Shown here: positions 1-64,000 of the stretch, in pieces | Numbering within the stretch: the first letter of the stretch is position 1 | How the letters are laid out: each line of letters begins with the position of its first letter | Origin: an uncultured Rhodopila sp. | GTDB lineage: Bacteria > Pseudomonadota > Alphaproteobacteria > Acetobacterales > Acetobacteraceae | Direction of reading: 5' to 3' | Assembly (NCBI GenBank): GCA_903851415.1 | Contig: CAINOE010000049.1 | Coordinates: 168,551 to 232,550 of the forward strand | Length of the DNA: 64,000 nt | Translations under genes and position numbers: made by a program | Notes under the pieces: model-generated | What the model was told of the DNA's origin: nothing | Seen by the model: the letters and a program-made list of their open reading frames with translations, nothing else | Database searches by the model: none

Positions 1-1766
1 AGTCCGCCAAGCGCCAGGCCGTCACCAACCCGACCAACACCCTCTACGCGATCAAGCGCCTGATCGGCCGCCGCTACGACGATCCGCTGGTCGCCAAGGA
101 CAAGGGCATGGTGCCGTACGCCATCGTCCGCAACGACAACGGCGACGCCGCGGTCGAGGTCAAGGGCGAGAAGTATTCCCCCAGCCAGATCAGCGCCTTC
201 ATCCTCGGCAAGATGAAGGAAACCGCCGAGGCCTATCTCGGTGAGCCGGTGTCCCAGGCGGTCATCACCGTCCCGGCCTACTTCAACGACAGCCAGCGCC
301 AGGCGACCAAGGATGCCGGCCGCATCGCCGGCCTCGACGTGCTGCGTATCATCAACGAGCCGACGGCCGCGGCGCTCGCCTACGGCATGGACAAGAAGCA
401 TGCCGGCACGATCGCGGTGTATGACCTCGGCGGCGGCACCTTCGACATCTCCGTGCTGGAAATCGGCGACGGCGTGTTCGAGGTGAAGTCCACCAACGGC
501 GACACCTTCCTCGGCGGCGAGGATTTCGACCTGCGCGTCATCGACTACCTCGCCGATGAGTTCCGCAAGGAGCAGGGCATCGACCTGCGCAAGGACAAGC
601 TGGCGCTGCAGCGGCTGAAGGAAGCCGCGGAAAAGGCCAAGATCGAGCTGTCTTCGTCCAAGGAGACCGAGGTCAACCTGCCGTTCATCACCGCCGACGC
701 CTCCGGGCCGAAGCACCTGGTGATGAAGCTGTCCCGCGCCAAGCTGGAATCGCTGGTGGACGACCTGATCGCCCGCACGCTGGAACCCTGCAAGGCCGCC
801 CTGAAGGATGCCGGCGTCACCGCGGGCGAGATCCAGGAAGTGATCCTCGTCGGCGGCATGACCCGCATGCCGAAGGTGATCGACACGGTGAAGGCGTTCT
901 TCGGCAAGGACCCGGCGCGCAACGTCAACCCCGATGAGGTCGTCGCCATCGGCGCCGCGGTCCAGGGCGGCGTGCTGCGCGGCGACGTGAAGGACGTGCT
1001 GCTGCTGGATGTGACTCCGCTGTCGCTCGGCATCGAGACACTGGGCGGCGTGTTCACCCGGCTGATCGACCGCAACACGACGATCCCGACGAAGAAGAGC
1101 CAGACCTTCTCGACCGCCGACGACAACCAGGGGGCGGTGACCATCAAGGTCTACCAGGGCGAGCGCGAGATGGCAGCCGACAACAAGCTGCTGGGCAACT
1201 TCGACCTGACCGGCATCCCGCCGGCCCCGCGCGGCGTGCCGCAGATCGAGGTGACGTTCGACATCGACGCCAACGGCATCGTCTCGGTGCAGGCGAAGGA
1301 CAAGGCCACCGGCAAGGAGCAGCAGATCCGCATCCAGGCCAGCGGCGGACTGTCCGAGGCCGACATCCAGCGCATGGTCAGGGAAGCCGAGGCGAACGCC
1401 GAGGCTGACAAGAAGCGGCGCGAGACGATCGAGGCGCGCAACCACACCGAAAGCCTGGTCCATCAGGTCGAAAAGAACCTGAAGGAGCACGGCGACAAGG
1501 TGGGCGCGCAGGAGCGCGGCGAGGCGGAATCGGCTTTGGCGGCGGCGAAGACCGCGCTGGAAGGCGGCGACGCCGAAGCGCTCAAGCAGGCCTCCGACCG
1601 CCTCAGCCAGGCGGCGATGAAAATCGGCGAGGCGATGTATAAGGCCGAGGCCGCCGGCAGTGCCGGTCCGGGTGGTCCGGGCGGCGCAGGGCCGACCGGG
1701 GCGCCGGATGACAAGGTTGTCGATGCCGAATTTGAGGAAGTCGATGACAAGAAGAAGTCCGCCTAA
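1..1766 (+). CDS. dnaK: Molecular chaperone DnaK (Hsp70), 5' end truncated by window edge
   Basis: Frame open from base 3 ([28 protein letters not shown]...), Hsp70 motifs [13 protein letters not shown] and [11 protein letters not shown]-terminal [11 protein letters not shown]. Confidence 0.98.
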
Positions 1767-1794
1767 GGTTTCCGGGCTGGCTTAACGTAGCAGG

Positions 1795-1826
1795 TCGCGC
1801 CCGCGCTTCATCGAAGGCGGGCGCGA
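1795..1826 (+). terminator. Probable intrinsic terminator/attenuator hairpin between dnaK and dnaJ
   Basis: Perfect 10-bp arms TCGCGCCCGC / GCGGGCGCGA followed by TTTGCGTTTT. Confidence 0.55.
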
Positions 1827-1898
1827 TTTGCGTTTTAATGGTGGCATTGGCTGATGGGGGCGGCGCACAACAGCCGTTTCCGGTGCAAAAGGGCTAAG

Positions 1899-3041
1899 AT
1901 GGCCAAGCAGGACTATTATGCCACGTTGGGCGTGGCCAAGGATGCGAGCGCAGACGACCTGAAGAAGGCGTATCGCAAGCTCGCCATGCAGTATCATCCG
2001 GACCGCAATCCCGGCGACAAGAAGGCCGAGCACCGGTTCAAAGAAGTCTCCGAAGCCTACGACATCCTGAAGGACGATCAGAAGCGCGCCGCCTACGACC
2101 GCTTCGGCCACGCCGCGTTCGAGCAGGGCGGCGGCGGCGCGGGACCCGGGTTCGGCGGCTTCGACTTCTCCGCCTCCGGCGACCTGAGCGACATCTTCGA
2201 CCAGATGTTCGGCATGGGTCGCCGGGGCGGCGGCCAGCGCACCCGCAGCGGAGCGGACATCCGCCAGGGCGTGGAAATCAGCCTCGCGGACGCCTTCGCC
2301 GGCACCAAAGTCAACCTTCGGGTGCCGACACGGGTGAAGTGCGAAAGCTGCAACGGCACCGGCTCGGAGGACAAGAACCGCGCCGCCGAAACCTGCCCGA
2401 CCTGCCAGGGCGCCGGCAAGGTGCGGACTCAGCAGGGCTTCTTCCTGGTCGAGCGCACCTGCCCCACCTGCGCCGGGCAGGGCCGGGTGATCCGCAACCC
2501 CTGCCGGGTCTGCCAGGGAGCGGGAACGGTGCAGCGGGAGCGCAGCCTGCAGGTCGCCATACCGGCCGGCGTCGAGGACGGGACCCGTATCCGCGTCACC
2601 GGCGAAGGCGAGGCGGGCGGCGCCGGGGCGCAGAACGGCGACCTGTATGTGCATGTCGGCATCCGGCCGCACGAGTTCTTCCAGCGCGAGCAGGCCAATA
2701 TCCTGATGCGCGTGCCGCTGCGGATGACGCAGGCGGCGCTGGGCGACGAGATCGAGGTGCCGGTGATCGATGGCACGCGGGCCAAGGTCAAGGTTCCGGC
2801 CGGCACCCAGACGGGGGATCAGTTCCGGCTGCGCGGCAAGGGATTCTCGGTGCTGCGCAGCGCCGCTCGGGGCGACATGTTCATTCAGGTGGCGGTGGAA
2901 ACCCCGCAGAACCTGTCGGCGAAGCAGCGCGAGCTGCTGGAGGCGTTCGAGGCGGAGGCGCATGCCGGCGGCAAGGGCAGCCCCGACCATGAGGGCTTTT
3001 TCGCCAAGGTGGCGGCCTTCTTCGAGGGCGGGCGGGGATAG
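1899..3041 (+). CDS. dnaJ: Chaperone protein DnaJ
   Basis: J-domain with HPD ([10 protein letters not shown]), four CxxCxGxG-type zinc motifs; adjacent to dnaK. Confidence 0.97.
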
Positions 3042-3173
3042 CTCCGGGGATTCCGCCGGACCGCCCGCGGCCCGGATGCGGTACGCGCGCGCCGGCGGTT
3101 GATTTATCCCGATGCGGTCCCGTCTCAGCGTGCTATAGTGTCCCGCGCCAAGAAGTAAAAACAGGAGCGAGAC

Positions 3174-4247
3174 ATGTCCTACATGAAGGCCGCCGTGTTC
3201 GTGGAACCCGGCCGCATTGTCGTCGAATCCAAGCCGATACCGTCCCCGGGGCCGCTCGATGCGCTGATCCGGATCACCACGACGACGATCTGCGGCACCG
3301 ATGTGCACATCCTGAAGGGCGAATACCCCGTCGCGAAAGGCCTCACCATCGGCCATGAGCCGGTGGGCGTGATCGAGAAGCTCGGCTCCGCGGTGCAGGG
3401 CTACGCGGAGGGCCAGCGCGTGATTGCCGGCGCGATCACCCCGGGCGGCCATTCCGCGGCCTGCATGTGCGGCTGCTCGTCGCAGGATGGCGGGTTCAAC
3501 AGCAGCGGTTACCAGGCGCTGGGCGGCTGGCGCTTCGGCAACACGATCGACGGCTGCCAGGCGGAATATGTGCTGGTGCCCGACGCGATGGTGAATCTGT
3601 GCCCGGTGCCGGACGAACTGACCGATGAGCAGGTGCTGATGTGCCCGGACATCATGTCCACCGGCTTCGGCGGCGCCGAGAGCGGGCAGATCCGCATCGG
3701 CGACACCGTCGCGGTGTTCGCCCAGGGCCCCATCGGCCTCTGCGCCACGGCCGGCGCAAAAATGTCCGGCGCCACGACGATCATCACGGTTGACGGCATC
3801 GCCCGCCGCCTGGAGGTGTCGCGAAGCTGCGGCGCGGATATCACGCTGAATTTCCGCGAGGTCGATCCGGTCGCCGAGATCATGCGCCTGACGGCCGGGC
3901 GCGGCGTGGACGTGGCGATCGAGGCGCTCGGCACCCAGGGCACTTTCGAGTCGGCGCTGCGGGTGCTGCGTCCGGGCGGCACATTGTCGAGCCTCGGCGT
4001 GTATTCGAGCGACCTGACGATCCCGCTCGGCGCGTTCGCGGCGGGGTTGGGCGACCATCGGATCGTCACGACGCTGTGTCCCGGCGGGAAGGAGCGCATG
4101 CGCCGGCTGGTCAGCGTGATCCGCTCCGGGCGCGTCGACCTGACGGCGATGGTGACGCATCGCTACAGGCTGGATGACATCGTCGAGGCGTATGACCTGT
4201 TCGCGCATCAGCGCGACGGCGTGCTGAAGGTGGCGATCACGCCGTAG
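3174..4247 (+). CDS. Zinc-dependent alcohol dehydrogenase family protein
   Basis: ICGTDVHILKGEYP, GHEPVGVIEKLG, Rossmann segment VAVFAQGPIGLCA; MDR superfamily. Confidence 0.9.
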   Translation: MSYMKAAVFVEPGRIVVESKPIPSPGPLDALIRITTTTICGTDVHILKGEYPVAKGLTIGHEPVGVIEKLGSAVQGYAEGQRVIAGAITPGGHSAACMCGCSSQDGGFNSSGYQALGGWRFGNTIDGCQAEYVLVPDAMVNLCPVPDELTDEQVLMCPDIMSTGFGGAESGQIRIGDTVAVFAQGPIGLCATAGAKMSGATTIITVDGIARRLEVSRSCGADITLNFREVDPVAEIMRLTAGRGVDVAIEALGTQGTFESALRVLRPGGTLSSLGVYSSDLTIPLGAFAAGLGDHRIVTTLCPGGKERMRRLVSVIRSGRVDLTAMVTHRYRLDDIVEAYDLFAHQRDGVLKVAITP

Positions 4248-4251
4248 CGCG

Positions 4252-4464
4252 ATGCCGTACGCCGGCACGGACGACCTGCCGGAGTCGGTGCGGGGGCATT
4301 TGCCCCCGCATGCGCAGGAGATCTATCTGGCGGCGTTCAACAACGCCTGGCGCCGGCACGCGCGAGACCCGGACGGCGAGGCGGTCATCCACCGCATCGC
4401 CTGGGCGGCGGTGAAGCGGAGTTATCGCAAGGACGGGGATGTCTGGGTGCCGATCGGCCGGTAG
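4252..4464 (+). CDS. ChaB-family small protein
   Basis: 70 aa; DDLPESVRGHLPPHAQEIYLAAFNNAW...IAWAAVKRSYRK is ChaB-like. Confidence 0.8.
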   Translation: MPYAGTDDLPESVRGHLPPHAQEIYLAAFNNAWRRHARDPDGEAVIHRIAWAAVKRSYRKDGDVWVPIGR

Positions 4465-4638
4465 CGAACCGGTGCATTGCCAGGCAAGTGAGCTATTCCC
4501 GCCTACGACACGGATGGTATGGCCCGACATTGGCGCGGGCTGTCAGCGAATAGCCACGCGACTCGCCACGTGCGTTGCGATGTTTTTTTGCATCAGACCT
4601 GGCTATCGAACTAGTGTTGGCTATGGCATATTAACGAT

Positions 4639-5550
4639 ATGGCATGGTTCCTGTTCATTGACGAAAGCGGCCACGACAGAAAGGCGTCTCCCTACGAGGT
4701 TCTGGCCGGCGTAGCGGTCCGGGACAGATTGCTTTGGCACCTCGTGAACGAGCTCCATGAAGCTGAGATACGGCTTTTTGGCCGACGCTACAGCGCTGGG
4801 AGCGGCGAACTTAAGGGCACCAAGATCCTAAAGGCAAAGGTTTTTCAACACGCGCGATTGAATGTGCCGGTCGATCCGCTGGAAGTTTCGACACTCGCCA
4901 AATCCGCACTCGACGATGGATCAAAGGCTGGAATCCGGGAACTTAAAGGCCTCGCTCTCGCAAAGACCCAATACGTGGGGGCCGTCTTCAATCTGTGTGA
5001 CAAGCATTCTTGTCGGGTGTTTGCAAGCGTGGTGGAAACGAGCGCACCGGCCACAACGAGCGGCGGATTACGCAAAGATTACGCCTACCTTTTCGAACGT
5101 TTCTTCTACTTCCTTCAGGAAGAGTCCATTCACGACCAGCGGGCGGGCCGGGTCGCAGCCGAGCAGGGCATCGTAGTTTTTGACGAGTTGGAAAAAACAA
5201 AAAGCCATCTCTTGATTGACCAAACTCACCGCTATTTCAAAGAGACAGCCACAGGTAGGCAGCGTGCCAGTCTCATAATTCCCGAACCTTTTTTCGTTCA
5301 CAGCGATCTTACCACTGGCGTGCAGATCGCCGATCTCGCTGCCTACTGTATCTCCTGGGGTTTTAGAACCAACCGCATGACCAAGCCGCCGCGACCCGAA
5401 CTTGCGCCATTTGTTGAGCAGATTGCGCGCCTTCGGCATCGTGCGGAACGGACTTCGACCAACGGCGAACCGCTCACTGTCTGGAGCATCGCGCATATAA
5501 CCGATTTGCGAACAAATGCGGAGAAACTGGAGGATATTTGGGATGGGTGA
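4639..5550 (+). CDS. DUF3800 domain-containing protein
   Basis: N-terminal MAWFLFIDESGHD (DUF3800 DESG motif), C-terminal GVQIADLAAYCI; more AT-rich than its neighbours. Confidence 0.8.
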   Translation: MAWFLFIDESGHDRKASPYEVLAGVAVRDRLLWHLVNELHEAEIRLFGRRYSAGSGELKGTKILKAKVFQHARLNVPVDPLEVSTLAKSALDDGSKAGIRELKGLALAKTQYVGAVFNLCDKHSCRVFASVVETSAPATTSGGLRKDYAYLFERFFYFLQEESIHDQRAGRVAAEQGIVVFDELEKTKSHLLIDQTHRYFKETATGRQRASLIIPEPFFVHSDLTTGVQIADLAAYCISWGFRTNRMTKPPRPELAPFVEQIARLRHRAERTSTNGEPLTVWSIAHITDLRTNAEKLEDIWDG

Positions 5551-5815
5551 AGACTGAAACCGATAAAAAAAGGCAATGCACGATTTTCATCACACAAAGC
5601 CTCCGAAACCCGTATATGAGCTATTCGGCATAATGTCAAGCTCCATCGGAACTACGTAGGACGGCAAGCCACAGGCGTTGCCGGGACCGCTGACCAATAC
5701 GTGCCGACTCTGCGACATGGCGGGTCGCGAGGCTTGGGCAATCGTGCGACTTTTGGACGACCGCCGCAGCCGGCCGCAGAATCACGACGACGCATCCAGG
5801 GGGAGACCCGACTCC

Positions 5816-6583
5816 ATGACAATCCGCATCGGCATCGCCGGCATCACCGGCCGGATGGGCCGCCTGCTGGCCGAGGAAGTCGTCGCCGCCAACGCCGAAC
5901 TCACCGGCGGCATCGGCCTCGACGCGCCGGAGGATCGCGCCTTCGAACTCTTCGCCGATATCGCGGAACTGGCCGCCGCCTCCGACGCCGTGCTGGATTT
6001 CACCCACGCCTCGCTGGCGCAATCTCATGCCGCGGCGCTGACAGCGTCCGGCAAAGCCTGGATTCTCGGCACCACCGGCCTGTCCGCCGCCGACGAAGCC
6101 GCCGTGGCCGCCGCAGGCGAGCACATCCCCGTCGTCCAAGCCTCCAACTTCTCGCCCGGCGTCAACCTCGTGCTGGCCCTCGCGGAGCGCATGGGTGCCG
6201 CGCTGCCGGATCACGCCTACGATGCGGAGATTGTCGAGATGCACCATCGGCAAAAGGTGGATGCGCCCTCCGGCACCGCCATCGCCATCGGCCGCGCGGT
6301 GGCCAAAGGCCGCGGCGTCTCGCTCGGCGACGTCACCGAAAGCGGCCGCCACGGCCACACCGGCGCCCGCAAAACCGGCGCCATCGGCTTCGCCGCCCTG
6401 CGCGGCGGCCAGGTCGTCGGCGAGCACAGCCTGATCTTCGCCGCCGGCGCCGAACAGATCCTCCTGACCCACCGCGCGTTCGACCGCCGCGTCTTCGCCA
6501 CCGGCGCCGTCCGCGCCGCGCTCTGGGCGGTCAACCGGCCGCCGCATCTGTATTCGATGATGGACGTGCTCGGCATGTCATGA
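5816..6583 (+). CDS. dapB: 4-hydroxy-tetrahydrodipicolinate reductase
   Basis: [13 protein letters not shown] nucleotide-binding motif, [18 protein letters not shown]. Confidence 0.95.
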
Positions 6584-6717
6584 CCCGAAACACCGTCCGG
6601 CTTGACCCGGGCGGCGCTTTGGGCCAGACACATTCGTATCGACATTGCATACGGCATCCCGCCGAAGCCCGCCTGCAAGGCTGGCCTCCATCCATCGCGA
6701 CGCGAGACAATAACCCT

Positions 6718-7905
<1,188 letters not shown>

Positions 7906-7919
7906 CAGACCCCATCGCC

Positions 7920-8711
7920 ATGGCGGGCGAAGGCCCGCGATCCACGCCTTTGCCTGAATCGGCTCCGCGGAACGAGGACCACGGAGAGCGCCCTGCCCCG
8001 CTGCTCTCCCCCCGTCCTCTCAAGCCCCCTGCCGATCGGCTGTATGGCCGGAGCAAGGGGCATAAGCTGCGGCCGCGCCAGCAGGTGCTGCTGGATGTGA
8101 CGCTGCCCCGCATGGCGTTCCGCGAAGCGGATGCCGCAGAACCGTCGCGGGCTTTTCCCGGGGCCTCGGAACTTTGGCTGGAAGTCGGCTTCGGCGGCGG
8201 CGAGCACGCCATCGCCCAGGCGCGCGCCCATCCCGAGGCGGCGCTGATCGCCTGCGAGGTGTTTGAAAACGGCATCTGCTCGCTGCTGTCGGCCCTCGTT
8301 CCCGAAGGCCGCGAGGCGGAGGTGCCTCTGCCGCCCAATCTGCGCCTGTGGACCGCGGATGCCCGCCTGCTGCTGCGGGCGCTGCCGGACCGGTGCCTGG
8401 ACCGCCTGTTCCTGCTGTTTCCCGATCCCTGGCCGAAGATGCGCCACGCGCGGCGCCGCTTCGTCCACCCCGCGATGCTGCCGTTGCTCGCGCGGTTGAT
8501 GAAGCACGGCGCGGAGTGGCGGGTGGCCACGGACGATCCGACCTACCAGGCCTGGGTGCGCGACGTGATGGGCGCGCAGACGCTGTTCGACGACGCCGAA
8601 CCCGCCTCCGTCCGGCCGGACGGATGGCCTCCCACGCGCTATGAGGCGAAGGCGCTGCGCGCCCGTAGGCAACCGCTGTATTGGTCGTTCCGGCGGCGCC
8701 GCGGGCCGTAG
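7920..8711 (+). CDS. trmB: tRNA (guanine-N7-)-methyltransferase
   Basis: LWLEVGFGGGEHAIAQA, LFLLFPDPWPKMRHARRRFV; start codon chosen at the internal ATG after metK. Confidence 0.9.
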   Translation: MAGEGPRSTPLPESAPRNEDHGERPAPLLSPRPLKPPADRLYGRSKGHKLRPRQQVLLDVTLPRMAFREADAAEPSRAFPGASELWLEVGFGGGEHAIAQARAHPEAALIACEVFENGICSLLSALVPEGREAEVPLPPNLRLWTADARLLLRALPDRCLDRLFLLFPDPWPKMRHARRRFVHPAMLPLLARLMKHGAEWRVATDDPTYQAWVRDVMGAQTLFDDAEPASVRPDGWPPTRYEAKALRARRQPLYWSFRRRRGP

Positions 8712-9141
8712 CCCGCCCGGCCGTGGACACGGCCACCGGATGCTTGTTACCGATCCCGGCTGGTTGCAACTTTGACGGGAAAACCCCGGTCCGCACCTTC
8801 GCCGCGATCAAGCCCGGCGACGGGCTCGTCGTGACGCTGCAGCGGTCGCTGACCTGCACAGTGCCGCCCGTCTGCCGGCGGCGCTGGCAGTGGACCGCGC
8901 GGGCCGCGCCAGGCCGGCGGCGGCCGGATGGCGCTCTGCCTCCATCGCCGGCACCATCGCCGCCGTGGACGTGCCCGCCAACACCATCAGCGCCGCCGGC
9001 CTGAGCGGCGGCCCGGTGCACGCGTTCGAGGTGCACGGCCTGGAACGGCAGGCCCATCTGCCGAAAATCGCGCCCGGCAGCCTGCTGACGGCGACCTGCG
9101 CCTCGACGGCGGCGCCGGAGGTGACTCCGGCCACGCAATAA
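8708..9141 (+). pseudogene. Probable frameshifted remnant of a small protein with two similar modules
   Basis: Frame 2 reads VDTATGCLLPIPAGCNFDGKTPVRTFAAIKPGDGLVVTLQRSLT; frame 1 downstream reads SIAGTIAAVDVPANTISAAGLSGGPVHAFEVHGLERQAHLPKIAPGSLLTATC. The modules share a (T/V)D.......F....L..IKPG-type pattern and are separated by a frame change. Confidence 0.45.
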
Positions 9142-9235
9142 GCGCCGGAGCGCCATCTGAAATTGGCTGCGATTTAGCGCATTCCAGCCCTTGATCCGGG
9201 GGGGCGGGGTGAGTATACCCCCTGCCTCACCGGTC

Positions 9236-9311
9236 GGGGCCGTAGCTCAGTTGGGAGAGCGCCTGAATGGCATTCAGGAGGTCAGGGGTTCGATTCCCCT
9301 CGGCTCCACCA
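9236..9311 (+). tRNA. tRNA-Ala (anticodon GGC)
   Basis: 76 nt with GGGGCCG/CGGCTCC acceptor stem, CTGAATGGCATTCAG anticodon arm, GGTTCGATTCC T-arm and encoded CCA. Confidence 0.97.
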
Positions 9312-10095
9312 GTGATACAGACAGCCGCCGCGCCGCGGCGGTCATTCAGTTCAATCCTTTAGCGCAAGCATCAGCCCGCCGCCGGCAGCGCCGGGATGGC
9401 TTCCGGCGTGTTGGACGAGACGCCCGTCCGCGGCGGCGACAACCCGCGCGCCCGGGGCGATGGCAAACGCGACATACGGAGCATCAAATCCGGAACCGGA
9501 AGCTCTACGTTGCCGCCCGCCGAAGCCGGTGCGGCATGGCTGCCGCTCTCCCGCAGGATCCATGTCTGGCCGACCGAAGCGTCGGCAACGAGAGACATGT
9601 CAGCTTCCGCCTGCCCGGTTCGTCAGCGATTCAGTGCGCCCGCCGCGCGAGCCTTCCAGAAGCCCGGCCGGCGATGCTGACCCGCGATCAGCGGTTCGCG
9701 CCCGGAACTCCGCCAGCCGGGCGGGCGTTAAGGAAGCTGGCGCAAGGAGCCGGTTGCGTCGCCGCCCGCCGGCAGACTGTTACCAGATCGTTCCTGTCTC
9801 GGGTCCGGCGGCGGTGAGGCCCGTTATCAAATCAAGACGGAACGCTACGGTGGTCCCGCCGGGTTTCGTATCGGTATCATGCAAAATAACGCTTTGTCCG
9901 CGAACCGGCATCTTCCAGCCGATTCCAAAAACAAACCGTATCGTTTTTGCCGATCTCAGGCGGTGACCGGCCGCAATTCCGCACGACATAATCATATCGT
10001 AAATAGTACGTGCATTCGTTTTTTGTTTGACTCAGGTCCTCCCGGAAGTGCCCTTTCCCCCGGTGTAATCGAAACCGCGCGAAAGGAGATTCGAC

Positions 10096-10746
10096 GTGGT
10101 CGTTCCTTGTTGGACCGTCACTCACTTAATCGCCACGTCCGCGGCGCGGGTGGCCGCCCACACCGCCAAAGCCGTGCTTCCGCACGTCCACAGGCATCTC
10201 GTGCACCGGGTGCACCACACCTTCCATGCCGTAACGACCCATCCGGGCGTCTGGCTGGAAACAGTCTGCCGCGCCGCGCCGCTGGCAGTCGCCTCCGCCA
10301 TGCTTGCGGTCCCGGTCACCGCTCCGATTCCCGTTTCGAGTCCAGTTGAAGCGGCACCGCCAATCAGCGTGCAGCCTGCCGTTGATTCGCCGAAGCCACT
10401 GAGCTATGCGGCGCTTCCCGTAACGCAGCCGATACTGTTTGGTTATCCTCCAATAACGGCATCCGCAGCCCCGGGCGCTGTTGGCGCGCCCGCGGCCGGA
10501 TCGACGCTCGTTACCCTGCCGCAGAACGAGGCGCCGCCGGCGCCGACGGCCGAGCAAATACTCGCGCCCTACGTGGCGGCGCCGCGGCGCTTGTCCGTTG
10601 GCGGTCCGTCCGGCCTCGGAACGCCGGGGGGCGTTACACAGACGCAACCGTCCGGCATCCCGGTCCCCGAGCCGTCATCGCTGCTCATGCTGGCACCGGT
10701 GGTGGCGGCCCTCGGCCTGTTGCGGCAGCGAAGACGCCGCGCCTAA
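10096..10746 (+). CDS. PEP-CTERM sorting domain-containing protein
   Basis: GTG start after AAGGAG; C-terminus [29 protein letters not shown] = PEP motif + hydrophobic helix + Arg cluster. Confidence 0.85.
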
Positions 10747-12212
10747 GTGCCGCAGAAGGTCTGCAGCACCCGCTCCTGCTCCAGCGGCCCCCGGGCAAAC
10801 GCCGCCAACGCGGGATCGTCCTGATACGGCCGCGACAGCACGCCGAGCAGGGCCTCGAACGGCGCGAAATCCGACTGTTCCGTCGCCGCGGCCAGCGCGG
10901 CTTCCACCAGATGGTTGCGCGGAATGAATGCCGGGTTGGCCGCCCGCATCACGGCGGATGCCGTCCCCGGGCCGCCGGGTTCCTCCGCCAGGCGGGAGCG
11001 CCAGCGCCCGGCCCAGGCATCGAACGCCTCGCCATCGGCGAACAACGGGCGCAGGGCCGCCGCGTCCTCAATCGCGCCGGGCAGTGCCCGGAATGCCAGG
11101 GTGAAATCTACCTTGCCGGCGGCGAGGAGTGCCAGAAAACCCTGTGTCAGCGCGTCGTCCCCCTCCCGCTCGGCAGCAAGGCCGATCTTGCGGCGCAAAC
11201 CGGAGAGGTAGGCGGTTTGGAAGATCGGGGCGAACGCAGCGAGCGATTCCTGCGCCGCTGCCATCGCGGAGACTTCGTCCACGCCCAGCAGCGGCAGCAG
11301 GGTTTCCGCCAGCCGCGCCAGGTTCCACTGCGCGATCCGCGGCTGGTTGCCGTACGCGTAGCGCCCGCCGCGGTCGATCGAGCTGAACACCGTCGCCGGA
11401 TCGTATTCGTCCATGAAGGCGCAGGGGCCGTAGTCGATCGTCTCGCCCGAAACCGCGCAGTTGTCGGTGTTCATGACGCCGTGAATGAAGCCAATCAGCA
11501 GCCAGCGGGCGACCAGCCCGGCCTGCGCGCCGATGATCGCATCGAGGAAGGCGCGGTACGGATTGTCCGCGCCCGCCGCCTCCGGGTAGTGCCTGGCGAT
11601 GGCATGGTCCGCCAGCAGCCGCACCGCCTCCGTATCGCCGCGCGCGGCGAAATACTGGAAGGTGCCGACACGGATATGGCTGGTGGCGACGCGGGTCAGG
11701 ACGGCGCCCGGCAGCCGGGTTTCGCGCCAGACCGGCTCGCCGGTCGTCACCGCGGCGAGCGTCCGGGTTGTCGGGACGCCAAGAGCCGCCATCGCTTCGC
11801 TGATCAGGTATTCGCGCAGGACCGGGCCCAGCGCCGCGCGGCCGTCGCCGGCGCGGGAAAACGGCGTCGTGCCGGAGCCTTTGAGCTGGATATCGCGCCG
11901 AATCCCGTCGCGGCCAGTCACCTCGCCCAGCAGGCAGGCGCGGCCATCGCCGAGTTGCGGGACGAAATGGCCGAACTGATGCCCGGCATAGGCCTGCGCT
12001 ATGGGTTCGGCGCCCGGCGGCACAGCGTTCCCGGCCAGCATGGCGACACCGTCCGGGCTGGCGAGTTCCTCCGGATCGATCCCAAGCTGCCCGGCCAGCG
12101 CCGTGTTCAGCCGCACCAGCCGCGGCGCCGCGATCGGCTTCGGCTCCAGCCGCGCGTAGAAGCGGTCCGGCAGGCGGGCGTAGCTGTTGTCGAATGGGAT
12201 ACGTATCGTCAT
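10743..12212 (-). CDS. selO: SelO/YdiU family protein (protein adenylyltransferase)
   Basis: [77 protein letters not shown]. Confidence 0.95.
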
Positions 12213-12262
12213 GGGTCGATCTTGGCGTTTCATCGGCGCGTGCGCCACCCCATATGCAGCGC

Positions 12263-13263
<1,001 letters not shown>

Positions 13264-13267
<4 letters not shown>

Positions 13268-14787
13268 GTGTGGTTCAGAACCGACGCCGGGTTCGGCCCC
13301 AGCGCGTCCGGTGTCCAGTCCCGTTTCGTTTCGAACAACTCGACCAACGCCGCGGTATCCTGGTCGCGGTCCAGCCCGACGGCGGCGGCGACCCGCCCGT
13401 CTTTGACGTAATAGGCAAGGAATTCGGGTTTCTCCAGGTCGCCGTGCACGACGATGTCGTCCCAGTCCGCGGCGTGACCGATATAATCCAGCCGCTTCAG
13501 ATACTGGATCGTCCAGAACACGGGCACCGCTTCGTAGCGGACGCGGCGCCCGAGCATGTTCAGCGCCGCCACGCGCCCGTGCTGCTCGGCCACCCGCCAG
13601 TGCTCGACACGAATCGGCTGGCCGTCCCCGCGCAACGGAAAGCGGGCGATGTCACCGGCCGCGAACAGGTTGTCCGCTGCCAGCAGCGTCGCATCGACCG
13701 TGATGCTGCCGTCTTCGTTGCGGCCGATGCCGGTGACGTAGTCCGTCACCGGCGCTACGCCGAAACCCGCGACAACCAGATCCGCCCGCAGCGTTTCGCC
13801 TGACTTCAGGGCAACACCGGCGTCCGGGATTGCCGCGATCTCCTCGCCGAGCCGGAATTGCACACCGCGGCTTTCATGCAGCCTGGTGAAGACACCGCCG
13901 ATCGGCGTGCCCAACTGTTTCTCGAACGGGGCTTTCTCCCGGGCAACGACTGTCACATCCAGCCCGCGCTCCCGCAGGCTGGCGGCGACTTCCATGCCGA
14001 TGAAGCTGGCGCCCAGGACGACGGCCCGCTCGCTGCGCTCCGCCCGCGCCAGGATCGCATCCGCGTCGGCGCGGTTGCGCAGCAGAAGCAGCTTTTCCGC
14101 CCCCGGGATTGGCGGCCGTTTCGGCGCCCCGCCGGTGGCAAGCAGCGCGGCATCGTAGCTGAAAACGGAACCATCCGCGCAGACGAAACGGCGTTCCGCG
14201 GCGCCGAGCCGGGTTATCTCCGCCGTGTTTCGTTCGATCCGATGCTGGCGATAAAAAGACTGAGGTTGCAGCGGCGATTTCTCGGCGCCTTGCTCGCCGG
14301 AGAGAAAATACTTGCTGAGGGTCGTGCGGTCATACGGGACGCGGTTCTCGCGATCGAGGATGACGATGCGTCCGCCGAAACCTTCCTGCCGCAAGGTCTG
14401 CGCGGCGACCGCCCCGGCCGCTCCGCCGCCGGCGATGACGAAGCAGCGGGAGTCGGCGGCGGGTTGCCGGCGGATGTCTTCGGATGGCTCCAACAGCACG
14501 CGGCCCGATTCGATCCGCACATCAAAGCGGGACAGCGGATCGACCGCCGGCGGTTCCAGCAGCGCGCCGGTACGCAGACAGAACGTCGCCTTGTGCCATG
14601 GGCAGACGATCCGGTTGCCGTGCCGCACACCCTCGATCAGCGGCGCCCCGGCATGGGGACAGGTGCCGGCGACCGCATGAACACCGTCACTGTCCCGAAA
14701 CAGCAGCACCGGCGCGCCGTCGATCTCGACCGGCCGGATCGAGCCGGGTTCGCAATCGTCCAGTGCGGCGGCATCATGCGGCGGCAT
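13264..14787 (-). CDS. Rieske [2Fe-2S] and FAD/NAD(P)-dependent reductase fusion (AIF/rubredoxin reductase-like)
   Basis: N-terminal Rieske CPHAG...[11 protein letters not shown] motif [14 protein letters not shown]-terminal reductase domain. Confidence 0.9.
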
Positions 14788-14936
14788 CGCGATCCTCCTT
14801 GTCCTGCGCTGCAAGATAAGCGCGGCGGGAGGCGGAGGTTTGCGCGCTCCCTACAAGTCGTGATGGCACGTGTCTGCGGCGGCGGAACCCGGATCGGATG
14901 CCTCCGTTGCTGCCCGGACCTTCCATGGAGAACGCC

Positions 14937-16067
14937 ATGTCATCCGATGTTGAATCCGCCTCATCCCCGGTTCGGCGGAGCCTGCTGAAATGGACGGCGC
15001 TTGCGGCCGGAGCGGCGGGACTCGGCGTCGGTTCAGCGCGGGCGCAGCAAACCGAGCAAACCACGCCGCGCGAAGTCGGCGGCCTGCGCAAAGGCATGTT
15101 CAGCTTCATGCTGGCGCACGAGCAATTTCCCGTTCCGGAACTGGTCCAGCTTGGCGCGCTGGCCTCCCGGTCGGGCTTTCAGGTGCTTTCGACCAGCGAT
15201 CATTTCCAGCCCTGGCAGGCGGATGAGGGTCATGCCGGGCAGGCCTGGGTCACCATGGCCGCGCTGGGCGCGCAGGCGCATGGCTGGATGGGCACGACCG
15301 TCACCTGCCCTACGCTGCGCTATAACCCCGCCGTTGTGGCCGAGGCTTTTTCGACGCTGTCGCATTTGTATCCCGGCCGCGTCTTCCTCGGCGCCGGTTC
15401 CGGCGAAGCACTGAACGAGCAAGCCGCCACCGGCGAATGGCCGAAATGGCAGGAACGCTGGGATCGGCTGATCGAAGCGATCACTGTCATCCGCCAACTC
15501 TGGAGCGGGCAGGACGTTGCATTCAAGGGCAAATACTACACAGTCAACGCGAAGCTGTATGACCCGCCCGCGCGGCCCATCCCGTTATTGACGGCAGCGA
15601 ATGGCAAGAAATCGATGCGGTTGGCCGGGCAGCACGGAGACGGGCTGATCAGCGATCCCCTGAGCTGGAAGAAATACAAGTCCGAGTGGGAAGACGGCGC
15701 CCGCGCCGCAGGGAAGAATCCGGCCGACTTGCCGGTTCTGATCGAACATTACGCTGTCGTAGGCGATGAGGCGCAGGCGAAGCAGGCGGCGCAACTGTGG
15801 CGCTTCGGCCCGAAGGCCTGGAAGTCGCTGTTTGACGTGCAGAGTCCGGTCAGCATCCAGCAGCAGGCTGAGCAGCAAACGCCGATCGAAGAGGTAATGA
15901 AATCCTGGGCGGTGGGAACGGATCCGGCGGTGCATATCAATGCGGTACGGGACCTGTTTGACAGCGGCGCCACCATCGTCAACATCCATTCCGGACAGCC
16001 CGAGCAGCGGAAGGTGATCGAGTTCTACGCGACGCATGTGCTGCCGAAATTCCGGCAGCCTGCCTGA
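14937..16067 (+). CDS. Tat-signal-bearing luciferase-like oxidoreductase of the F420-dependent (TIGR03557-like) type
   Basis: VRRSLLKWTALAAGAAGLGVGSARA twin-arginine-type signal, then FMLAHEQFPVPELVQLG...STSDHFQPWQADEGHAGQAWV and GRVFLGAGSGEALNE. Confidence 0.8.
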   Translation: MSSDVESASSPVRRSLLKWTALAAGAAGLGVGSARAQQTEQTTPREVGGLRKGMFSFMLAHEQFPVPELVQLGALASRSGFQVLSTSDHFQPWQADEGHAGQAWVTMAALGAQAHGWMGTTVTCPTLRYNPAVVAEAFSTLSHLYPGRVFLGAGSGEALNEQAATGEWPKWQERWDRLIEAITVIRQLWSGQDVAFKGKYYTVNAKLYDPPARPIPLLTAANGKKSMRLAGQHGDGLISDPLSWKKYKSEWEDGARAAGKNPADLPVLIEHYAVVGDEAQAKQAAQLWRFGPKAWKSLFDVQSPVSIQQQAEQQTPIEEVMKSWAVGTDPAVHINAVRDLFDSGATIVNIHSGQPEQRKVIEFYATHVLPKFRQPA

Positions 16068-16140
16068 GGTGTGACACTGGGTAACAATTTAGCCCGGCGG
16101 CGGCGCTTGCGAGTCGCGCCGCCGCGCCCAGTTCCCGGGT

Positions 16141-19100
16141 ATGGGGCTGGTCAAATATGCGCTGAAGTTCCGCATCACGTTCTACGTGATGTCGATTCTC
16201 ATCCTGCTCGCCGGCGCCGGCGCGTATGTCGTGATGCCGAAGGACGTGCTGCCCGAGGTCAACATCCCCGTCGTTACGATTGTGTGGACATACACCGGCC
16301 TGGATACGCCGGAGATGCAGCAGCGGGTTACCACCTATACCGAGTTCGCGCTCAGCAACAATGTCAACGGCATCCGGAACATGGAGAGCACGACGCTGCA
16401 GGGCGTCACCATCACCCGGATCTATTTCCAACCGGACACCAGCATCGATCTCGCGCTTTCGCAGGTGACGGCTTCCACGAATTCGATTCGCGCGGTGCTG
16501 CCGCCCGGCATCCAGCCGCCGGTGGTCATGCGATTTTCCGCTTCGTCCGTGCCGGTCATTCAGTTGGCCTTGAGCTCCAACCAGGAGAACGAGCGCCAGC
16601 TTTACGACTACGGACAGTATCGCATCCGGCAGACGCTGACCACCGTGCCGGGTTCGACGCTGCCGTCGCCATATGGCGGGCAGCCGAGGCAGATCATGGT
16701 CGATCTGGATTTGCATGCGTTGCAGGCTTATGGATTGACGCCCGCCGACGTGACCAATGCAATGACGGCACAGAATATAACCGTCCCGTCGGGCCTGGCG
16801 AAGTTTGGCGCGAAGCAATACGTTATTAGACTGAACTCCACGCCCGAGGCGATTGCCGCGTTCAACGAGGTGCCGATCAAGGTGGTGAACGGGTCGCCGA
16901 TACTGGTGCGGGATGTTGCGTATGTGCGGGACGGCGGGCCGCCGCAGCAGAATATCGTGCGGCAGGACGGCCGGCGCGGCGTGCTGTTGACGGTGCTGAA
17001 AAACGGTGCGGCGTCTACGCTGTCCGTGGTCAACACGGTGAAATCGCTGTTGCCCGGCATCCGCGCCGCGGCGCCGCCCGACATGAAGATCACGCCGCTG
17101 TTCGACCAGTCGGTGTTCGTTTCCGGCGCCATCAGCGATGTGCTGCGTGAGGGCGCGATCGCGGCGGGCCTGACCGGGCTGATGATCCTGCTGTTCCTCG
17201 GCTCGTGGCGTTCGACGTTGATAGTCCTGGTATCGATTCCGCTGGCCGTGCTCGCCTCCATGGCGGTGCTGGCGGCGTTGGGCGAGACGGTCAACATCAT
17301 GACGCTCGGCGGCATGGCGCTGGCCGTCGGCATCCTGGTCGATGACGCGACGGTTGCGATTGAAAACACCTATCGGCTGATGGAGGAAGGCCGGGACTTC
17401 AGGCAATCGGTGGTGGAAGGCGCGGCCGGGATTGCCAAGCCGGCTTTGATCTCCACGCTGTCCATCTGTTGCGCCTTCGTTTCCGTCACCTTCCTGACCG
17501 GCGCGCCGAAGTTCCTGTTCACACCGCAGGCGCTGGCGGTGGTGTTCGCGATGCTCGCCTCCTACGTGCTGTCTCGCACCATGGTGCCCATCATGATCGA
17601 CGTGCTGGTCAGGACGGAGCACGAGCATCGTGGAGCGGACAAGACGGGGAAACGCGGGATATTCGGCCGCATTCATGACGGGTTCGAACGCGGCTTCGCG
17701 CAGTTCCACGCGGCCTATGTCGGGCTGCTGCATGTGGTCATCCGGCGGCGCTGGATGACGCTGGGCGTTGCAGGCACGGTCGCCGCCAGCGCGGGGCTGA
17801 TGTTTCCCTTCATCGGCACCGACTACTTTCCTCAGGTGGATGCCGGACAGATGACGCTGCATGTGCGGGCGGCGCCCGGAACCCGCATCGAACAGGCGGA
17901 AAAGCTCTTCCAGCAGGTCGAGGACACCATCCACCAGGTGATTCCGCGCAACGAAATCGGCACGATCATCGACAACATCGGCCTGCCTGCATCGAACTAC
18001 AACTTTGCTTTCGGCAACGGCACTTTCGTTGCGTATTATGATGGCGAGGTCCTGGTCACCCTGGCGCCAGGCCATGCGTCGGCCTTCGCTTATCAGAAGC
18101 AGCTGCGCAGCGTCCTGCACCGGAAATTCCCGGATGCGGTCTTCTATTTCGAGCCGGCCGACATGATCACCCAGATCCTCGACTTCGGCGTCCCGTCGCA
18201 GATCGACGTGCAGGTCAGCGGCCGTCACGCGGACAAGGATTTGCAGGTCGCCCGGGCCATCGCCGGCCGGCTGCGGCGCGTGCGCGGCGCTGTCGATGTC
18301 CACATTCAGCAGATCACCGACGCGCCTGAGTTTTTCGCCAAGGTCGACCGCCAGCGGGCGATGGAACTTGGCCTGACCGAGCAGCAGGTGGCCAACGGCC
18401 TGAACGTTTCGCTCAGCGGGAGTTTCCAGGTCAGCCCGAATTTCTGGGCGGATCCGAAAACCGGGATACCCTATCAGGTGTGGGTGCAGACGCCTGAATA
18501 TCGCAACGATACGCTCACCGCGCTGAACAATACGCCGTTGCTGGAGTCCGGCAATTCCGGCGGGACGGGCGCCTTGCAGCTGCTTTCCAATGTCGCAACG
18601 ATGCAGCGCGGCAGCGAGGAGACCGTAGCCAACCACGTCAATACGCAGCCGACATACGATGTCTACGCGGCGGTGCAGGACCGCGACCTGGGCGGCGTGG
18701 AAAGCGAGATCAACCGGATCGTATCCGATTTGCAGCCGCAGTTGCAGCCGCCGGACAAAATCTCCGTGCGCGGTCAGATCGAAAGCAAGGACCAGGCTTT
18801 CCTGCACATCGGCACCGGCCTGATCGTCGCTATGGTCGCGGTGTATTTGCTGATGGCGCTGAACTACCAGACCTGGGGCGATCCGTTCGTCGTGCTGGCC
18901 GCGCTGCCGCTGGCGTTTTGCGGGATCGTCGCCAGCCTGTTCATCACCCGGACCAGTTTCTCCATTCCTTCGCTGATGGGCGCGATCATGAGCGTCGGCG
19001 TGGCCTCGGCAAACTCGATCCTGCTGGTGACCTTCGCCCGCGAACACCGCGAACGCACCGGTGCCAGCGCCGAAGAAGCCGCGATCAAGGCCGGCGAAAC

Positions 19101-19317
19101 CCGTCTGCGGCCGGTGCTGATGACCGCGGGTGCGATGTTCGTCGGCCTGATGCCGATGGCCATCGGCATCGGAGAGGGCAGCGAGCAGAACGCCGCGCTC
19201 GCCCGCGCCGTGCTCGGCGGAATCAGCATCGGCACCTGCTCGACCCTGCTGTTCGTTCCGTTCCTCTACGCCACGTTGCGCCGCAAGGAAGCCAAACCTC
19301 TGGAAGATTACGTATGA
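16141..19317 (+). CDS. RND efflux transporter permease (AcrB family)
   Basis: 1058 aa; GGMALAVGILVDDATVAIENTYR, MGAIMSVGVASANSILLV; large periplasmic domains. Confidence 0.95.
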   Translation: MGLVKYALKFRITFYVMSILILLAGAGAYVVMPKDVLPEVNIPVVTIVWTYTGLDTPEMQQRVTTYTEFALSNNVNGIRNMESTTLQGVTITRIYFQPDTSIDLALSQVTASTNSIRAVLPPGIQPPVVMRFSASSVPVIQLALSSNQENERQLYDYGQYRIRQTLTTVPGSTLPSPYGGQPRQIMVDLDLHALQAYGLTPADVTNAMTAQNITVPSGLAKFGAKQYVIRLNSTPEAIAAFNEVPIKVVNGSPILVRDVAYVRDGGPPQQNIVRQDGRRGVLLTVLKNGAASTLSVVNTVKSLLPGIRAAAPPDMKITPLFDQSVFVSGAISDVLREGAIAAGLTGLMILLFLGSWRSTLIVLVSIPLAVLASMAVLAALGETVNIMTLGGMALAVGILVDDATVAIENTYRLMEEGRDFRQSVVEGAAGIAKPALISTLSICCAFVSVTFLTGAPKFLFTPQALAVVFAMLASYVLSRTMVPIMIDVLVRTEHEHRGADKTGKRGIFGRIHDGFERGFAQFHAAYVGLLHVVIRRRWMTLGVAGTVAASAGLMFPFIGTDYFPQVDAGQMTLHVRAAPGTRIEQAEKLFQQVEDTIHQVIPRNEIGTIIDNIGLPASNYNFAFGNGTFVAYYDGEVLVTLAPGHASAFAYQKQLRSVLHRKFPDAVFYFEPADMITQILDFGVPSQIDVQVSGRHADKDLQVARAIAGRLRRVRGAVDVHIQQITDAPEFFAKVDRQRAMELGLTEQQVANGLNVSLSGSFQVSPNFWADPKTGIPYQVWVQTPEYRNDTLTALNNTPLLESGNSGGTGALQLLSNVATMQRGSEETVANHVNTQPTYDVYAAVQDRDLGGVESEINRIVSDLQPQLQPPDKISVRGQIESKDQAFLHIGTGLIVAMVAVYLLMALNYQTWGDPFVVLAALPLAFCGIVASLFITRTSFSIPSLMGAIMSVGVASANSILLVTFAREHRERTGASAEEAAIKAGETRLRPVLMTAGAMFVGLMPMAIGIGEGSEQNAALARAVLGGISIGTCSTLLFVPFLYATLRRKEAKPLEDYV

Positions 19318-20582
19318 ACGACGAAACCCCGCCGCCGCCGCGCAAGCGGATCCTGGTGTTCGTTCTGGTTCCGGTGCTGTCGCTGCTGATCCTCGGCGGC
19401 TACCTGCACTACCGGACCTACGCCGCCGCGACGGCGGCCCAGCAGGAACAGCAGAATTTCGTTCCGCAGGTGCGCACCACGACCGCGCAAGAGGTCGATA
19501 AGCCGGTGGACCTGACGCTGCCCGGCCAGACCGAGGCGTTCAACGTCGCCAACCTGTTCGCACGCGCCACCGGTTATGTGGCGGAGCGCCGGGTCGATAT
19601 CGGCAGCCGCGTCCGCAAGGACGATCTGCTGCTGCGCATCGCCGCGCCGGACCTGGATCAGCAGCTTGAGCAGGCGCAGGCGCAGCTTGGCCAGACGCAG
19701 GCCGCGGTGCTTCAGGCGCAGGCGCAGCTGCAATCCGCCGAGGCCAATACGCACCTGGCCAATGTGACGAAGTTCCGTGAAACGACGCTGGCGAACCAGG
19801 GCTGGGAAACCAGGCAGAACGCCGACAACGCCTCGGCGAATTTCTCGGTGCAAACGGCCGGAATCGCCAACGCCCGGGCCGGCATTGCCGTCGCCGTGGC
19901 CAACCTGAAGGCGCAGCAGGCCACCGTCGATCGTCTGCAGGCGCTCATCGCGTTCGAGCAGGTGAAGGCCCCGTTCGACGGCGTCATTACCGCCCGCAAC
20001 GTCGAGGCGGGCGATCTGCTGACGCAGGACAATGCCAGCGGCACGCCGCTGTTCAGCATCGCCCGCGACGACGTCCTGCGCGTCTCGGTCTACGTTCCGC
20101 AGAGCGGCGCCATCGGCATTCATGACGGCCTCGAAGCAACTGTAACGGTCCCGGAAATGCCCGGCCGCACGTTCACAGCGCATGTCGCCCGCAATGCGGT
20201 GGCGCTTCAGGCCGCCTCACGCTCGATGCTGACCGAGGTTGACGTGCCAAATCCGGATGGCGCGATACGGCCCGGGCTGTTCGTGAACGTCACGTTCTCG
20301 ATCCCCCGCCAGGCCCCTGCCATCGTGGTGCCCGACGAGGCTCTGGTGTTCAACGCCGACGGCCTGCGCGTTGCGACGGTCGAGCCGGACAATACGGTTC
20401 GGTTCAAGAAGGTGACGGTTTATCGGGATTTCGGCACCTCGGCCGAGTTGCGGGACGGCTTGCGCGGCGGCGAAACGCTGGTGCTCAGTCCGCCAGCCGA
20501 TCTTGCCGATGGCGGCAAGGTGCAGGTGGCGAAGCCGCCGGCTCAGGATCAGGACACGTCCCGGCAGACGGCGAGCCGCTGA
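19314..20582 (+). CDS. RND efflux periplasmic adaptor (membrane fusion protein)
   Basis: ATGA overlap with the permease; N-terminal TM, lipoyl/coiled-coil QAQAQLGQTQAAVLQAQAQLQSAEA, beta-barrel. Confidence 0.93.
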   Translation: MNDETPPPPRKRILVFVLVPVLSLLILGGYLHYRTYAAATAAQQEQQNFVPQVRTTTAQEVDKPVDLTLPGQTEAFNVANLFARATGYVAERRVDIGSRVRKDDLLLRIAAPDLDQQLEQAQAQLGQTQAAVLQAQAQLQSAEANTHLANVTKFRETTLANQGWETRQNADNASANFSVQTAGIANARAGIAVAVANLKAQQATVDRLQALIAFEQVKAPFDGVITARNVEAGDLLTQDNASGTPLFSIARDDVLRVSVYVPQSGAIGIHDGLEATVTVPEMPGRTFTAHVARNAVALQAASRSMLTEVDVPNPDGAIRPGLFVNVTFSIPRQAPAIVVPDEALVFNADGLRVATVEPDNTVRFKKVTVYRDFGTSAELRDGLRGGETLVLSPPADLADGGKVQVAKPPAQDQDTSRQTASR

Positions 20583-20700
20583 GACCATAGCCTCCGCTGC
20601 TATACCGCGTCGCCGCGGGCACTATCGAAAACCTACGCCGCGCTCGCCATCCTTATCGCCACTGCCGGCCTTTGCCGCTGGCAGGAGGAAGGAGGCCGTC

Positions 20701-20898
20701 ATGTTCAAGCTTGCGCAGGGCGACTCACCGGATGTTCGGACCGACAACCCGCATATGCTTCCCGGCCTGGTTCGTATCCTGATCATCCTGGCCGTGGCGG
20801 CATACGGCGCGGCGATCGTGCGGAACGTCACCGAAGTGCTGCACGGCATCGCCCATCACCGGGCGCCGGTGCAGGTGCTTCCGCGCCCGGCCCGTTAG
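20701..20898 (+). CDS. Small single-TM protein of unknown function
   Basis: 65 aa; GLVRILIILAVAAYGAAIV TM; GGAGGAAGGAGG-type SD directly upstream. Confidence 0.55.
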   Translation: MFKLAQGDSPDVRTDNPHMLPGLVRILIILAVAAYGAAIVRNVTEVLHGIAHHRAPVQVLPRPAR

Positions 20899-20899
20899 G

Positions 20900-21088
20900 T
20901 CAATAGTCGGTCAGCGGAAGCTGGCCGCCATATCCGGGCGGCGGTCGCGGCGGCCTCTCGTAGCCGGGCGGAGGCGGCGGGGGAGGCCGATGATAGTCCT
21001 CCGGAGGCGGTCGGCGCGGCTGTTCCACAATGCAACCGGTCAGGCCAACCGCCATGACCAGCAGCAGCGCCGGGCGTGCGACTCGCAT
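20900..21088 (-). CDS. Small proline-rich lipoprotein
   Basis: MRVARPALLLVMAVGLTGC lipobox then PPPEDYHRPPPPPPPGYERPPRPPPGYGG. Confidence 0.65.
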   Translation of the reverse strand: MRVARPALLLVMAVGLTGCIVEQPRRPPPEDYHRPPPPPPPGYERPPRPPPGYGGQLPLTDY

Positions 21089-21275
21089 ACGATGCTCCTT
21101 TCGACCCGATTCACCCGCGCGGCGGTGCGAGCCGGTTGGGGATGCGGCATGGTTAACCGCCCAACCGGCGGCGAGGTTGCATATCGGGCGACGGAAGTTG
21201 CCACCCGGCATCGGAGGCCAGGCTGGCAGGCGCGACGGTGCTTTATGTCGCCATCAAAACGCGGCATACGGGGCC

Positions 21276-21896
21276 ATGCTCCCGGAAACCTTCCGCACCG
21301 CCCGTTTGCGCCTGCGCCCGATCGCCATGGCGGATGCCGGTCCGGTGTTCGACGCCTATCTGCGCTCTCCCGAGGCCACACGGTTCCTGGTCTGGCGGGC
21401 GCACCGGACCCGGGCGGATATCGAATCCTATATCCGCTCCTGCCTGCAAACCCCGCCGCACCGCGCGCGGACCTATGTGCTTATCGGCCGCAAGGACAGT
21501 GCCATCCGCGGCGCCTTCGAGCTGCGCCACGCCGATCGGCATCGGCTCGAGTTCGGGTTTGTGCTGGCGCGGCCGTGGTGGGGCCAGGGCCTGATGACGG
21601 AGGCGCTGACCGAAATCGTCCAATGGGCGCTGGCCCAGCCGGCGATCTTCCGGATCGGCTCGGTTTGCGACGTGGACAACATCGGTTCCATACGGGTGAT
21701 GGAAAAGGCGGGACTGGTGCGGGAGGGCGTGCTGCGCCAATGGCTGATCCACCCGAATATCAGCAAGGAGCCGCGGGACTGTTTCAGCTACGCGCGGGTG
21801 CGGGCACCGGAGGAGCCGGCTCAATCCGGACTGCCATGCGGCGCCGAGGGCACCAGCGCCCGCCAGCGGGCCACCGCGCTGTCGTGCGCCTCATAG
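21276..21896 (+). CDS. GNAT family N-acetyltransferase (RimJ/RimL-like)
   Basis: TARLRLRPIAMADAGPVFDAY, RPWWGQGLMTEALTEIVQWAL, NIGSIRVMEKAGLVREGVLR. Confidence 0.9.
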   Translation: MLPETFRTARLRLRPIAMADAGPVFDAYLRSPEATRFLVWRAHRTRADIESYIRSCLQTPPHRARTYVLIGRKDSAIRGAFELRHADRHRLEFGFVLARPWWGQGLMTEALTEIVQWALAQPAIFRIGSVCDVDNIGSIRVMEKAGLVREGVLRQWLIHPNISKEPRDCFSYARVRAPEEPAQSGLPCGAEGTSARQRATALSCAS

Positions 21897-22930
21897 CTGC
21901 GGGAGAACACATGCCCGCCGCTGCCGTCGGCGACGAAATACAGATCCTCGCTCGCCGCCGGATGCAGCACGGCTCTCAGGCTGTCCAACCCCGGCGAGCA
22001 AATCGGCGCCGGCGGCAGCCCGGCACTGCGGTAGGTGTTGAACGGGTTGTCCCGCTCCAGCTCCGAGCGGGTCAGCCGGTGATCCAGCACCCCTGCCCCG
22101 CCGCTCGCCGCGTACACCACCGTCGGGTCCGCCTGCAGCCGCATGCCCAGCCGCAGCCGGTTCAGATACACCGAAGCGACATGCGGCCGCTCCTCCGGCC
22201 TTGCCGTCTCCCGCTCGACGATGCTGGCCAGGATCAGCGCTTCCCGGGGGCTGGCCAAGGGAAGCCCCGGCACCCGGTCCGCCCAGGCGGCGGCCAGTTC
22301 CCTGTCCATCGCCGCCGTCGCGCGATCGACGATCTCCGCCCGCTCGGCGCCGTGCTCATAATCATACGTCTGCGGCAGCAGGGTGCCTTCGGCCAACGGC
22401 GGGACCTCGCCGGACATCCCGTCCGCCCGGGCCAGCACAGCCTGGATCTGCGGCGCGGTCAGACCTTCGGCAATGGTCAGGTGATGCTCGACCGGACGTC
22501 CGAACCGCAGGATCGCGAGCACCTGCCGTATTGACGCATGCGCCGGAAACGCGAATTCCCCGGCGCGCAACGGACCCTCCTCCCGGGTCACCAGCGCGGC
22601 GGCACGGAACACGCGGGGCTGCCGGATCACGCCGTCCGACGCCAGCACATCAGCGATCCCGGCGCCGCTGCCGCGCGGCACGACCACCGAGCGCGCCTGC
22701 GGCAATGGCCCGGGGTCGTCAACCGCTCCGCCGAACCACCGCAGCGCGCCGAAGCCGCCTGCTGCCACTATCGCAACGATAACCGCCGCGCCGAGGGCAT
22801 GGCCGAACCGGGACAGAAGCCCGCGCGGGCGAGGATCAGTGGACGGCGCGGAAGATGACAGAAGCGTTCGTTCCCCCGAAGCCGAAGCTGTTCGAAAGCG
22901 CCACGCGGATGAGGCGCCGCTGCGCCTCAT
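21821..22930 (-). CDS. mltG: Endolytic murein transglycosylase MltG (YceG-like); start uncertain, likely downstream of the ORF start because it overlaps fabF
   Basis: ALILASIVERETARPEERPHVASVYLNRLRLGMRLQADPTVVYA, NPFNTYRSAGLPPAPICSPG. Confidence 0.93.
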   Translation of the reverse strand: MRRSGASSAWRFRTASASGERTLLSSSAPSTDPRPRGLLSRFGHALGAAVIVAIVAAGGFGALRWFGGAVDDPGPLPQARSVVVPRGSGAGIADVLASDGVIRQPRVFRAAALVTREEGPLRAGEFAFPAHASIRQVLAILRFGRPVEHHLTIAEGLTAPQIQAVLARADGMSGEVPPLAEGTLLPQTYDYEHGAERAEIVDRATAAMDRELAAAWADRVPGLPLASPREALILASIVERETARPEERPHVASVYLNRLRLGMRLQADPTVVYAASGGAGVLDHRLTRSELERDNPFNTYRSAGLPPAPICSPGLDSLRAVLHPAASEDLYFVADGSGGHVFSRSYEAHDSAVARWRALVPSAPHGSPD

Positions 22931-24098
22931 GCGCCACCCGGTCGATCACGCTGTCGCGGCTCGGCGAATCGAGGTTCAGCGTCGGCGGCGCGACCCCGTC
23001 GCGGATCGCCAGAATCGAGAAGATCGCCTCGATCGCTCCGGCAGCCCCCAGCAGATGTCCGGTCGCCGACTTGGTGGAGGACATGGCGATGCCCCGCGCA
23101 TCCGCACCGAACAGGCGCTCGACCGCCTCCAGCTCCAGATCGTCGCCGAGCGGCGTGGAGGTGCCGTGCGCGTTGACATACTGGATGTCGCCCGGGCTGA
23201 ACCCGCCGCTGCGCAGCGCCGCCCGCATCGCGCGGAAGGCGCCCTCATGGCCCTCGGCCGGCGCGGTGATGTGGTAGGCGTCGCCCGACATGCCGTAGCC
23301 GGACACCTCGGCGTAAATCCTGGCACCCCGCCGCTTGGCGTGCTCGTACTCTTCCAGCACGAGGCAGCCGGAGCCTTCGCCCATCACGAAGCCGTCGCGG
23401 TCCTTGTCCCAGGGTCGCGAGGCGGCCTGCGGGCGGTCGTTGAAGGCGGTGGACAGCGCGCGGGAAGCGCAGAACCCGGCGATGCCGAGCGCGCACACCG
23501 TCGCCTCCGACCCGCCCGCGACCATCACGTCGGCATCGCCGAGCGCGATCAGCCGCGACGCATCGCCAACGGCATGCACACCGGTGGCGCATGCTGTGAC
23601 GACCGAGTGGTTCGGCCCCTTGAAGCCGAACCTGATCGAAACGTGTCCGGAAGCCAGGTTGCCGAGGGCGGACGGAATGAAGAACGGCGACAACCGCCTT
23701 GCCTTGCCCTGGGAGACAAGGATCGAAGCGTTGTAGACCGTCTCAAGTCCGCCGATGCCCGAACCGATCATCACGCCGGTGGCGCACCTATCGTCCTCGG
23801 ATTGCGGCACCCATCCGGAATCCGCGACGGCTTCCGTGGCGGCGACGATGGCGAGATGGATGAAGCGGTCCATCTTCTTCTGGTCCTTGACCGGAACCCA
23901 TTCATTGACGTCCAGCGCGCCCTCGGCCTTGGTCCCGGCAGGCACCTGCCCCGCCACCTTGCAGGGCGAATCCTTGGCATCGAACGCCGTGATGGCGCCG
24001 ATACCGGATTCAGCATTGATCAAGCGGCGCCAGACATGCTCGACACCCACTCCAAGGGGACAGGCGATCCCCATGCCCGTCACCACTACTCGCCGCAT
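22836..24098 (-). CDS. fabF: Beta-ketoacyl-ACP synthase II
   Basis: RRVVVTGMGIACPLG, VTACATGVHAVGDA active-site Cys, NAHGTSTPLGD, NSFGFGGTNAS. Confidence 0.96.
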   Translation of the reverse strand: MRRVVVTGMGIACPLGVGVEHVWRRLINAESGIGAITAFDAKDSPCKVAGQVPAGTKAEGALDVNEWVPVKDQKKMDRFIHLAIVAATEAVADSGWVPQSEDDRCATGVMIGSGIGGLETVYNASILVSQGKARRLSPFFIPSALGNLASGHVSIRFGFKGPNHSVVTACATGVHAVGDASRLIALGDADVMVAGGSEATVCALGIAGFCASRALSTAFNDRPQAASRPWDKDRDGFVMGEGSGCLVLEEYEHAKRRGARIYAEVSGYGMSGDAYHITAPAEGHEGAFRAMRAALRSGGFSPGDIQYVNAHGTSTPLGDDLELEAVERLFGADARGIAMSSTKSATGHLLGAAGAIEAIFSILAIRDGVAPPTLNLDSPSRDSVIDRVAHEAQRRLIRVALSNSFGFGGTNASVIFRAVH

Positions 24099-24122
24099 CG
24101 CAGCACGCCCTTTCGCGTTGGG

Positions 24123-24374
24123 TCAGGCGCTCTTGCCATGGCTGGTGATGTAATCGACCGCGTCCTTGACGGTGATGATCTTCTCCGCGGCGTCCTCGGG
24201 GATTTCGACGTTGAAGGCTTCCTCGAAAGCCATCACCAGCTCGACGGTATCAAGGCTGTCGGCGCCCAGATCATCGATGAAGGATGCTTCGGGCGTGACC
24301 TTGGCGGGATCCACGCCCAGGTGTTCCACCACGATCTCTTTGATCTTAGCGGCAATGTCTGTCGACTCGGTCAT
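24123..24374 (-). CDS. acpP: Acyl carrier protein
   Basis: [35 protein letters not shown]. Confidence 0.98.
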
Positions 24375-24541
24375 CGGCTCGGCAACTCCTGAACTAATAC
24401 ATCGATTGAGGTCATCATCCGGTTTCCTGTCCGCGACCGGAGCCTTGTCCCGGTTCACGAAGCGAGCCCGCGCCAGACGTAGCCTCCGGCGCTTAGCACG
24501 GTTTCCCGGAAACGGGAAAGGTCAGCGACTCGTGCGTCTCC

Positions 24542-25279
24542 CTAGATCATCGCCATCCCGCCATTGACGTGCAGTGTGGCGCCCGTGACCCATCCGGCCT
24601 CGTCGGAGGCCAGATAGGCGACAGCCGCGGCAATGTCCGCCGGCTGGCCCAGCCGCTTCAGCGGGATGGACTCCGACAGTTTGGTGCGTTGCGCCTCGCC
24701 CAGCGCGTCGGTCATCGCGGTCACCACGAAGCCGGGGGCGACGACATTGATGGTGATCCCGCGCGAGGCGACCTCCTGCGCCAGCGCCTTGGTCATGCCG
24801 ACAAGGCCGGCCTTGGCGGCGGCGTAGTTGGCCTGGCCGGCATTGCCGGTGGCGCCGACGATGGAGGAAATATTGATGATCCGGCCGGCCCGGCGGCGCA
24901 GCATGCCGCGCAGCACGGCGCGGGTCAGGCGGAACGGCGCCGACAGATCGACATCGATGACCGCCTGCCAGTCCGCATCGGACATGCGCAGCGCCAGCAT
25001 GTCCCGCGTCATGCCCGCGTTGTTGACCAGGATATGCAGCGGGCCGACGGCCTTCTCCGCCGCCTCGATCAGCGCATCCGGCTCCGACGCGTCGCGCAGA
25101 TCGGCCGGGCAGACATGCGCCCGTTCCCCCAGTTCCACCGCCAGCGCTTCCAGCGCGGCGAGCCGTGTGCCGGACAGGGCGACGGCCGCGCCCTGGCGGT
25201 GCAGGACGCGCGCGATTTCAGCGCCGATGCCGCCCGAGGCGCCGGTGACCAGTGCGGCCTTGCCGTCCAAACCAAACAT
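24542..25279 (-). CDS. fabG: 3-oxoacyl-ACP reductase
   Basis: SDR: ALVTGASGGIGAEIAR, NNAG, YAAAKAG; within the fab cluster. Confidence 0.95.
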   Translation of the reverse strand: MFGLDGKAALVTGASGGIGAEIARVLHRQGAAVALSGTRLAALEALAVELGERAHVCPADLRDASEPDALIEAAEKAVGPLHILVNNAGMTRDMLALRMSDADWQAVIDVDLSAPFRLTRAVLRGMLRRRAGRIINISSIVGATGNAGQANYAAAKAGLVGMTKALAQEVASRGITINVVAPGFVVTAMTDALGEAQRTKLSESIPLKRLGQPADIAAAVAYLASDEAGWVTGATLHVNGGMAMI

Positions 25280-25295
25280 CGCCGCTTCCACTCCC

Positions 25296-26258
25296 TCAGA
25301 GACTTTTCAGCACCGCTTCGATCTCCGCCGGGGTGCCGGCGGCGATCCCGGACGCATCCGGCGCGATCCGCTTGATCAGTCCCGTCAGCACCTTGCCGGC
25401 GCCGAGCTCGACAAACCTGTCCACGCCCATGTCCGTCATGGCGCGGACGCATTCCTGCCAGCGGACGGTCGCCGTGACCTGCTGTATCAGCAGCTCGCGG
25501 ATCCGCACAGGATGGGATTCGCGCTTTGCCGAAACATTCGCCACCAGCGGCACGGATGGCACATTCGGCGCGGTGGTTTCCAGCGCCGCCGCCATCGCCT
25601 CCGCCGCAGGCTCCATCAGGGCGCAGTGGAACGGCGCCGACACCGGCAGCAGCATGGCGCGCTTGATGCCCTTGGTCTTCGCGATCTCGATCGCCCGCTC
25701 GATCGCGCTGCGGTGGCCGGAGATCACCACCTGGCCGCCGCCGTTGTCATTGGCCGGCTGCACCACTTCGGTCCGGTCCGTATCCGGCACCGCGGCGGCC
25801 TCGGCGCAAATCTCCTGCGCCTGTTTCATATCGGCGCCGAGCAGGGCGGCCATCGCCCCCTGCCCGGCCGGAACCGCCTGCTGCATGGACTGGCCGCGCA
25901 GCTTCAGCAGGCGCGCGGCATCGGGAATGGAGAACGCGCCCGCGGCGGCCAGTGCGGAGTATTCGCCCAGCGAGTGCCCGGCGACGACCAGCGCCCTGGC
26001 GGGGACGGTGATTCCGCCCTCCTGCTCCAGCACCCGCAGCACCGCCAGCGAATGCGCCATCAGTGCGGGCTGGGTGTTCTCGGTGAGGGTGAGTTCCTCG
26101 CCCGGCCCTTCGAACATCAGCTTGGACAGCTTCTGCCTGAGGGTGTCGTCGACTTCCTGGAACACCTCGCGCGCGCCGGCGAAGGCGGCGGCGAGGTCGC
26201 GGCCCATGCCGACGGCCTGGCTGCCCTGGCCCGGGAAGATGAACGCGTAAACCGGCAT
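25296..26258 (-). CDS. fabD: Malonyl CoA-ACP transacylase
   Basis: FIFPGQGSQAVGMG, GHSLGEYSALAAAGA. Confidence 0.96.
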   Translation of the reverse strand: MPVYAFIFPGQGSQAVGMGRDLAAAFAGAREVFQEVDDTLRQKLSKLMFEGPGEELTLTENTQPALMAHSLAVLRVLEQEGGITVPARALVVAGHSLGEYSALAAAGAFSIPDAARLLKLRGQSMQQAVPAGQGAMAALLGADMKQAQEICAEAAAVPDTDRTEVVQPANDNGGGQVVISGHRSAIERAIEIAKTKGIKRAMLLPVSAPFHCALMEPAAEAMAAALETTAPNVPSVPLVANVSAKRESHPVRIRELLIQQVTATVRWQECVRAMTDMGVDRFVELGAGKVLTGLIKRIAPDASGIAAGTPAEIEAVLKSL

Positions 26259-26474
26259 GCGCGGCGAGCCTCTCGGAGACGTTGGCGCGGGGGCGTAGCC
26301 GTGGGTCACGAGACTGTCAAGGAAGTCGCTGCAGCGATCGAGGGACGCCTGCGGTGACGGGCGGGAGGACGGGGCGGGGCGTCACCATGATTCGGGACCG
26401 CAACGCCGGCATCGGGGTGTTGGCGCGCGCTTCGGCCCCCTGCGTCAGGCCCGGCCGCGCCGCTTTCGCCCCCC

Positions 26475-26565
26475 TGTCACGGCCGGCCTTGTGCCGGCCA
26501 TCCAAGACTCCGCCTTCAACCAGCACCGCAAGTCGCGGATGGCCGGAATAAATCCGGCCATGATA
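26475..26565. repeat. REP/BIME-like imperfect palindrome, family B copy 1
   Basis: TGTCACGGCCGGCCTTGTGCCGGCCATCC ... GCGGATGGCCGGAATAAATCCGGCCATGATA. Confidence 0.7.
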
Positions 26566-26873
26566 CGGGGAGATTCGCTCACCGCGCGGGGTCCGCGCCC
26601 GGCGCGGGTCAGCATTGAACCGATCGCCGCCGGGTCGCGGACCGGAACGGGCTTCGCCGTTGCCCGGGGCGTCTGGTTACGGTTTTGAAAGAGCTATCGT
26701 CGCCTCCGCATCGCGGAGCCGCCTCCCCGCTTTGTCCGATCCGGCGAGGTGCGCCGGGTGACACGCGCCGGCCCCGCCCGGTTGCGGCCGCAAAGCGAGA
26801 CGGGACGGAATGCCGGCCATCCCTTGTGATCTCGCATTGAATTCCGCCGCCGCACCCAGTACACGCGCCTGTT

Positions 26874-28544
26874 ATGAGCGTGAACATGACGAATGCGGAC
26901 TGGTGGCGCGGCGCGGTGATCTACCAGATCTATCCGCGCTCCTTCCTCGACACGAATGGCGACGGCATCGGCGACCTGCCGGGCGTCACCGCGCGGCTGG
27001 ACCATGCCGCCCGGCTCGGTGCCGACGCCATCTGGCTCTGCCCGTTCTTCGTCTCGCCGCAGCGCGACTTCGGCTACGACGTGGCGGACCATCGCGACGT
27101 GGACCCGCTGTTCGGCAGCCTGGCGGATTTCGATGCGCTGCTGGCGCGGGCGCATGGGCTCGGCCTGAAGGTGCTGATCGACCAGGTCTGGAGCCATAGC
27201 TCGGTTCGGCATCCCTGGTTCCTCGCCAGCCGCGCCTCGCGCAGCGGGCCGCACGCCGACTGGTATGTCTGGGCCGATCCGGCGGCGGACGGGACGCCGC
27301 CGAATAATTGGCTGTCGGTGTTCGGCGGCGCGGCCTGGACCTGCGAGCCGCGGCGGCGGCAATACTACCTGCACCATTTCCTCAGCCACCAGCCTGCGCT
27401 CAACCTGCACAACCCGGCGGTGGCGGACGCCATGCTGGAGACCGGGCGGTTCTGGCTGGAGCGCGGCGTGGACGGGTTCCGGCTGGATGCGGTGGATTTC
27501 CTGCTGCACGACAAGGCGCTGCGGTCCAACCCGCCGGCGCAGGCGGCCGGAGCGATCCCCGCCAAGCTGTTCGCCATGCAGCTTCACCGGCACGACATGC
27601 TGCAGCCGGAGGCGCTCGGCCTGCTGGCGCGCATCCGCGGCCTGATGAATCAGTATCCCGGCACCGTGACCCTGGGCGAGATCAGCAGCCAGCCCGGCGC
27701 CTATGAGCGCGTGGCCGCCTGCACCCGGGGTTCGCACCGCCTGCACATGGCCTATACGCTGCGGCCGTTGCGCGGCGGCTTCGACGTTGCCGCCGTCTCC
27801 GCCCTGCTGCGCGACCTCGCCGCCACCGGAGACGACGGCTGGACCTGCTGGTCGTTCAGCAACCACGATGTCGAGCGCGCGGTCAGCCGCTGGAACCCGC
27901 GCCGCGGCGAGGCGCCGCCCGACCCGGCCTTTGCCCGCCTGCTGATGGCGCTGCTGCTCTCCTTGCGCGGCAGCGTCTGCCTGTATCAGGGCGAGGAACT
28001 CGGACTGCCCGAAGCCGACCTGGCGGAAGCCGATCTGCGCGACCCGTTCGGCATCGCCTATTGGCCGGAGTTCCCTGGCCGCGACGGCAGCCGAACGCCG
28101 ATGCCATGGGCCGCGGCCGGGCGCCATGGCGGATTCACCACGGCGGAGACCCCCTGGCTGCCGATGCCCCGGGCGCACCGCGTTCTCGCCGCGGACGCGC
28201 AGGAGGCGGACCCGGAGTCGCTGCTGCACGCCTACCGGCGCTTCCTGCGCTGGCGCCGCGGCGTGCCGGCTTTGATACGCGGCGCGCTGCATCCCGTCGC
28301 GCTGCCCGAGCCGCTGGTTGGCTTCGTACGCACCTATGACAGGCAACGGGTTCTGGCGCTGTTCAACCTCTCCGGCCGCCCGGTTGGCTTCGACCGCACC
28401 GCGTTCGGCCGCATGGCGGTGCGGGAGGCCAGCGGCTTTGCCGACACCGGCGCGTCCCTGCCGCCGTTCGGGGCGCTGTTCGCCGAACTCGAACCGGCGG
28501 ACGCGGCGGCAGCCTCCCTGATAGCGGCGCCGATCGGCTTTTGA
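26874..28544 (+). CDS. GH13 alpha-glucosidase family protein
   Basis: WWRGAVIYQIYPRSFLDTNGDGIGDLPGV, DGFRLDAVDF, SFSNHDVERAVSRW. Confidence 0.94.
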   Translation: MSVNMTNADWWRGAVIYQIYPRSFLDTNGDGIGDLPGVTARLDHAARLGADAIWLCPFFVSPQRDFGYDVADHRDVDPLFGSLADFDALLARAHGLGLKVLIDQVWSHSSVRHPWFLASRASRSGPHADWYVWADPAADGTPPNNWLSVFGGAAWTCEPRRRQYYLHHFLSHQPALNLHNPAVADAMLETGRFWLERGVDGFRLDAVDFLLHDKALRSNPPAQAAGAIPAKLFAMQLHRHDMLQPEALGLLARIRGLMNQYPGTVTLGEISSQPGAYERVAACTRGSHRLHMAYTLRPLRGGFDVAAVSALLRDLAATGDDGWTCWSFSNHDVERAVSRWNPRRGEAPPDPAFARLLMALLLSLRGSVCLYQGEELGLPEADLAEADLRDPFGIAYWPEFPGRDGSRTPMPWAAAGRHGGFTTAETPWLPMPRAHRVLAADAQEADPESLLHAYRRFLRWRRGVPALIRGALHPVALPEPLVGFVRTYDRQRVLALFNLSGRPVGFDRTAFGRMAVREASGFADTGASLPPFGALFAELEPADAAAASLIAAPIGF

Positions 28545-28612
28545 CCCTGCCGCTCTTCGCGCCGGGGCGATTCCGGGGCAGCATCGCAGCGCCCACGATT
28601 CAGGAGAGAAGC

Positions 28613-28921
28613 ATGATCCACGTCGTTGCCATCGTCACCGCCAAACCCGGCCAGCGCGCCGCCATCCTGGAGGCGTTCCGGGCCAACGTCCCGGCGGTTC
28701 ATGCCGAGGCGGGCTGCATCGAATACGGCCCGGCGACCGACGCCGAGGGTGTCGGCCCCTTGCAGACCCCGTTCGGCCCCGACACCTTCGTGGTGCTGGA
28801 GAAATGGGAGAGCCTGGAGCACCTCAAGGCGCACGGCGCCTCCGCGCACATGAAGGCGTATGCCGCGAAGACGAAGGAGCTGATCGCCGCCCGGGTGATC
28901 CACGTGCTGTCCCCGGCCTGA
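28613..28921 (+). CDS. Putative quinol monooxygenase (ABM domain)
   Basis: IHVVAIVTAKPGQRAAILEAFRANVPAVHAEAGCIEYGP...VVLEKWES. Confidence 0.88.
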   Translation: MIHVVAIVTAKPGQRAAILEAFRANVPAVHAEAGCIEYGPATDAEGVGPLQTPFGPDTFVVLEKWESLEHLKAHGASAHMKAYAAKTKELIAARVIHVLSPA

Positions 28922-28936
28922 CGCCGGAGCCTGCCG

Positions 28937-29623
28937 TCAGAACACGGTGGACAGCGCGTTGACCACCAGCCCGACGATCGCGGCGACGAAGAAAAACGAG
29001 AAGATCCCGTGCACCAGCGTCACCCGGCGCATCGAAGTCGAGGTGACGACGACATCGGTGGTGCCGTAGCACATGGCGACGGTAAATGCGTAATACATGA
29101 AATCCCAGTAGTCCGGAGTCGGCTTGCCGGTGTATCTCATGCCCTGGTCGTATGGCCCCCCGCCCGCCTGCTGCGGGTCGTGGTAGTATCTGTGCATGTA
29201 ATGCAGGCCGAACAGGATGTGCGCCAGCATCCAGGCGAGGCACACCGCGGCCAAAGACGTTCCCATATGAATCATGCGCAGCAAGCGCGACGCGTTGTCC
29301 AGGTGCATCAGCGCGGCGACCGCCACGAGGCTGATCAGCGACAGCAGGGCGGCGCAGATCAGCGTGCGGCGGCTGTTCGGCTCGGCGCTGTGCGCCAGTT
29401 CGGCGGCCTGCTCCGGGGTCGCCACGTCCATCAGGCCGACGAACAATCCGATATAGACGGCGGCGGCGAGGTCGAAGCAGATGATCAGCCGCATCTCCAC
29501 CGGCAGCGACAGGGTTGCGAACGCCCCGGCGGCGGCGGCGAGCAGCGACAGGATCAGCCGCCCGAAAGGCCGCAAAAACCAGGGAATGCCCGCGGCGGCG
29601 GATCGGAAGGACGGCCGGTTCAT
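28937..29623 (-). CDS. DUF1345 family membrane protein
   Basis: Multi-TM; DYWDFMYYAFTVAMCYGTTDVVVTSTSMRRVTLVHGIFSFFF is a DUF1345 signature. Confidence 0.85.
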   Translation of the reverse strand: MNRPSFRSAAAGIPWFLRPFGRLILSLLAAAAGAFATLSLPVEMRLIICFDLAAAVYIGLFVGLMDVATPEQAAELAHSAEPNSRRTLICAALLSLISLVAVAALMHLDNASRLLRMIHMGTSLAAVCLAWMLAHILFGLHYMHRYYHDPQQAGGGPYDQGMRYTGKPTPDYWDFMYYAFTVAMCYGTTDVVVTSTSMRRVTLVHGIFSFFFVAAIVGLVVNALSTVF

Positions 29624-29697
29624 CGCAACACCCCGCTTGCGGCGCAACGACCGTAGCATACCCGGATCGCCCGGCGCAACGATCGCGCGGCCCGGCT

Positions 29698-30234
29698 TCA
29701 GCTCAGCTCGTACTCCACCTCCGGCGTATAGACGGAAGCCTCCTTGCCGAGCTGCGAGCTGAACAGCGTGAAATGCTCCACCGGCACCGGATCCGCGCGG
29801 AACAGATTATGCGCCTGCACGTAGGACACCAGCTTGCCCTCCGCCACGTTGTCCAGCCGCGCCAGGGTCACATGCGGCTGGAACCGCCGCCGCTCCGGCT
29901 CCAGCCCGCAGCGCTGCAGCGCGATCTCGATCTTGTTCTGCAAATGGTCCAGTTGCGGGTTGCGCTCCACCCCGACCCACAGCGCCGTGCTGCGCCCGCC
30001 CTTGGCGAAGGTGCCGACGCCCGCCAGGGTCAGCGAAAATCCGCGCGCCCGCAGCCCGCTCAGCGCGAGGTCGATGTCCTCGGCGCGGTGGCCGGGAGTC
30101 TCGCCGATGAACCGCAGCGTGAGATGGTAGTTCGCCGGAGGCACCCAGCGCGCGCCCGGCAATCCGCCGCCCGCCAGGGCCGCAAGCCTCTCCCGCAGAC
30201 TCCACGGCAGGTCGAGGGCGACAAACAGTCTCAT
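29698..30234 (-). CDS. thpR: RNA 2',3'-cyclic phosphodiesterase (2H family)
   Basis: RLFVALDLP, HLTLRFIGE and HVTLARL (two HxT motifs). Confidence 0.92.
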   Translation of the reverse strand: MRLFVALDLPWSLRERLAALAGGGLPGARWVPPANYHLTLRFIGETPGHRAEDIDLALSGLRARGFSLTLAGVGTFAKGGRSTALWVGVERNPQLDHLQNKIEIALQRCGLEPERRRFQPHVTLARLDNVAEGKLVSYVQAHNLFRADPVPVEHFTLFSSQLGKEASVYTPEVEYELS

Positions 30235-30243
30235 CGCGGCACC

Positions 30244-30837
30244 TTAGGCGGGCTTCGCCTGCAACAACAGCTTTTCCACCAGCGGCAGGATTCGGGCAAC
30301 GATTCGCCGTACCCCCTCCGGATTCGGGTGCATCCGGTCCGCCTGGTTGAGGTCGTCCACCGCCGCCACGCCCTGCAGGAAGAACGGATCGTACAGCACG
30401 CCCGGCCGCGTCCCCAGGCGGTCGAACACCGCGCGGAACGCCGCCTCGTAATCCGGGCCGAGATTGGGCGGCGCATACATGCCGGTCAGCAGCACCGGGA
30501 TATGCTTCGCCGCCAGCGCGTCCAGGATGGCGCTGAGGTTCGCCTCCATGTCCTTCGGGTCGAGGCCGCGCAGCCCGTCATTGGCGCCGAGCTCGACGAT
30601 CGCCGCATCCGCGCCGTCGCCCAGCGCCCAATCGAGCCGCGCCCGGCCGCCGGCGCTGGTGTCGCCGGAGACCGCGCCGTCGATGATCGCAACGTCGTGG
30701 CCGTGCGCCTTCAGCGCCTGCTGCAACTGCGACTCGAACCCCTGCCCGTGCGGCAATCCGTAACCGGCCGAAAGCGAATCGCCCAGCACCAGGAGCCGCG
30801 GCGGCGCGGCGGCGGCGGCATTCAGAACAGATAACAT
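30244..30837 (-). CDS. Arylesterase / TesA-like SGNH hydrolase
   Basis: LLVLGDSLSAGYGL, VELGANDGLRG, DRMHPNPEG. Confidence 0.93.
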   Translation of the reverse strand: MLSVLNAAAAAPPRLLVLGDSLSAGYGLPHGQGFESQLQQALKAHGHDVAIIDGAVSGDTSAGGRARLDWALGDGADAAIVELGANDGLRGLDPKDMEANLSAILDALAAKHIPVLLTGMYAPPNLGPDYEAAFRAVFDRLGTRPGVLYDPFFLQGVAAVDDLNQADRMHPNPEGVRRIVARILPLVEKLLLQAKPA

Positions 30838-30895
30838 TATTGCAACCACGCACCAGCCCTTTCGCGCCCGGGGCGTGCCACAATATACCGGAACC

Positions 30896-31615
30896 ATGGA
30901 TGCCATTCCGACCACTCCGCCGCTTGCCGGCGCCATCATGCCGCTGGTGCGGATCAGGGACCTGCACCTCAGCGTGCCGTCCGCTGCCGGACCGGTCAAC
31001 ATCCTGCGCGGGGTAGCGCTCGACATCGCGAGGGGCGAGGCGGTCGGACTTGTCGGCCCCTCCGGCTCGGGCAAGACAAGTCTGCTGATGGTGCTGGCCG
31101 GGCTGGAACGCGCCAGCTCGGGCAGCGTCGCGCTGGACGGGCGGGAGATCACCGCCCTGAACGAGGACGCATTGGCAAGGCTGCGCCGCGAGAGCGTCGG
31201 CATCGTCTTCCAGGCCTTCCACCTGATCCCCACCATGACCGCGCTGGAGAACGTCGCGGTGCCGCTGGAGCTGGCGGGGGTGCGCGACGCCGCTGACCGG
31301 GCGCGCGCGGCGCTGGACTCCGTGGGCCTGTCGCACCGGCTGACGCATTTGCCCGGCCAGTTGTCCGGCGGCGAGCAGCAGCGCGTCGCGCTCGCCCGCG
31401 CCTTCGCCCCGGAGCCGGCGCTGCTGCTGGCCGACGAGCCGACGGGGAATCTCGACCACGCCACTGGACAGGCGGTGATCGACCTGCTGTTCGCGCTCCG
31501 GCAACGCACCGGGACGACCCTGCTGCTGATCACCCACGACCGTGACCTGGCTTCCCGCTGTGATCGGCAGGTGCATCTGTCGGACGGCCGGGTGGATGAG
31601 GCGGTGGCGGCGTGA
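30896..31615 (+). CDS. ABC transporter ATP-binding protein (YbbA/LolD-like)
   Basis: Walker A GPSGSGKTS, LSGGEQQRVALARAF, LLLADEPTGNLD; divergent from the TesA-like gene. Confidence 0.94.
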   Translation: MDAIPTTPPLAGAIMPLVRIRDLHLSVPSAAGPVNILRGVALDIARGEAVGLVGPSGSGKTSLLMVLAGLERASSGSVALDGREITALNEDALARLRRESVGIVFQAFHLIPTMTALENVAVPLELAGVRDAADRARAALDSVGLSHRLTHLPGQLSGGEQQRVALARAFAPEPALLLADEPTGNLDHATGQAVIDLLFALRQRTGTTLLLITHDRDLASRCDRQVHLSDGRVDEAVAA

Positions 31616-31705
31616 GGAGAGTCCCCGGTTATCCGTCGGGGCCCGCCACCCTACAAGCGGCAAGGCCCCGCAACCCTCGATCGTCGCGGCCCCGCAACCG
31701 TCGAT

Positions 31706-31816
31706 CGTCATGGCCCGGCTTGTCCGGGCAACCTGTCGCGGCACGTGCCTTGGGCGGTGCCCTGGACATGCGAGCGCGTGCGGCGATAGGTGGCCCGGAC
31801 AAGCCGGGCCATGACG
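31706..31816. repeat. REP/BIME-like imperfect palindrome, family A copy 1
   Basis: CGTCATGGCCCGGCTTGTCCGGGCAACCT ... AGGTGGCCCGGACAAGCCGGGCCATGACG; 29-nt arms with one mismatch. Confidence 0.8.
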
Positions 31817-31898
31817 ATTTTTATGTGCCGCGCTGCTTTTATGTGCCGCGCCGCTCCTTTGCGCCGCGCCACGGCGATTGTCCCTCGGGTCACCCGCT

Positions 31899-34403
31899 AT
31901 GATCCTCGCCCTCACCCTCGCCCGCCGCGAACTGCGCGGCGGCGTGCGTGGCCTGTGGATCGTCCTGCTCTGCCTCGCGCTCGGCGTCGGCGTCATCGCC
32001 TCCGTCGGCACCCTGCGCGCCGCCGTCGATGCCGGTCTGGCCACCGACGGCCGCGCCCTGCTCGGCGGCGACCTGGAGATCGACGGCGGCTCCCAGCCCC
32101 TCCCCGCCACCCTGGACGACTGGCTGCACGCCCGCGGCGCGACGACCTCCGGCGTGACCCAGATGCGCTCGATGCTGGTGGCGCCGTCCGGCGAGCGGCA
32201 ACTGATCGAGCTGAAAGCCGTCGATGCGAACTGGCCGCTAACCGGCGCCGCGGCCCTGTCGCCGGACCAGCCGCTCGCCGGGGCCCTGCGGCAACAGGAC
32301 GGGCATTACGGCCTGCTGGCCGAGCCGATCGTGCTGGATCGCCTGCATCTCAAACCGGGAGACATCGTCCGGCTGGGCACGGCCAGCTTCCGGGTCTCCG
32401 GCGCGCTGACGCATGAACCCGACCGGGTGGCGACCGCCGCGATCCTCGGCCCGCGCGTTTTGATCTCCGCCGACGCGCTGCCCGCCACCGGCCTGCTCGC
32501 CCCCGGCGCCATGGTGCGCTACGCGGTGCGCCTGACCGCCCCGGACGCGCCCGCTTTGGCCGCGGCGATCCATGAGCAATTCGCCAAACAAGGCTGGCGC
32601 ATCCGCGACCCCGGCGATGCCGCCCCCGGAGTCCGCCGCTTCATCGACCAGACCGCGTTGTTCCTGACCCTCGTCGGCCTGACCTCATTGCTCGTGGGAG
32701 GCATCGGCGTCGCCAACGGCGTGCGCGCCTGGCTGGACGCGCGGGCGCGCACCATCGCGACATTGCGCTGCCTCGGCGCCTCGCCCGGGCTGGTGTTCGT
32801 CGTCTGCCTGATCCAGGTGATGGTTCTCGCCGTCGGCGGCATCGTCATCGGCGTCAGCATCGGCGCGCTGCTGCCGCTGCTGGGCGCGCGGTTCCTGACG
32901 CCAATCCTGCCGGTGCCGCCGGTGCTCGGGGTGTATCCGGGGCCGCTGGCGCTGGCGGCGGCCTACGGGCTTCTTATTGCGCTGTGCTTCTCGCTCTGGC
33001 CGCTCGGGCGCGCCGCCCGCATCCCCGGCGGCGCGCTGTTCCGCGACGGGCTGATCCCGGAGGCGACACGGCCCGCCGCCACCCTGGTCATCGCCAACAT
33101 CGCTTTGGCCGCCGGCCTTATCGGCCTGACGGTCGCCACCGCGACCGACCGGATGTTCGCGCTGTATTTCTGTCTCGCCGCCGGGCTGACCTTGCTGCTG
33201 TTCCGCGGCGGCGCCTCCGCCGTCATGGCGCTGGCGCGGCGGGCGCCGCGGGTGGCATGGCCGTCGGTCCGCCTCGGCGTCGGCAACCTGCACCGCCCCG
33301 GCGCGCCGGCGCCGCTGCTGCTGCTGTCGGCCGGCCTCGGCCTGTCCACGCTGGCCTCGGTGGCGCTGATCCAGGGCAACATGCAGCACCAGATCCAGGA
33401 GCAGTTGCCGACAAACGCGCCCAGCTTCTTCTTCGTCGATATCCAGAACGACCAGCTTCCCCGCTTCGAGCAGATCGTCCGCGCGCAGCCCGGCATGCAG
33501 GAGCTGAAGCAGGTGCCGTCGCTGCGCGCCCGGGTCGTTGCAGTGAACGGCGTTCCGGCCGAGAACGTCAAAGCCACCGAAGACACCGCCTGGGCGCTGC
33601 GCGGCGATCGCGGCCTGACCTATGCCGCCACGCCGCCGGAGGGCACCCGACTGGTTGCCGGCACCTGGTGGCCGGCCGATTACGACGGGCCGCCGCTGGT
33701 GTCGTTCGACGCCGGCATGGCGAAAGGCTGGCATGCCGGCATCGGCGACGTCATCCGGGTCAACGTGCTCGGCCGCGACATCGACCTCAAAATAGCCAAT
33801 CTGCGCGACATCGCCTGGCAATCGTTCGGCATCAACTTCTTCATGGTCGCCAGCCCGGGCCTGCTGGCGCACGCGCCGCATACCCATATCGCAACGGTCC
33901 GGATCGCCGATGCGGCGCAGGCCGGCCTGCTCCGCGCGGTGACCGACGCGCTGCCGAACGTCACCGGCATCCGCGTGGAGGACGTGCTGGCCGCCGTCGC
34001 GGGATTGCTGAACCAGGTGGCGGCGGCGCTGACCGTGACCGGGGCGTTGACGTTGCTCGCCGGCACCTTCGTCCTAGTGGGCGCGGTGGCGGCCGGGCAG
34101 CGGCGGCGGGTGCGGGAGGCGGTGATCCTGAAAACGCTCGGCGCGACCCGCGCGCAGATCCGGGCCGCCTGGCTGACGGAATTCGGTTTGCTCGGCCTGG
34201 TCGCCGGCCTGATCGCCTCGGTTGTCGGCTCGGCCGCGAGCTTCGCGGTCACACATTACATTCTGCACACGGAGTGGATTTTCATGCCCGTCACGCTTAT
34301 TGTCACACTCGCGGGAGCACTCGCACTGATGCTGCTTTTCGGCTATGCTGGAACAGCAGCCGCTTTGCGGGTCAGGCCGGCGCCGCTCCTGAGGAACGAG
34401 TAG
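31899..34403 (+). CDS. ABC transporter permease, FtsX-like (YbbP-like)
   Basis: Large permease with repeated TM/periplasmic modules directly downstream of the ATPase. Confidence 0.9.
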   Translation: MILALTLARRELRGGVRGLWIVLLCLALGVGVIASVGTLRAAVDAGLATDGRALLGGDLEIDGGSQPLPATLDDWLHARGATTSGVTQMRSMLVAPSGERQLIELKAVDANWPLTGAAALSPDQPLAGALRQQDGHYGLLAEPIVLDRLHLKPGDIVRLGTASFRVSGALTHEPDRVATAAILGPRVLISADALPATGLLAPGAMVRYAVRLTAPDAPALAAAIHEQFAKQGWRIRDPGDAAPGVRRFIDQTALFLTLVGLTSLLVGGIGVANGVRAWLDARARTIATLRCLGASPGLVFVVCLIQVMVLAVGGIVIGVSIGALLPLLGARFLTPILPVPPVLGVYPGPLALAAAYGLLIALCFSLWPLGRAARIPGGALFRDGLIPEATRPAATLVIANIALAAGLIGLTVATATDRMFALYFCLAAGLTLLLFRGGASAVMALARRAPRVAWPSVRLGVGNLHRPGAPAPLLLLSAGLGLSTLASVALIQGNMQHQIQEQLPTNAPSFFFVDIQNDQLPRFEQIVRAQPGMQELKQVPSLRARVVAVNGVPAENVKATEDTAWALRGDRGLTYAATPPEGTRLVAGTWWPADYDGPPLVSFDAGMAKGWHAGIGDVIRVNVLGRDIDLKIANLRDIAWQSFGINFFMVASPGLLAHAPHTHIATVRIADAAQAGLLRAVTDALPNVTGIRVEDVLAAVAGLLNQVAAALTVTGALTLLAGTFVLVGAVAAGQRRRVREAVILKTLGATRAQIRAAWLTEFGLLGLVAGLIASVVGSAASFAVTHYILHTEWIFMPVTLIVTLAGALALMLLFGYAGTAAALRVRPAPLLRNE

Positions 34404-34452
34404 CGCAGATAGTGCATTCCGTCCGGCCCCGCTGACGGACAGTGTTTGAACC

Positions 34453-34515
34453 GCCCAGGTTGGTCTCCGGCTGCTCCCTATGCCGGAAGGGTGATCGGGT
34501 ATAACCAACGCGGGC
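34453..34515 (+). ncRNA. Candidate ybhL-leader-like structured RNA upstream of the BI-1/YbhL gene
   Basis: Nested stems: GCCC(34453-56)/GGGC(34512-15), GUUGGU(34459-64)/ACCAAC(34504-09), inner CCGGC/GCCGG; ~27 nt upstream of the YbhL-family start. Family assignment is from memory of an alphaproteobacterial ybhL leader motif. Confidence 0.5.
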
Positions 34516-34541
34516 TTGTGCTCGAAAGGAAACTGGGAACC

Positions 34542-35309
34542 ATGGCTTACAGTCCGCAATTCGAGGCCTATCCAAGGTCCTCGGCCGCAACGACGGCGGT
34601 CTTCGACGCCGGCCTACGCGCTTACATGCTGCGGGTTTACAATTGGATGGCGTCGGGCCTGTTGCTGACCGGCGTGGTCGCCTACGGCATTGCCAACACC
34701 GCGCTGATCAATGCGTTCTACCCGTTGGTGCAGACGCCGTTCGGCTACGCGCATCACGCGACGCTTCTGGCGATGATCACGATGTTCGCGCCGCTGGCTT
34801 TTGTCCTGGTGCTGTCGCTGGGCGTCAACCGGCTGTCCACCACCGCCGCGCAGGCGCTGTTCTGGGCCTTCTGCGCCGTGATGGGCGCCAGCCTGACGAA
34901 CATCTTCCTGATCTATACCAGCGAGTCGATCGTCCGGGTGTTCTTCATCACCGCCGCAACCTTCGCCGCGACCAGCCTCTACGGCTACACGACGAAGACC
35001 GACCTGACGAAAATCGGCAGCTTCCTGATCATGGGCCTGTTCGGCATCATCATCGCCAGCCTGGTCAATCTGTTCGTGCAGAGCAGCGCGCTGCAGTTCG
35101 CGCTCAGCATCATCGGCGTGATCGTCTTCACCGGCCTGACCGCCTACGACACGCAGCGGATCAAGTCGGACTACCAGCAATTCGCCTACGCCGAGGGCTT
35201 CGGCGGCGCGGCCAAGCGCAGCGTCTACGATGCGCTCAGCCTGTATCTGAACTTCATCAACCTGTTCATGCTGCTGCTTCAGCTCATGGGCAACAGGAAC
35301 AACAACTGA
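34542..35309 (+). CDS. Bax inhibitor-1/YccA (YbhL) family membrane protein
   Basis: Seven hydrophobic segments; FDAGLRAYMLRVYNWMASGLLLTGVVAY, C-terminal DALSLYLNFINLFMLLLQLMGNRNNN. Confidence 0.93.
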   Translation: MAYSPQFEAYPRSSAATTAVFDAGLRAYMLRVYNWMASGLLLTGVVAYGIANTALINAFYPLVQTPFGYAHHATLLAMITMFAPLAFVLVLSLGVNRLSTTAAQALFWAFCAVMGASLTNIFLIYTSESIVRVFFITAATFAATSLYGYTTKTDLTKIGSFLIMGLFGIIIASLVNLFVQSSALQFALSIIGVIVFTGLTAYDTQRIKSDYQQFAYAEGFGGAAKRSVYDALSLYLNFINLFMLLLQLMGNRNNN

Positions 35310-35332
35310 TCCGCGGACGCGGACGGGATGCA

Positions 35333-35360
35333 GGGCGGGGGTCATTCCCCGCCCTTTTTT
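35333..35360 (+). terminator. Rho-independent terminator after the BI-1 gene
   Basis: GGGCGGGG-TCATT loop-CCCCGCCC followed by TTTTTT. Confidence 0.85.
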
Positions 35361-35383
35361 GCGCCGGGGGAATGTTGTTTAAT

Positions 35384-35460
35384 CGTCATGGCCAGGCTTG
35401 TCCGGGCCAGCTGCTCAAGCAGGTGCGCCTATAGGTGGCCCGGACAAGCCGGCCATGACG
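35384..35460. repeat. REP/BIME-like imperfect palindrome, family A copy 2
   Basis: CGTCATGGCCAGGCTTGTCCGGGCC ... AGGTGGCCCGGACAAGCCGGCCATGACG. Confidence 0.8.
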
Positions 35461-35566
35461 ATGAGGGGATGACCCGCCAACGGGTCACACCACACATGAC
35501 AAACTCATTCCACGATTGCGCGCATACCGATCGGTCTGACATGGTTGCCGGCAAAAAGGGACGCCA

Positions 35567-36991
35567 ATGACGCACCTTGATCCGCTCACCTTGGCACGCA
35601 TCCAGTTCGGCTTCACCGTTTCCTTCCATATTATTTTCCCCGCGATCACCATCGGCCTCGCGAGCTACCTCGCCGTGCTGGAAGGCCTGTGGCTGGTGCG
35701 CAAGGACACGGTTTACGTCGATCTGTACCATTTCTGGTCCAAGGTCTTCGCCGTCAATTTCGCCATGGGCGTGGTCTCCGGCCTGGTGATGTCGTACCAG
35801 TTCGGCACCAACTGGAGCTATTTCTCCAACTACGCCGGAGGCATCACCGGGCCGCTGCTGGCCTATGAGGTGCTGACCGCCTTCTTCCTGGAGGCCGGAT
35901 TCCTTGGCGTCATGCTGTTCGGCTGGAAGAAAGTCGGCCCCGGGCTGCATTTCTTCGCCACCCTGATGGTGGCGGCCGGGACGCTGATATCGATGACCTG
36001 GATCCTGGCATCGAACAGTTGGATGCAGACGCCGCAGGGCTACGCCGTCTCCGGCGGCCGCATGGTCCCCACCGACTGGTGGCAGATCATCTTCAACCCG
36101 TCCTTCCCGTATCGCCTCGTGCATATGGGCCTCGCCGCCTATCTCGCGACCGCGCTCTATGTCGGCGCGGCGGCCGCCTGGAACCTGCTGCACGGCCGCG
36201 ACAACCCGAGGGTGCGGACCATGTTCTCCATGGCGATGTGGATGCTGCTTGCCACCGCGCCCATCCAGATCCTGGCCGGCGACCAGCACGGACTGAACAC
36301 CCTGCAATACCAGCCCGCCAAGATCGCGGCGATCGAGGGCCACTGGTCCAACGCCCCGGGCGAGAGCGTGCCGCTGATCCTGTTCGGCTGGCCCGACATG
36401 CAAGCCGGGAAAACCCTGGCCCCGGTCGAAATCCCGCATCTCGGCAGCCTGATCCTGACCCATAGTTGGGACGGCCAGATCCCCGGCCTCGATGAGTTCC
36501 CACCGGATGAGCGGCCCAATTCGACCATCGTCTTCTGGACCTTCCGCCTCATGGTCGGACTCGGCGTGCTGATGCTGCTGCTCGGCCTGGGCGGCGCCTG
36601 GCTGCGCTGGCGCGGGGAGTTGTATCGCGTGAGGCCGTTCCTGTGGTTCGCCACCGCCATGGGCCCCTCCGGCATCGTCGCCATCCTCGCCGGCTGGATG
36701 ACCACCGAGATCGGCCGCCAGCCCTGGGTCGTCTACAAAGTCATGCTGACGGCGCAGGGCGTGTCCGACCATTCGGCGCTGACGATGACCGCCAGCCTGC
36801 TGGTCTTCGTTGCGGTTTATGTAGCGGTGTTCGGCATCGGCATCGTCTACCTGCTCAAGCTGTTGGCGCGCGGACCCGACCGTCAATCCGGAGCCACCCG
36901 GCCGGCGAAGGAAACTCTCGAGGGACGCCCGTCCCGGCCGCTCTCCGCGACGGCGGACGCCGGCCCCGCGCCCGCCATCCCGGGAGGCTGA
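35567..36991 (+). CDS. cydA: Cytochrome ubiquinol oxidase subunit I (CydA/CioA type)
   Basis: LTLARIQFGFTVSFHIIFPAITIGLA, GRQPWVVYKVMLTAQGVS; multi-TM. Confidence 0.94.
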   Translation: MTHLDPLTLARIQFGFTVSFHIIFPAITIGLASYLAVLEGLWLVRKDTVYVDLYHFWSKVFAVNFAMGVVSGLVMSYQFGTNWSYFSNYAGGITGPLLAYEVLTAFFLEAGFLGVMLFGWKKVGPGLHFFATLMVAAGTLISMTWILASNSWMQTPQGYAVSGGRMVPTDWWQIIFNPSFPYRLVHMGLAAYLATALYVGAAAAWNLLHGRDNPRVRTMFSMAMWMLLATAPIQILAGDQHGLNTLQYQPAKIAAIEGHWSNAPGESVPLILFGWPDMQAGKTLAPVEIPHLGSLILTHSWDGQIPGLDEFPPDERPNSTIVFWTFRLMVGLGVLMLLLGLGGAWLRWRGELYRVRPFLWFATAMGPSGIVAILAGWMTTEIGRQPWVVYKVMLTAQGVSDHSALTMTASLLVFVAVYVAVFGIGIVYLLKLLARGPDRQSGATRPAKETLEGRPSRPLSATADAGPAPAIPGG

Positions 36992-36994
36992 TCC

Positions 36995-38002
36995 ATGACA
37001 TTCGACCTGTCGCTGGTCTGGGTTCTGATCATCGCTTTCGGCCTGATGATGTACGTGGTGATGGACGGGTTCGACCTGGGCATCGGCATCCTGTTCCCGT
37101 TCGTGCCGGGCCGCGACGACCGCGACACCATGGTCAACACCGTCGCCCCCGTGTGGGACGGCAACGAGACCTGGCTGGTGCTGGGCGGAGCCAGCCTGCT
37201 GGCGGCGTTTCCGTTGGCCTACTCCTTCCTGCTGAGCGCGCTTTACTTCCCGCTCCTGCTGATGCTGACGGGCCTGATCCTGCGCGGCGTGGCGTTCGAG
37301 TTCCGCTTCAAGGCGGATGAGGCGCATCGCGCGTTCTGGAGCCGTGCCTTCGCCTTCGGCTCCTATACCGCCGCCTTCTTCCAGGGTGCCGCGCTCGGGG
37401 CGTTCATCCAGGGCTTCAGGGTGACCGGCCCGTCCTTCCGCGGCGGCGCGCTGGACTGGCTGTCCGCGTTCAGCGTCTTTACCGGCCTCGGGGTGATCGT
37501 CGCCTACGCGCTGCTCGGCAGCACATGGCTGACGATGAAGACCGTGGGCCAGTTGCAGGCCCGCATGATCGTCGCCGCGCGCTGGATCACGCCGGTGCTG
37601 CTGGCCGGGATCGCCATCGTCAGCCTGTGGACTCCGCTGGCGCATGGGGAGATCGCGGCGCGATGGTTCACCGCGCCCAACATCTATTATTTCGCCCCGG
37701 TGCCGATCCTGGTGGTGCTGACGGCGTGGCAGTTGCTGGTGCGGCTGAACGGGGAACCGGGCGCGGTGCCGTTCCTGTTGGCGCTGTTCCTGCTGTTCCT
37801 CGGCTATAGCGGTCTGGCGATCAGCCTGTGGCCGAACATCATCCCGCCGGGCGTGTCGTTCCGCGATGCGGCAGCGCCGGCGTCGAGCCAGGCGTTCGCG
37901 CTGGTGGGGGCGGTGCTGATCATCCCGGTGATCCTGATCTATACCGGCTGGGCGTACTGGGTCTTCCGCGGCAAGGTGACGGACGGCGAAGGCTATCACT
38001 GA
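36995..38002 (+). CDS. cydB: Cytochrome d ubiquinol oxidase subunit II
   Basis: VMDGFDLGIGILFPF, VWDGNETWLVLGGASLLAAFPLAYS. Confidence 0.95.
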   Translation: MTFDLSLVWVLIIAFGLMMYVVMDGFDLGIGILFPFVPGRDDRDTMVNTVAPVWDGNETWLVLGGASLLAAFPLAYSFLLSALYFPLLLMLTGLILRGVAFEFRFKADEAHRAFWSRAFAFGSYTAAFFQGAALGAFIQGFRVTGPSFRGGALDWLSAFSVFTGLGVIVAYALLGSTWLTMKTVGQLQARMIVAARWITPVLLAGIAIVSLWTPLAHGEIAARWFTAPNIYYFAPVPILVVLTAWQLLVRLNGEPGAVPFLLALFLLFLGYSGLAISLWPNIIPPGVSFRDAAAPASSQAFALVGAVLIIPVILIYTGWAYWVFRGKVTDGEGYH

Positions 38003-38130
38003 TGCTGCGCCCCCTGCTGCTGCGCCGGGTTGCGTGGCTGGTGGCGATCTGGGCACTGAGCGTTGCGGCGCTGGGCGTTGCCGCCCTGTCGATGCGGTTG
38101 CTGATGAACATGGCCGGCCTTACTTCGTGA
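38002..38130 (+). CDS. Small CydX/DUF2474-like oxidase subunit candidate
   Basis: ATG overlaps the cydB stop (TGATG); 42-aa single-TM protein MLRPLLLRRVAWLVAIWALSVAALGVAALSMRLLMNMAGLTS. Confidence 0.65.
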   Translation: MLRPLLLRRVAWLVAIWALSVAALGVAALSMRLLMNMAGLTS

Positions 38131-38746
38131 CGTCGACCGCCGCCTCGTTCCGCCGCAGGAAGGGGATCGTGAACGGCGGGTCATAATTCAGCGTGAACAC
38201 CTCCCCCGCCGGCTTCCACGGCGATTTCGCCAGCACGGCCAGCAGTTCGGCCTTTTTCTCCGCCCGGGCGCCGGCGTTGTCGACGCCCGAGTAGCGCAGC
38301 ACCGCGACCGTTTCCGCCGGCACATCGACCAGATGCAGCCGCGGGTCAGTCGGCTGCGGGGCGCCCGCCTTGGCGACCGAGTTGGGCAGGAAGAAGCGCA
38401 TGCTCAGCGTGCCGGACGCGTCCGTCCCGGTCTGCACCGGAGCGGTCATGGCGATCCGCTGCGATTCGGTTTGCACCGGGGCGGTCATGGCGATCCTGGC
38501 GCTGCCCGCGTTGGCGCCGGTGATGTAGCGGAACAGCAGGCCGAACGCCTCGCTGGCGGCGCGGTCCCGGCTCTTGCCCTCGATGGTGGCCTCGATCGCG
38601 ACGCGCGGATCGTAGCGGCGGATTTCGGTGTTCCGGCCGAGGTCCTGGACCACGACGTAATGCGGCTGTTCATACACCGAGCGGATGCCGACGACCGCGG
38701 TGAGCGATTCGGCGAACGTCAGCAGGTAGTAGCAGAATCCGGACAT
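38120..38746 (-). CDS. SOUL family heme-binding protein
   Basis: EQPHYVVVQDLGRNTEIRRYDPRVAIEATIEG, RIAMTAPVQTESQRIAMTAPV. Confidence 0.9.
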   Translation of the reverse strand: MSGFCYYLLTFAESLTAVVGIRSVYEQPHYVVVQDLGRNTEIRRYDPRVAIEATIEGKSRDRAASEAFGLLFRYITGANAGSARIAMTAPVQTESQRIAMTAPVQTGTDASGTLSMRFFLPNSVAKAGAPQPTDPRLHLVDVPAETVAVLRYSGVDNAGARAEKKAELLAVLAKSPWKPAGEVFTLNYDPPFTIPFLRRNEAAVDVTK

Positions 38747-38864
38747 TGGGGCCTCCTGGCCGGGCGCGCGGCGCCCGGCGGCTGGTGGAAACGGCGGGTT
38801 GACCCGCATATAGGCGCTTCCAAGGCCGGAACGAGACCGCTCGCTCAAGGCTTGATCCGAGACG

Positions 38865-40085
38865 TCATCGTCCCGTCATGATCCGGCCGCCGATGGAGGC
38901 CGCCCTGCGCCGCAGCCGGCCGCGCCCGAACCACGCCAGCACGAACAGCCCGAGCGGGCTGGAACCCGGCAGCGGCAACGGCGCCGGCGACAGCGGCCCC
39001 GCCGAGGCCGCCAACGAGGAGACCTGCGACGACCCGGACACCGCCGGCAGCGCCCCGCTGAAGGTGACCCCACCGCTGTTCGACAGGTTGAGCTGCGCAT
39101 TGCCGGTCAGGTTCGCCGCGATCAAAGAGCCGGTGACGTTGCCGCCCGTCGTCACCACCGTCGCGTCCGGCGCCAGGATCGACAGGTCGTAGCTGACATT
39201 CGACGACAGCTGCACCGTCGTGGCGGCGGTGCCCATGTTCAGCAGCACGTTGCTGTCGGTCATGCCGCCGGTATAGCCGAAGCTCAGATTGCCCGGCAGC
39301 GCCTCGGTGCCGGAGCCAACCACGTTGATGATGTCGCTCGCCCCGGCGACGGTGCTGGTGAACAGCACCTGGCTGCCCGACATCGCGGCGACCTGAGCGG
39401 CGGTGACGTTGAATATGTTGTCGCCCGCCACCGTGCTGGTGAAGACATAGGCGCCCTGCGCGTTCTTGCCGAACGTGTCCCCCGCCGTCGATGCCATGCC
39501 GGACAGCGCCGTCGACACCGCCGCCGCGTTGGCGGTGACCGCGCCGTAATTGATCGGCGCGGCATAGGCCGTGGCGGCGGTCACCTTGGGCTGCGCGGCA
39601 TTGACGAAGCTGGACGCTCCGCCGACGGCGACGGTCCCGTTCACGCCGGCGCCGGTGAAGCTGGCGCTGCCATCGACGTTGACCGAACCGTTGATCTGCC
39701 CGTTCAGGTAGCGCATGGAGCCGCCGACGTTGACGTTGGACAGCCCGGTGGACGTGGCGGCCAGGTTGCCGCCGACATCCGCCGTCCCGTTGATCGAGCC
39801 GTTGGTCATCGTCAGGTTGCCGCCGACGGCAACCCCGACACCGCTGGCGGTCTCGTTGGTGGAGGCGCCGAAATTCGACAGATAGACGTTGCCCCCCGCC
39901 GCGATCGCGCCCTGGCTGTCGGAGGTGTAGGCGGAGGAGGCGGTGCCGATATCGCCGGACACATAGGTGTTGTAGCCGGCGTCGAGCAGACCTTGCAGGG
40001 TCGTCACCTGCGCGTTGGCGCCGCCGGTTCCGGCGCACCATGCGCCTCCGGCGAGAGCGGTCAGGGTGATCAGCTTGGTGCGCAT
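38865..40085 (-). CDS. Choice-of-anchor-A-type secreted surface protein with C-terminal exosortase-like signal
   Basis: Signal peptide MRTKLITLTALAGGAWCAGTGGANAQ; AGYNTYVSGDIG...GAIAAGGNVYLSNFGA...VAVGGNLTM beta repeats; tail LPLPGSSPLGLFVLAWFGRGRLRRR. Confidence 0.75.
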   Translation of the reverse strand: MRTKLITLTALAGGAWCAGTGGANAQVTTLQGLLDAGYNTYVSGDIGTASSAYTSDSQGAIAAGGNVYLSNFGASTNETASGVGVAVGGNLTMTNGSINGTADVGGNLAATSTGLSNVNVGGSMRYLNGQINGSVNVDGSASFTGAGVNGTVAVGGASSFVNAAQPKVTAATAYAAPINYGAVTANAAAVSTALSGMASTAGDTFGKNAQGAYVFTSTVAGDNIFNVTAAQVAAMSGSQVLFTSTVAGASDIINVVGSGTEALPGNLSFGYTGGMTDSNVLLNMGTAATTVQLSSNVSYDLSILAPDATVVTTGGNVTGSLIAANLTGNAQLNLSNSGGVTFSGALPAVSGSSQVSSLAASAGPLSPAPLPLPGSSPLGLFVLAWFGRGRLRRRAASIGGRIMTGR

Positions 40086-40482
40086 GATGATCGGCTGGCT
40101 CCAAAAGGTGGTGGTGGGATGGTCGTTCGGCCTGGCGGCAGGCCTGGTTGGCCAAAAAACGCAAACGGCATGCCGGAATGGATACGCTGTGAGGCCGCCC
40201 TTTCCGGGCGCCGAAGTCCTGCCAGGCTGTAATAATCTTGAAATGCGATGCAGATTGCGTCTTCGGTGGTGCCGCCGGACGATCCGGCTTCCCGCGGGTC
40301 GCAATTTGCCACGCGGACAGGCCCGCATGCAGCGGTGAGTTCCGACCGCCGCGGCGGCCGGAACGGGCCACGCGGGTGGCACGATACCTGCTCATCCCGG
40401 GTGGCGCCGCAGCGGCGACAGCGTAAAGAACGCCGATAGCCGCCGCGCCCGGCGAGACCAGCAGCCACGGATCGATGAAAGA

Positions 40483-41310
40483 ATGACCGCCCGGTTCATC
40501 CCCACAGCCGCCGCTCCGGCCACCCCCGCCGGCGGCATCCTGCCGGGCCGCCTGACCGTCACCGGCCTGCTGCTCATCGGCGGATGGCTGCATGGCGTTG
40601 CCGCGCGCCTCGCCTGGTCCTGGCGCGACAGCGCGGACAATGATCTGGCGCAGGCGCTCGGCGTCAGCCCGCTGGAACTGATGATCGCCGGCATCGCCGC
40701 TATCGGCTTGTATCGCGGGGCATCGGCGGAACGGCTCGGCCTTCCCGCGCTCGGCTTCGTCCTGCTGCTGCTGGTGCCGAGCAGCCTTGCCGCGCATGGC
40801 TCGCTTGTTCTGTTCGCGCTTTGGGTTGCCGCCGGCACCGCCGGGGAGACCCGTTCCTCCGCACTGCTGTTCGCGGGGCTCGGCGCGTGCGGCCTGTGGA
40901 GCGTGCTTTACGGACAGATTGCCGGCGATTGGCCGCTGCGCGCCGATGCCATCCTGACGCAGGGCCTGCTCCAGGCCGTGCTGCCGGGGGTCGAGCGCGT
41001 GGGCAACGTGCTGGGCATGCCCGGCGGGCACCGGATCATCATCCTGGCGGGTTGCTCCACGGCCTACGGCCTGCCGCTTGTCCTGCTCGGGCTGGCGGCG
41101 CTGTCGCTGCGCGACGGACGCCTGCCGCCGCGCTTCGGGCGGGCGGCTTTGGCGCTGGCGGCAGTGTATACCGCAGCCAACCTGCTGCGCCTGACCTTCC
41201 TCGGCATCTCCGATGACTTCTATCGCATCGGCCATGGCCCGTACGGGGAGATGCTGTTCGACGCGCTGGTGATCGCCCTGCCGCTGGCCATCGCCGGCCG
41301 GACGGTTCCG
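40483..41310 (+). CDS. Exosortase/archaeosortase-family protein (core); reading frame changes near 41300-41315
   Basis: Multi-TM protein with candidate Cys-Arg-His triad: ILAGCSTAYGLPLVLLGLAAL, AANLLRLTFLGI, DDFYRIGHGPYGEMLFDAL. Beyond ~41310 this frame gives Pro/Arg-rich non-coding-like sequence. Confidence 0.7.
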
Positions 41311-41317
41311 GACCTCG

Positions 41318-41803
41318 GTGCTGCTCGGCCTGCTGGTCCTCGGCCTCGGCATCAAAGCGGCGCGGATCGCCGAACCACCGGTGCAACCGCGGGAGGTGCA
41401 GGCCCGGGCCGCGGTCGTGGCGTTCCTCGCGGCCCGGGACTGGCGCCTGGCCGGACGCCAGGGCCTGACTCTGAACGATGCCGACAGCATTCAGTATTTC
41501 TCCCGTCCCGGTTGCCCCGCGGCGCTGGCGGTCGCGGTGGCCGCGCGGGCGCCGGAGACGGCATCGATGCTGCGTCTGGCCCTGGGCGGGGACATGCGCT
41601 GGCTGGAGGGCGGCGTGCTGTACCCGGAGCCGCCGCTGGGCCGCCAGACAGTCAGGGTCACCCTGGCCGCCGCGATCGCCCGGCTGGGCGGCCCGCGGGA
41701 TCGGGTGATGCCGATCCTGGCGATTGCGCCGGCGCCGGGGGGAAGCGGAGCCTGCGCGACGCCCGATGCGGAGGCGTGGAAGACGCTGGCGGCGCTACCG
41801 TGA
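41318..41803 (+). CDS. Probable C-terminal part of the exosortase gene (or overlapping partner ORF)
   Basis: In +1-shifted frame: LLGLLVLGLGIKAARIAEPPVQPREVQARAAVVAFLAARDWRLAGRQGLTLNDADSIQYFSRPGC...; TM then soluble domain, stop 41803. Confidence 0.6.
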   Translation: MLLGLLVLGLGIKAARIAEPPVQPREVQARAAVVAFLAARDWRLAGRQGLTLNDADSIQYFSRPGCPAALAVAVAARAPETASMLRLALGGDMRWLEGGVLYPEPPLGRQTVRVTLAAAIARLGGPRDRVMPILAIAPAPGGSGACATPDAEAWKTLAALP

Positions 41804-41810
41804 CGCTCGC

Positions 41811-42290
41811 TCAGGCACCGGCCGGCTGCACCAGGCCGGCCTTGTGCGCGGCGATCCACTTCTGCAGCTCGGCGACGTGACCGCTCTCCTCGTCGGCGAA
41901 TTCCTTCGCCAGCACCTTGATCTCGGGATCATCCGTAGTTTCGTACACGTTCTGATAGAACGCCTGCCCGGCCGCTTCCGCCTCCAGCGCGATCTCCAGC
42001 GCCTGCTCGCGGCCGATGAACGGATCGACGGCCCAGATCGCCGCGGTTTCGGGGCTTTCCAGGTCCGGCCACTCGAAGTCGCCCGGCTTGATGTCGGGGA
42101 TCTCGCGGAAGCCCGACCGGGCCTGCGCATCCGCCAGATGCATCCGCGAATAGTCCGACAGGCGGCGGAACAGGGAGCCGACCTCGCGGTTGCCGTAGGC
42201 GGCCATGGCGTCGGCGAGCTGCGCGAAACGATCCGCCGCCTCGCGTTCCAGGGCGACGGCGTAGGCCAGAAATTCTTCAACGGATTGCAT
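41811..42290 (-). CDS. Ferritin-like/rubrerythrin-type protein
   Basis: EFLAYAVALEREAADRFAQLADAM, EIALEAEAAGQAFYQNVYET...EESGHVAELQKW. Confidence 0.85.
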   Translation of the reverse strand: MQSVEEFLAYAVALEREAADRFAQLADAMAAYGNREVGSLFRRLSDYSRMHLADAQARSGFREIPDIKPGDFEWPDLESPETAAIWAVDPFIGREQALEIALEAEAAGQAFYQNVYETTDDPEIKVLAKEFADEESGHVAELQKWIAAHKAGLVQPAGA

Positions 42291-42489
42291 GACCGGTGGC
42301 TCCTCTCACGCCGCTCAACGGCCAGCGCGGGGCGCGGCCGGTTGGTGCCGAGCGACAGTTTGAGGCTGGGTGCAGCAACAAGTATGCCATCGTGGGAACA
42401 CTCATATTTCAGCGTGTTAGCCGAGGCGGCAGGAACCCGACACGTCCGATATCCGACAGGGTTGCGGGACTTGCGACAATCCGCCCGGC

Positions 42490-44139
42490 CTAACCGGACG
42501 ATGCCTTGAACGATCGCACCGCATCCTCCACCGAGCGGAACACCCGTTTCGGCCCGAATGCCGCCAGCACCCCGGTCCGCGCCGCCTGCTCGCAGGCCCG
42601 TTCGGCCGACAGCCGGGCCAGGGCAACCTGGATGCCCCGGGCCCGCAGCGCCTCCACCACCTGCCGCAGCATGGCCGCCGCGGTGTAGTCGATGCCGGTG
42701 ACGCCGCTGGCCTCGATCACCACCATCCGCACCGGCGTGCGCGCCTGCTCGATCGCCAAGGTCAGCCGCCCGCGGACGAACGCGGCATTGGTGAAATTCA
42801 GCGGGGCGGCCGGGGCGAAGACCAGCAGCCCGGGTTCGTGCTCCCCCGCCTCGCCCTGCGGCGGCCACCAGACCGTGGTGCCGGGGGCGCGGGCCAGCTC
42901 CTCGCATTGCGGTCGGGCGACGGTGTAGAAGCTGTTCAGCAGCGACAGCACGATGCTGGCGAGCATGCCGGTTTCAATCGGCAGGCCCACCACGAGCAAG
43001 GCGCTGGCCGCCACCAGCCAGATCTCGGAGCCGCCGCGGCGGGCGATGCCGAGCATCTCGTTCAGCCGGAAGATCCGCAGCGCGACGGCGATCAGGATGC
43101 CGCCCAGCGCGGCGTGCGGCACCTCGGCCAGCAGTTCGCTGCCGCCGAACAGCAAAGCCGCGGCGAGCACCACCGCGACAAGCGACACCGCGCGGGAGGT
43201 TCCGCCGGCCGAGACCACGACGGCGGTGCGCGGCGGGCTGGCATTGACCGCGAAACCGCCGGTCAGGCCGGCGAGGATGCAGCCGGCGCCGATGCCGCCG
43301 AAGTCGCGCGAGACGTGGCGCGGGCCGTCCGGATGCGAGGGGTAGGCGCGCAGCACCGCGGCGGTCTGCATCATGCAGACCAGCGCCACGATCAGGGCCA
43401 GCGGGGCGATCCGGGGGATATCGCTCAGGTCAGCCGCAGGCAGCGCGATGCGCGGCACGGTCGCGGGCAGCGTTCCAAGAACGTCAACGCCGTGCCTGTT
43501 CAGGTGCAGCGCGGCGGTCGCGGCCGCCACGACGATGAGAGCGAGCAACGCACCGGGCAGGCGCTTCGACACGCGCTCGGTGGCCTGGGTGACGGCCAGC
43601 ACGAAGACGCCGATGCTGACGGCGTAGGGGTTGATGTCAGGCAGGTCGCGCAGCAACTGGACGCACTGCGACGCCAGCGTGCCGTGCGCATCGGGGACGC
43701 CGAGCACGGAGGGCAACTGCCCGACGATGATGTGGATCGCGATCCCGGCCATGAACCCCGTGGTGACCGGGATCGACAGCAGATCGGCCACCCACCCGGC
43801 ACGCAGCAAAGCCGAACCGATCAGCACGGCCCCGACCATGAGGGAAAGCAGCCCGGCCAGTGCGGCATAGTGCGGCGACCCCGAGGCCGCCAGGGCGGCC
43901 AGCCCACCGGCGAATATCGGCGCGATGGTGGAATCCGCCCCGGCGGAGAGAAATCGGTTGGTGCCGAACACGGCGAAGCCGATGGCCCCGGCGGCGAAGC
44001 TGAACAGCCCGGCCTCCGGCGGCATGCCGGCGAGCCGGGCGGTGGCGAGCTGCTCGGGGATGGCGATCGCCGCGAGCAGCAGGCCGGCCAGCGCGTCGCG
44101 CGGCAATCCGTGCAGTTCGGTTCGCCACTTGGTCAGCAT
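42490..44139 (-). CDS. SulP family inorganic anion transporter with STAS domain
   Basis: GLLLAAIAIPEQLATARLAGMPPEAGLFS, FGTNRFLSAGADSTIAPI; C-terminal STAS VVIEASGVTGIDYTAAAML. Confidence 0.93.
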   Translation of the reverse strand: MLTKWRTELHGLPRDALAGLLLAAIAIPEQLATARLAGMPPEAGLFSFAAGAIGFAVFGTNRFLSAGADSTIAPIFAGGLAALAASGSPHYAALAGLLSLMVGAVLIGSALLRAGWVADLLSIPVTTGFMAGIAIHIIVGQLPSVLGVPDAHGTLASQCVQLLRDLPDINPYAVSIGVFVLAVTQATERVSKRLPGALLALIVVAAATAALHLNRHGVDVLGTLPATVPRIALPAADLSDIPRIAPLALIVALVCMMQTAAVLRAYPSHPDGPRHVSRDFGGIGAGCILAGLTGGFAVNASPPRTAVVVSAGGTSRAVSLVAVVLAAALLFGGSELLAEVPHAALGGILIAVALRIFRLNEMLGIARRGGSEIWLVAASALLVVGLPIETGMLASIVLSLLNSFYTVARPQCEELARAPGTTVWWPPQGEAGEHEPGLLVFAPAAPLNFTNAAFVRGRLTLAIEQARTPVRMVVIEASGVTGIDYTAAAMLRQVVEALRARGIQVALARLSAERACEQAARTGVLAAFGPKRVFRSVEDAVRSFKASSG

Positions 44140-44765
44140 GTGAAGCCGCCCGCAAATCGTGGTCACAAAAGGCGTTGTGCCGGTTTGTGCTGTAAACCCT
44201 CAGTCGCCACGCAGCGAGCCCGTGGGCAACGAGGGCGTGAACGTGTCGATGACGCAGGCCGCAATGTCGATCTCCTCCTTCGCATCCTCAAGGCTCACCT
44301 CGCTCTGGCAGCCAACCCGATAGCCGGCATTCTCCTGCTGCCGCCTTCACGGATCAGGTCATCCTCGCCTGTCTTCGCCCACAAATCCGGTCTGCTCCCG
44401 ATAGGCGCCGGCCGGGTTTCGACCGGTCGGTGATACGCATTTAACCCGCGGAAGTACGCTTGGCCAAATAGTTCGTTGTGATGAGAGTACTATTGCGCAA
44501 TTCGGCGAAACTCATTAACATGCTTATAAACTCACTGTCAGACTTGAGCCGGTCAGGCTTCCGGCCAAGGCTGAACGGTATCGCCGGGAGGACATCATCA
44601 AACGCAGTTTCGACATATCCAGGTCCGGCACGGCGCATTGGCAATTGTCGAAGCGATCGCCACGCTGGCCAAAAGGCGAGCCAGAGCCTCGTCGTCCTCC
44701 GCGCATTGCCGGCCTGGACCGGCCTGCTTCGTGATTTCCAGGAAACCGATCGCGAGGGCGCCGGC

Positions 44766-45365
44766 ATGGATTGTCTTTGGAACTTCTTGAGCGATCCTCA
44801 CAACCAGGCCACGGTGACGTGGTTGGCCCTCGGCGTACCCGTGGTAGGCGCCGCCATCTGGGCGATCATAGTCTTCGTGTTAAAGAACGTTTCCTTCCGG
44901 GCCAGGCTGATCGCGTTCGGCGCCCTCTCGACCGTAACGGTCGCCGTGGCCGCCGGCTGCGCGGTATGGGTTGACACAGTTATACTCGACTATTGTCCCG
45001 ACTGTCGGACCGGAAAATTCATCACCATCGACATCCCTCGGGCCAACCAGCAAATCGCGACACAGACTGATGTCGTCGGGCGCGCATCGCCGCACCGGGT
45101 CTGCTACTTCGTTAAGGTTTATGTGCGCGATTTATCTCGCGTCGGAGATTGCTCGGGACAGCAATGGCGGCTGGTGGATGTCACGCAGGTGGACGGGTCC
45201 GGAAACTGGTCCGCGGCAGCAAGCATCCTGCACGTGGCACGCGGGGGCGAAGCCCGCATCCGGGCCTACCTGAGTGCCAGACCCGCAACCGGGATCGGCA
45301 TGCCCGGGAACGAGCCGGCCGGCGATGGGCTGATCTCAACAGATATCCCGATATGGAGACAATGA
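44766..45365 (+). CDS. Membrane-anchored protein of unknown function (two TM segments plus extracytoplasmic domain)
   Basis: MDCLWNFLSDPHNQATVTWLALGVPVVGAAIWAIIVFVLKNVSFRARLIAFGALSTVTVAVAAGCAVWV then ...CYFVKVYVRD..GQQWRLVDVTQVDGSGNWSAAA. Confidence 0.65.
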   Translation: MDCLWNFLSDPHNQATVTWLALGVPVVGAAIWAIIVFVLKNVSFRARLIAFGALSTVTVAVAAGCAVWVDTVILDYCPDCRTGKFITIDIPRANQQIATQTDVVGRASPHRVCYFVKVYVRDLSRVGDCSGQQWRLVDVTQVDGSGNWSAAASILHVARGGEARIRAYLSARPATGIGMPGNEPAGDGLISTDIPIWRQ

Positions 45366-45790
45366 TGAAAACACGTTTTGCTTTCACCCTCGCAGCCATG
45401 CTACTTGAACCGCTCACGCTGGCATACTCTCAGGCCGCACAGGTGGTGATCGACCAAATCGAGGAAAACAGTTTCATCTCGGGCCATGTTTCGGGATTGA
45501 GTACGGCGGAGCAGGCGCATTCCCGGGTCGTCGTGTATGTGCACACCGACCAATGGTACATCCATCCATACGCCGGCCAGGGAGAGGGACAAAGCTGGGC
45601 TGCGATCGACGCGTCCGGAAAATGGTCGATCGGCACCGTCAGGCGGGAATTTGCCGCCGATCAGGTCGCGGCGCTTGTTATCAATGAAGGCTTTTCGCCG
45701 CCGGCCCGGACTCAGGCGGTAGAAAAAATCCAGAATAACGCGATCTTCAGGAAGAAACTGGTTGGGCCGCCCGATGCGGGGAAGCTATGA
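45362..45790 (+). CDS. Secreted protein of unknown function sharing a domain pattern with the upstream gene
   Basis: ATGA overlap with upstream gene; signal peptide MMKTRFAFTLAAMLLEPLTLAYSQA; SRVVVYVHTD...GQSWAAIDASGKWSIGTV. Confidence 0.65.
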   Translation: MMKTRFAFTLAAMLLEPLTLAYSQAAQVVIDQIEENSFISGHVSGLSTAEQAHSRVVVYVHTDQWYIHPYAGQGEGQSWAAIDASGKWSIGTVRREFAADQVAALVINEGFSPPARTQAVEKIQNNAIFRKKLVGPPDAGKL

Positions 45791-45877
45791 CGTGATGCCG
45801 GCTGGCCGGCAGAAGGACACAGGACGCACCGGCCCGGGAACATGATGGTGGCAGCAGACCCGGCCGAGGGCGACCCG

Positions 45878-46966
45878 CTAAAGCTGGTCCAGCAGCGTCT
45901 TCCATGCCTGCCGGTGTCTCGGCTGCGTGCCGAACGTGTCGAGCTGGCGTCCCACCTCGGCGACAAAGTCGCGGACGCTGTCCTCACCCATCAGCGGCAG
46001 CACGCTCCGCATCAGGTCGGCCGTCGTGAGCTGATAGAGATTGGTGCCGGATGCCCATGCGACCGCGAAGCTTCTTTCAACAGCCTCCTGTTCGGCCGCC
46101 AGGATTCCGTCGGCGCAAATCAGAAATTCCTTGATGCCGTGCAGGCGCGCTTTCGCCACGATGTCCTGGACATCGGCACCGCCGATACGGCGCTCCTTGA
46201 CTTCGACCGCGAGTCTCACCGCCCCATCATTCCCGATGCATTCCAGATCGGCTGCGGAATTAGTTGCCGCATCGGCGGCGTTGATGACATTCCGGCGGAT
46301 TTCCCGGTAGAGGCCCAAATGCTTCCGGACGGTTTCGAACAGCGCCGCCGCGATGGCCAGTCCCCGGTCGCCGCCGCTGCGTTCCCTGACGTAGATGCGC
46401 ACCAATTCCATCGCCTGCCGCAGGCTGACGCGCGACGGCACGACATAAGTGAATGTCAGGTCGCGCAAGCGGTCGCGGATCGCCGTCAGCACCTGCCGGA
46501 AAACCTGTTCGGTAAGCCCGGGGTCGTTCGTTTCTTCCACAGCCCGCAGGACCTTGCACAGCGTCTCCCATTGTTCACGGTCGTCCATCTGGTTCAATCC
46601 GGCATCGACCCGGGGCCGCCGCAATGGGTTGCTGACATAGGGATCGCCGCTGGGACCGAGGACCGACTGGTTATCGCGGTTCCACGGCACGATGACCTTC
46701 GCCGCGAACCCCCGAGGGTCCCAGCGCCCGGCAGTGCCGTCGCCCTTTTGTAGGCACATGGCATCCAGGGAAGGGTCGACCAGTTTTCCCAACACCTGCG
46801 CCGGAAGACAGAACCGGATCGCCGTTTGACCGCTGTTGACCAGGCGGCCGATGTCCGGCGGGTAATCCCCGCCCTCCTGATTGAGAACGGCCTCCCACAG
46901 TTCGTCCAGTTTCAGGGCGGCCGCGGCGCGATCGGGCCGCGGCAGCGGTCGTCCTGGCCCGGCCAT
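45878..46966 (-). CDS. Putative type II restriction endonuclease, SacI-family-like
   Basis: GRWDPRGFAAKVIVPWNRDNQSVLGPSGDPYVSNPLRRPRVD; PD-(D/E)xK-like AADLECIGNDGAVRLAVEVKERR; 7 bp downstream of a DNA methyltransferase. Confidence 0.65.
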   Translation of the reverse strand: MAGPGRPLPRPDRAAAALKLDELWEAVLNQEGGDYPPDIGRLVNSGQTAIRFCLPAQVLGKLVDPSLDAMCLQKGDGTAGRWDPRGFAAKVIVPWNRDNQSVLGPSGDPYVSNPLRRPRVDAGLNQMDDREQWETLCKVLRAVEETNDPGLTEQVFRQVLTAIRDRLRDLTFTYVVPSRVSLRQAMELVRIYVRERSGGDRGLAIAAALFETVRKHLGLYREIRRNVINAADAATNSAADLECIGNDGAVRLAVEVKERRIGGADVQDIVAKARLHGIKEFLICADGILAAEQEAVERSFAVAWASGTNLYQLTTADLMRSVLPLMGEDSVRDFVAEVGRQLDTFGTQPRHRQAWKTLLDQL

Positions 46967-46973
46967 GGCGCCC

Positions 46974-47846
46974 TCAGTAATTCATCCAGACGCATTCCTG
47001 GCGCGTCTTCTTGATCGAGTGGCACTGTTTTAGCGGCGCATCGAAGCGCCGCCAATCCCTGTACAGGCGGTCCATCAGGCCGTTCCGGTATCCGGAGATC
47101 GCCACCTTCCCCAGGCAGCGGTTCAGCGCCGCGGCGAGGTCGATGTGTTCGCTCTCGATCATCTCGTAGCCATAGGCCGCTTTGTCGCCGCGGGTATCGT
47201 GCAGATACGGCGGATCGCAGTAGAATACCGTTCCTTCGCCGTCATAAAGCCGGATGACATCGAGCGCCGGCCGGTTTTCGATTTGCACGCGGATCAGCCT
47301 CGCGGCGATATCGCTCAGCCCCTCGACACCGCCGAGCCAGCGGGACACCACGCCGGACATCCCGGCCCGGCTGGTGTCCTTGCAGTTTGCCCAACGGCCC
47401 AGCGTGGCGCTTTGCGCCAGGCCCGTCCGCGTCTGCCGGGCCAGCACGAAGAACCGCCGGGCCCGTTCCAGATCGTCGATCCCGCGCCTGCCGCCGGTGA
47501 TCGCGCGATGGAATTCCTCGCGGGAAAACGGCGTCAGCGCGATGACGCGCTGGAGTTCGTCGCCCTGGTCGCGGAGCACACGGAAGAAATTAACCACCTC
47601 GCCGTCGACGTCGTTGTAGGTCTCGACCGGCGCCGGGGCGCGATTGAGCAGCACGGCCGCGGACCCGGCGTATGGCTCGCAGTAGTGATGGGCTTCGGGC
47701 AGCAGCGGCAGCAGCCATTCGAGGTGATTGAACTTGCCGCCATACCAGCCGAAGGCGATGCGCTTGCGCCCGCTGCGCGGCAGTGCCCGGGGAAGCGATG
47801 CGACCTCGGCGGCATCCAGGTAGATTGGCGATAGCGGCCGGCGCAT
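46974..47846 (-). CDS. D12-class (Dam-like) adenine-specific DNA methyltransferase
   Basis: FGWYGGKFNHLEWLLPLLP, YCEPYAGSAAVLLNR, VFYCDPPYL (DPPY motif). Confidence 0.92.
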   Translation of the reverse strand: MRRPLSPIYLDAAEVASLPRALPRSGRKRIAFGWYGGKFNHLEWLLPLLPEAHHYCEPYAGSAAVLLNRAPAPVETYNDVDGEVVNFFRVLRDQGDELQRVIALTPFSREEFHRAITGGRRGIDDLERARRFFVLARQTRTGLAQSATLGRWANCKDTSRAGMSGVVSRWLGGVEGLSDIAARLIRVQIENRPALDVIRLYDGEGTVFYCDPPYLHDTRGDKAAYGYEMIESEHIDLAAALNRCLGKVAISGYRNGLMDRLYRDWRRFDAPLKQCHSIKKTRQECVWMNY

Positions 47847-47958
47847 CGAAACCTCAGGTCACGCGATGGTCCGCTCTAGCGCAAGCCTTCGAGCCGCGCC
47901 AAACGAAAAGGCGCCGCAAGGCAGGCTCCCCGCCCGTTCAGGCGCCCGGTAAGCCCCG

Positions 47959-48171
47959 CTAATGCGAAACGCCGCGCGCGATCGTTGCCAACTGACCACC
48001 CATGTCGGCCAGCCTGCTCCATACCGCGAACATGCTGCCCAGGATTACCAGCGTCAGGCTGGCCTGGATGCCGACCGCCCATGTGATGATGGTCAGGCGC
48101 GACTCGATGCCCGCGAGTTTGCCCTCGATGCCGCTCAAGCGCTTGTCCCGGAACGCCAAAAACACCTCCAT
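47959..48171 (-). CDS. Small coiled-coil plus single-TM protein, unknown function
   Basis: 70 aa MEVFLAFRDKRLSGIEGKLAGIESRLTIITWAVGIQASLTLVILGSMFAVWSRLADMGGQLATIARGVSH. Confidence 0.5.
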   Translation of the reverse strand: MEVFLAFRDKRLSGIEGKLAGIESRLTIITWAVGIQASLTLVILGSMFAVWSRLADMGGQLATIARGVSH

Positions 48172-48185
48172 CTCGCGGCCGTCCG

Positions 48186-49760
48186 CTAATGCCGGAAGTG
48201 CCGCATCCCGGTGAACACCATCGCAATCCCCGCCGCATCCGCCGCCGCGATCACGTCGGCGTCCCGGATCGAGCCGCCCGGCTGGATCACCGCCGTCGCC
48301 CCTGCCGCGACCGCCGCCTCCAGCCCGTCGGCGAACGGGAAGAACGCATCCGACGCCACGACGCTGCCCTGAGTCAGACGCTCCGGCAGGCCGGCCGCCT
48401 TCGCCGCCTCCTCGCTTTTCCAGGCCGCGATCCGTGCCGAGTCGACCCGGTTCGGCTGGCCGCCGCCAATGCCGACGGTCGCGCCGTCCCTGGCGTAGAC
48501 GATGGCGTTGGACTTGACGTGCTTGCAGACACGGAACGCGAACAGCAGGTCCGCCAGTTCCGCCCCCGTCGGCGCCCGCTGCGTCACGACTTTGACGTCC
48601 GCCGCGCTAACCCGACCGGCATCCCGCGTCTGCGCCAGGAACCCGCCGGAAAGGCTGCGGAACGTCAGCCCGCCCGCCGCCGGGTCGGGCATCCCGCCGG
48701 TCAGAAGCAGCCGCAGATTCTTCTTCCGGGCCAGCACCGCCCGCGCGCCCTCGTCCGCATCCGGCGCGATGATCACCTCGGTGAAAATCGCGGCAAACTT
48801 CTCCGCCGCCGCGGCGTCCAGCACCCGGTTCACCGCGACGATCCCGCCGTATGGCGACACCGGATCGCAGCGGAACGCCGCATCCCACGCCTCCGCCAGC
48901 GACGCGGCCGAGGCCACCCCGCACGGCGTCGCATGCTTGATGATCGCCACCGTGGGCGCTTCGAACTCCGCGACGCATTCGAACGCCGCGTCGGTATCGT
49001 TGAAATTGTTGTAGGACAGCTCCTTGCCCTGCACCTGCACCGCGCTGGCCACGCCCGGCCGCGTGCCGGAGGCGTAGAACGCCGCCGCCTGGTGCGGATT
49101 CTCGCCATAGCGCAGCGTCTGCCGCAGCGTGCCGGCAACCGTCAGACGCTTCGGAAAATCCTCGCCCCGCTGCGCCGCGAACCATGCGCCGATGGCGGAA
49201 TCATAGGCCGCCGTCCGGGCGTAGGCCTCGCCCGCCAGCCGCCGCCGCAAGGTCAGCGACGTGCCGCCCGCCTCCGCCAGCGCCGCCAGAACTTCATCGT
49301 ATTGTTCCGGGTCAGTCAGCACAGTAACGAAATCATGGTTCTTCGCCGCCGCGCGGATCAGCGCCGGGCCGCCGATGTCGATGTTCTCGACGCAATCCTC
49401 GAACGGCGCGCGCTTCGCCGCGGTCGCCTCGAACGGATACAAATTCACCGCCACCAGGTCGATCGGCGCGATGCCGTGCACCCGCATCTGCTCGACATGC
49501 TCCGCCAGGTCCCGCCGCCCGAGGATGCCGCCATGGATCTGCGGCACCAGCGTCTTCACCCGCCCGTCCATGATCTCCGGAAAGCCGGTGTGCTCGGAGA
49601 CCTCCTTCACCGGCACCCCCGCATCCCGCAGCGCCTTGGCCGAACCGCCGGTGGACAGGATTTCCACGCCGCGGTCCGCCAGGGCGCGGGCGAACGGCAC
49701 CAGCCCGGCCTTGTCCGAGACGGAAATCAACGCCCGTCGGATGGAAACGATGTCGGTCAT
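48186..49760 (-). CDS. purH: Bifunctional AICAR transformylase/IMP cyclohydrolase
   Basis: [75 protein letters not shown]. Confidence 0.97.
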
Positions 49761-49803
49761 GGCGATCTAGGTCCCGTGCTGCGTTCAAGCGCGGCGGATA
49801 GAC

Positions 49804-50910
49804 CTACAAGCCCAGCAGGTCCAGGGTTCGCGCCAGGACTTTCGCTTCGTCATAGCAGTCAAGCGCGCGCTGCCGCCCGGCCTCGCCCATGCGCGCCCGC
49901 GCCGCCGGGTCGCGCGCCAGCCGCCCGAGTGCCGCCCCCAGCGCCGCCGCGTCCCCCGCGGGGACCTTCAGGCCGGTGACGTCGTGCTCCACCTGCTCGT
50001 CCGGCCCGCGCACATCGGTGGCGACGACAGGCAGCCCGGTCAGCATCGCCTCGATCACCGACATCGGCAGGCCCTCGAACCGGCTCGGCAGGGTGAAGAT
50101 GTCCGCCGCCGCGAGCAGCGCCGGGATGTCCTTGCGGTAGCCCAGCATGCGCAGCCGGAAACCGAGTCCCGCGGAACGCAGCAGCGCGGCCATGTCGGCG
50201 CCGCGGTCGCTGTCCAGCCGCTCGCCGGCGACCCAGAGTTCCGCTTCCGGCACCGATCGCATGGCGACGGCGAGCTCCGGATAGCCCTTGTGCCAGACCA
50301 GCCGGGAGACGGCGATGACAACAATCCGGTCCTGCGGCACGCCCAGTTCCGCCCGGATGCGGGCGCGGGCGGAGGGGTCGGGACGGAACACGCCGGGATC
50401 GCGGCCGTTGCGCACGGCAATGGCGCGGGCGCTGATGTGCAGCCGCCTCGCGTCGCGGGCCTCGGCTTCGGAGACCGTCAGGAACACGTCGGTCACCCGC
50501 GCCGCGGTCCACTCCATGACGAAGGACAGCGCCCGCCGCGGCAGCGAGGACGAGCGGTGATTGAACAGGAACCCGTGGCAGGTATACGCGACCTTCGGCA
50601 CCCCCGCCGCCCGCGCCGCCATCCGTGCCAAAAACCCGCTGATCGGCATGTGGCCATGCACGATATCGGGTTTTTCAGCGCGCAGGATCGCCACCAGCGA
50701 GCGGAACGCACGCAGATGCGCCAACGGGGACAAGCGGCGAACGAAAGGGATCGCGATGACCCGGAAGCCCTCGGCGCGCACATCGTCCAGCAGCGGCCCT
50801 TCCGCGCAGCCGCCGACAACCTCATGCCCGCGGGCGCGGATGGCGCGCATCAGCGGCAGCAGGAAATGCCGCAGCGAGAAGTCCACGTTGGTGATTTCAA
50901 TGATTTTCAT
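49804..50910 (-). CDS. Glycosyltransferase family 4 protein
   Basis: DIVHGHMPISGFLARMAARAAGVPKVAYTCHGF, FTLPSRFEGLPMSVIEAMLTGLPVVATDVRG. Confidence 0.94.
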   Translation of the reverse strand: MKIIEITNVDFSLRHFLLPLMRAIRARGHEVVGGCAEGPLLDDVRAEGFRVIAIPFVRRLSPLAHLRAFRSLVAILRAEKPDIVHGHMPISGFLARMAARAAGVPKVAYTCHGFLFNHRSSSLPRRALSFVMEWTAARVTDVFLTVSEAEARDARRLHISARAIAVRNGRDPGVFRPDPSARARIRAELGVPQDRIVVIAVSRLVWHKGYPELAVAMRSVPEAELWVAGERLDSDRGADMAALLRSAGLGFRLRMLGYRKDIPALLAAADIFTLPSRFEGLPMSVIEAMLTGLPVVATDVRGPDEQVEHDVTGLKVPAGDAAALGAALGRLARDPAARARMGEAGRQRALDCYDEAKVLARTLDLLGL

Positions 50911-50978
50911 GAGGGTCCGGGCGTGTCCCCATAGCTATCAGGATAAGCGGTTGTGCGGAGCACGGCCTCTCCCGCGTT

Positions 50979-51057
50979 CGTCATGGCCCGGCTTGTCCGG
51001 GCCACCTATCGCGGCAGAGTGCTGGGTCAGGTGGCCAGGACAAGCCGGGCCATGACG
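50979..51057. repeat. REP/BIME-like imperfect palindrome, family A copy 3
   Basis: CGTCATGGCCCGGCTTGTCCGGGCCACCT ... AGGTGGCCAGGACAAGCCGGGCCATGACG; 28 of 29 arm positions complementary. Confidence 0.85.
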
Positions 51058-51081
51058 GGCCAGTGACGAACCGTGCGCCCC

Positions 51082-52821
51082 TCACCCGGCCCGTTCGACC
51101 TTGCTCAGCGCCCACTTCACCTGCTGCGGATCATCGGCAAACGCCGTCAGCACCACCTGCTCCCCGCGCCGGGGCTCCGGGCCGCCCAGATAGATCGTCT
51201 CCTCCAGGTTCAGCCGCGCCCCGTCCGCCCGCAGCCGCCAGAAGCTGCCGGACTTCAGCCGCAGCAGCACCGTGCCGCCATCCTGCTGCAAACTCGCCTG
51301 CACATCCGGATGCAGGTGGAAGCGCAGGTGGAACGGCTGAGGGTCCGGCGACTCGATCAGGTCCTCGCCGCGGATATCCTCGCCGCTCTCGGCCATGTAC
51401 AGGCGCCGCCGGTGCACCGCGTTGAACGGCTTCTTCCAGCCGTCATGCGACACGTCCAGCCAGTGCGCGCCGGCCGCCTCCTGCCGGTTCACATCCACCA
51501 CCGTCGGGCGCCGCCCCAGCCCGTCGGGCTTCAGCTCGCTGCTGTTGGTATCCGCGATGATCAGGGTCGAGTGCGCCGCCGTCGCCCGCGCCGCGTCCCG
51601 CCATTGCGGCGGCCCGGCCGGAAACGCGCCGCAGTTCACGATCACCCGGTCCCGCCCGACAGAAAGCTCCATCGACAGGGTGCCGGCATGCGCCAGGCGA
51701 TCCAGCCCCGCGGGCGCCGGCAGGCCGCAATCGACAATCAGCACGCTGCGCCCGGCCTGCATGCGGTGGAAGCCGCCCTCGGTCAGCGCCGCCGGCCCGC
51801 GCCCGCCGCGCCCGGCCTGGGTCAGCACCAGATCGACCAGGGCGGCAGTCTCCTCGCGGCTGCCGTTGAACAGGCACAGCCCGCCATCGCCATGCCGCAT
51901 CATCCGCAGCGCCGGCGCCATGCGCTCGATCGCCGCGGCCAGCACCGGCGGCGGCTGCGTCTGCGAGGTCTGGAACAACGCGCGAATTTCCGTCAGATCC
52001 TGCAATGCCGACAACTGGGCCGCCGGGCTGCGCTCGGCGTGGCACCCGTCCGGCAGCACCTGCCGTGCGATCTCCTGCGGCAGCAGGCGCAGCGCCCGGG
52101 TCAGGAATCCGGTATGCTCCCGCAAAGCCACCGCGGCGGCCACCAGCCCCTTCACCGCGGTCAGCGCGCGGGCGTCCAGTTCCTCGGCCGGCAGCGCGGC
52201 GGACAGGCTGCGCGCATCGGCCACCAGCCGCGCCATCAGCCGCTGCCGGAACGCGTCATCCGCGGTCGCGGCGAAAAAGTCGTAATGGCCAAGCCAGGCG
52301 GTGATCCGCGCCCCCACCACGTCCGGCCGGCGCGCAATGGCTGCCGACGGCGGCTCGTTGATCCAGTCGGCCACCAGCGCCCGGGCGCGCAGCCGGGCGG
52401 CATCGGTGCCCAGCGCGCGGAGGTCGCGCAGCCAGGTAAACCCATGCGCGCCCGCGATCAGGACCGGGGAACCGGCCAGATCGGACCAGCCGCCCGGGCG
52501 CAGCGCCAACACGCCACCGCCCATCTCCAGCTCGCCCTTGATCAGCCTCGCGCCCCGCGCGGGGTCGCCGGGCCACGGATCGCGCACCGACAGCGCGGGA
52601 GCGTCCGGCACGCGGCCCATCCGGAAGCTCGGCAGCCGGGCCATCGCGCGCCGGGCCTCCCGCAGCCAGCTTCTGCCCCGGGCGCCGCTCATGACCACGC
52701 CCGCGGCGCAATGGCGCGCGACCCCGGGGTCAGCCACGCCAGGCGAGGAAAAACGGTCATAACGTGCCGGGAATCGGATTCGGCCATGCGCTGGTTCTAG
52801 ACGTCCGCGCCGACGCCGCAC
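51082..52821 (-). CDS. Heparinase II/III family protein (start uncertain)
   Basis: GGGVLALRPGGWSDL, HAGTLSMELSVGRDRVIVNCGAF, ARATAAHSTLIIADTNSSEL. Confidence 0.92.
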   Translation of the reverse strand: MRRRRGRLEPAHGRIRFPARYDRFSSPGVADPGVARHCAAGVVMSGARGRSWLREARRAMARLPSFRMGRVPDAPALSVRDPWPGDPARGARLIKGELEMGGGVLALRPGGWSDLAGSPVLIAGAHGFTWLRDLRALGTDAARLRARALVADWINEPPSAAIARRPDVVGARITAWLGHYDFFAATADDAFRQRLMARLVADARSLSAALPAEELDARALTAVKGLVAAAVALREHTGFLTRALRLLPQEIARQVLPDGCHAERSPAAQLSALQDLTEIRALFQTSQTQPPPVLAAAIERMAPALRMMRHGDGGLCLFNGSREETAALVDLVLTQAGRGGRGPAALTEGGFHRMQAGRSVLIVDCGLPAPAGLDRLAHAGTLSMELSVGRDRVIVNCGAFPAGPPQWRDAARATAAHSTLIIADTNSSELKPDGLGRRPTVVDVNRQEAAGAHWLDVSHDGWKKPFNAVHRRRLYMAESGEDIRGEDLIESPDPQPFHLRFHLHPDVQASLQQDGGTVLLRLKSGSFWRLRADGARLNLEETIYLGGPEPRRGEQVVLTAFADDPQQVKWALSKVERAG

Positions 52822-52860
52822 AAGGCGGGATGCAGTCCCGATTCCCGTGCGGCAATCGGA

Positions 52861-54099
52861 TCAGACCCGAATCAGCCGGGCGGCGAAAAACCCGTCCATG
52901 CCGCCGCGGTCAGGCCAGAGGCCGGGATGGGTGCGCAGGAAACCCTCCGGCGTCAACGCCTCCGGCAGCGCCGCCAGCTCGCCGGGACGAAACGGATCGT
53001 CTCGCAGGCGCCCCGTCCGCACCGCCTCGGCGATCCGCGGCGCGCCTTCCTCCGGCTGCAGCGAACAAACGGCGTAAATCAGCCGCCCGCCGGGCCGCAG
53101 CATCGACGCGGCGGCGGCCAGCAGCGCGTCCTGGGTCTTGATCAGCGACTCGACATCGCGCGGACGCTTCAGCCGGGCGACGTCCGGGTGCCGCCGGATG
53201 GTGCCCGTGGCGCTGCACGGCGCGTCCAGCAGCACCGCGTCGAACGGCGCCGCGGGCGTCCAGGCGGTCGCGTCGGCGATTATCACGTCCGCGTGAAGCC
53301 CCCAGTGCCGCAGGTTGGCGGCCAGCCGCGCGGCGCGCTCCGGGTCGCGCTCGACCGCTGTCACCGATGCGCCGGCCGCCGCGAGCTGGCCGGTCTTGCC
53401 GCCCGGCGCGGCGCACAAATCGGCCACGCGTTCGCCCGGTTGCGCATCCAGCAGGCAGGCCGGAAGCGCCGCCGCGGCGTCCTGCACCCACAGCGCGCCT
53501 GTCTCGAAGCCCGGGATGTCCGCGACCCGCGTGCCGGCGGGAAACCGCGCCGAACCCGTCGGCAGCAACGTCCCGCCCTCGGGAAGCGCCACGCCGGGCT
53601 TCAGCGTCAGGTCGAGCGGCGCCTCGGTCTGGTGCGCCGTGGCGATGGCGCGCGCGGCTTGTCCCCAGGCGCTCCAGAGCCAGGACGGCGTGTCCAGCCG
53701 GGGCGAATCGAGGTCCGCCAACGCGGCCGGACCGGCCGCCGCCACCTTGCGCAGGACGGCGTTCACCAGACCGGCGAACGGCGCCAGCCCGCGGGTCCTC
53801 GCCAGCGCCACCGCGGTGGCCACCGCGGCATGGCCGGGAGTTTCCAGGAACAGCAGCCCGGCGGCGCCGATGCGCAGCACATTGCGGACCGGATCAGGCG
53901 GCTCCCGCCGCAGATACGGCTCCAGCACCGCATCCAGCGTGCCCATCCGCCGCAGGACGCCGGCCGCCAGCCGATGTGCCGCAGCGCGGTCCCTGGGTTG
54001 CTGCGCGGGCAGCGCGTCAAGCGCCTCTTCCAGCGGCCGATGCTTTTCCAGCACGGTCTTCAACAGATCGAACGCGGACTCGCGCGTGGGATCGGCCAT
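52861..54099 (-). CDS. rsmB: 16S rRNA (cytosine-C5) methyltransferase RsmB-like
   Basis: NusB-like N-terminus; GERVADLCAAPGGKTGQLAAAGA, VLLDAPCSATGTIRRHPDV. Confidence 0.92.
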   Translation of the reverse strand: MADPTRESAFDLLKTVLEKHRPLEEALDALPAQQPRDRAAAHRLAAGVLRRMGTLDAVLEPYLRREPPDPVRNVLRIGAAGLLFLETPGHAAVATAVALARTRGLAPFAGLVNAVLRKVAAAGPAALADLDSPRLDTPSWLWSAWGQAARAIATAHQTEAPLDLTLKPGVALPEGGTLLPTGSARFPAGTRVADIPGFETGALWVQDAAAALPACLLDAQPGERVADLCAAPGGKTGQLAAAGASVTAVERDPERAARLAANLRHWGLHADVIIADATAWTPAAPFDAVLLDAPCSATGTIRRHPDVARLKRPRDVESLIKTQDALLAAAASMLRPGGRLIYAVCSLQPEEGAPRIAEAVRTGRLRDDPFRPGELAALPEALTPEGFLRTHPGLWPDRGGMDGFFAARLIRV

Positions 54100-54184
54100 C
54101 AGATAGACATGGGCACGGGTTTCGGTCCTTCAGCCGGGGGGCGCGGATTCAGCACAGCGCGGCCCGGGTTGCCAGGGGTTTCGG

Positions 54185-54904
54185 CTATTGCCGCCGGTGC
54201 CGCCGCCGGCCGGCGATCTGGTTCAGCACCTCCACCAGCGCGGAGAAGCCCATCGCCGCGTAGATGTAGCCTTTCGGAACATGCGCACCGAAGCCGTCGC
54301 CGATAAGCGTCATGCCAATCAGCAGCAGGAAGCTCAGGGCAAGCATTTTCACCGTCGGATGCCCGCTGATGAAGCCGGCGACGGTGCCCGACGACAGCAT
54401 CATGACGCCGATGGCAAGGACCACCGCCGCGACCATGACGAACAGATTGTTCGCCATGCCGATCGCGGTGATGACGCTGTCGAGCGAGAAGACGATGTCA
54501 AGCAGGGCGATCTGAAAGATGGTTGCCATGAAACCGGCATGGGCTTCGCCTTCAGTCTCGGTCTGCTCCTCGCCCTCGATCTTGTGGTGGATCTCCGTGG
54601 TGCCTTTGTAGACCAGGAACAATCCGCCCGCGATCAGGATCAGGTCCCGCCAGGAAAAGCTGTGCCAGGACAGCACGATGACCGGCTCCGTGAGCCGCAT
54701 GATCCAGGTGATGCTGAACAGAAGCGCGATGCGCGTCCCCAGCGCCGCCAGCAGCCCCAGCCGCCGCGCCGCCGCCCTCCGCCGCGGCGGCAGCCGATCG
54801 GCCATCACCGCGAGCAGGACGAGGTTGTCGACCCCGAGGACGATCTCCATCACGGTCAAAGTCAGCAGACTGATCCAAATCTGCGGTTCGGCGAGAAATT
54901 GCAT
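54185..54904 (-). CDS. TerC family integral membrane protein
   Basis: VMEIVLGVDNLVLLAVMADRLP, ALLDIVFSLDSVITAIGMANNL. Confidence 0.93.
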   Translation of the reverse strand: MQFLAEPQIWISLLTLTVMEIVLGVDNLVLLAVMADRLPPRRRAAARRLGLLAALGTRIALLFSITWIMRLTEPVIVLSWHSFSWRDLILIAGGLFLVYKGTTEIHHKIEGEEQTETEGEAHAGFMATIFQIALLDIVFSLDSVITAIGMANNLFVMVAAVVLAIGVMMLSSGTVAGFISGHPTVKMLALSFLLLIGMTLIGDGFGAHVPKGYIYAAMGFSALVEVLNQIAGRRRHRRQ

Positions 54905-54919
54905 GGCCGGTCCCATCGG

Positions 54920-55093
54920 TCAGAGGACTCGATCAACGACGTCGGCGGGCGCGGCAAGCCCGAAACCCGCCAAGGCGGCATCGATCGCCATGGCAACGGC
55001 TGCGGCCGCGAGGCCGCCTGCGACCGCGAAACCGTCCCCGGCCGGCAGACATGGCGAAAGGATCGGGAATTGCAAACGTCGGTTGAAAATCAT
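54920..55093 (-). CDS. Possible small hydrophobic protein upstream of terC
   Basis: 57 aa MIFNRRLQFPILSPCLPAGDGFAVAGGLAAAAVAMAIDAALAGFGLAAPADVVDRVL; GGAG upstream of ATG; ends 15 bp before the terC start. Confidence 0.35.
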   Translation of the reverse strand: MIFNRRLQFPILSPCLPAGDGFAVAGGLAAAAVAMAIDAALAGFGLAAPADVVDRVL

Positions 55094-55194
55094 GTCTCTC
55101 GCTCCATTGGGTGCCAAAGGCGCATGCGGAGCAAGATCGAACACGGAATCCGTCGGCCGGGCTCAACCGCTGCGTATCGCACGCGGTGATCCGA

Positions 55195-55336
55195 CATCGC
55201 AAGGTTTGCCGGCTTTCGCCAGCGTCCCGCCAGAGGGGCCCGGACCTGTGATTGCCAGATATAGCCGAAACGACCATTTTCAAGCAGTTGCTCCAGGCCG
55301 CGTTTCGTTTCTGTTCGCGGTACATCCCCCTTGACA
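55195..55336 (-). promoter_or_regulatory. Candidate variant yybP-ykoY (Mn2+) riboswitch upstream of terC
   Basis: Minus-strand RNA GUCAAGGGGGAUGUACCGCGAACAGAAACGAAACGCGG...GGCGAAAGCCGGCAAACCUUGC: CAAGG/CCUUG P1, GGGGAUGUA versus canonical GGGGAGUA, 3' GGCAAACCUUG versus GCAAGACCUU. Confidence 0.45.
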
Positions 55337-55390
55337 GGGTGCCGGTCGGCGAGATGTGTGGGGCGCCATAACCAGCGGTTTGAAAATGCC

Positions 55391-56398
55391 ATGAGCGAGT
55401 CCCGTCTGCGCGTCGGCCTGGCCGGGGCCGGCCATTTCGGCCGCTACCACGCACTGAAGGTCGCAGCGTCCGCCCGGACCGAGCTGATGGGCGTGTATGA
55501 TCCGGACCTCGAGCGTGCCAAAACCGTCGGCTGGGAAGCCGGGGCGAAGGAAATCGGCCTGGACGATCTGCTGGACCTTGTCGACGCGATGATCATCGCC
55601 GCCCCGGCGGAGGCGCATTTCGAACTGGCGTCGAAATCGCTGCGCGCCGGCAAGCACGTGCTGGTGGAAAAGCCGATCGCGGCGACGCTTGCGGAGGCGG
55701 ATGCGCTGGCGGACCTGGCGCGGGACCGCGGGCTGGTGCTTCAGGTCGGCCACCTGGAGCGGTTCTCCGCGGCGTACCAGGCCATGGCGGGCCGCATTGG
55801 CGCGCCGCTGTATATCGAGGCGACGCGCATCGCGCCGTTCAAGCCGCGCGGCACGGATGTCTCGGTGATCCTCGATCTGATGATCCACGACCTGGACCTG
55901 GTTCTGGCGCTGGTGGATAGCGAGATCGAAGCGGTCGACGCCGTCGGCGCTCCGGTGGCCAGCCCGCATGAGGACATCGCCAATGCCCGCCTGCGGTTCC
56001 GCAACGGTGCGGTCGCGGCGATCACCGCCAGCCGGATTTCGCCGCGCACCGAGCGGCGGATGCGGATTTTCGCGCAGGACTCCTATATCGCGGCGGATTT
56101 CGCCGAGCGGACGCTGACCGTTATTCGGCGCGCCCCGGGCGGCGATGGCGTTTTGGCCGCCGGACAGCAGCCGGTCCCGGGCGTGCCAGGGTTCGGATAC
56201 GAAGAGGTGGCTTGGGAGGATCACGACTCGCTGGCGGCGGAACATGCGGCGTTCGTGGCGTCCGTTCTGGATGGCGCGCCCGTGCTGGTGGATGCGGCGG
56301 TCGGGCGCCGGGCGTTGGCCGCGGCGTTGGCGGTGGCGGAGAGCATGAATGCGTCGCGGGCGCAGATGACCGAGTGGGGTTTGATCAAGCCGCGGTAA
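55391..56398 (+). CDS. Gfo/Idh/MocA family oxidoreductase
   Basis: RVGLAGAGHFGRYHALKV, HVLVEKPIAATLAEADAL. Confidence 0.93.
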   Translation: MSESRLRVGLAGAGHFGRYHALKVAASARTELMGVYDPDLERAKTVGWEAGAKEIGLDDLLDLVDAMIIAAPAEAHFELASKSLRAGKHVLVEKPIAATLAEADALADLARDRGLVLQVGHLERFSAAYQAMAGRIGAPLYIEATRIAPFKPRGTDVSVILDLMIHDLDLVLALVDSEIEAVDAVGAPVASPHEDIANARLRFRNGAVAAITASRISPRTERRMRIFAQDSYIAADFAERTLTVIRRAPGGDGVLAAGQQPVPGVPGFGYEEVAWEDHDSLAAEHAAFVASVLDGAPVLVDAAVGRRALAAALAVAESMNASRAQMTEWGLIKPR

Positions 56399-56420
56399 GC
56401 GGCTCGCCCACCGTCATTTT

Positions 56421-56487
56421 GTGTCAGGGGCGGCGTTGTGCCGGCCATCCGCGACGTGCGGTGTTGGACCATGTCCGGCCATGACAC
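56421..56487. repeat. REP/BIME-like palindrome, family B copy 2 (degenerate)
   Basis: GTGTCAGGGGCGGCGTTGTGCCGGCCATCCGCGACGTGCGGTGTTGGACCATGTCCGGCCATGACAC. Confidence 0.6.
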
Positions 56488-56592
56488 TTGGCTACATAAC
56501 GGCTTTGTCAGAGCCGTTCCGGTTGCCAAGGCCGTTGATTTCTTCCGTTATATAAGCCGGCCTTAACGTGATGGCGGGAAGGGCTGGCAGCG

Positions 56593-57999
56593 ATGACTGA
56601 CGTTCGCAGGGAAACCGATAGCCTCGGCGTTGTTGAAGTGCCTGCCGACAAATTATGGGGCGCGCAGACCCAGCGCTCACTGGAGCATTTCAGTATCGGG
56701 CACGATCTGATGCCGCGCGAAATGATCGCGGCCTATGCCGTGTTGAAAAAAGCCTGCGCCATCGTCAATCATAAAGCCGGCCGTCTGAACGAGCCGGCAC
56801 ACGGGCTGATCGTGCGGGTTTGCGACGAAATCATTTCCGGACGGCACCACGACATGTTTCCGCTGCACGTCTGGATGACCGGCAGCGGCACCCAGTTCAA
56901 CATGAATGTCAACGAGGTGATTTCCAACCGCTGCTGCCAGCTTGCCGGAACCGATCCTGGCAGCAAGACGCCGGTGCATCCGAACGACGATGTCAACATG
57001 TCGCAGTCGTCGAATGATTCGTTCCCGTCGGCGATGTACATTGCCGCCGCAACGAACGTGACGGCGCGGCTGCTGCCGGCGGTGGCCGCTCTGCGCGATG
57101 CCATCGCCGCCAAAGCGGAGGAATGGCAGGACATCGTCAAGATCGGCCGCACCCATATGCAGGATGCCACGCCTATTACTCTGGGCCAGGAATGGTCGGG
57201 GTACGCGGGGATGTTGAGCGACAATATCGAACGCATCGAAAGCGCCCTGACGAGCGTTTACCACCTCGCACTCGGGGGCACCGCCGTCGGCACCGGGATC
57301 AATGCGGCTCCCGGCTTTGCCGAGGCTGCCGCTGCCGAAATCGCGGCGCTGACCGGGCTGCCGTTCATCACGGCGCCGAACAAATTCACCGTGCAGGGCT
57401 CGCACGACGCGCTGGTCGCGTTGTCCGGAACCTTCCGGACCCTCGCCGTTTCGCTGTATAAAATCGGCAACGACATCCGCCTGATGTCCTGCGGACCGCG
57501 CGCCGGCTTCGCGGAGCTGGAGATACCGGAAAATGAACCAGGGTCCTCCATCATGCCGGGCAAAGTAAACCCCACCCAGGCCGAGGCGCTCACCATGATC
57601 GCCGCCCAGGTCATGGCCAACGACGTGGCGGTCGGCTTTGGCGGCGCCGGCGGCTACCTTGAAATGAACGTCTACAAGCCGCTGATGATCTTCAACATCG
57701 CCCATTCGATTACAATAATGACGGATGGCTGCACGAACTTCCGGAAGTTCCTCGTCGAAGGCACGCGCCCGAACCTCGGCAAGATCAAGGAGTATGTCGA
57801 GCGGTCGCTGATGCTGGTCACCGCGCTGGCTCCGGTAATCGGCTACGACAAGGCGTCGCAAATCGCGCACCACGCGATGGATCATAACCTGACCTTGAAA
57901 GAAGCGGCCTTGCAGCTCGGCTTTGTTACTGAGGCAGAATTCGACCGGGTCGTCGATCCGGCGAAAATGGTCCGGCCCTACGTCGCACAGGAAACATAA
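56593..57999 (+). CDS. fumC: Class II fumarate hydratase
   Basis: [47 protein letters not shown]. Confidence 0.97.
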
Positions 58000-58017
58000 C
58001 CCCGGGAGAGCGATCCG

Positions 58018-59640
58018 ATGGCAAAGCGCGGCATCGAACTGATCATGGATGCGTCCCTGAACAAATCGACTGCCTTTACCGAGGCCGAACGACAGGCATT
58101 GGGCCTTGTCGGCCTGGTTCCGGATGTAACTGAATCCGAGGACCTGCAATTGCGCCGGGTGCTGCTGCAACTGGGGCACAAGACAACCGATCTGGATCGG
58201 TACATCTACCTGGTCAACCTGCTCGACCACGATGAAACGCTGTTCTACCGCACGATCATGTCGGACCCGATGCGGTTTCTGCCGATCGTCTACGACCCGA
58301 CCATCGGCGAGGCGTGCCTGAAGTTCGGGCATATCTACCGCCAGACGCGCGGCATGTACCTGTCGATCGAGCGCCGCGGGCATGTCAGGGAGATCCTGCG
58401 GAACTGGCCGCAAAAGGACATCCGCTTCATCTGCGTCACCGACGGCGGCCGTATCCTGGGCCTCGGCGATCTCGGCGCGAACGGAATGGGCATCCCTATC
58501 GGCAAGCTCCAGCTCTATACCGCCGCCGCGGGCGTGCCGCCGCAATATCTGCTGCCGACGTATCTCGATGCCGGCACGAACAACGAGCAGTATCTGCAAG
58601 ACCCGCTATATCTCGGACTGCGCAAGACGCGGCCGGCGACGGCGCAGCTGTTCTCCTTCGTGGACGAATTTGTCGAGGCTGTGCAGGAGGTCTTTCCAAA
58701 CTGCTGCATCCACTTCGAGGACTGGACCGGCGTCGATGCGGTGCATCTTCTGCAACGCTATCGCGACAAATACTGCGTCTACAACGACGACGTGCAGGGC
58801 ACGGCCGGCATAACCCTCGCCGGAATGATCAACGCCGTGAAGCTGAAGGGAACCAAGCTCACGGACGAGAAATACCTGTTCCTGGGCGCCGGTTCCGCGG
58901 GCATCGGGCTGGCGGACCTGCTGTGCTCAGCGTTGGTTGCCGAGGGGATGGCGCTGACGGCGGCGCAGGCGCAGGTCTATATGTTCGATGTGCAAGGGCT
59001 GCTGCAATCGGAACGCACCGATCTGGTGGATTTCCAGCGTCCCTATGCGCACCGGCATCCGCCGACAACCGACTTCCTGGCGGCGATCGAAAGCGTCAAG
59101 CCGACAACGATCATCGGCGTCAGCACCATCGGCGGCGCGTTCAGCCAGCCGATCATCGCGGCGATGTCGAAGCTGAATGAAAGGCCGGTGATCCTGGCGC
59201 TGTCCAATCCGACCGAGCATGCGGAATGCACCGCCGAGCAGGCGTATAAATGGTCGCAGGGCAAGGCGATTTTCGCGGCGGGCGTGCAGTTTCCGCCGGT
59301 CAGCTACAACGGCCGGACCTATCTCCCCGGTCAGGCCAACAACTTCTACATCTTCCCGGCCGTCGGGATGGCGATTTTCGCGACACGCGCAATACGCGTG
59401 ACGGACGCGATGTTCATCGAGGCCGCCGCGGCGGTCGCCGATCAGGTTTCGGAAGAACAACGCCAGCAGGGGCTGCTGTATCCGTTGCAGTCGAATATCC
59501 TGGAGACTGAGATAAAGACAGCGGCGCGGGTGGCTAAGCTGGTATTCGATTCGAATTTGGCGCGGGTGGACCGGCCGGCGGATATGGAGGCGTTCATCCG
59601 GGAGCACGTTTACAAGCCGGAGTATCCGACGCTGGCCTGA
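58018..59640 (+). CDS. NAD-dependent malic enzyme
   Basis: GRILGLGDLGANGMGIPIGKLQLYTAAAGV, QYVYNDD-like YCVYNDDVQGTAGITLAG, FLGAGSAGIGLADLL. Confidence 0.96.
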   Translation: MAKRGIELIMDASLNKSTAFTEAERQALGLVGLVPDVTESEDLQLRRVLLQLGHKTTDLDRYIYLVNLLDHDETLFYRTIMSDPMRFLPIVYDPTIGEACLKFGHIYRQTRGMYLSIERRGHVREILRNWPQKDIRFICVTDGGRILGLGDLGANGMGIPIGKLQLYTAAAGVPPQYLLPTYLDAGTNNEQYLQDPLYLGLRKTRPATAQLFSFVDEFVEAVQEVFPNCCIHFEDWTGVDAVHLLQRYRDKYCVYNDDVQGTAGITLAGMINAVKLKGTKLTDEKYLFLGAGSAGIGLADLLCSALVAEGMALTAAQAQVYMFDVQGLLQSERTDLVDFQRPYAHRHPPTTDFLAAIESVKPTTIIGVSTIGGAFSQPIIAAMSKLNERPVILALSNPTEHAECTAEQAYKWSQGKAIFAAGVQFPPVSYNGRTYLPGQANNFYIFPAVGMAIFATRAIRVTDAMFIEAAAAVADQVSEEQRQQGLLYPLQSNILETEIKTAARVAKLVFDSNLARVDRPADMEAFIREHVYKPEYPTLA

Positions 59641-59710
59641 ACGACGGAGCGGCGGCGATTCCAAGGGGCAGCAACACCGGGGGCGGCTGGCGACACGGCC
59701 GTAGCCTCCC

Positions 59711-59802
59711 GTGTCATGGCCGGATTCAGTCCGGCCTTCCACGACTTGCGGTGGTTGGCCCGGCAAAGTCGTGGATGGCCGGCACAAGGCCGGCCATGAC
59801 AC
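59711..59802. repeat. REP/BIME-like imperfect palindrome, family B copy 3
   Basis: GTGTCATGGCCGGATTCAGTCCGGCCTTCCACGACTT ... AAGTCGTGGATGGCCGGCACAAGGCCGGCCATGACAC. Confidence 0.8.
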
Positions 59803-59823
59803 CGGGCGGCGCGGCGGCCCATG

Positions 59824-60645
59824 TCAGCTGTTCACCCCGCCAATCAGCCGCAGCCGCAGATACCGTGACGTCGTATCGATGATCGCCACCGAAATCAAAA
59901 TCAGCACGATCACGTAAGCCACCTGATCCCAGGCGTTGATCTGAATCCGTTCCGACAGCCGCAGCCCGATCCCCCCTGCCCCGACCAACCCCAGAATCGT
60001 CGCCTCCCGCGAATTCGATTCGATCGAGTATAAAGTCTGGCTGATCATCACCGGCAGCACCTGCGGCAACACCCCGTACCGCAACCGCCCGATAAACCCG
60101 GCACCGGTGGATGTAATTCCTTCCACCTGCTTGCGGTCGATACTTTCCGCCGCCTCGGCGAACAGTTTCGCCAAAACCCCGGTCTCCGCCACGGCAATCG
60201 CCAAAATCCCCGCGATCGGCCCCAATCCCATCGCCCGCACGAACACCAGCGCCCAGATCAACTGATCCAGTCCGCGCAGCCCGTCGAACAGGCGCCGTGT
60301 AACGAAATGGAATACCCCGGCCGGAATGATGTTGCGCGCCCCCAGGAAGCCCAGAGGCACCGCGAACATCACCGCCAGCATCGAACCAAGATACGCCATC
60401 GCGACGGTCTCCAGCATCGACCGCCACAGCTCGACATGGTCCCACTCCATGATGTGCGACCAGTCCAGCATCAGCCGCACGATCACCCAAACCCGGGGCA
60501 GATCGGTGAAGACCCGGACGAAATCGAACAGCCAAAGCAGATAAAACAGATATCCGAACACCGCCGCCAGCAGCACCCGGGGCAACCATGCGCGGCGGCG
60601 AAACACCTCAGGAAACCGCGCCCGCTCCGCCGCGATGTCAATCAT
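59824..60645 (-). CDS. phnE: Phosphonate ABC transporter permease (PhnE-like)
   Basis: FVRAMGLGPIAGILAIAVAETGVLAKLFAEAAESIDRKQVEGITSTGAG; second permease of the operon. Confidence 0.92.
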   Translation of the reverse strand: MIDIAAERARFPEVFRRRAWLPRVLLAAVFGYLFYLLWLFDFVRVFTDLPRVWVIVRLMLDWSHIMEWDHVELWRSMLETVAMAYLGSMLAVMFAVPLGFLGARNIIPAGVFHFVTRRLFDGLRGLDQLIWALVFVRAMGLGPIAGILAIAVAETGVLAKLFAEAAESIDRKQVEGITSTGAGFIGRLRYGVLPQVLPVMISQTLYSIESNSREATILGLVGAGGIGLRLSERIQINAWDQVAYVIVLILISVAIIDTTSRYLRLRLIGGVNS

Positions 60646-61568
60646 GCCATCGCCCCGATGAAGCGGCGGCGGATCTGTTCCGATAAAAGGTCGATCGCGA
60701 CGACGATCAGCAGGATCAGGATGACGATCGCGCTGACCTCCTCATAGATGTTGAAGCCGATCACCCGCTTCAGCTCCTGCCCGATGCCGCCGGCCCCGAC
60801 GAAGCCGATGATGGTGGAGGACCGCACGTTGATCTCGAACCGCAGCAGCGCGTAGCTGAGGAACCCCGGCATCACCTGCGGCACGACGCCAAGCCGCATC
60901 TGCGCCAGCCAAGACCCTCCCGCCGCCCGGATGCCGTCCAGAGGCCGTTCGTCGGCGTTCTCGTTCAGCTCGCAAAACAGCTTGCCCAGCGTGCCGGCGG
61001 TGTGGACCGCGATGGCCAGGATGCCGGCCAGCGGCCCGATGCCGAACGGCCACACCAGGATGAAGGCCAGCACGACCTGCGGCACGGTGCGCATGAGCTC
61101 CAGGCAGCGCCGCGTCACGAAGACGATCGCGCCATGGCCGACCAGGCTGCGAGTCGCCGGAAAGGACAGCGCGAATGCCGCGGCGAAACCCAGCGCGGTC
61201 GCCAGGATCGCCATCTGGATCGTCTGCCACAGCAGCGCCAGATACACGTCGATGCGATAGAACCAGTACGCAATCGACTGCGGCTGCTTCACGCCGCCGA
61301 ACAGATGCGCCAGCGACAGCACCGGGATCGCCCGGGTGCTGCGTCCCGGCTCGATCGAGAACAGCTTGCCGAAATATTCGCCGATGCGCGGCAGGCCGTC
61401 GGCGATCGTCTCAGGCAGGAAGTTCGTCCACACCGCGGCAACGACGAACAGCAATGTGACCGCGGTGAAAGTAAGCAGCGTCTCGGTCTGACGCGCCCGC
61501 CGCAGCGCGCCGAAGCGCTGCTGGAACAGGCGGTAGGCCGGATCGTCTACCGGATCGAGCGCAGCCAC
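60642..61568 (-). CDS. phnE: Phosphonate ABC transporter permease (PhnE-like)
   Basis: ILVWPFGIGPLAGILAIAVHTAGTLGKLFCELNENADERPLDGIRAAGGSWLAQMRLGVVPQV. Confidence 0.92.
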   Translation of the reverse strand: MAALDPVDDPAYRLFQQRFGALRRARQTETLLTFTAVTLLFVVAAVWTNFLPETIADGLPRIGEYFGKLFSIEPGRSTRAIPVLSLAHLFGGVKQPQSIAYWFYRIDVYLALLWQTIQMAILATALGFAAAFALSFPATRSLVGHGAIVFVTRRCLELMRTVPQVVLAFILVWPFGIGPLAGILAIAVHTAGTLGKLFCELNENADERPLDGIRAAGGSWLAQMRLGVVPQVMPGFLSYALLRFEINVRSSTIIGFVGAGGIGQELKRVIGFNIYEEVSAIVILILLIVVAIDLLSEQIRRRFIGAMA

Positions 61569-62374
61569 TACCCGGCCGCGGCGGCGAGCGCGCCCGCGGG
61601 CAGCGCCGTCGAGGTGATCCGCTCGTCCAGCACGTCATGGTCCGCCTGGCCGTAAATATCCCGCAGCACGGTCTCGGTCAGCGCCTCCGGGGCGCCGTCG
61701 AAGACGATGCGGCCGGCCGACATGCCGATGATGCGGCGGCAATAACTGCGGGCGGTATCCAGCGTATGCAGGTTTGTCAGCACGGTGATGCCGTCGCGCC
61801 GGTTGATGTCGGCCAGCGCATCCATCACCAGCTTTGCGTTCAGCGGATCGAGCGAGGCGATCGGCTCATCCGCCAGCAGGATCTTCGGCTGCTGCATCAG
61901 CGCCCGGGCGATGGCGACGCGCTGCTGCTGGCCGCCCGACAGCGCGTCGGCGCGGTTCATCGCCATCTCGGCCATGCCGAGGCGATCCAGCGCGCGGACA
62001 GCCAGCGCGCGCTCGGCCGGGGTGAACCACTTCATCAGCACCCGGTGGATCGGCATGTCGTGCAGCCGGCCGCACATGACGTTGGTCAGCACGTCCAGGC
62101 GGTTCACCAGGTTGAACTGCTGGAAGATCATCGCGGTGCGTCCGCGCCAGGTGCGCAAATCCCGGCCGCGGAGCGCCGTGATATCGGTGCCGTCCGACAG
62201 GATTGTGCCCCCGGACGGATCGATCAGCCGGTTGATCAGGCGCAGGAGCGTGGATTTGCCGGCGCCGGACGGGCCGATGACGCCGATCATCTCGCCCTCG
62301 GCGATGGAGATGGAGGCGTTTGCGACGGCCCACCTGTCACCGAAGCGGCGGCTGATATCGACGAGTTCGAGCAA
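61568..62374 (-). CDS. phnC: Phosphonate ABC transporter ATP-binding protein
   Basis: [63 protein letters not shown]. Confidence 0.93.
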
Positions 62375-62815
62375 GCAGATGACCTGTCCCTGATACGGTC
62401 GCGCATGATGATCGCGCGCCCTGTGCCATTCGGCAATAGCAGCGCCCTGGCGGCCTGTGTGTGACGCTATGGTGACGGTGGGTGAGACCTATCCGCCACG
62501 GGTTCGCGGCGCCATCCTGCGGCAAACCGAAACATTTGCACATTTTTTTCGATATCAACACCAGTACGCATCCGATCGTTCGGCATTCATATCGCGGCTA
62601 AATTGAATGCTCCGCCCGCCGACAGTTTGGAACCATAACATTCTGGGCGCGATTGCGGGGCGCTGGCGGCAGGCCCGATCTGTCGCCGAATATATGCAAT
62701 GTAATATCCCGAAAGCATCGAGAATTGTGATCAATAAATAAAATCCGTTAGTTGACCGCACTCACGATTCCGTGAAAAGCCCGTCGCCATCCACCATGGC
62801 GCAAGGATAATCACG

Positions 62816-64000
62816 ATGAGCGGCACACAAACTGCCACCCCCGGCAACTGGATCACGCAGACCATCAACGGCATGCAGTACGACGTCCTGCTGCCGGCAA
62901 ACTACGATCCTTCGATCAAGTATCCGACGGTGCTTTATCTGCATGCGCTGGACATGGGAACCGATCCGGGCGACCTCGTTCCGGAGGTAAACGCCTGGTT
63001 CAACACAACAACGTTCCGCACCGACTATCCGTCGATCATCGTGATGCCGCTGCTGGACCAGACCGCCGATCCGTCCGGCGAGACGATCAACTTCGGCGGC
63101 GTCAGCACGGCCGACACCGCCGGCGAGGACAATGCCATCGCGGCACTGCAACAGGTTCAGGCGCAGTACTCGGTCGATCCGTCGCGCATCTACGTCACGG
63201 GCAACAGTCTCGGCGGCATTGGCACCGAGGACATGATCATCAAATACAACGCCTATACGGGCACCGAGGGCAAGATTTTCGCCGCCGGCCTGTCGTTGGC
63301 GGGGGCCGATTACGGCCAGGGCTACCCGCAGCCGAACGCCTCGGTGGTGACGGCCCTGAAGAACGTGCCGTTCATGGCGATCCACGGCGGCCAGGATACG
63401 CAGGTGCCGCTGACCTGGGACCAGAATCTTTACGCTGCCGAACAAGCCATCGGCGGCGATATGATCTATACGCAGAACAACAGCCTCGCCCACGACGTCT
63501 GGGACACCTATTACCCGCAGGATGGCGCCGGAACCCCGCTCGGCTGGCTGTTCAGCCAGTCCGCCAGCGGATCGGCCGCCGCCCCGCCCGTCGTCACGCC
63601 GCCCGCAAGCCAAACGCCGTCCGCCAACGACACGGTCGTAGTGGCGGGATCGAGCGCCGCGATCACCGACGCCAGCGGCAATCTCTGGACCATCACCGCC
63701 GGCGGCCAGGTCGCGGTCAACGGCGCCACCGACACCGCAACGGCGAATGTGACCGAACTCGCCTACGTCAACGGCACGATCTGGCAGGAGAACGCCAGCA
63801 AGCTCTGGTGGGGCGAGACCAAGCCGAACGACTCCTGGGCGCCCGCCGCCGGGACGGCCACCAGCCCGCTGCCCGCAACGCCGGTGACGCCGCCGGTCGT
63901 GACGCCTCCCGCGACCAAGACGCCCTCCGCCAACGACACGGTGGTGCTGGCAGGATCGAGCGCCGCGATCACCGATGCCAGCGGCAACCTGTGGACCATC
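62816..64000 (+). CDS. Alpha/beta-hydrolase (esterase/PHB depolymerase-like) with tandem C-terminal repeats; runs off the right edge; not in the supplied ORF track
   Basis: Hand translation MSGTQTATPGNWITQTINGMQYDVLLPANYDPSIKYPTVLYLHA...IYVTGNSLGGIGTEDM...MAIHGGQDTQVPLTWD...NSLAHDVWDTYYP; no stop before 64000. Confidence 0.88.
   Translation, partial: MSGTQTATPGNWITQTINGMQYDVLLPANYDPSIKYPTVLYLHALDMGTDPGDLVPEVNAWFNTTTFRTDYPSIIVMPLLDQTADPSGETINFGGVSTADTAGEDNAIAALQQVQAQYSVDPSRIYVTGNSLGGIGTEDMIIKYNAYTGTEGKIFAAGLSLAGADYGQGYPQPNASVVTALKNVPFMAIHGGQDTQVPLTWDQNLYAAEQAIGGDMIYTQNNSLAHDVWDTYYPQDGAGTPLGWLFSQSASGSAAAPPVVTPPASQTPSANDTVVVAGSSAAITDASGNLWTITAGGQVAVNGATDTATANVTELAYVNGTIWQENASKLWWGETKPNDSWAPAAGTATSPLPATPVTPPVVTPPATKTPSANDTVVLAGSSAAITDASGNLWTI
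63608..64000 (+). repeat. In-frame tandem repeat, period 306 bp (102 aa); second copy truncated
   Basis: SQTPSANDTVVVAGSSAAITDASGNLWTITAGGQVAVNG... restarts as TKTPSANDTVVLAGSSAAITDASGNLWTI at 63914. Confidence 0.9.

What the first reader, a model, noticed from the sequence alone, without database searches (positions are those of the whole stretch)
38865..41803. Divergent exosortase / choice-of-anchor-A protein pair: candidate dedicated sorting system
An exosortase-like membrane protein with a candidate Cys (ILAGCSTAYG), Arg (NLLRLTF) and His (GHGPYG) set is divergently oriented from a beta-repeat secreted protein ending in a TM plus Arg tail. Established knowledge: exosortases process C-terminal PEP-CTERM-type signals, and dedicated enzyme/substrate pairs are often adjacent. 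Inference: this enzyme handles its neighbour. I saw none of the usual EPS biosynthesis genes within this window next to the exosortase, so it could be a compact stand-alone module.
Basis: partly seen in the sequence, partly recalled or inferred. Interest (0 to 1): 0.72.

Follow-up and report, generated by a model that had tools for sequence, protein, structure and literature searches.

The report
Dedicated exosortase with its own tag
Next to a secreted adhesin-like gene, this Rhodopila bacterium carries a very divergent protein-sorting membrane enzyme that, with a two-cysteine partner protein, appears to process a private C-terminal tag, alongside the cell's standard sorting system that handles about 28 differently tagged proteins.

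Summary
Window 38865-40085(-) encodes a choice-of-anchor-A protein (87 bits, cut-off 29). 40483-~41304(+) encodes a polytopic protein with Cys191, Arg236 and His251, invariant in 15 homologues down to 17% identity. It is below the cut-off of every exosortase model, but its homologues, motifs and a profile match to a true exosortase A make it an exosortase relative.

The pairing is well supported. In all 9 assessable core genomes the enzyme adjoins a protein with one tail type (P-A-P-L..[A/G]-[A/S]-[S/T]-P-L, TM, Arg-rich); the body is choice-of-anchor-A in Rhodopila and Npun_F0296-type in other genera. The tail occurs at E<1e-5 in 9 of 390 genomes, all with the enzyme. The same adhesin families elsewhere in these genomes carry ordinary PEP-CTERM tails. 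The window genome has one enzyme-unlinked protein with this tail, and a separate exosortase A with ~28 PEP-CTERM proteins.

In the window a ~56-nt out-of-frame deletion splits the fusion, so 40483-41803 is not one frame.

Verdict: a new variant of the exosortase kind, with an unnamed signal and accessory. Processing itself is inferred, not shown.

The parts
38865..40085 (-). choice-of-anchor-A secreted protein, 406 aa, proposed substrate
   Evidence: TIGR04215 87 bits, PF20597 88 bits; sequence; dN/dS about 0.21 against G008 (dN 0.071, dS 0.343)
40008..40085 (-). N-terminal signal peptide MRTKLITLTALAGGAWCAGTGGANA/QV (cleavage site inferred by eye)
   Evidence: sequence
39084..39977 (-). choice-of-anchor-A domain
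   Evidence: two TIGR04215 stretches, (C49:207634-208527)
38895..38990 (-). C-terminal sorting-tail candidate SPAPLPLPGSSPLGLFVLAWFGRGRLRRRA (motif, TM, Arg cluster)
   Evidence: tail profile A2; not matched by TIGR02595 at E<=10
40086..40482 (.). shared divergent intergenic region between substrate and enzyme
   Evidence: sequence
40483..41304 (+). divergent exosortase-like membrane enzyme, about 274 aa, 7 hydrophobic segments
41053..41055 (+). codon of candidate nucleophile Cys191 (ILAGCST)
   Evidence: invariant in 15 homologues
41179..41190 (+). N233-x-x-R236 motif
   Evidence: invariant in 15 homologues
41233..41247 (+). H251-x-x-x-G255 motif
   Evidence: invariant in 15 homologues
41290..41312 (+). 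junction of an out-of-frame deletion (56 nt against G008, 59 against G010) that separates enzyme and accessory frames
41318..41803 (+). accessory domain/protein: one N-terminal TM plus soluble domain with two invariant cysteines
   Evidence: A4 alignment, 11 sequences, Cys66 and Cys146 the only invariant columns; no Pfam/NCBIfam family

Best explanation
This is a three-part, stand-alone exosortase-type surface-sorting module. The choice-of-anchor-A protein is exported by Sec (inferred) and held in the inner membrane by its C-terminal TM helix and Arg cluster (inferred). The divergent exosortase recognises the tail motif before the helix, cleaves there through Cys191 with Arg236 and His251 (inferred from invariance), and transfers the adhesin to an unknown surface acceptor, perhaps a polysaccharide or lipid (inferred). 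The two-cysteine accessory protein, fused to the enzyme in some species, assists in the way proposed for EpsI and other exosortase-system-associated proteins (inferred). The tail keeps these substrates apart from the genome's PEP-CTERM/exosortase A system. In the window strain the enzyme-accessory fusion is split by a frameshifting deletion; the catalytic part is complete, but whether accessory or enzyme still works is unknown.
For: Shown: triad plus N-x-x-R and H-x-x-x-G invariant in 15 homologues, the motifs defined for EpsH (PMC1569441). hhalign to the own-genome exosortase A, which scores 294 bits on TIGR03109. 9 of 9 assessable core genomes have an adjacent protein with the tail; G010 keeps the divergent pair although its flanking genes differ. 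The tail profile at E<1e-5 hits only 9 of 390 genomes, all carrying the enzyme; two hits were not in the seed: C109 in the window genome (unlinked) and a choice-of-anchor-A protein 7.6 kb from the enzyme in G254. Choice-of-anchor-A or Npun_F0296 paralogues away from the enzyme in G000, G008, G010, G236 and G254 end in PEP-CTERM, as do most members of the two families in relatives. Found afterwards: G620, another family, has enzyme, two-Cys accessory and a tailed small protein together.
Against: The window enzyme is below every curated exosortase cut-off, and Cys-x-Gly of EpsH reads Cys-Ser-Thr here. Nine of the eleven strong tail hits are the seed sequences, so only two are independent. The core enzyme is rare, about 10 of 390 relatives. 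The window copy has a frameshift and could be decaying. AlphaFold models had low confidence (pLDDT 39 and 55), so no fold support. No biochemical evidence.
Confidence: 0.8

Rival explanations
1. The adjacent protein is processed by the genome's ordinary exosortase A, and the divergent enzyme is a decaying or unrelated membrane protein.
For: Exosortase A is present; both kinds of tail are Pro-containing motif, TM and Arg; the window gene is frameshifted.
Against: The tail is not matched by TIGR02595 even at E<=10 while 28 other proteins pass the cut-off. Tail and enzyme co-occur across genomes. Enzyme part shows purifying divergence from G008, dN/dS about 0.22; triad invariant.
Confidence: 0.12
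2. The window locus is a recently inactivated copy: the fusion frameshift has destroyed function in this strain, although relatives have a working module.
For: Out-of-frame deletion of 56 nt against G008. The enzyme frame then runs about 190 codons of unrelated sequence to 41880.
Against: The break lies in the linker after the last TM; enzyme and accessory are separate genes in G036, G047, G194, G290 and G620, so a split is tolerated in kin. Accessory half dN/dS about 0.27, though this mostly reflects the time before the deletion. An assembly or sequencing error is not excluded.
Confidence: 0.3
3. The enzyme is an intramembrane protease that only releases the adhesin rather than transferring it to an acceptor.
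For: No acceptor-synthesis genes sit next to the enzyme in the window.
Against: Archaeosortase and exosortase systems are modelled as transpeptidases (PMC1569441, PMC9263693). The second tailed protein of this genome lies next to a glycosyltransferase and a weakly Wzz-like gene, which hints at a glycan acceptor.
Confidence: 0.2

Closest known systems
Exosortase A (XrtA/EpsH) with EpsI and PEP-CTERM (TIGR03109, TIGR02914, TIGR02595)
   Same: Polytopic membrane enzyme with Cys, N-x-x-R and H-x-x-x-G; substrates end in Pro motif, TM, Arg cluster; an accessory domain fused to or next to the enzyme
   Different: Only E 7e-4 profile similarity, Cys-Ser-Thr instead of Cys-x-Gly, tail lacks PEP and is not hit by TIGR02595, accessory has no EpsI match, no EPS cluster at the locus, one or two substrates instead of dozens
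Named exosortases R, S, P and cyanoexosortases A, C (NF012138, NF033767, NF012139, TIGR03763, NF033464)
   Same: Best sub-threshold hits of individual family members
   Different: All far below the curated cut-offs
XrtF with exosortase F system-associated protein (Flavobacterium johnsoniae, PMC10936215)
   Same: Variant exosortase plus adjacent partner protein; both needed for colonisation and biofilm there
   Different: Its targets are unknown; no sequence relation to the present parts was tested
Choice-of-anchor-A (TIGR04215/PF20597) and Npun_F0296 (NF050191) surface protein families
   Same: The substrate bodies are members of these families
   Different: Most other members in relatives end in PEP-CTERM; those next to this enzyme end in the other tail

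Membership tests
exosortase/archaeosortase superfamily (TIGR04178) | score at or above curated cut-off (23 bits) | tested here: not met
   window protein 14.8-18.4 bits; homologues G290 and G343 reach 24.5 and 24.6
exosortase/archaeosortase superfamily (TIGR04178) | invariant Cys, N-x-x-R and H-x-x-x-G | tested here: met
   C191, N233/R236, H251/G255 invariant in 15; the Gly of Cys-x-Gly is absent
exosortase/archaeosortase superfamily (TIGR04178) | polytopic membrane protein | tested here: met
   7 hydrophobic segments by hydropathy; topology not determined
exosortase/archaeosortase superfamily (TIGR04178) | cleaves a C-terminal sorting signal | not testable with these tools
   only genomic pairing
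any named exosortase subtype (XrtA and others in NCBIfam) | score above subtype cut-off | tested here: not met
EpsI-type accessory (TIGR02914) | profile match | tested here: not met
   no NCBIfam or Pfam match for the window accessory; only chance-level hits of single members
PEP-CTERM (TIGR02595) | profile match of the tail with Pro-Glu-Pro | tested here: not met
   not among 34 hits at E<=10; no tail family above its cut-off for the window tail
choice-of-anchor A (TIGR04215) | domain match above cut-off | tested here: met
   87 bits, cut-off 29
EPS-associated exosortase locus | enzyme inside EPS biosynthesis cluster | tested here: not met
   neighbours examined: cytochrome bd, SOUL, ferritin-like, SulP

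The most novel reading that the evidence does not exclude
One cell runs two orthogonal exosortase systems that place members of the same adhesin families on two different surface acceptors. The address is set only by which C-terminal tail the adhesin body has acquired, and the new system needs its own disulfide-bearing accessory protein.
Probability: 0.4. Interest if true: 0.75.

Novelty: new variant of a known kind. Interest (0 to 1): 0.6.

Why it matters
What sets exosortase specificity, and what the accessory proteins do, is little tested (PMC1569441 states that EpsI has no known function; PMC10936215 leaves XrtF substrates to future work). Here the same protein bodies carry either a PEP-CTERM or the new tail in the same genome, next to two divergent enzymes. 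That is a natural tail-swap experiment with only one or two substrates, small enough to reconstitute. It also defines an unnamed sorting signal and accessory family that the annotation models tested do not name.

Tried and rejected
AlphaFold of the fused protein with 3 sequences gave pLDDT 39, pTM 0.26; of the accessory 55 and 0.51. Both are too poor for a fold search, which was not run. PDB sequence search: nothing meaningful for the enzyme, nothing for the accessory. The genome-contig scan found only one close relative. The G003 hit lies in an apparent sensor-kinase-like ORF and was treated as spurious. The idea of one continuous 465-aa enzyme was rejected after comparison with G008 and G010. 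Weak tail hits in G307, G009, G350, G313, G306 and G050 (E 3e-4 to 5e-3) were not followed up. The key 2012 exosortase survey is not held.

Full report
Observation. The window is G000:C49:168551-232550 of a genome whose genus relative is titled uncultured Rhodopila. The choice-of-anchor-A gene (38865-40085, minus) and the membrane-enzyme gene (from 40483, plus) diverge from a 397-bp intergenic region. TIGR04215 gives 87 bits to the first. The enzyme gets only 14.8 bits on TIGR04178, cut-off 23.

Is it an exosortase? A five-sequence alignment used as a profile over 390 relatives found ten core homologues including the window's own (E<1e-40) in Acetobacteraceae, and several distant ones. In a 15-sequence alignment going down to 17% identity, the only invariant columns are P99, G174, G182, C191, N233, R236, H251 and G255. 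C191, N-x-x-R and H-x-x-x-G are the putative catalytic motifs described for EpsH (PMC1569441), except that Cys-x-Gly is Cys-Ser-Thr. Eleven of 15 members hit TIGR04178 at E<=0.1, two above the cut-off. hhalign to the genome's own exosortase A aligns all three residues, E 7e-4. Superfamily membership is therefore well supported, but no named subtype applies.

Third component and frame break. In G008 and G010 the enzyme continues in frame into a TM plus soluble domain. The fusion is also seen in G236 and G254. In G036, G047, G194 and G290 the same domain is a separate adjoining or overlapping gene. In the window, a deletion (56 nt against G008, 59 against G010) lies in the linker and is out of frame, so the accessory now forms ORF 41318-41803 in another frame. 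Eleven accessories share only two invariant residues, Cys66 and Cys146, which suggests a periplasmic disulfide (inference). No Pfam or NCBIfam model fits.

Pairing with a tag. Core genomes: G000, G008 and G010 have a divergent choice-of-anchor-A gene; G036, G047, G194, G236, G254 and G290 have an Npun_F0296 gene directly upstream; G198 is cut by a contig end. G010 keeps the pair although its flanking genes differ from those of the window. All nine neighbours end in one tail type, aligned as A2. Searched over 390 genomes, A2 has hits at E<1e-5 only in these nine genomes. Nine of the eleven hits are seeds. The two independent ones are an Npun_F0296 protein on contig C109 of the window genome, unlinked to the enzyme, and a choice-of-anchor-A protein 7.6 kb from the enzyme in G254. 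If independent hits fell at random, both landing among 10 of 390 genomes has a chance of about 7e-4 (my arithmetic).

Tail contrast. In G008, G010 and G236, choice-of-anchor-A proteins away from the enzyme end in PEP-CTERM, and so do the other complete Npun_F0296 proteins read in G000, G008 and G254. Among 60 loci of the two families from relatives, the new tail appeared only in the four whose gene adjoins the enzyme; most of the others end in PEP-CTERM. With the A2 profile, the two independent tails score about 37 bits and six PEP-CTERM tails at most 10.5.

Two systems in one genome. The window genome has an exosortase A (294 bits, cut-off 208) in a cluster that looks like EPS, and 28 proteins above the PEP-CTERM cut-off. 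The choice-of-anchor-A tail is not among even the sub-threshold hits. The C109 substrate lies between a weakly Wzz/GNVR-like gene and a group-1 glycosyltransferase, which hints at a polysaccharide acceptor.

A case found afterwards. A phylum-wide search made after the model was formed found one more strong homologue, G620, in another family (E 2e-49). Its enzyme is followed by an overlapping two-Cys accessory and a small secreted protein ending APAPLLAS..TM..RRRKRR. The tail only partly resembles A2 (8.6 bits), so tails appear to drift with the enzymes.

Mechanism. Shown: gene arrangement, residue conservation, tail co-occurrence, tail contrast. Inferred: Sec export, membrane retention by the tail, cleavage by Cys191, transfer to an acceptor, accessory role. 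Whether the window copy still works is open.

Known versus new. PEP-CTERM/EpsH with EpsI (PMC1569441) and XrtF with a system-associated protein (PMC10936215) set the kind. This is a new variant: enzyme outside named subtypes, tail outside the named tail models tested, accessory outside EpsI. Library searches for exosortase with choice-of-anchor or with Acetobacteraceae found no description of this system; the 2012 survey was not available.

Noticed in passing
window 10096-10746 (+): A classical PEP-CTERM protein (..[30 protein letters not shown]), 21 bits on TIGR02595.
   Followed up: partly
L163:4987-5844 (own genome contig C109): Npun_F0296 protein with the same new tail, between a weakly Wzz/GNVR-like gene and a group-1 glycosyltransferase; no second enzyme copy in the genome.
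   Followed up: yes
L011:6703-7203, L035:7361-7912, L039:6925-7473, L036:4200-4715: An unnamed secreted protein of about 170 aa with two conserved cysteines lies upstream of the module in G047, G194 and G290 and divergent in G236; absent from the other core genomes and five further genomes searched.
   Followed up: partly
L040, L041, L042, L043, L044, L182, L183: Distant exosortase-like enzymes; most lie beside 75-130-aa secreted peptides with TM plus Arg tails (none identified in L040 or L182); the tails in L042 and L183 share P-G-P-[L/I]-x-G-x-G-L-P. Possibly a wider set of one-enzyme/one-peptide systems.
   Followed up: partly
window 41290-41312: GC-rich short repeats flank the deletion point that splits enzyme and accessory frames; real mutation or assembly error not resolved.
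   Followed up: partly
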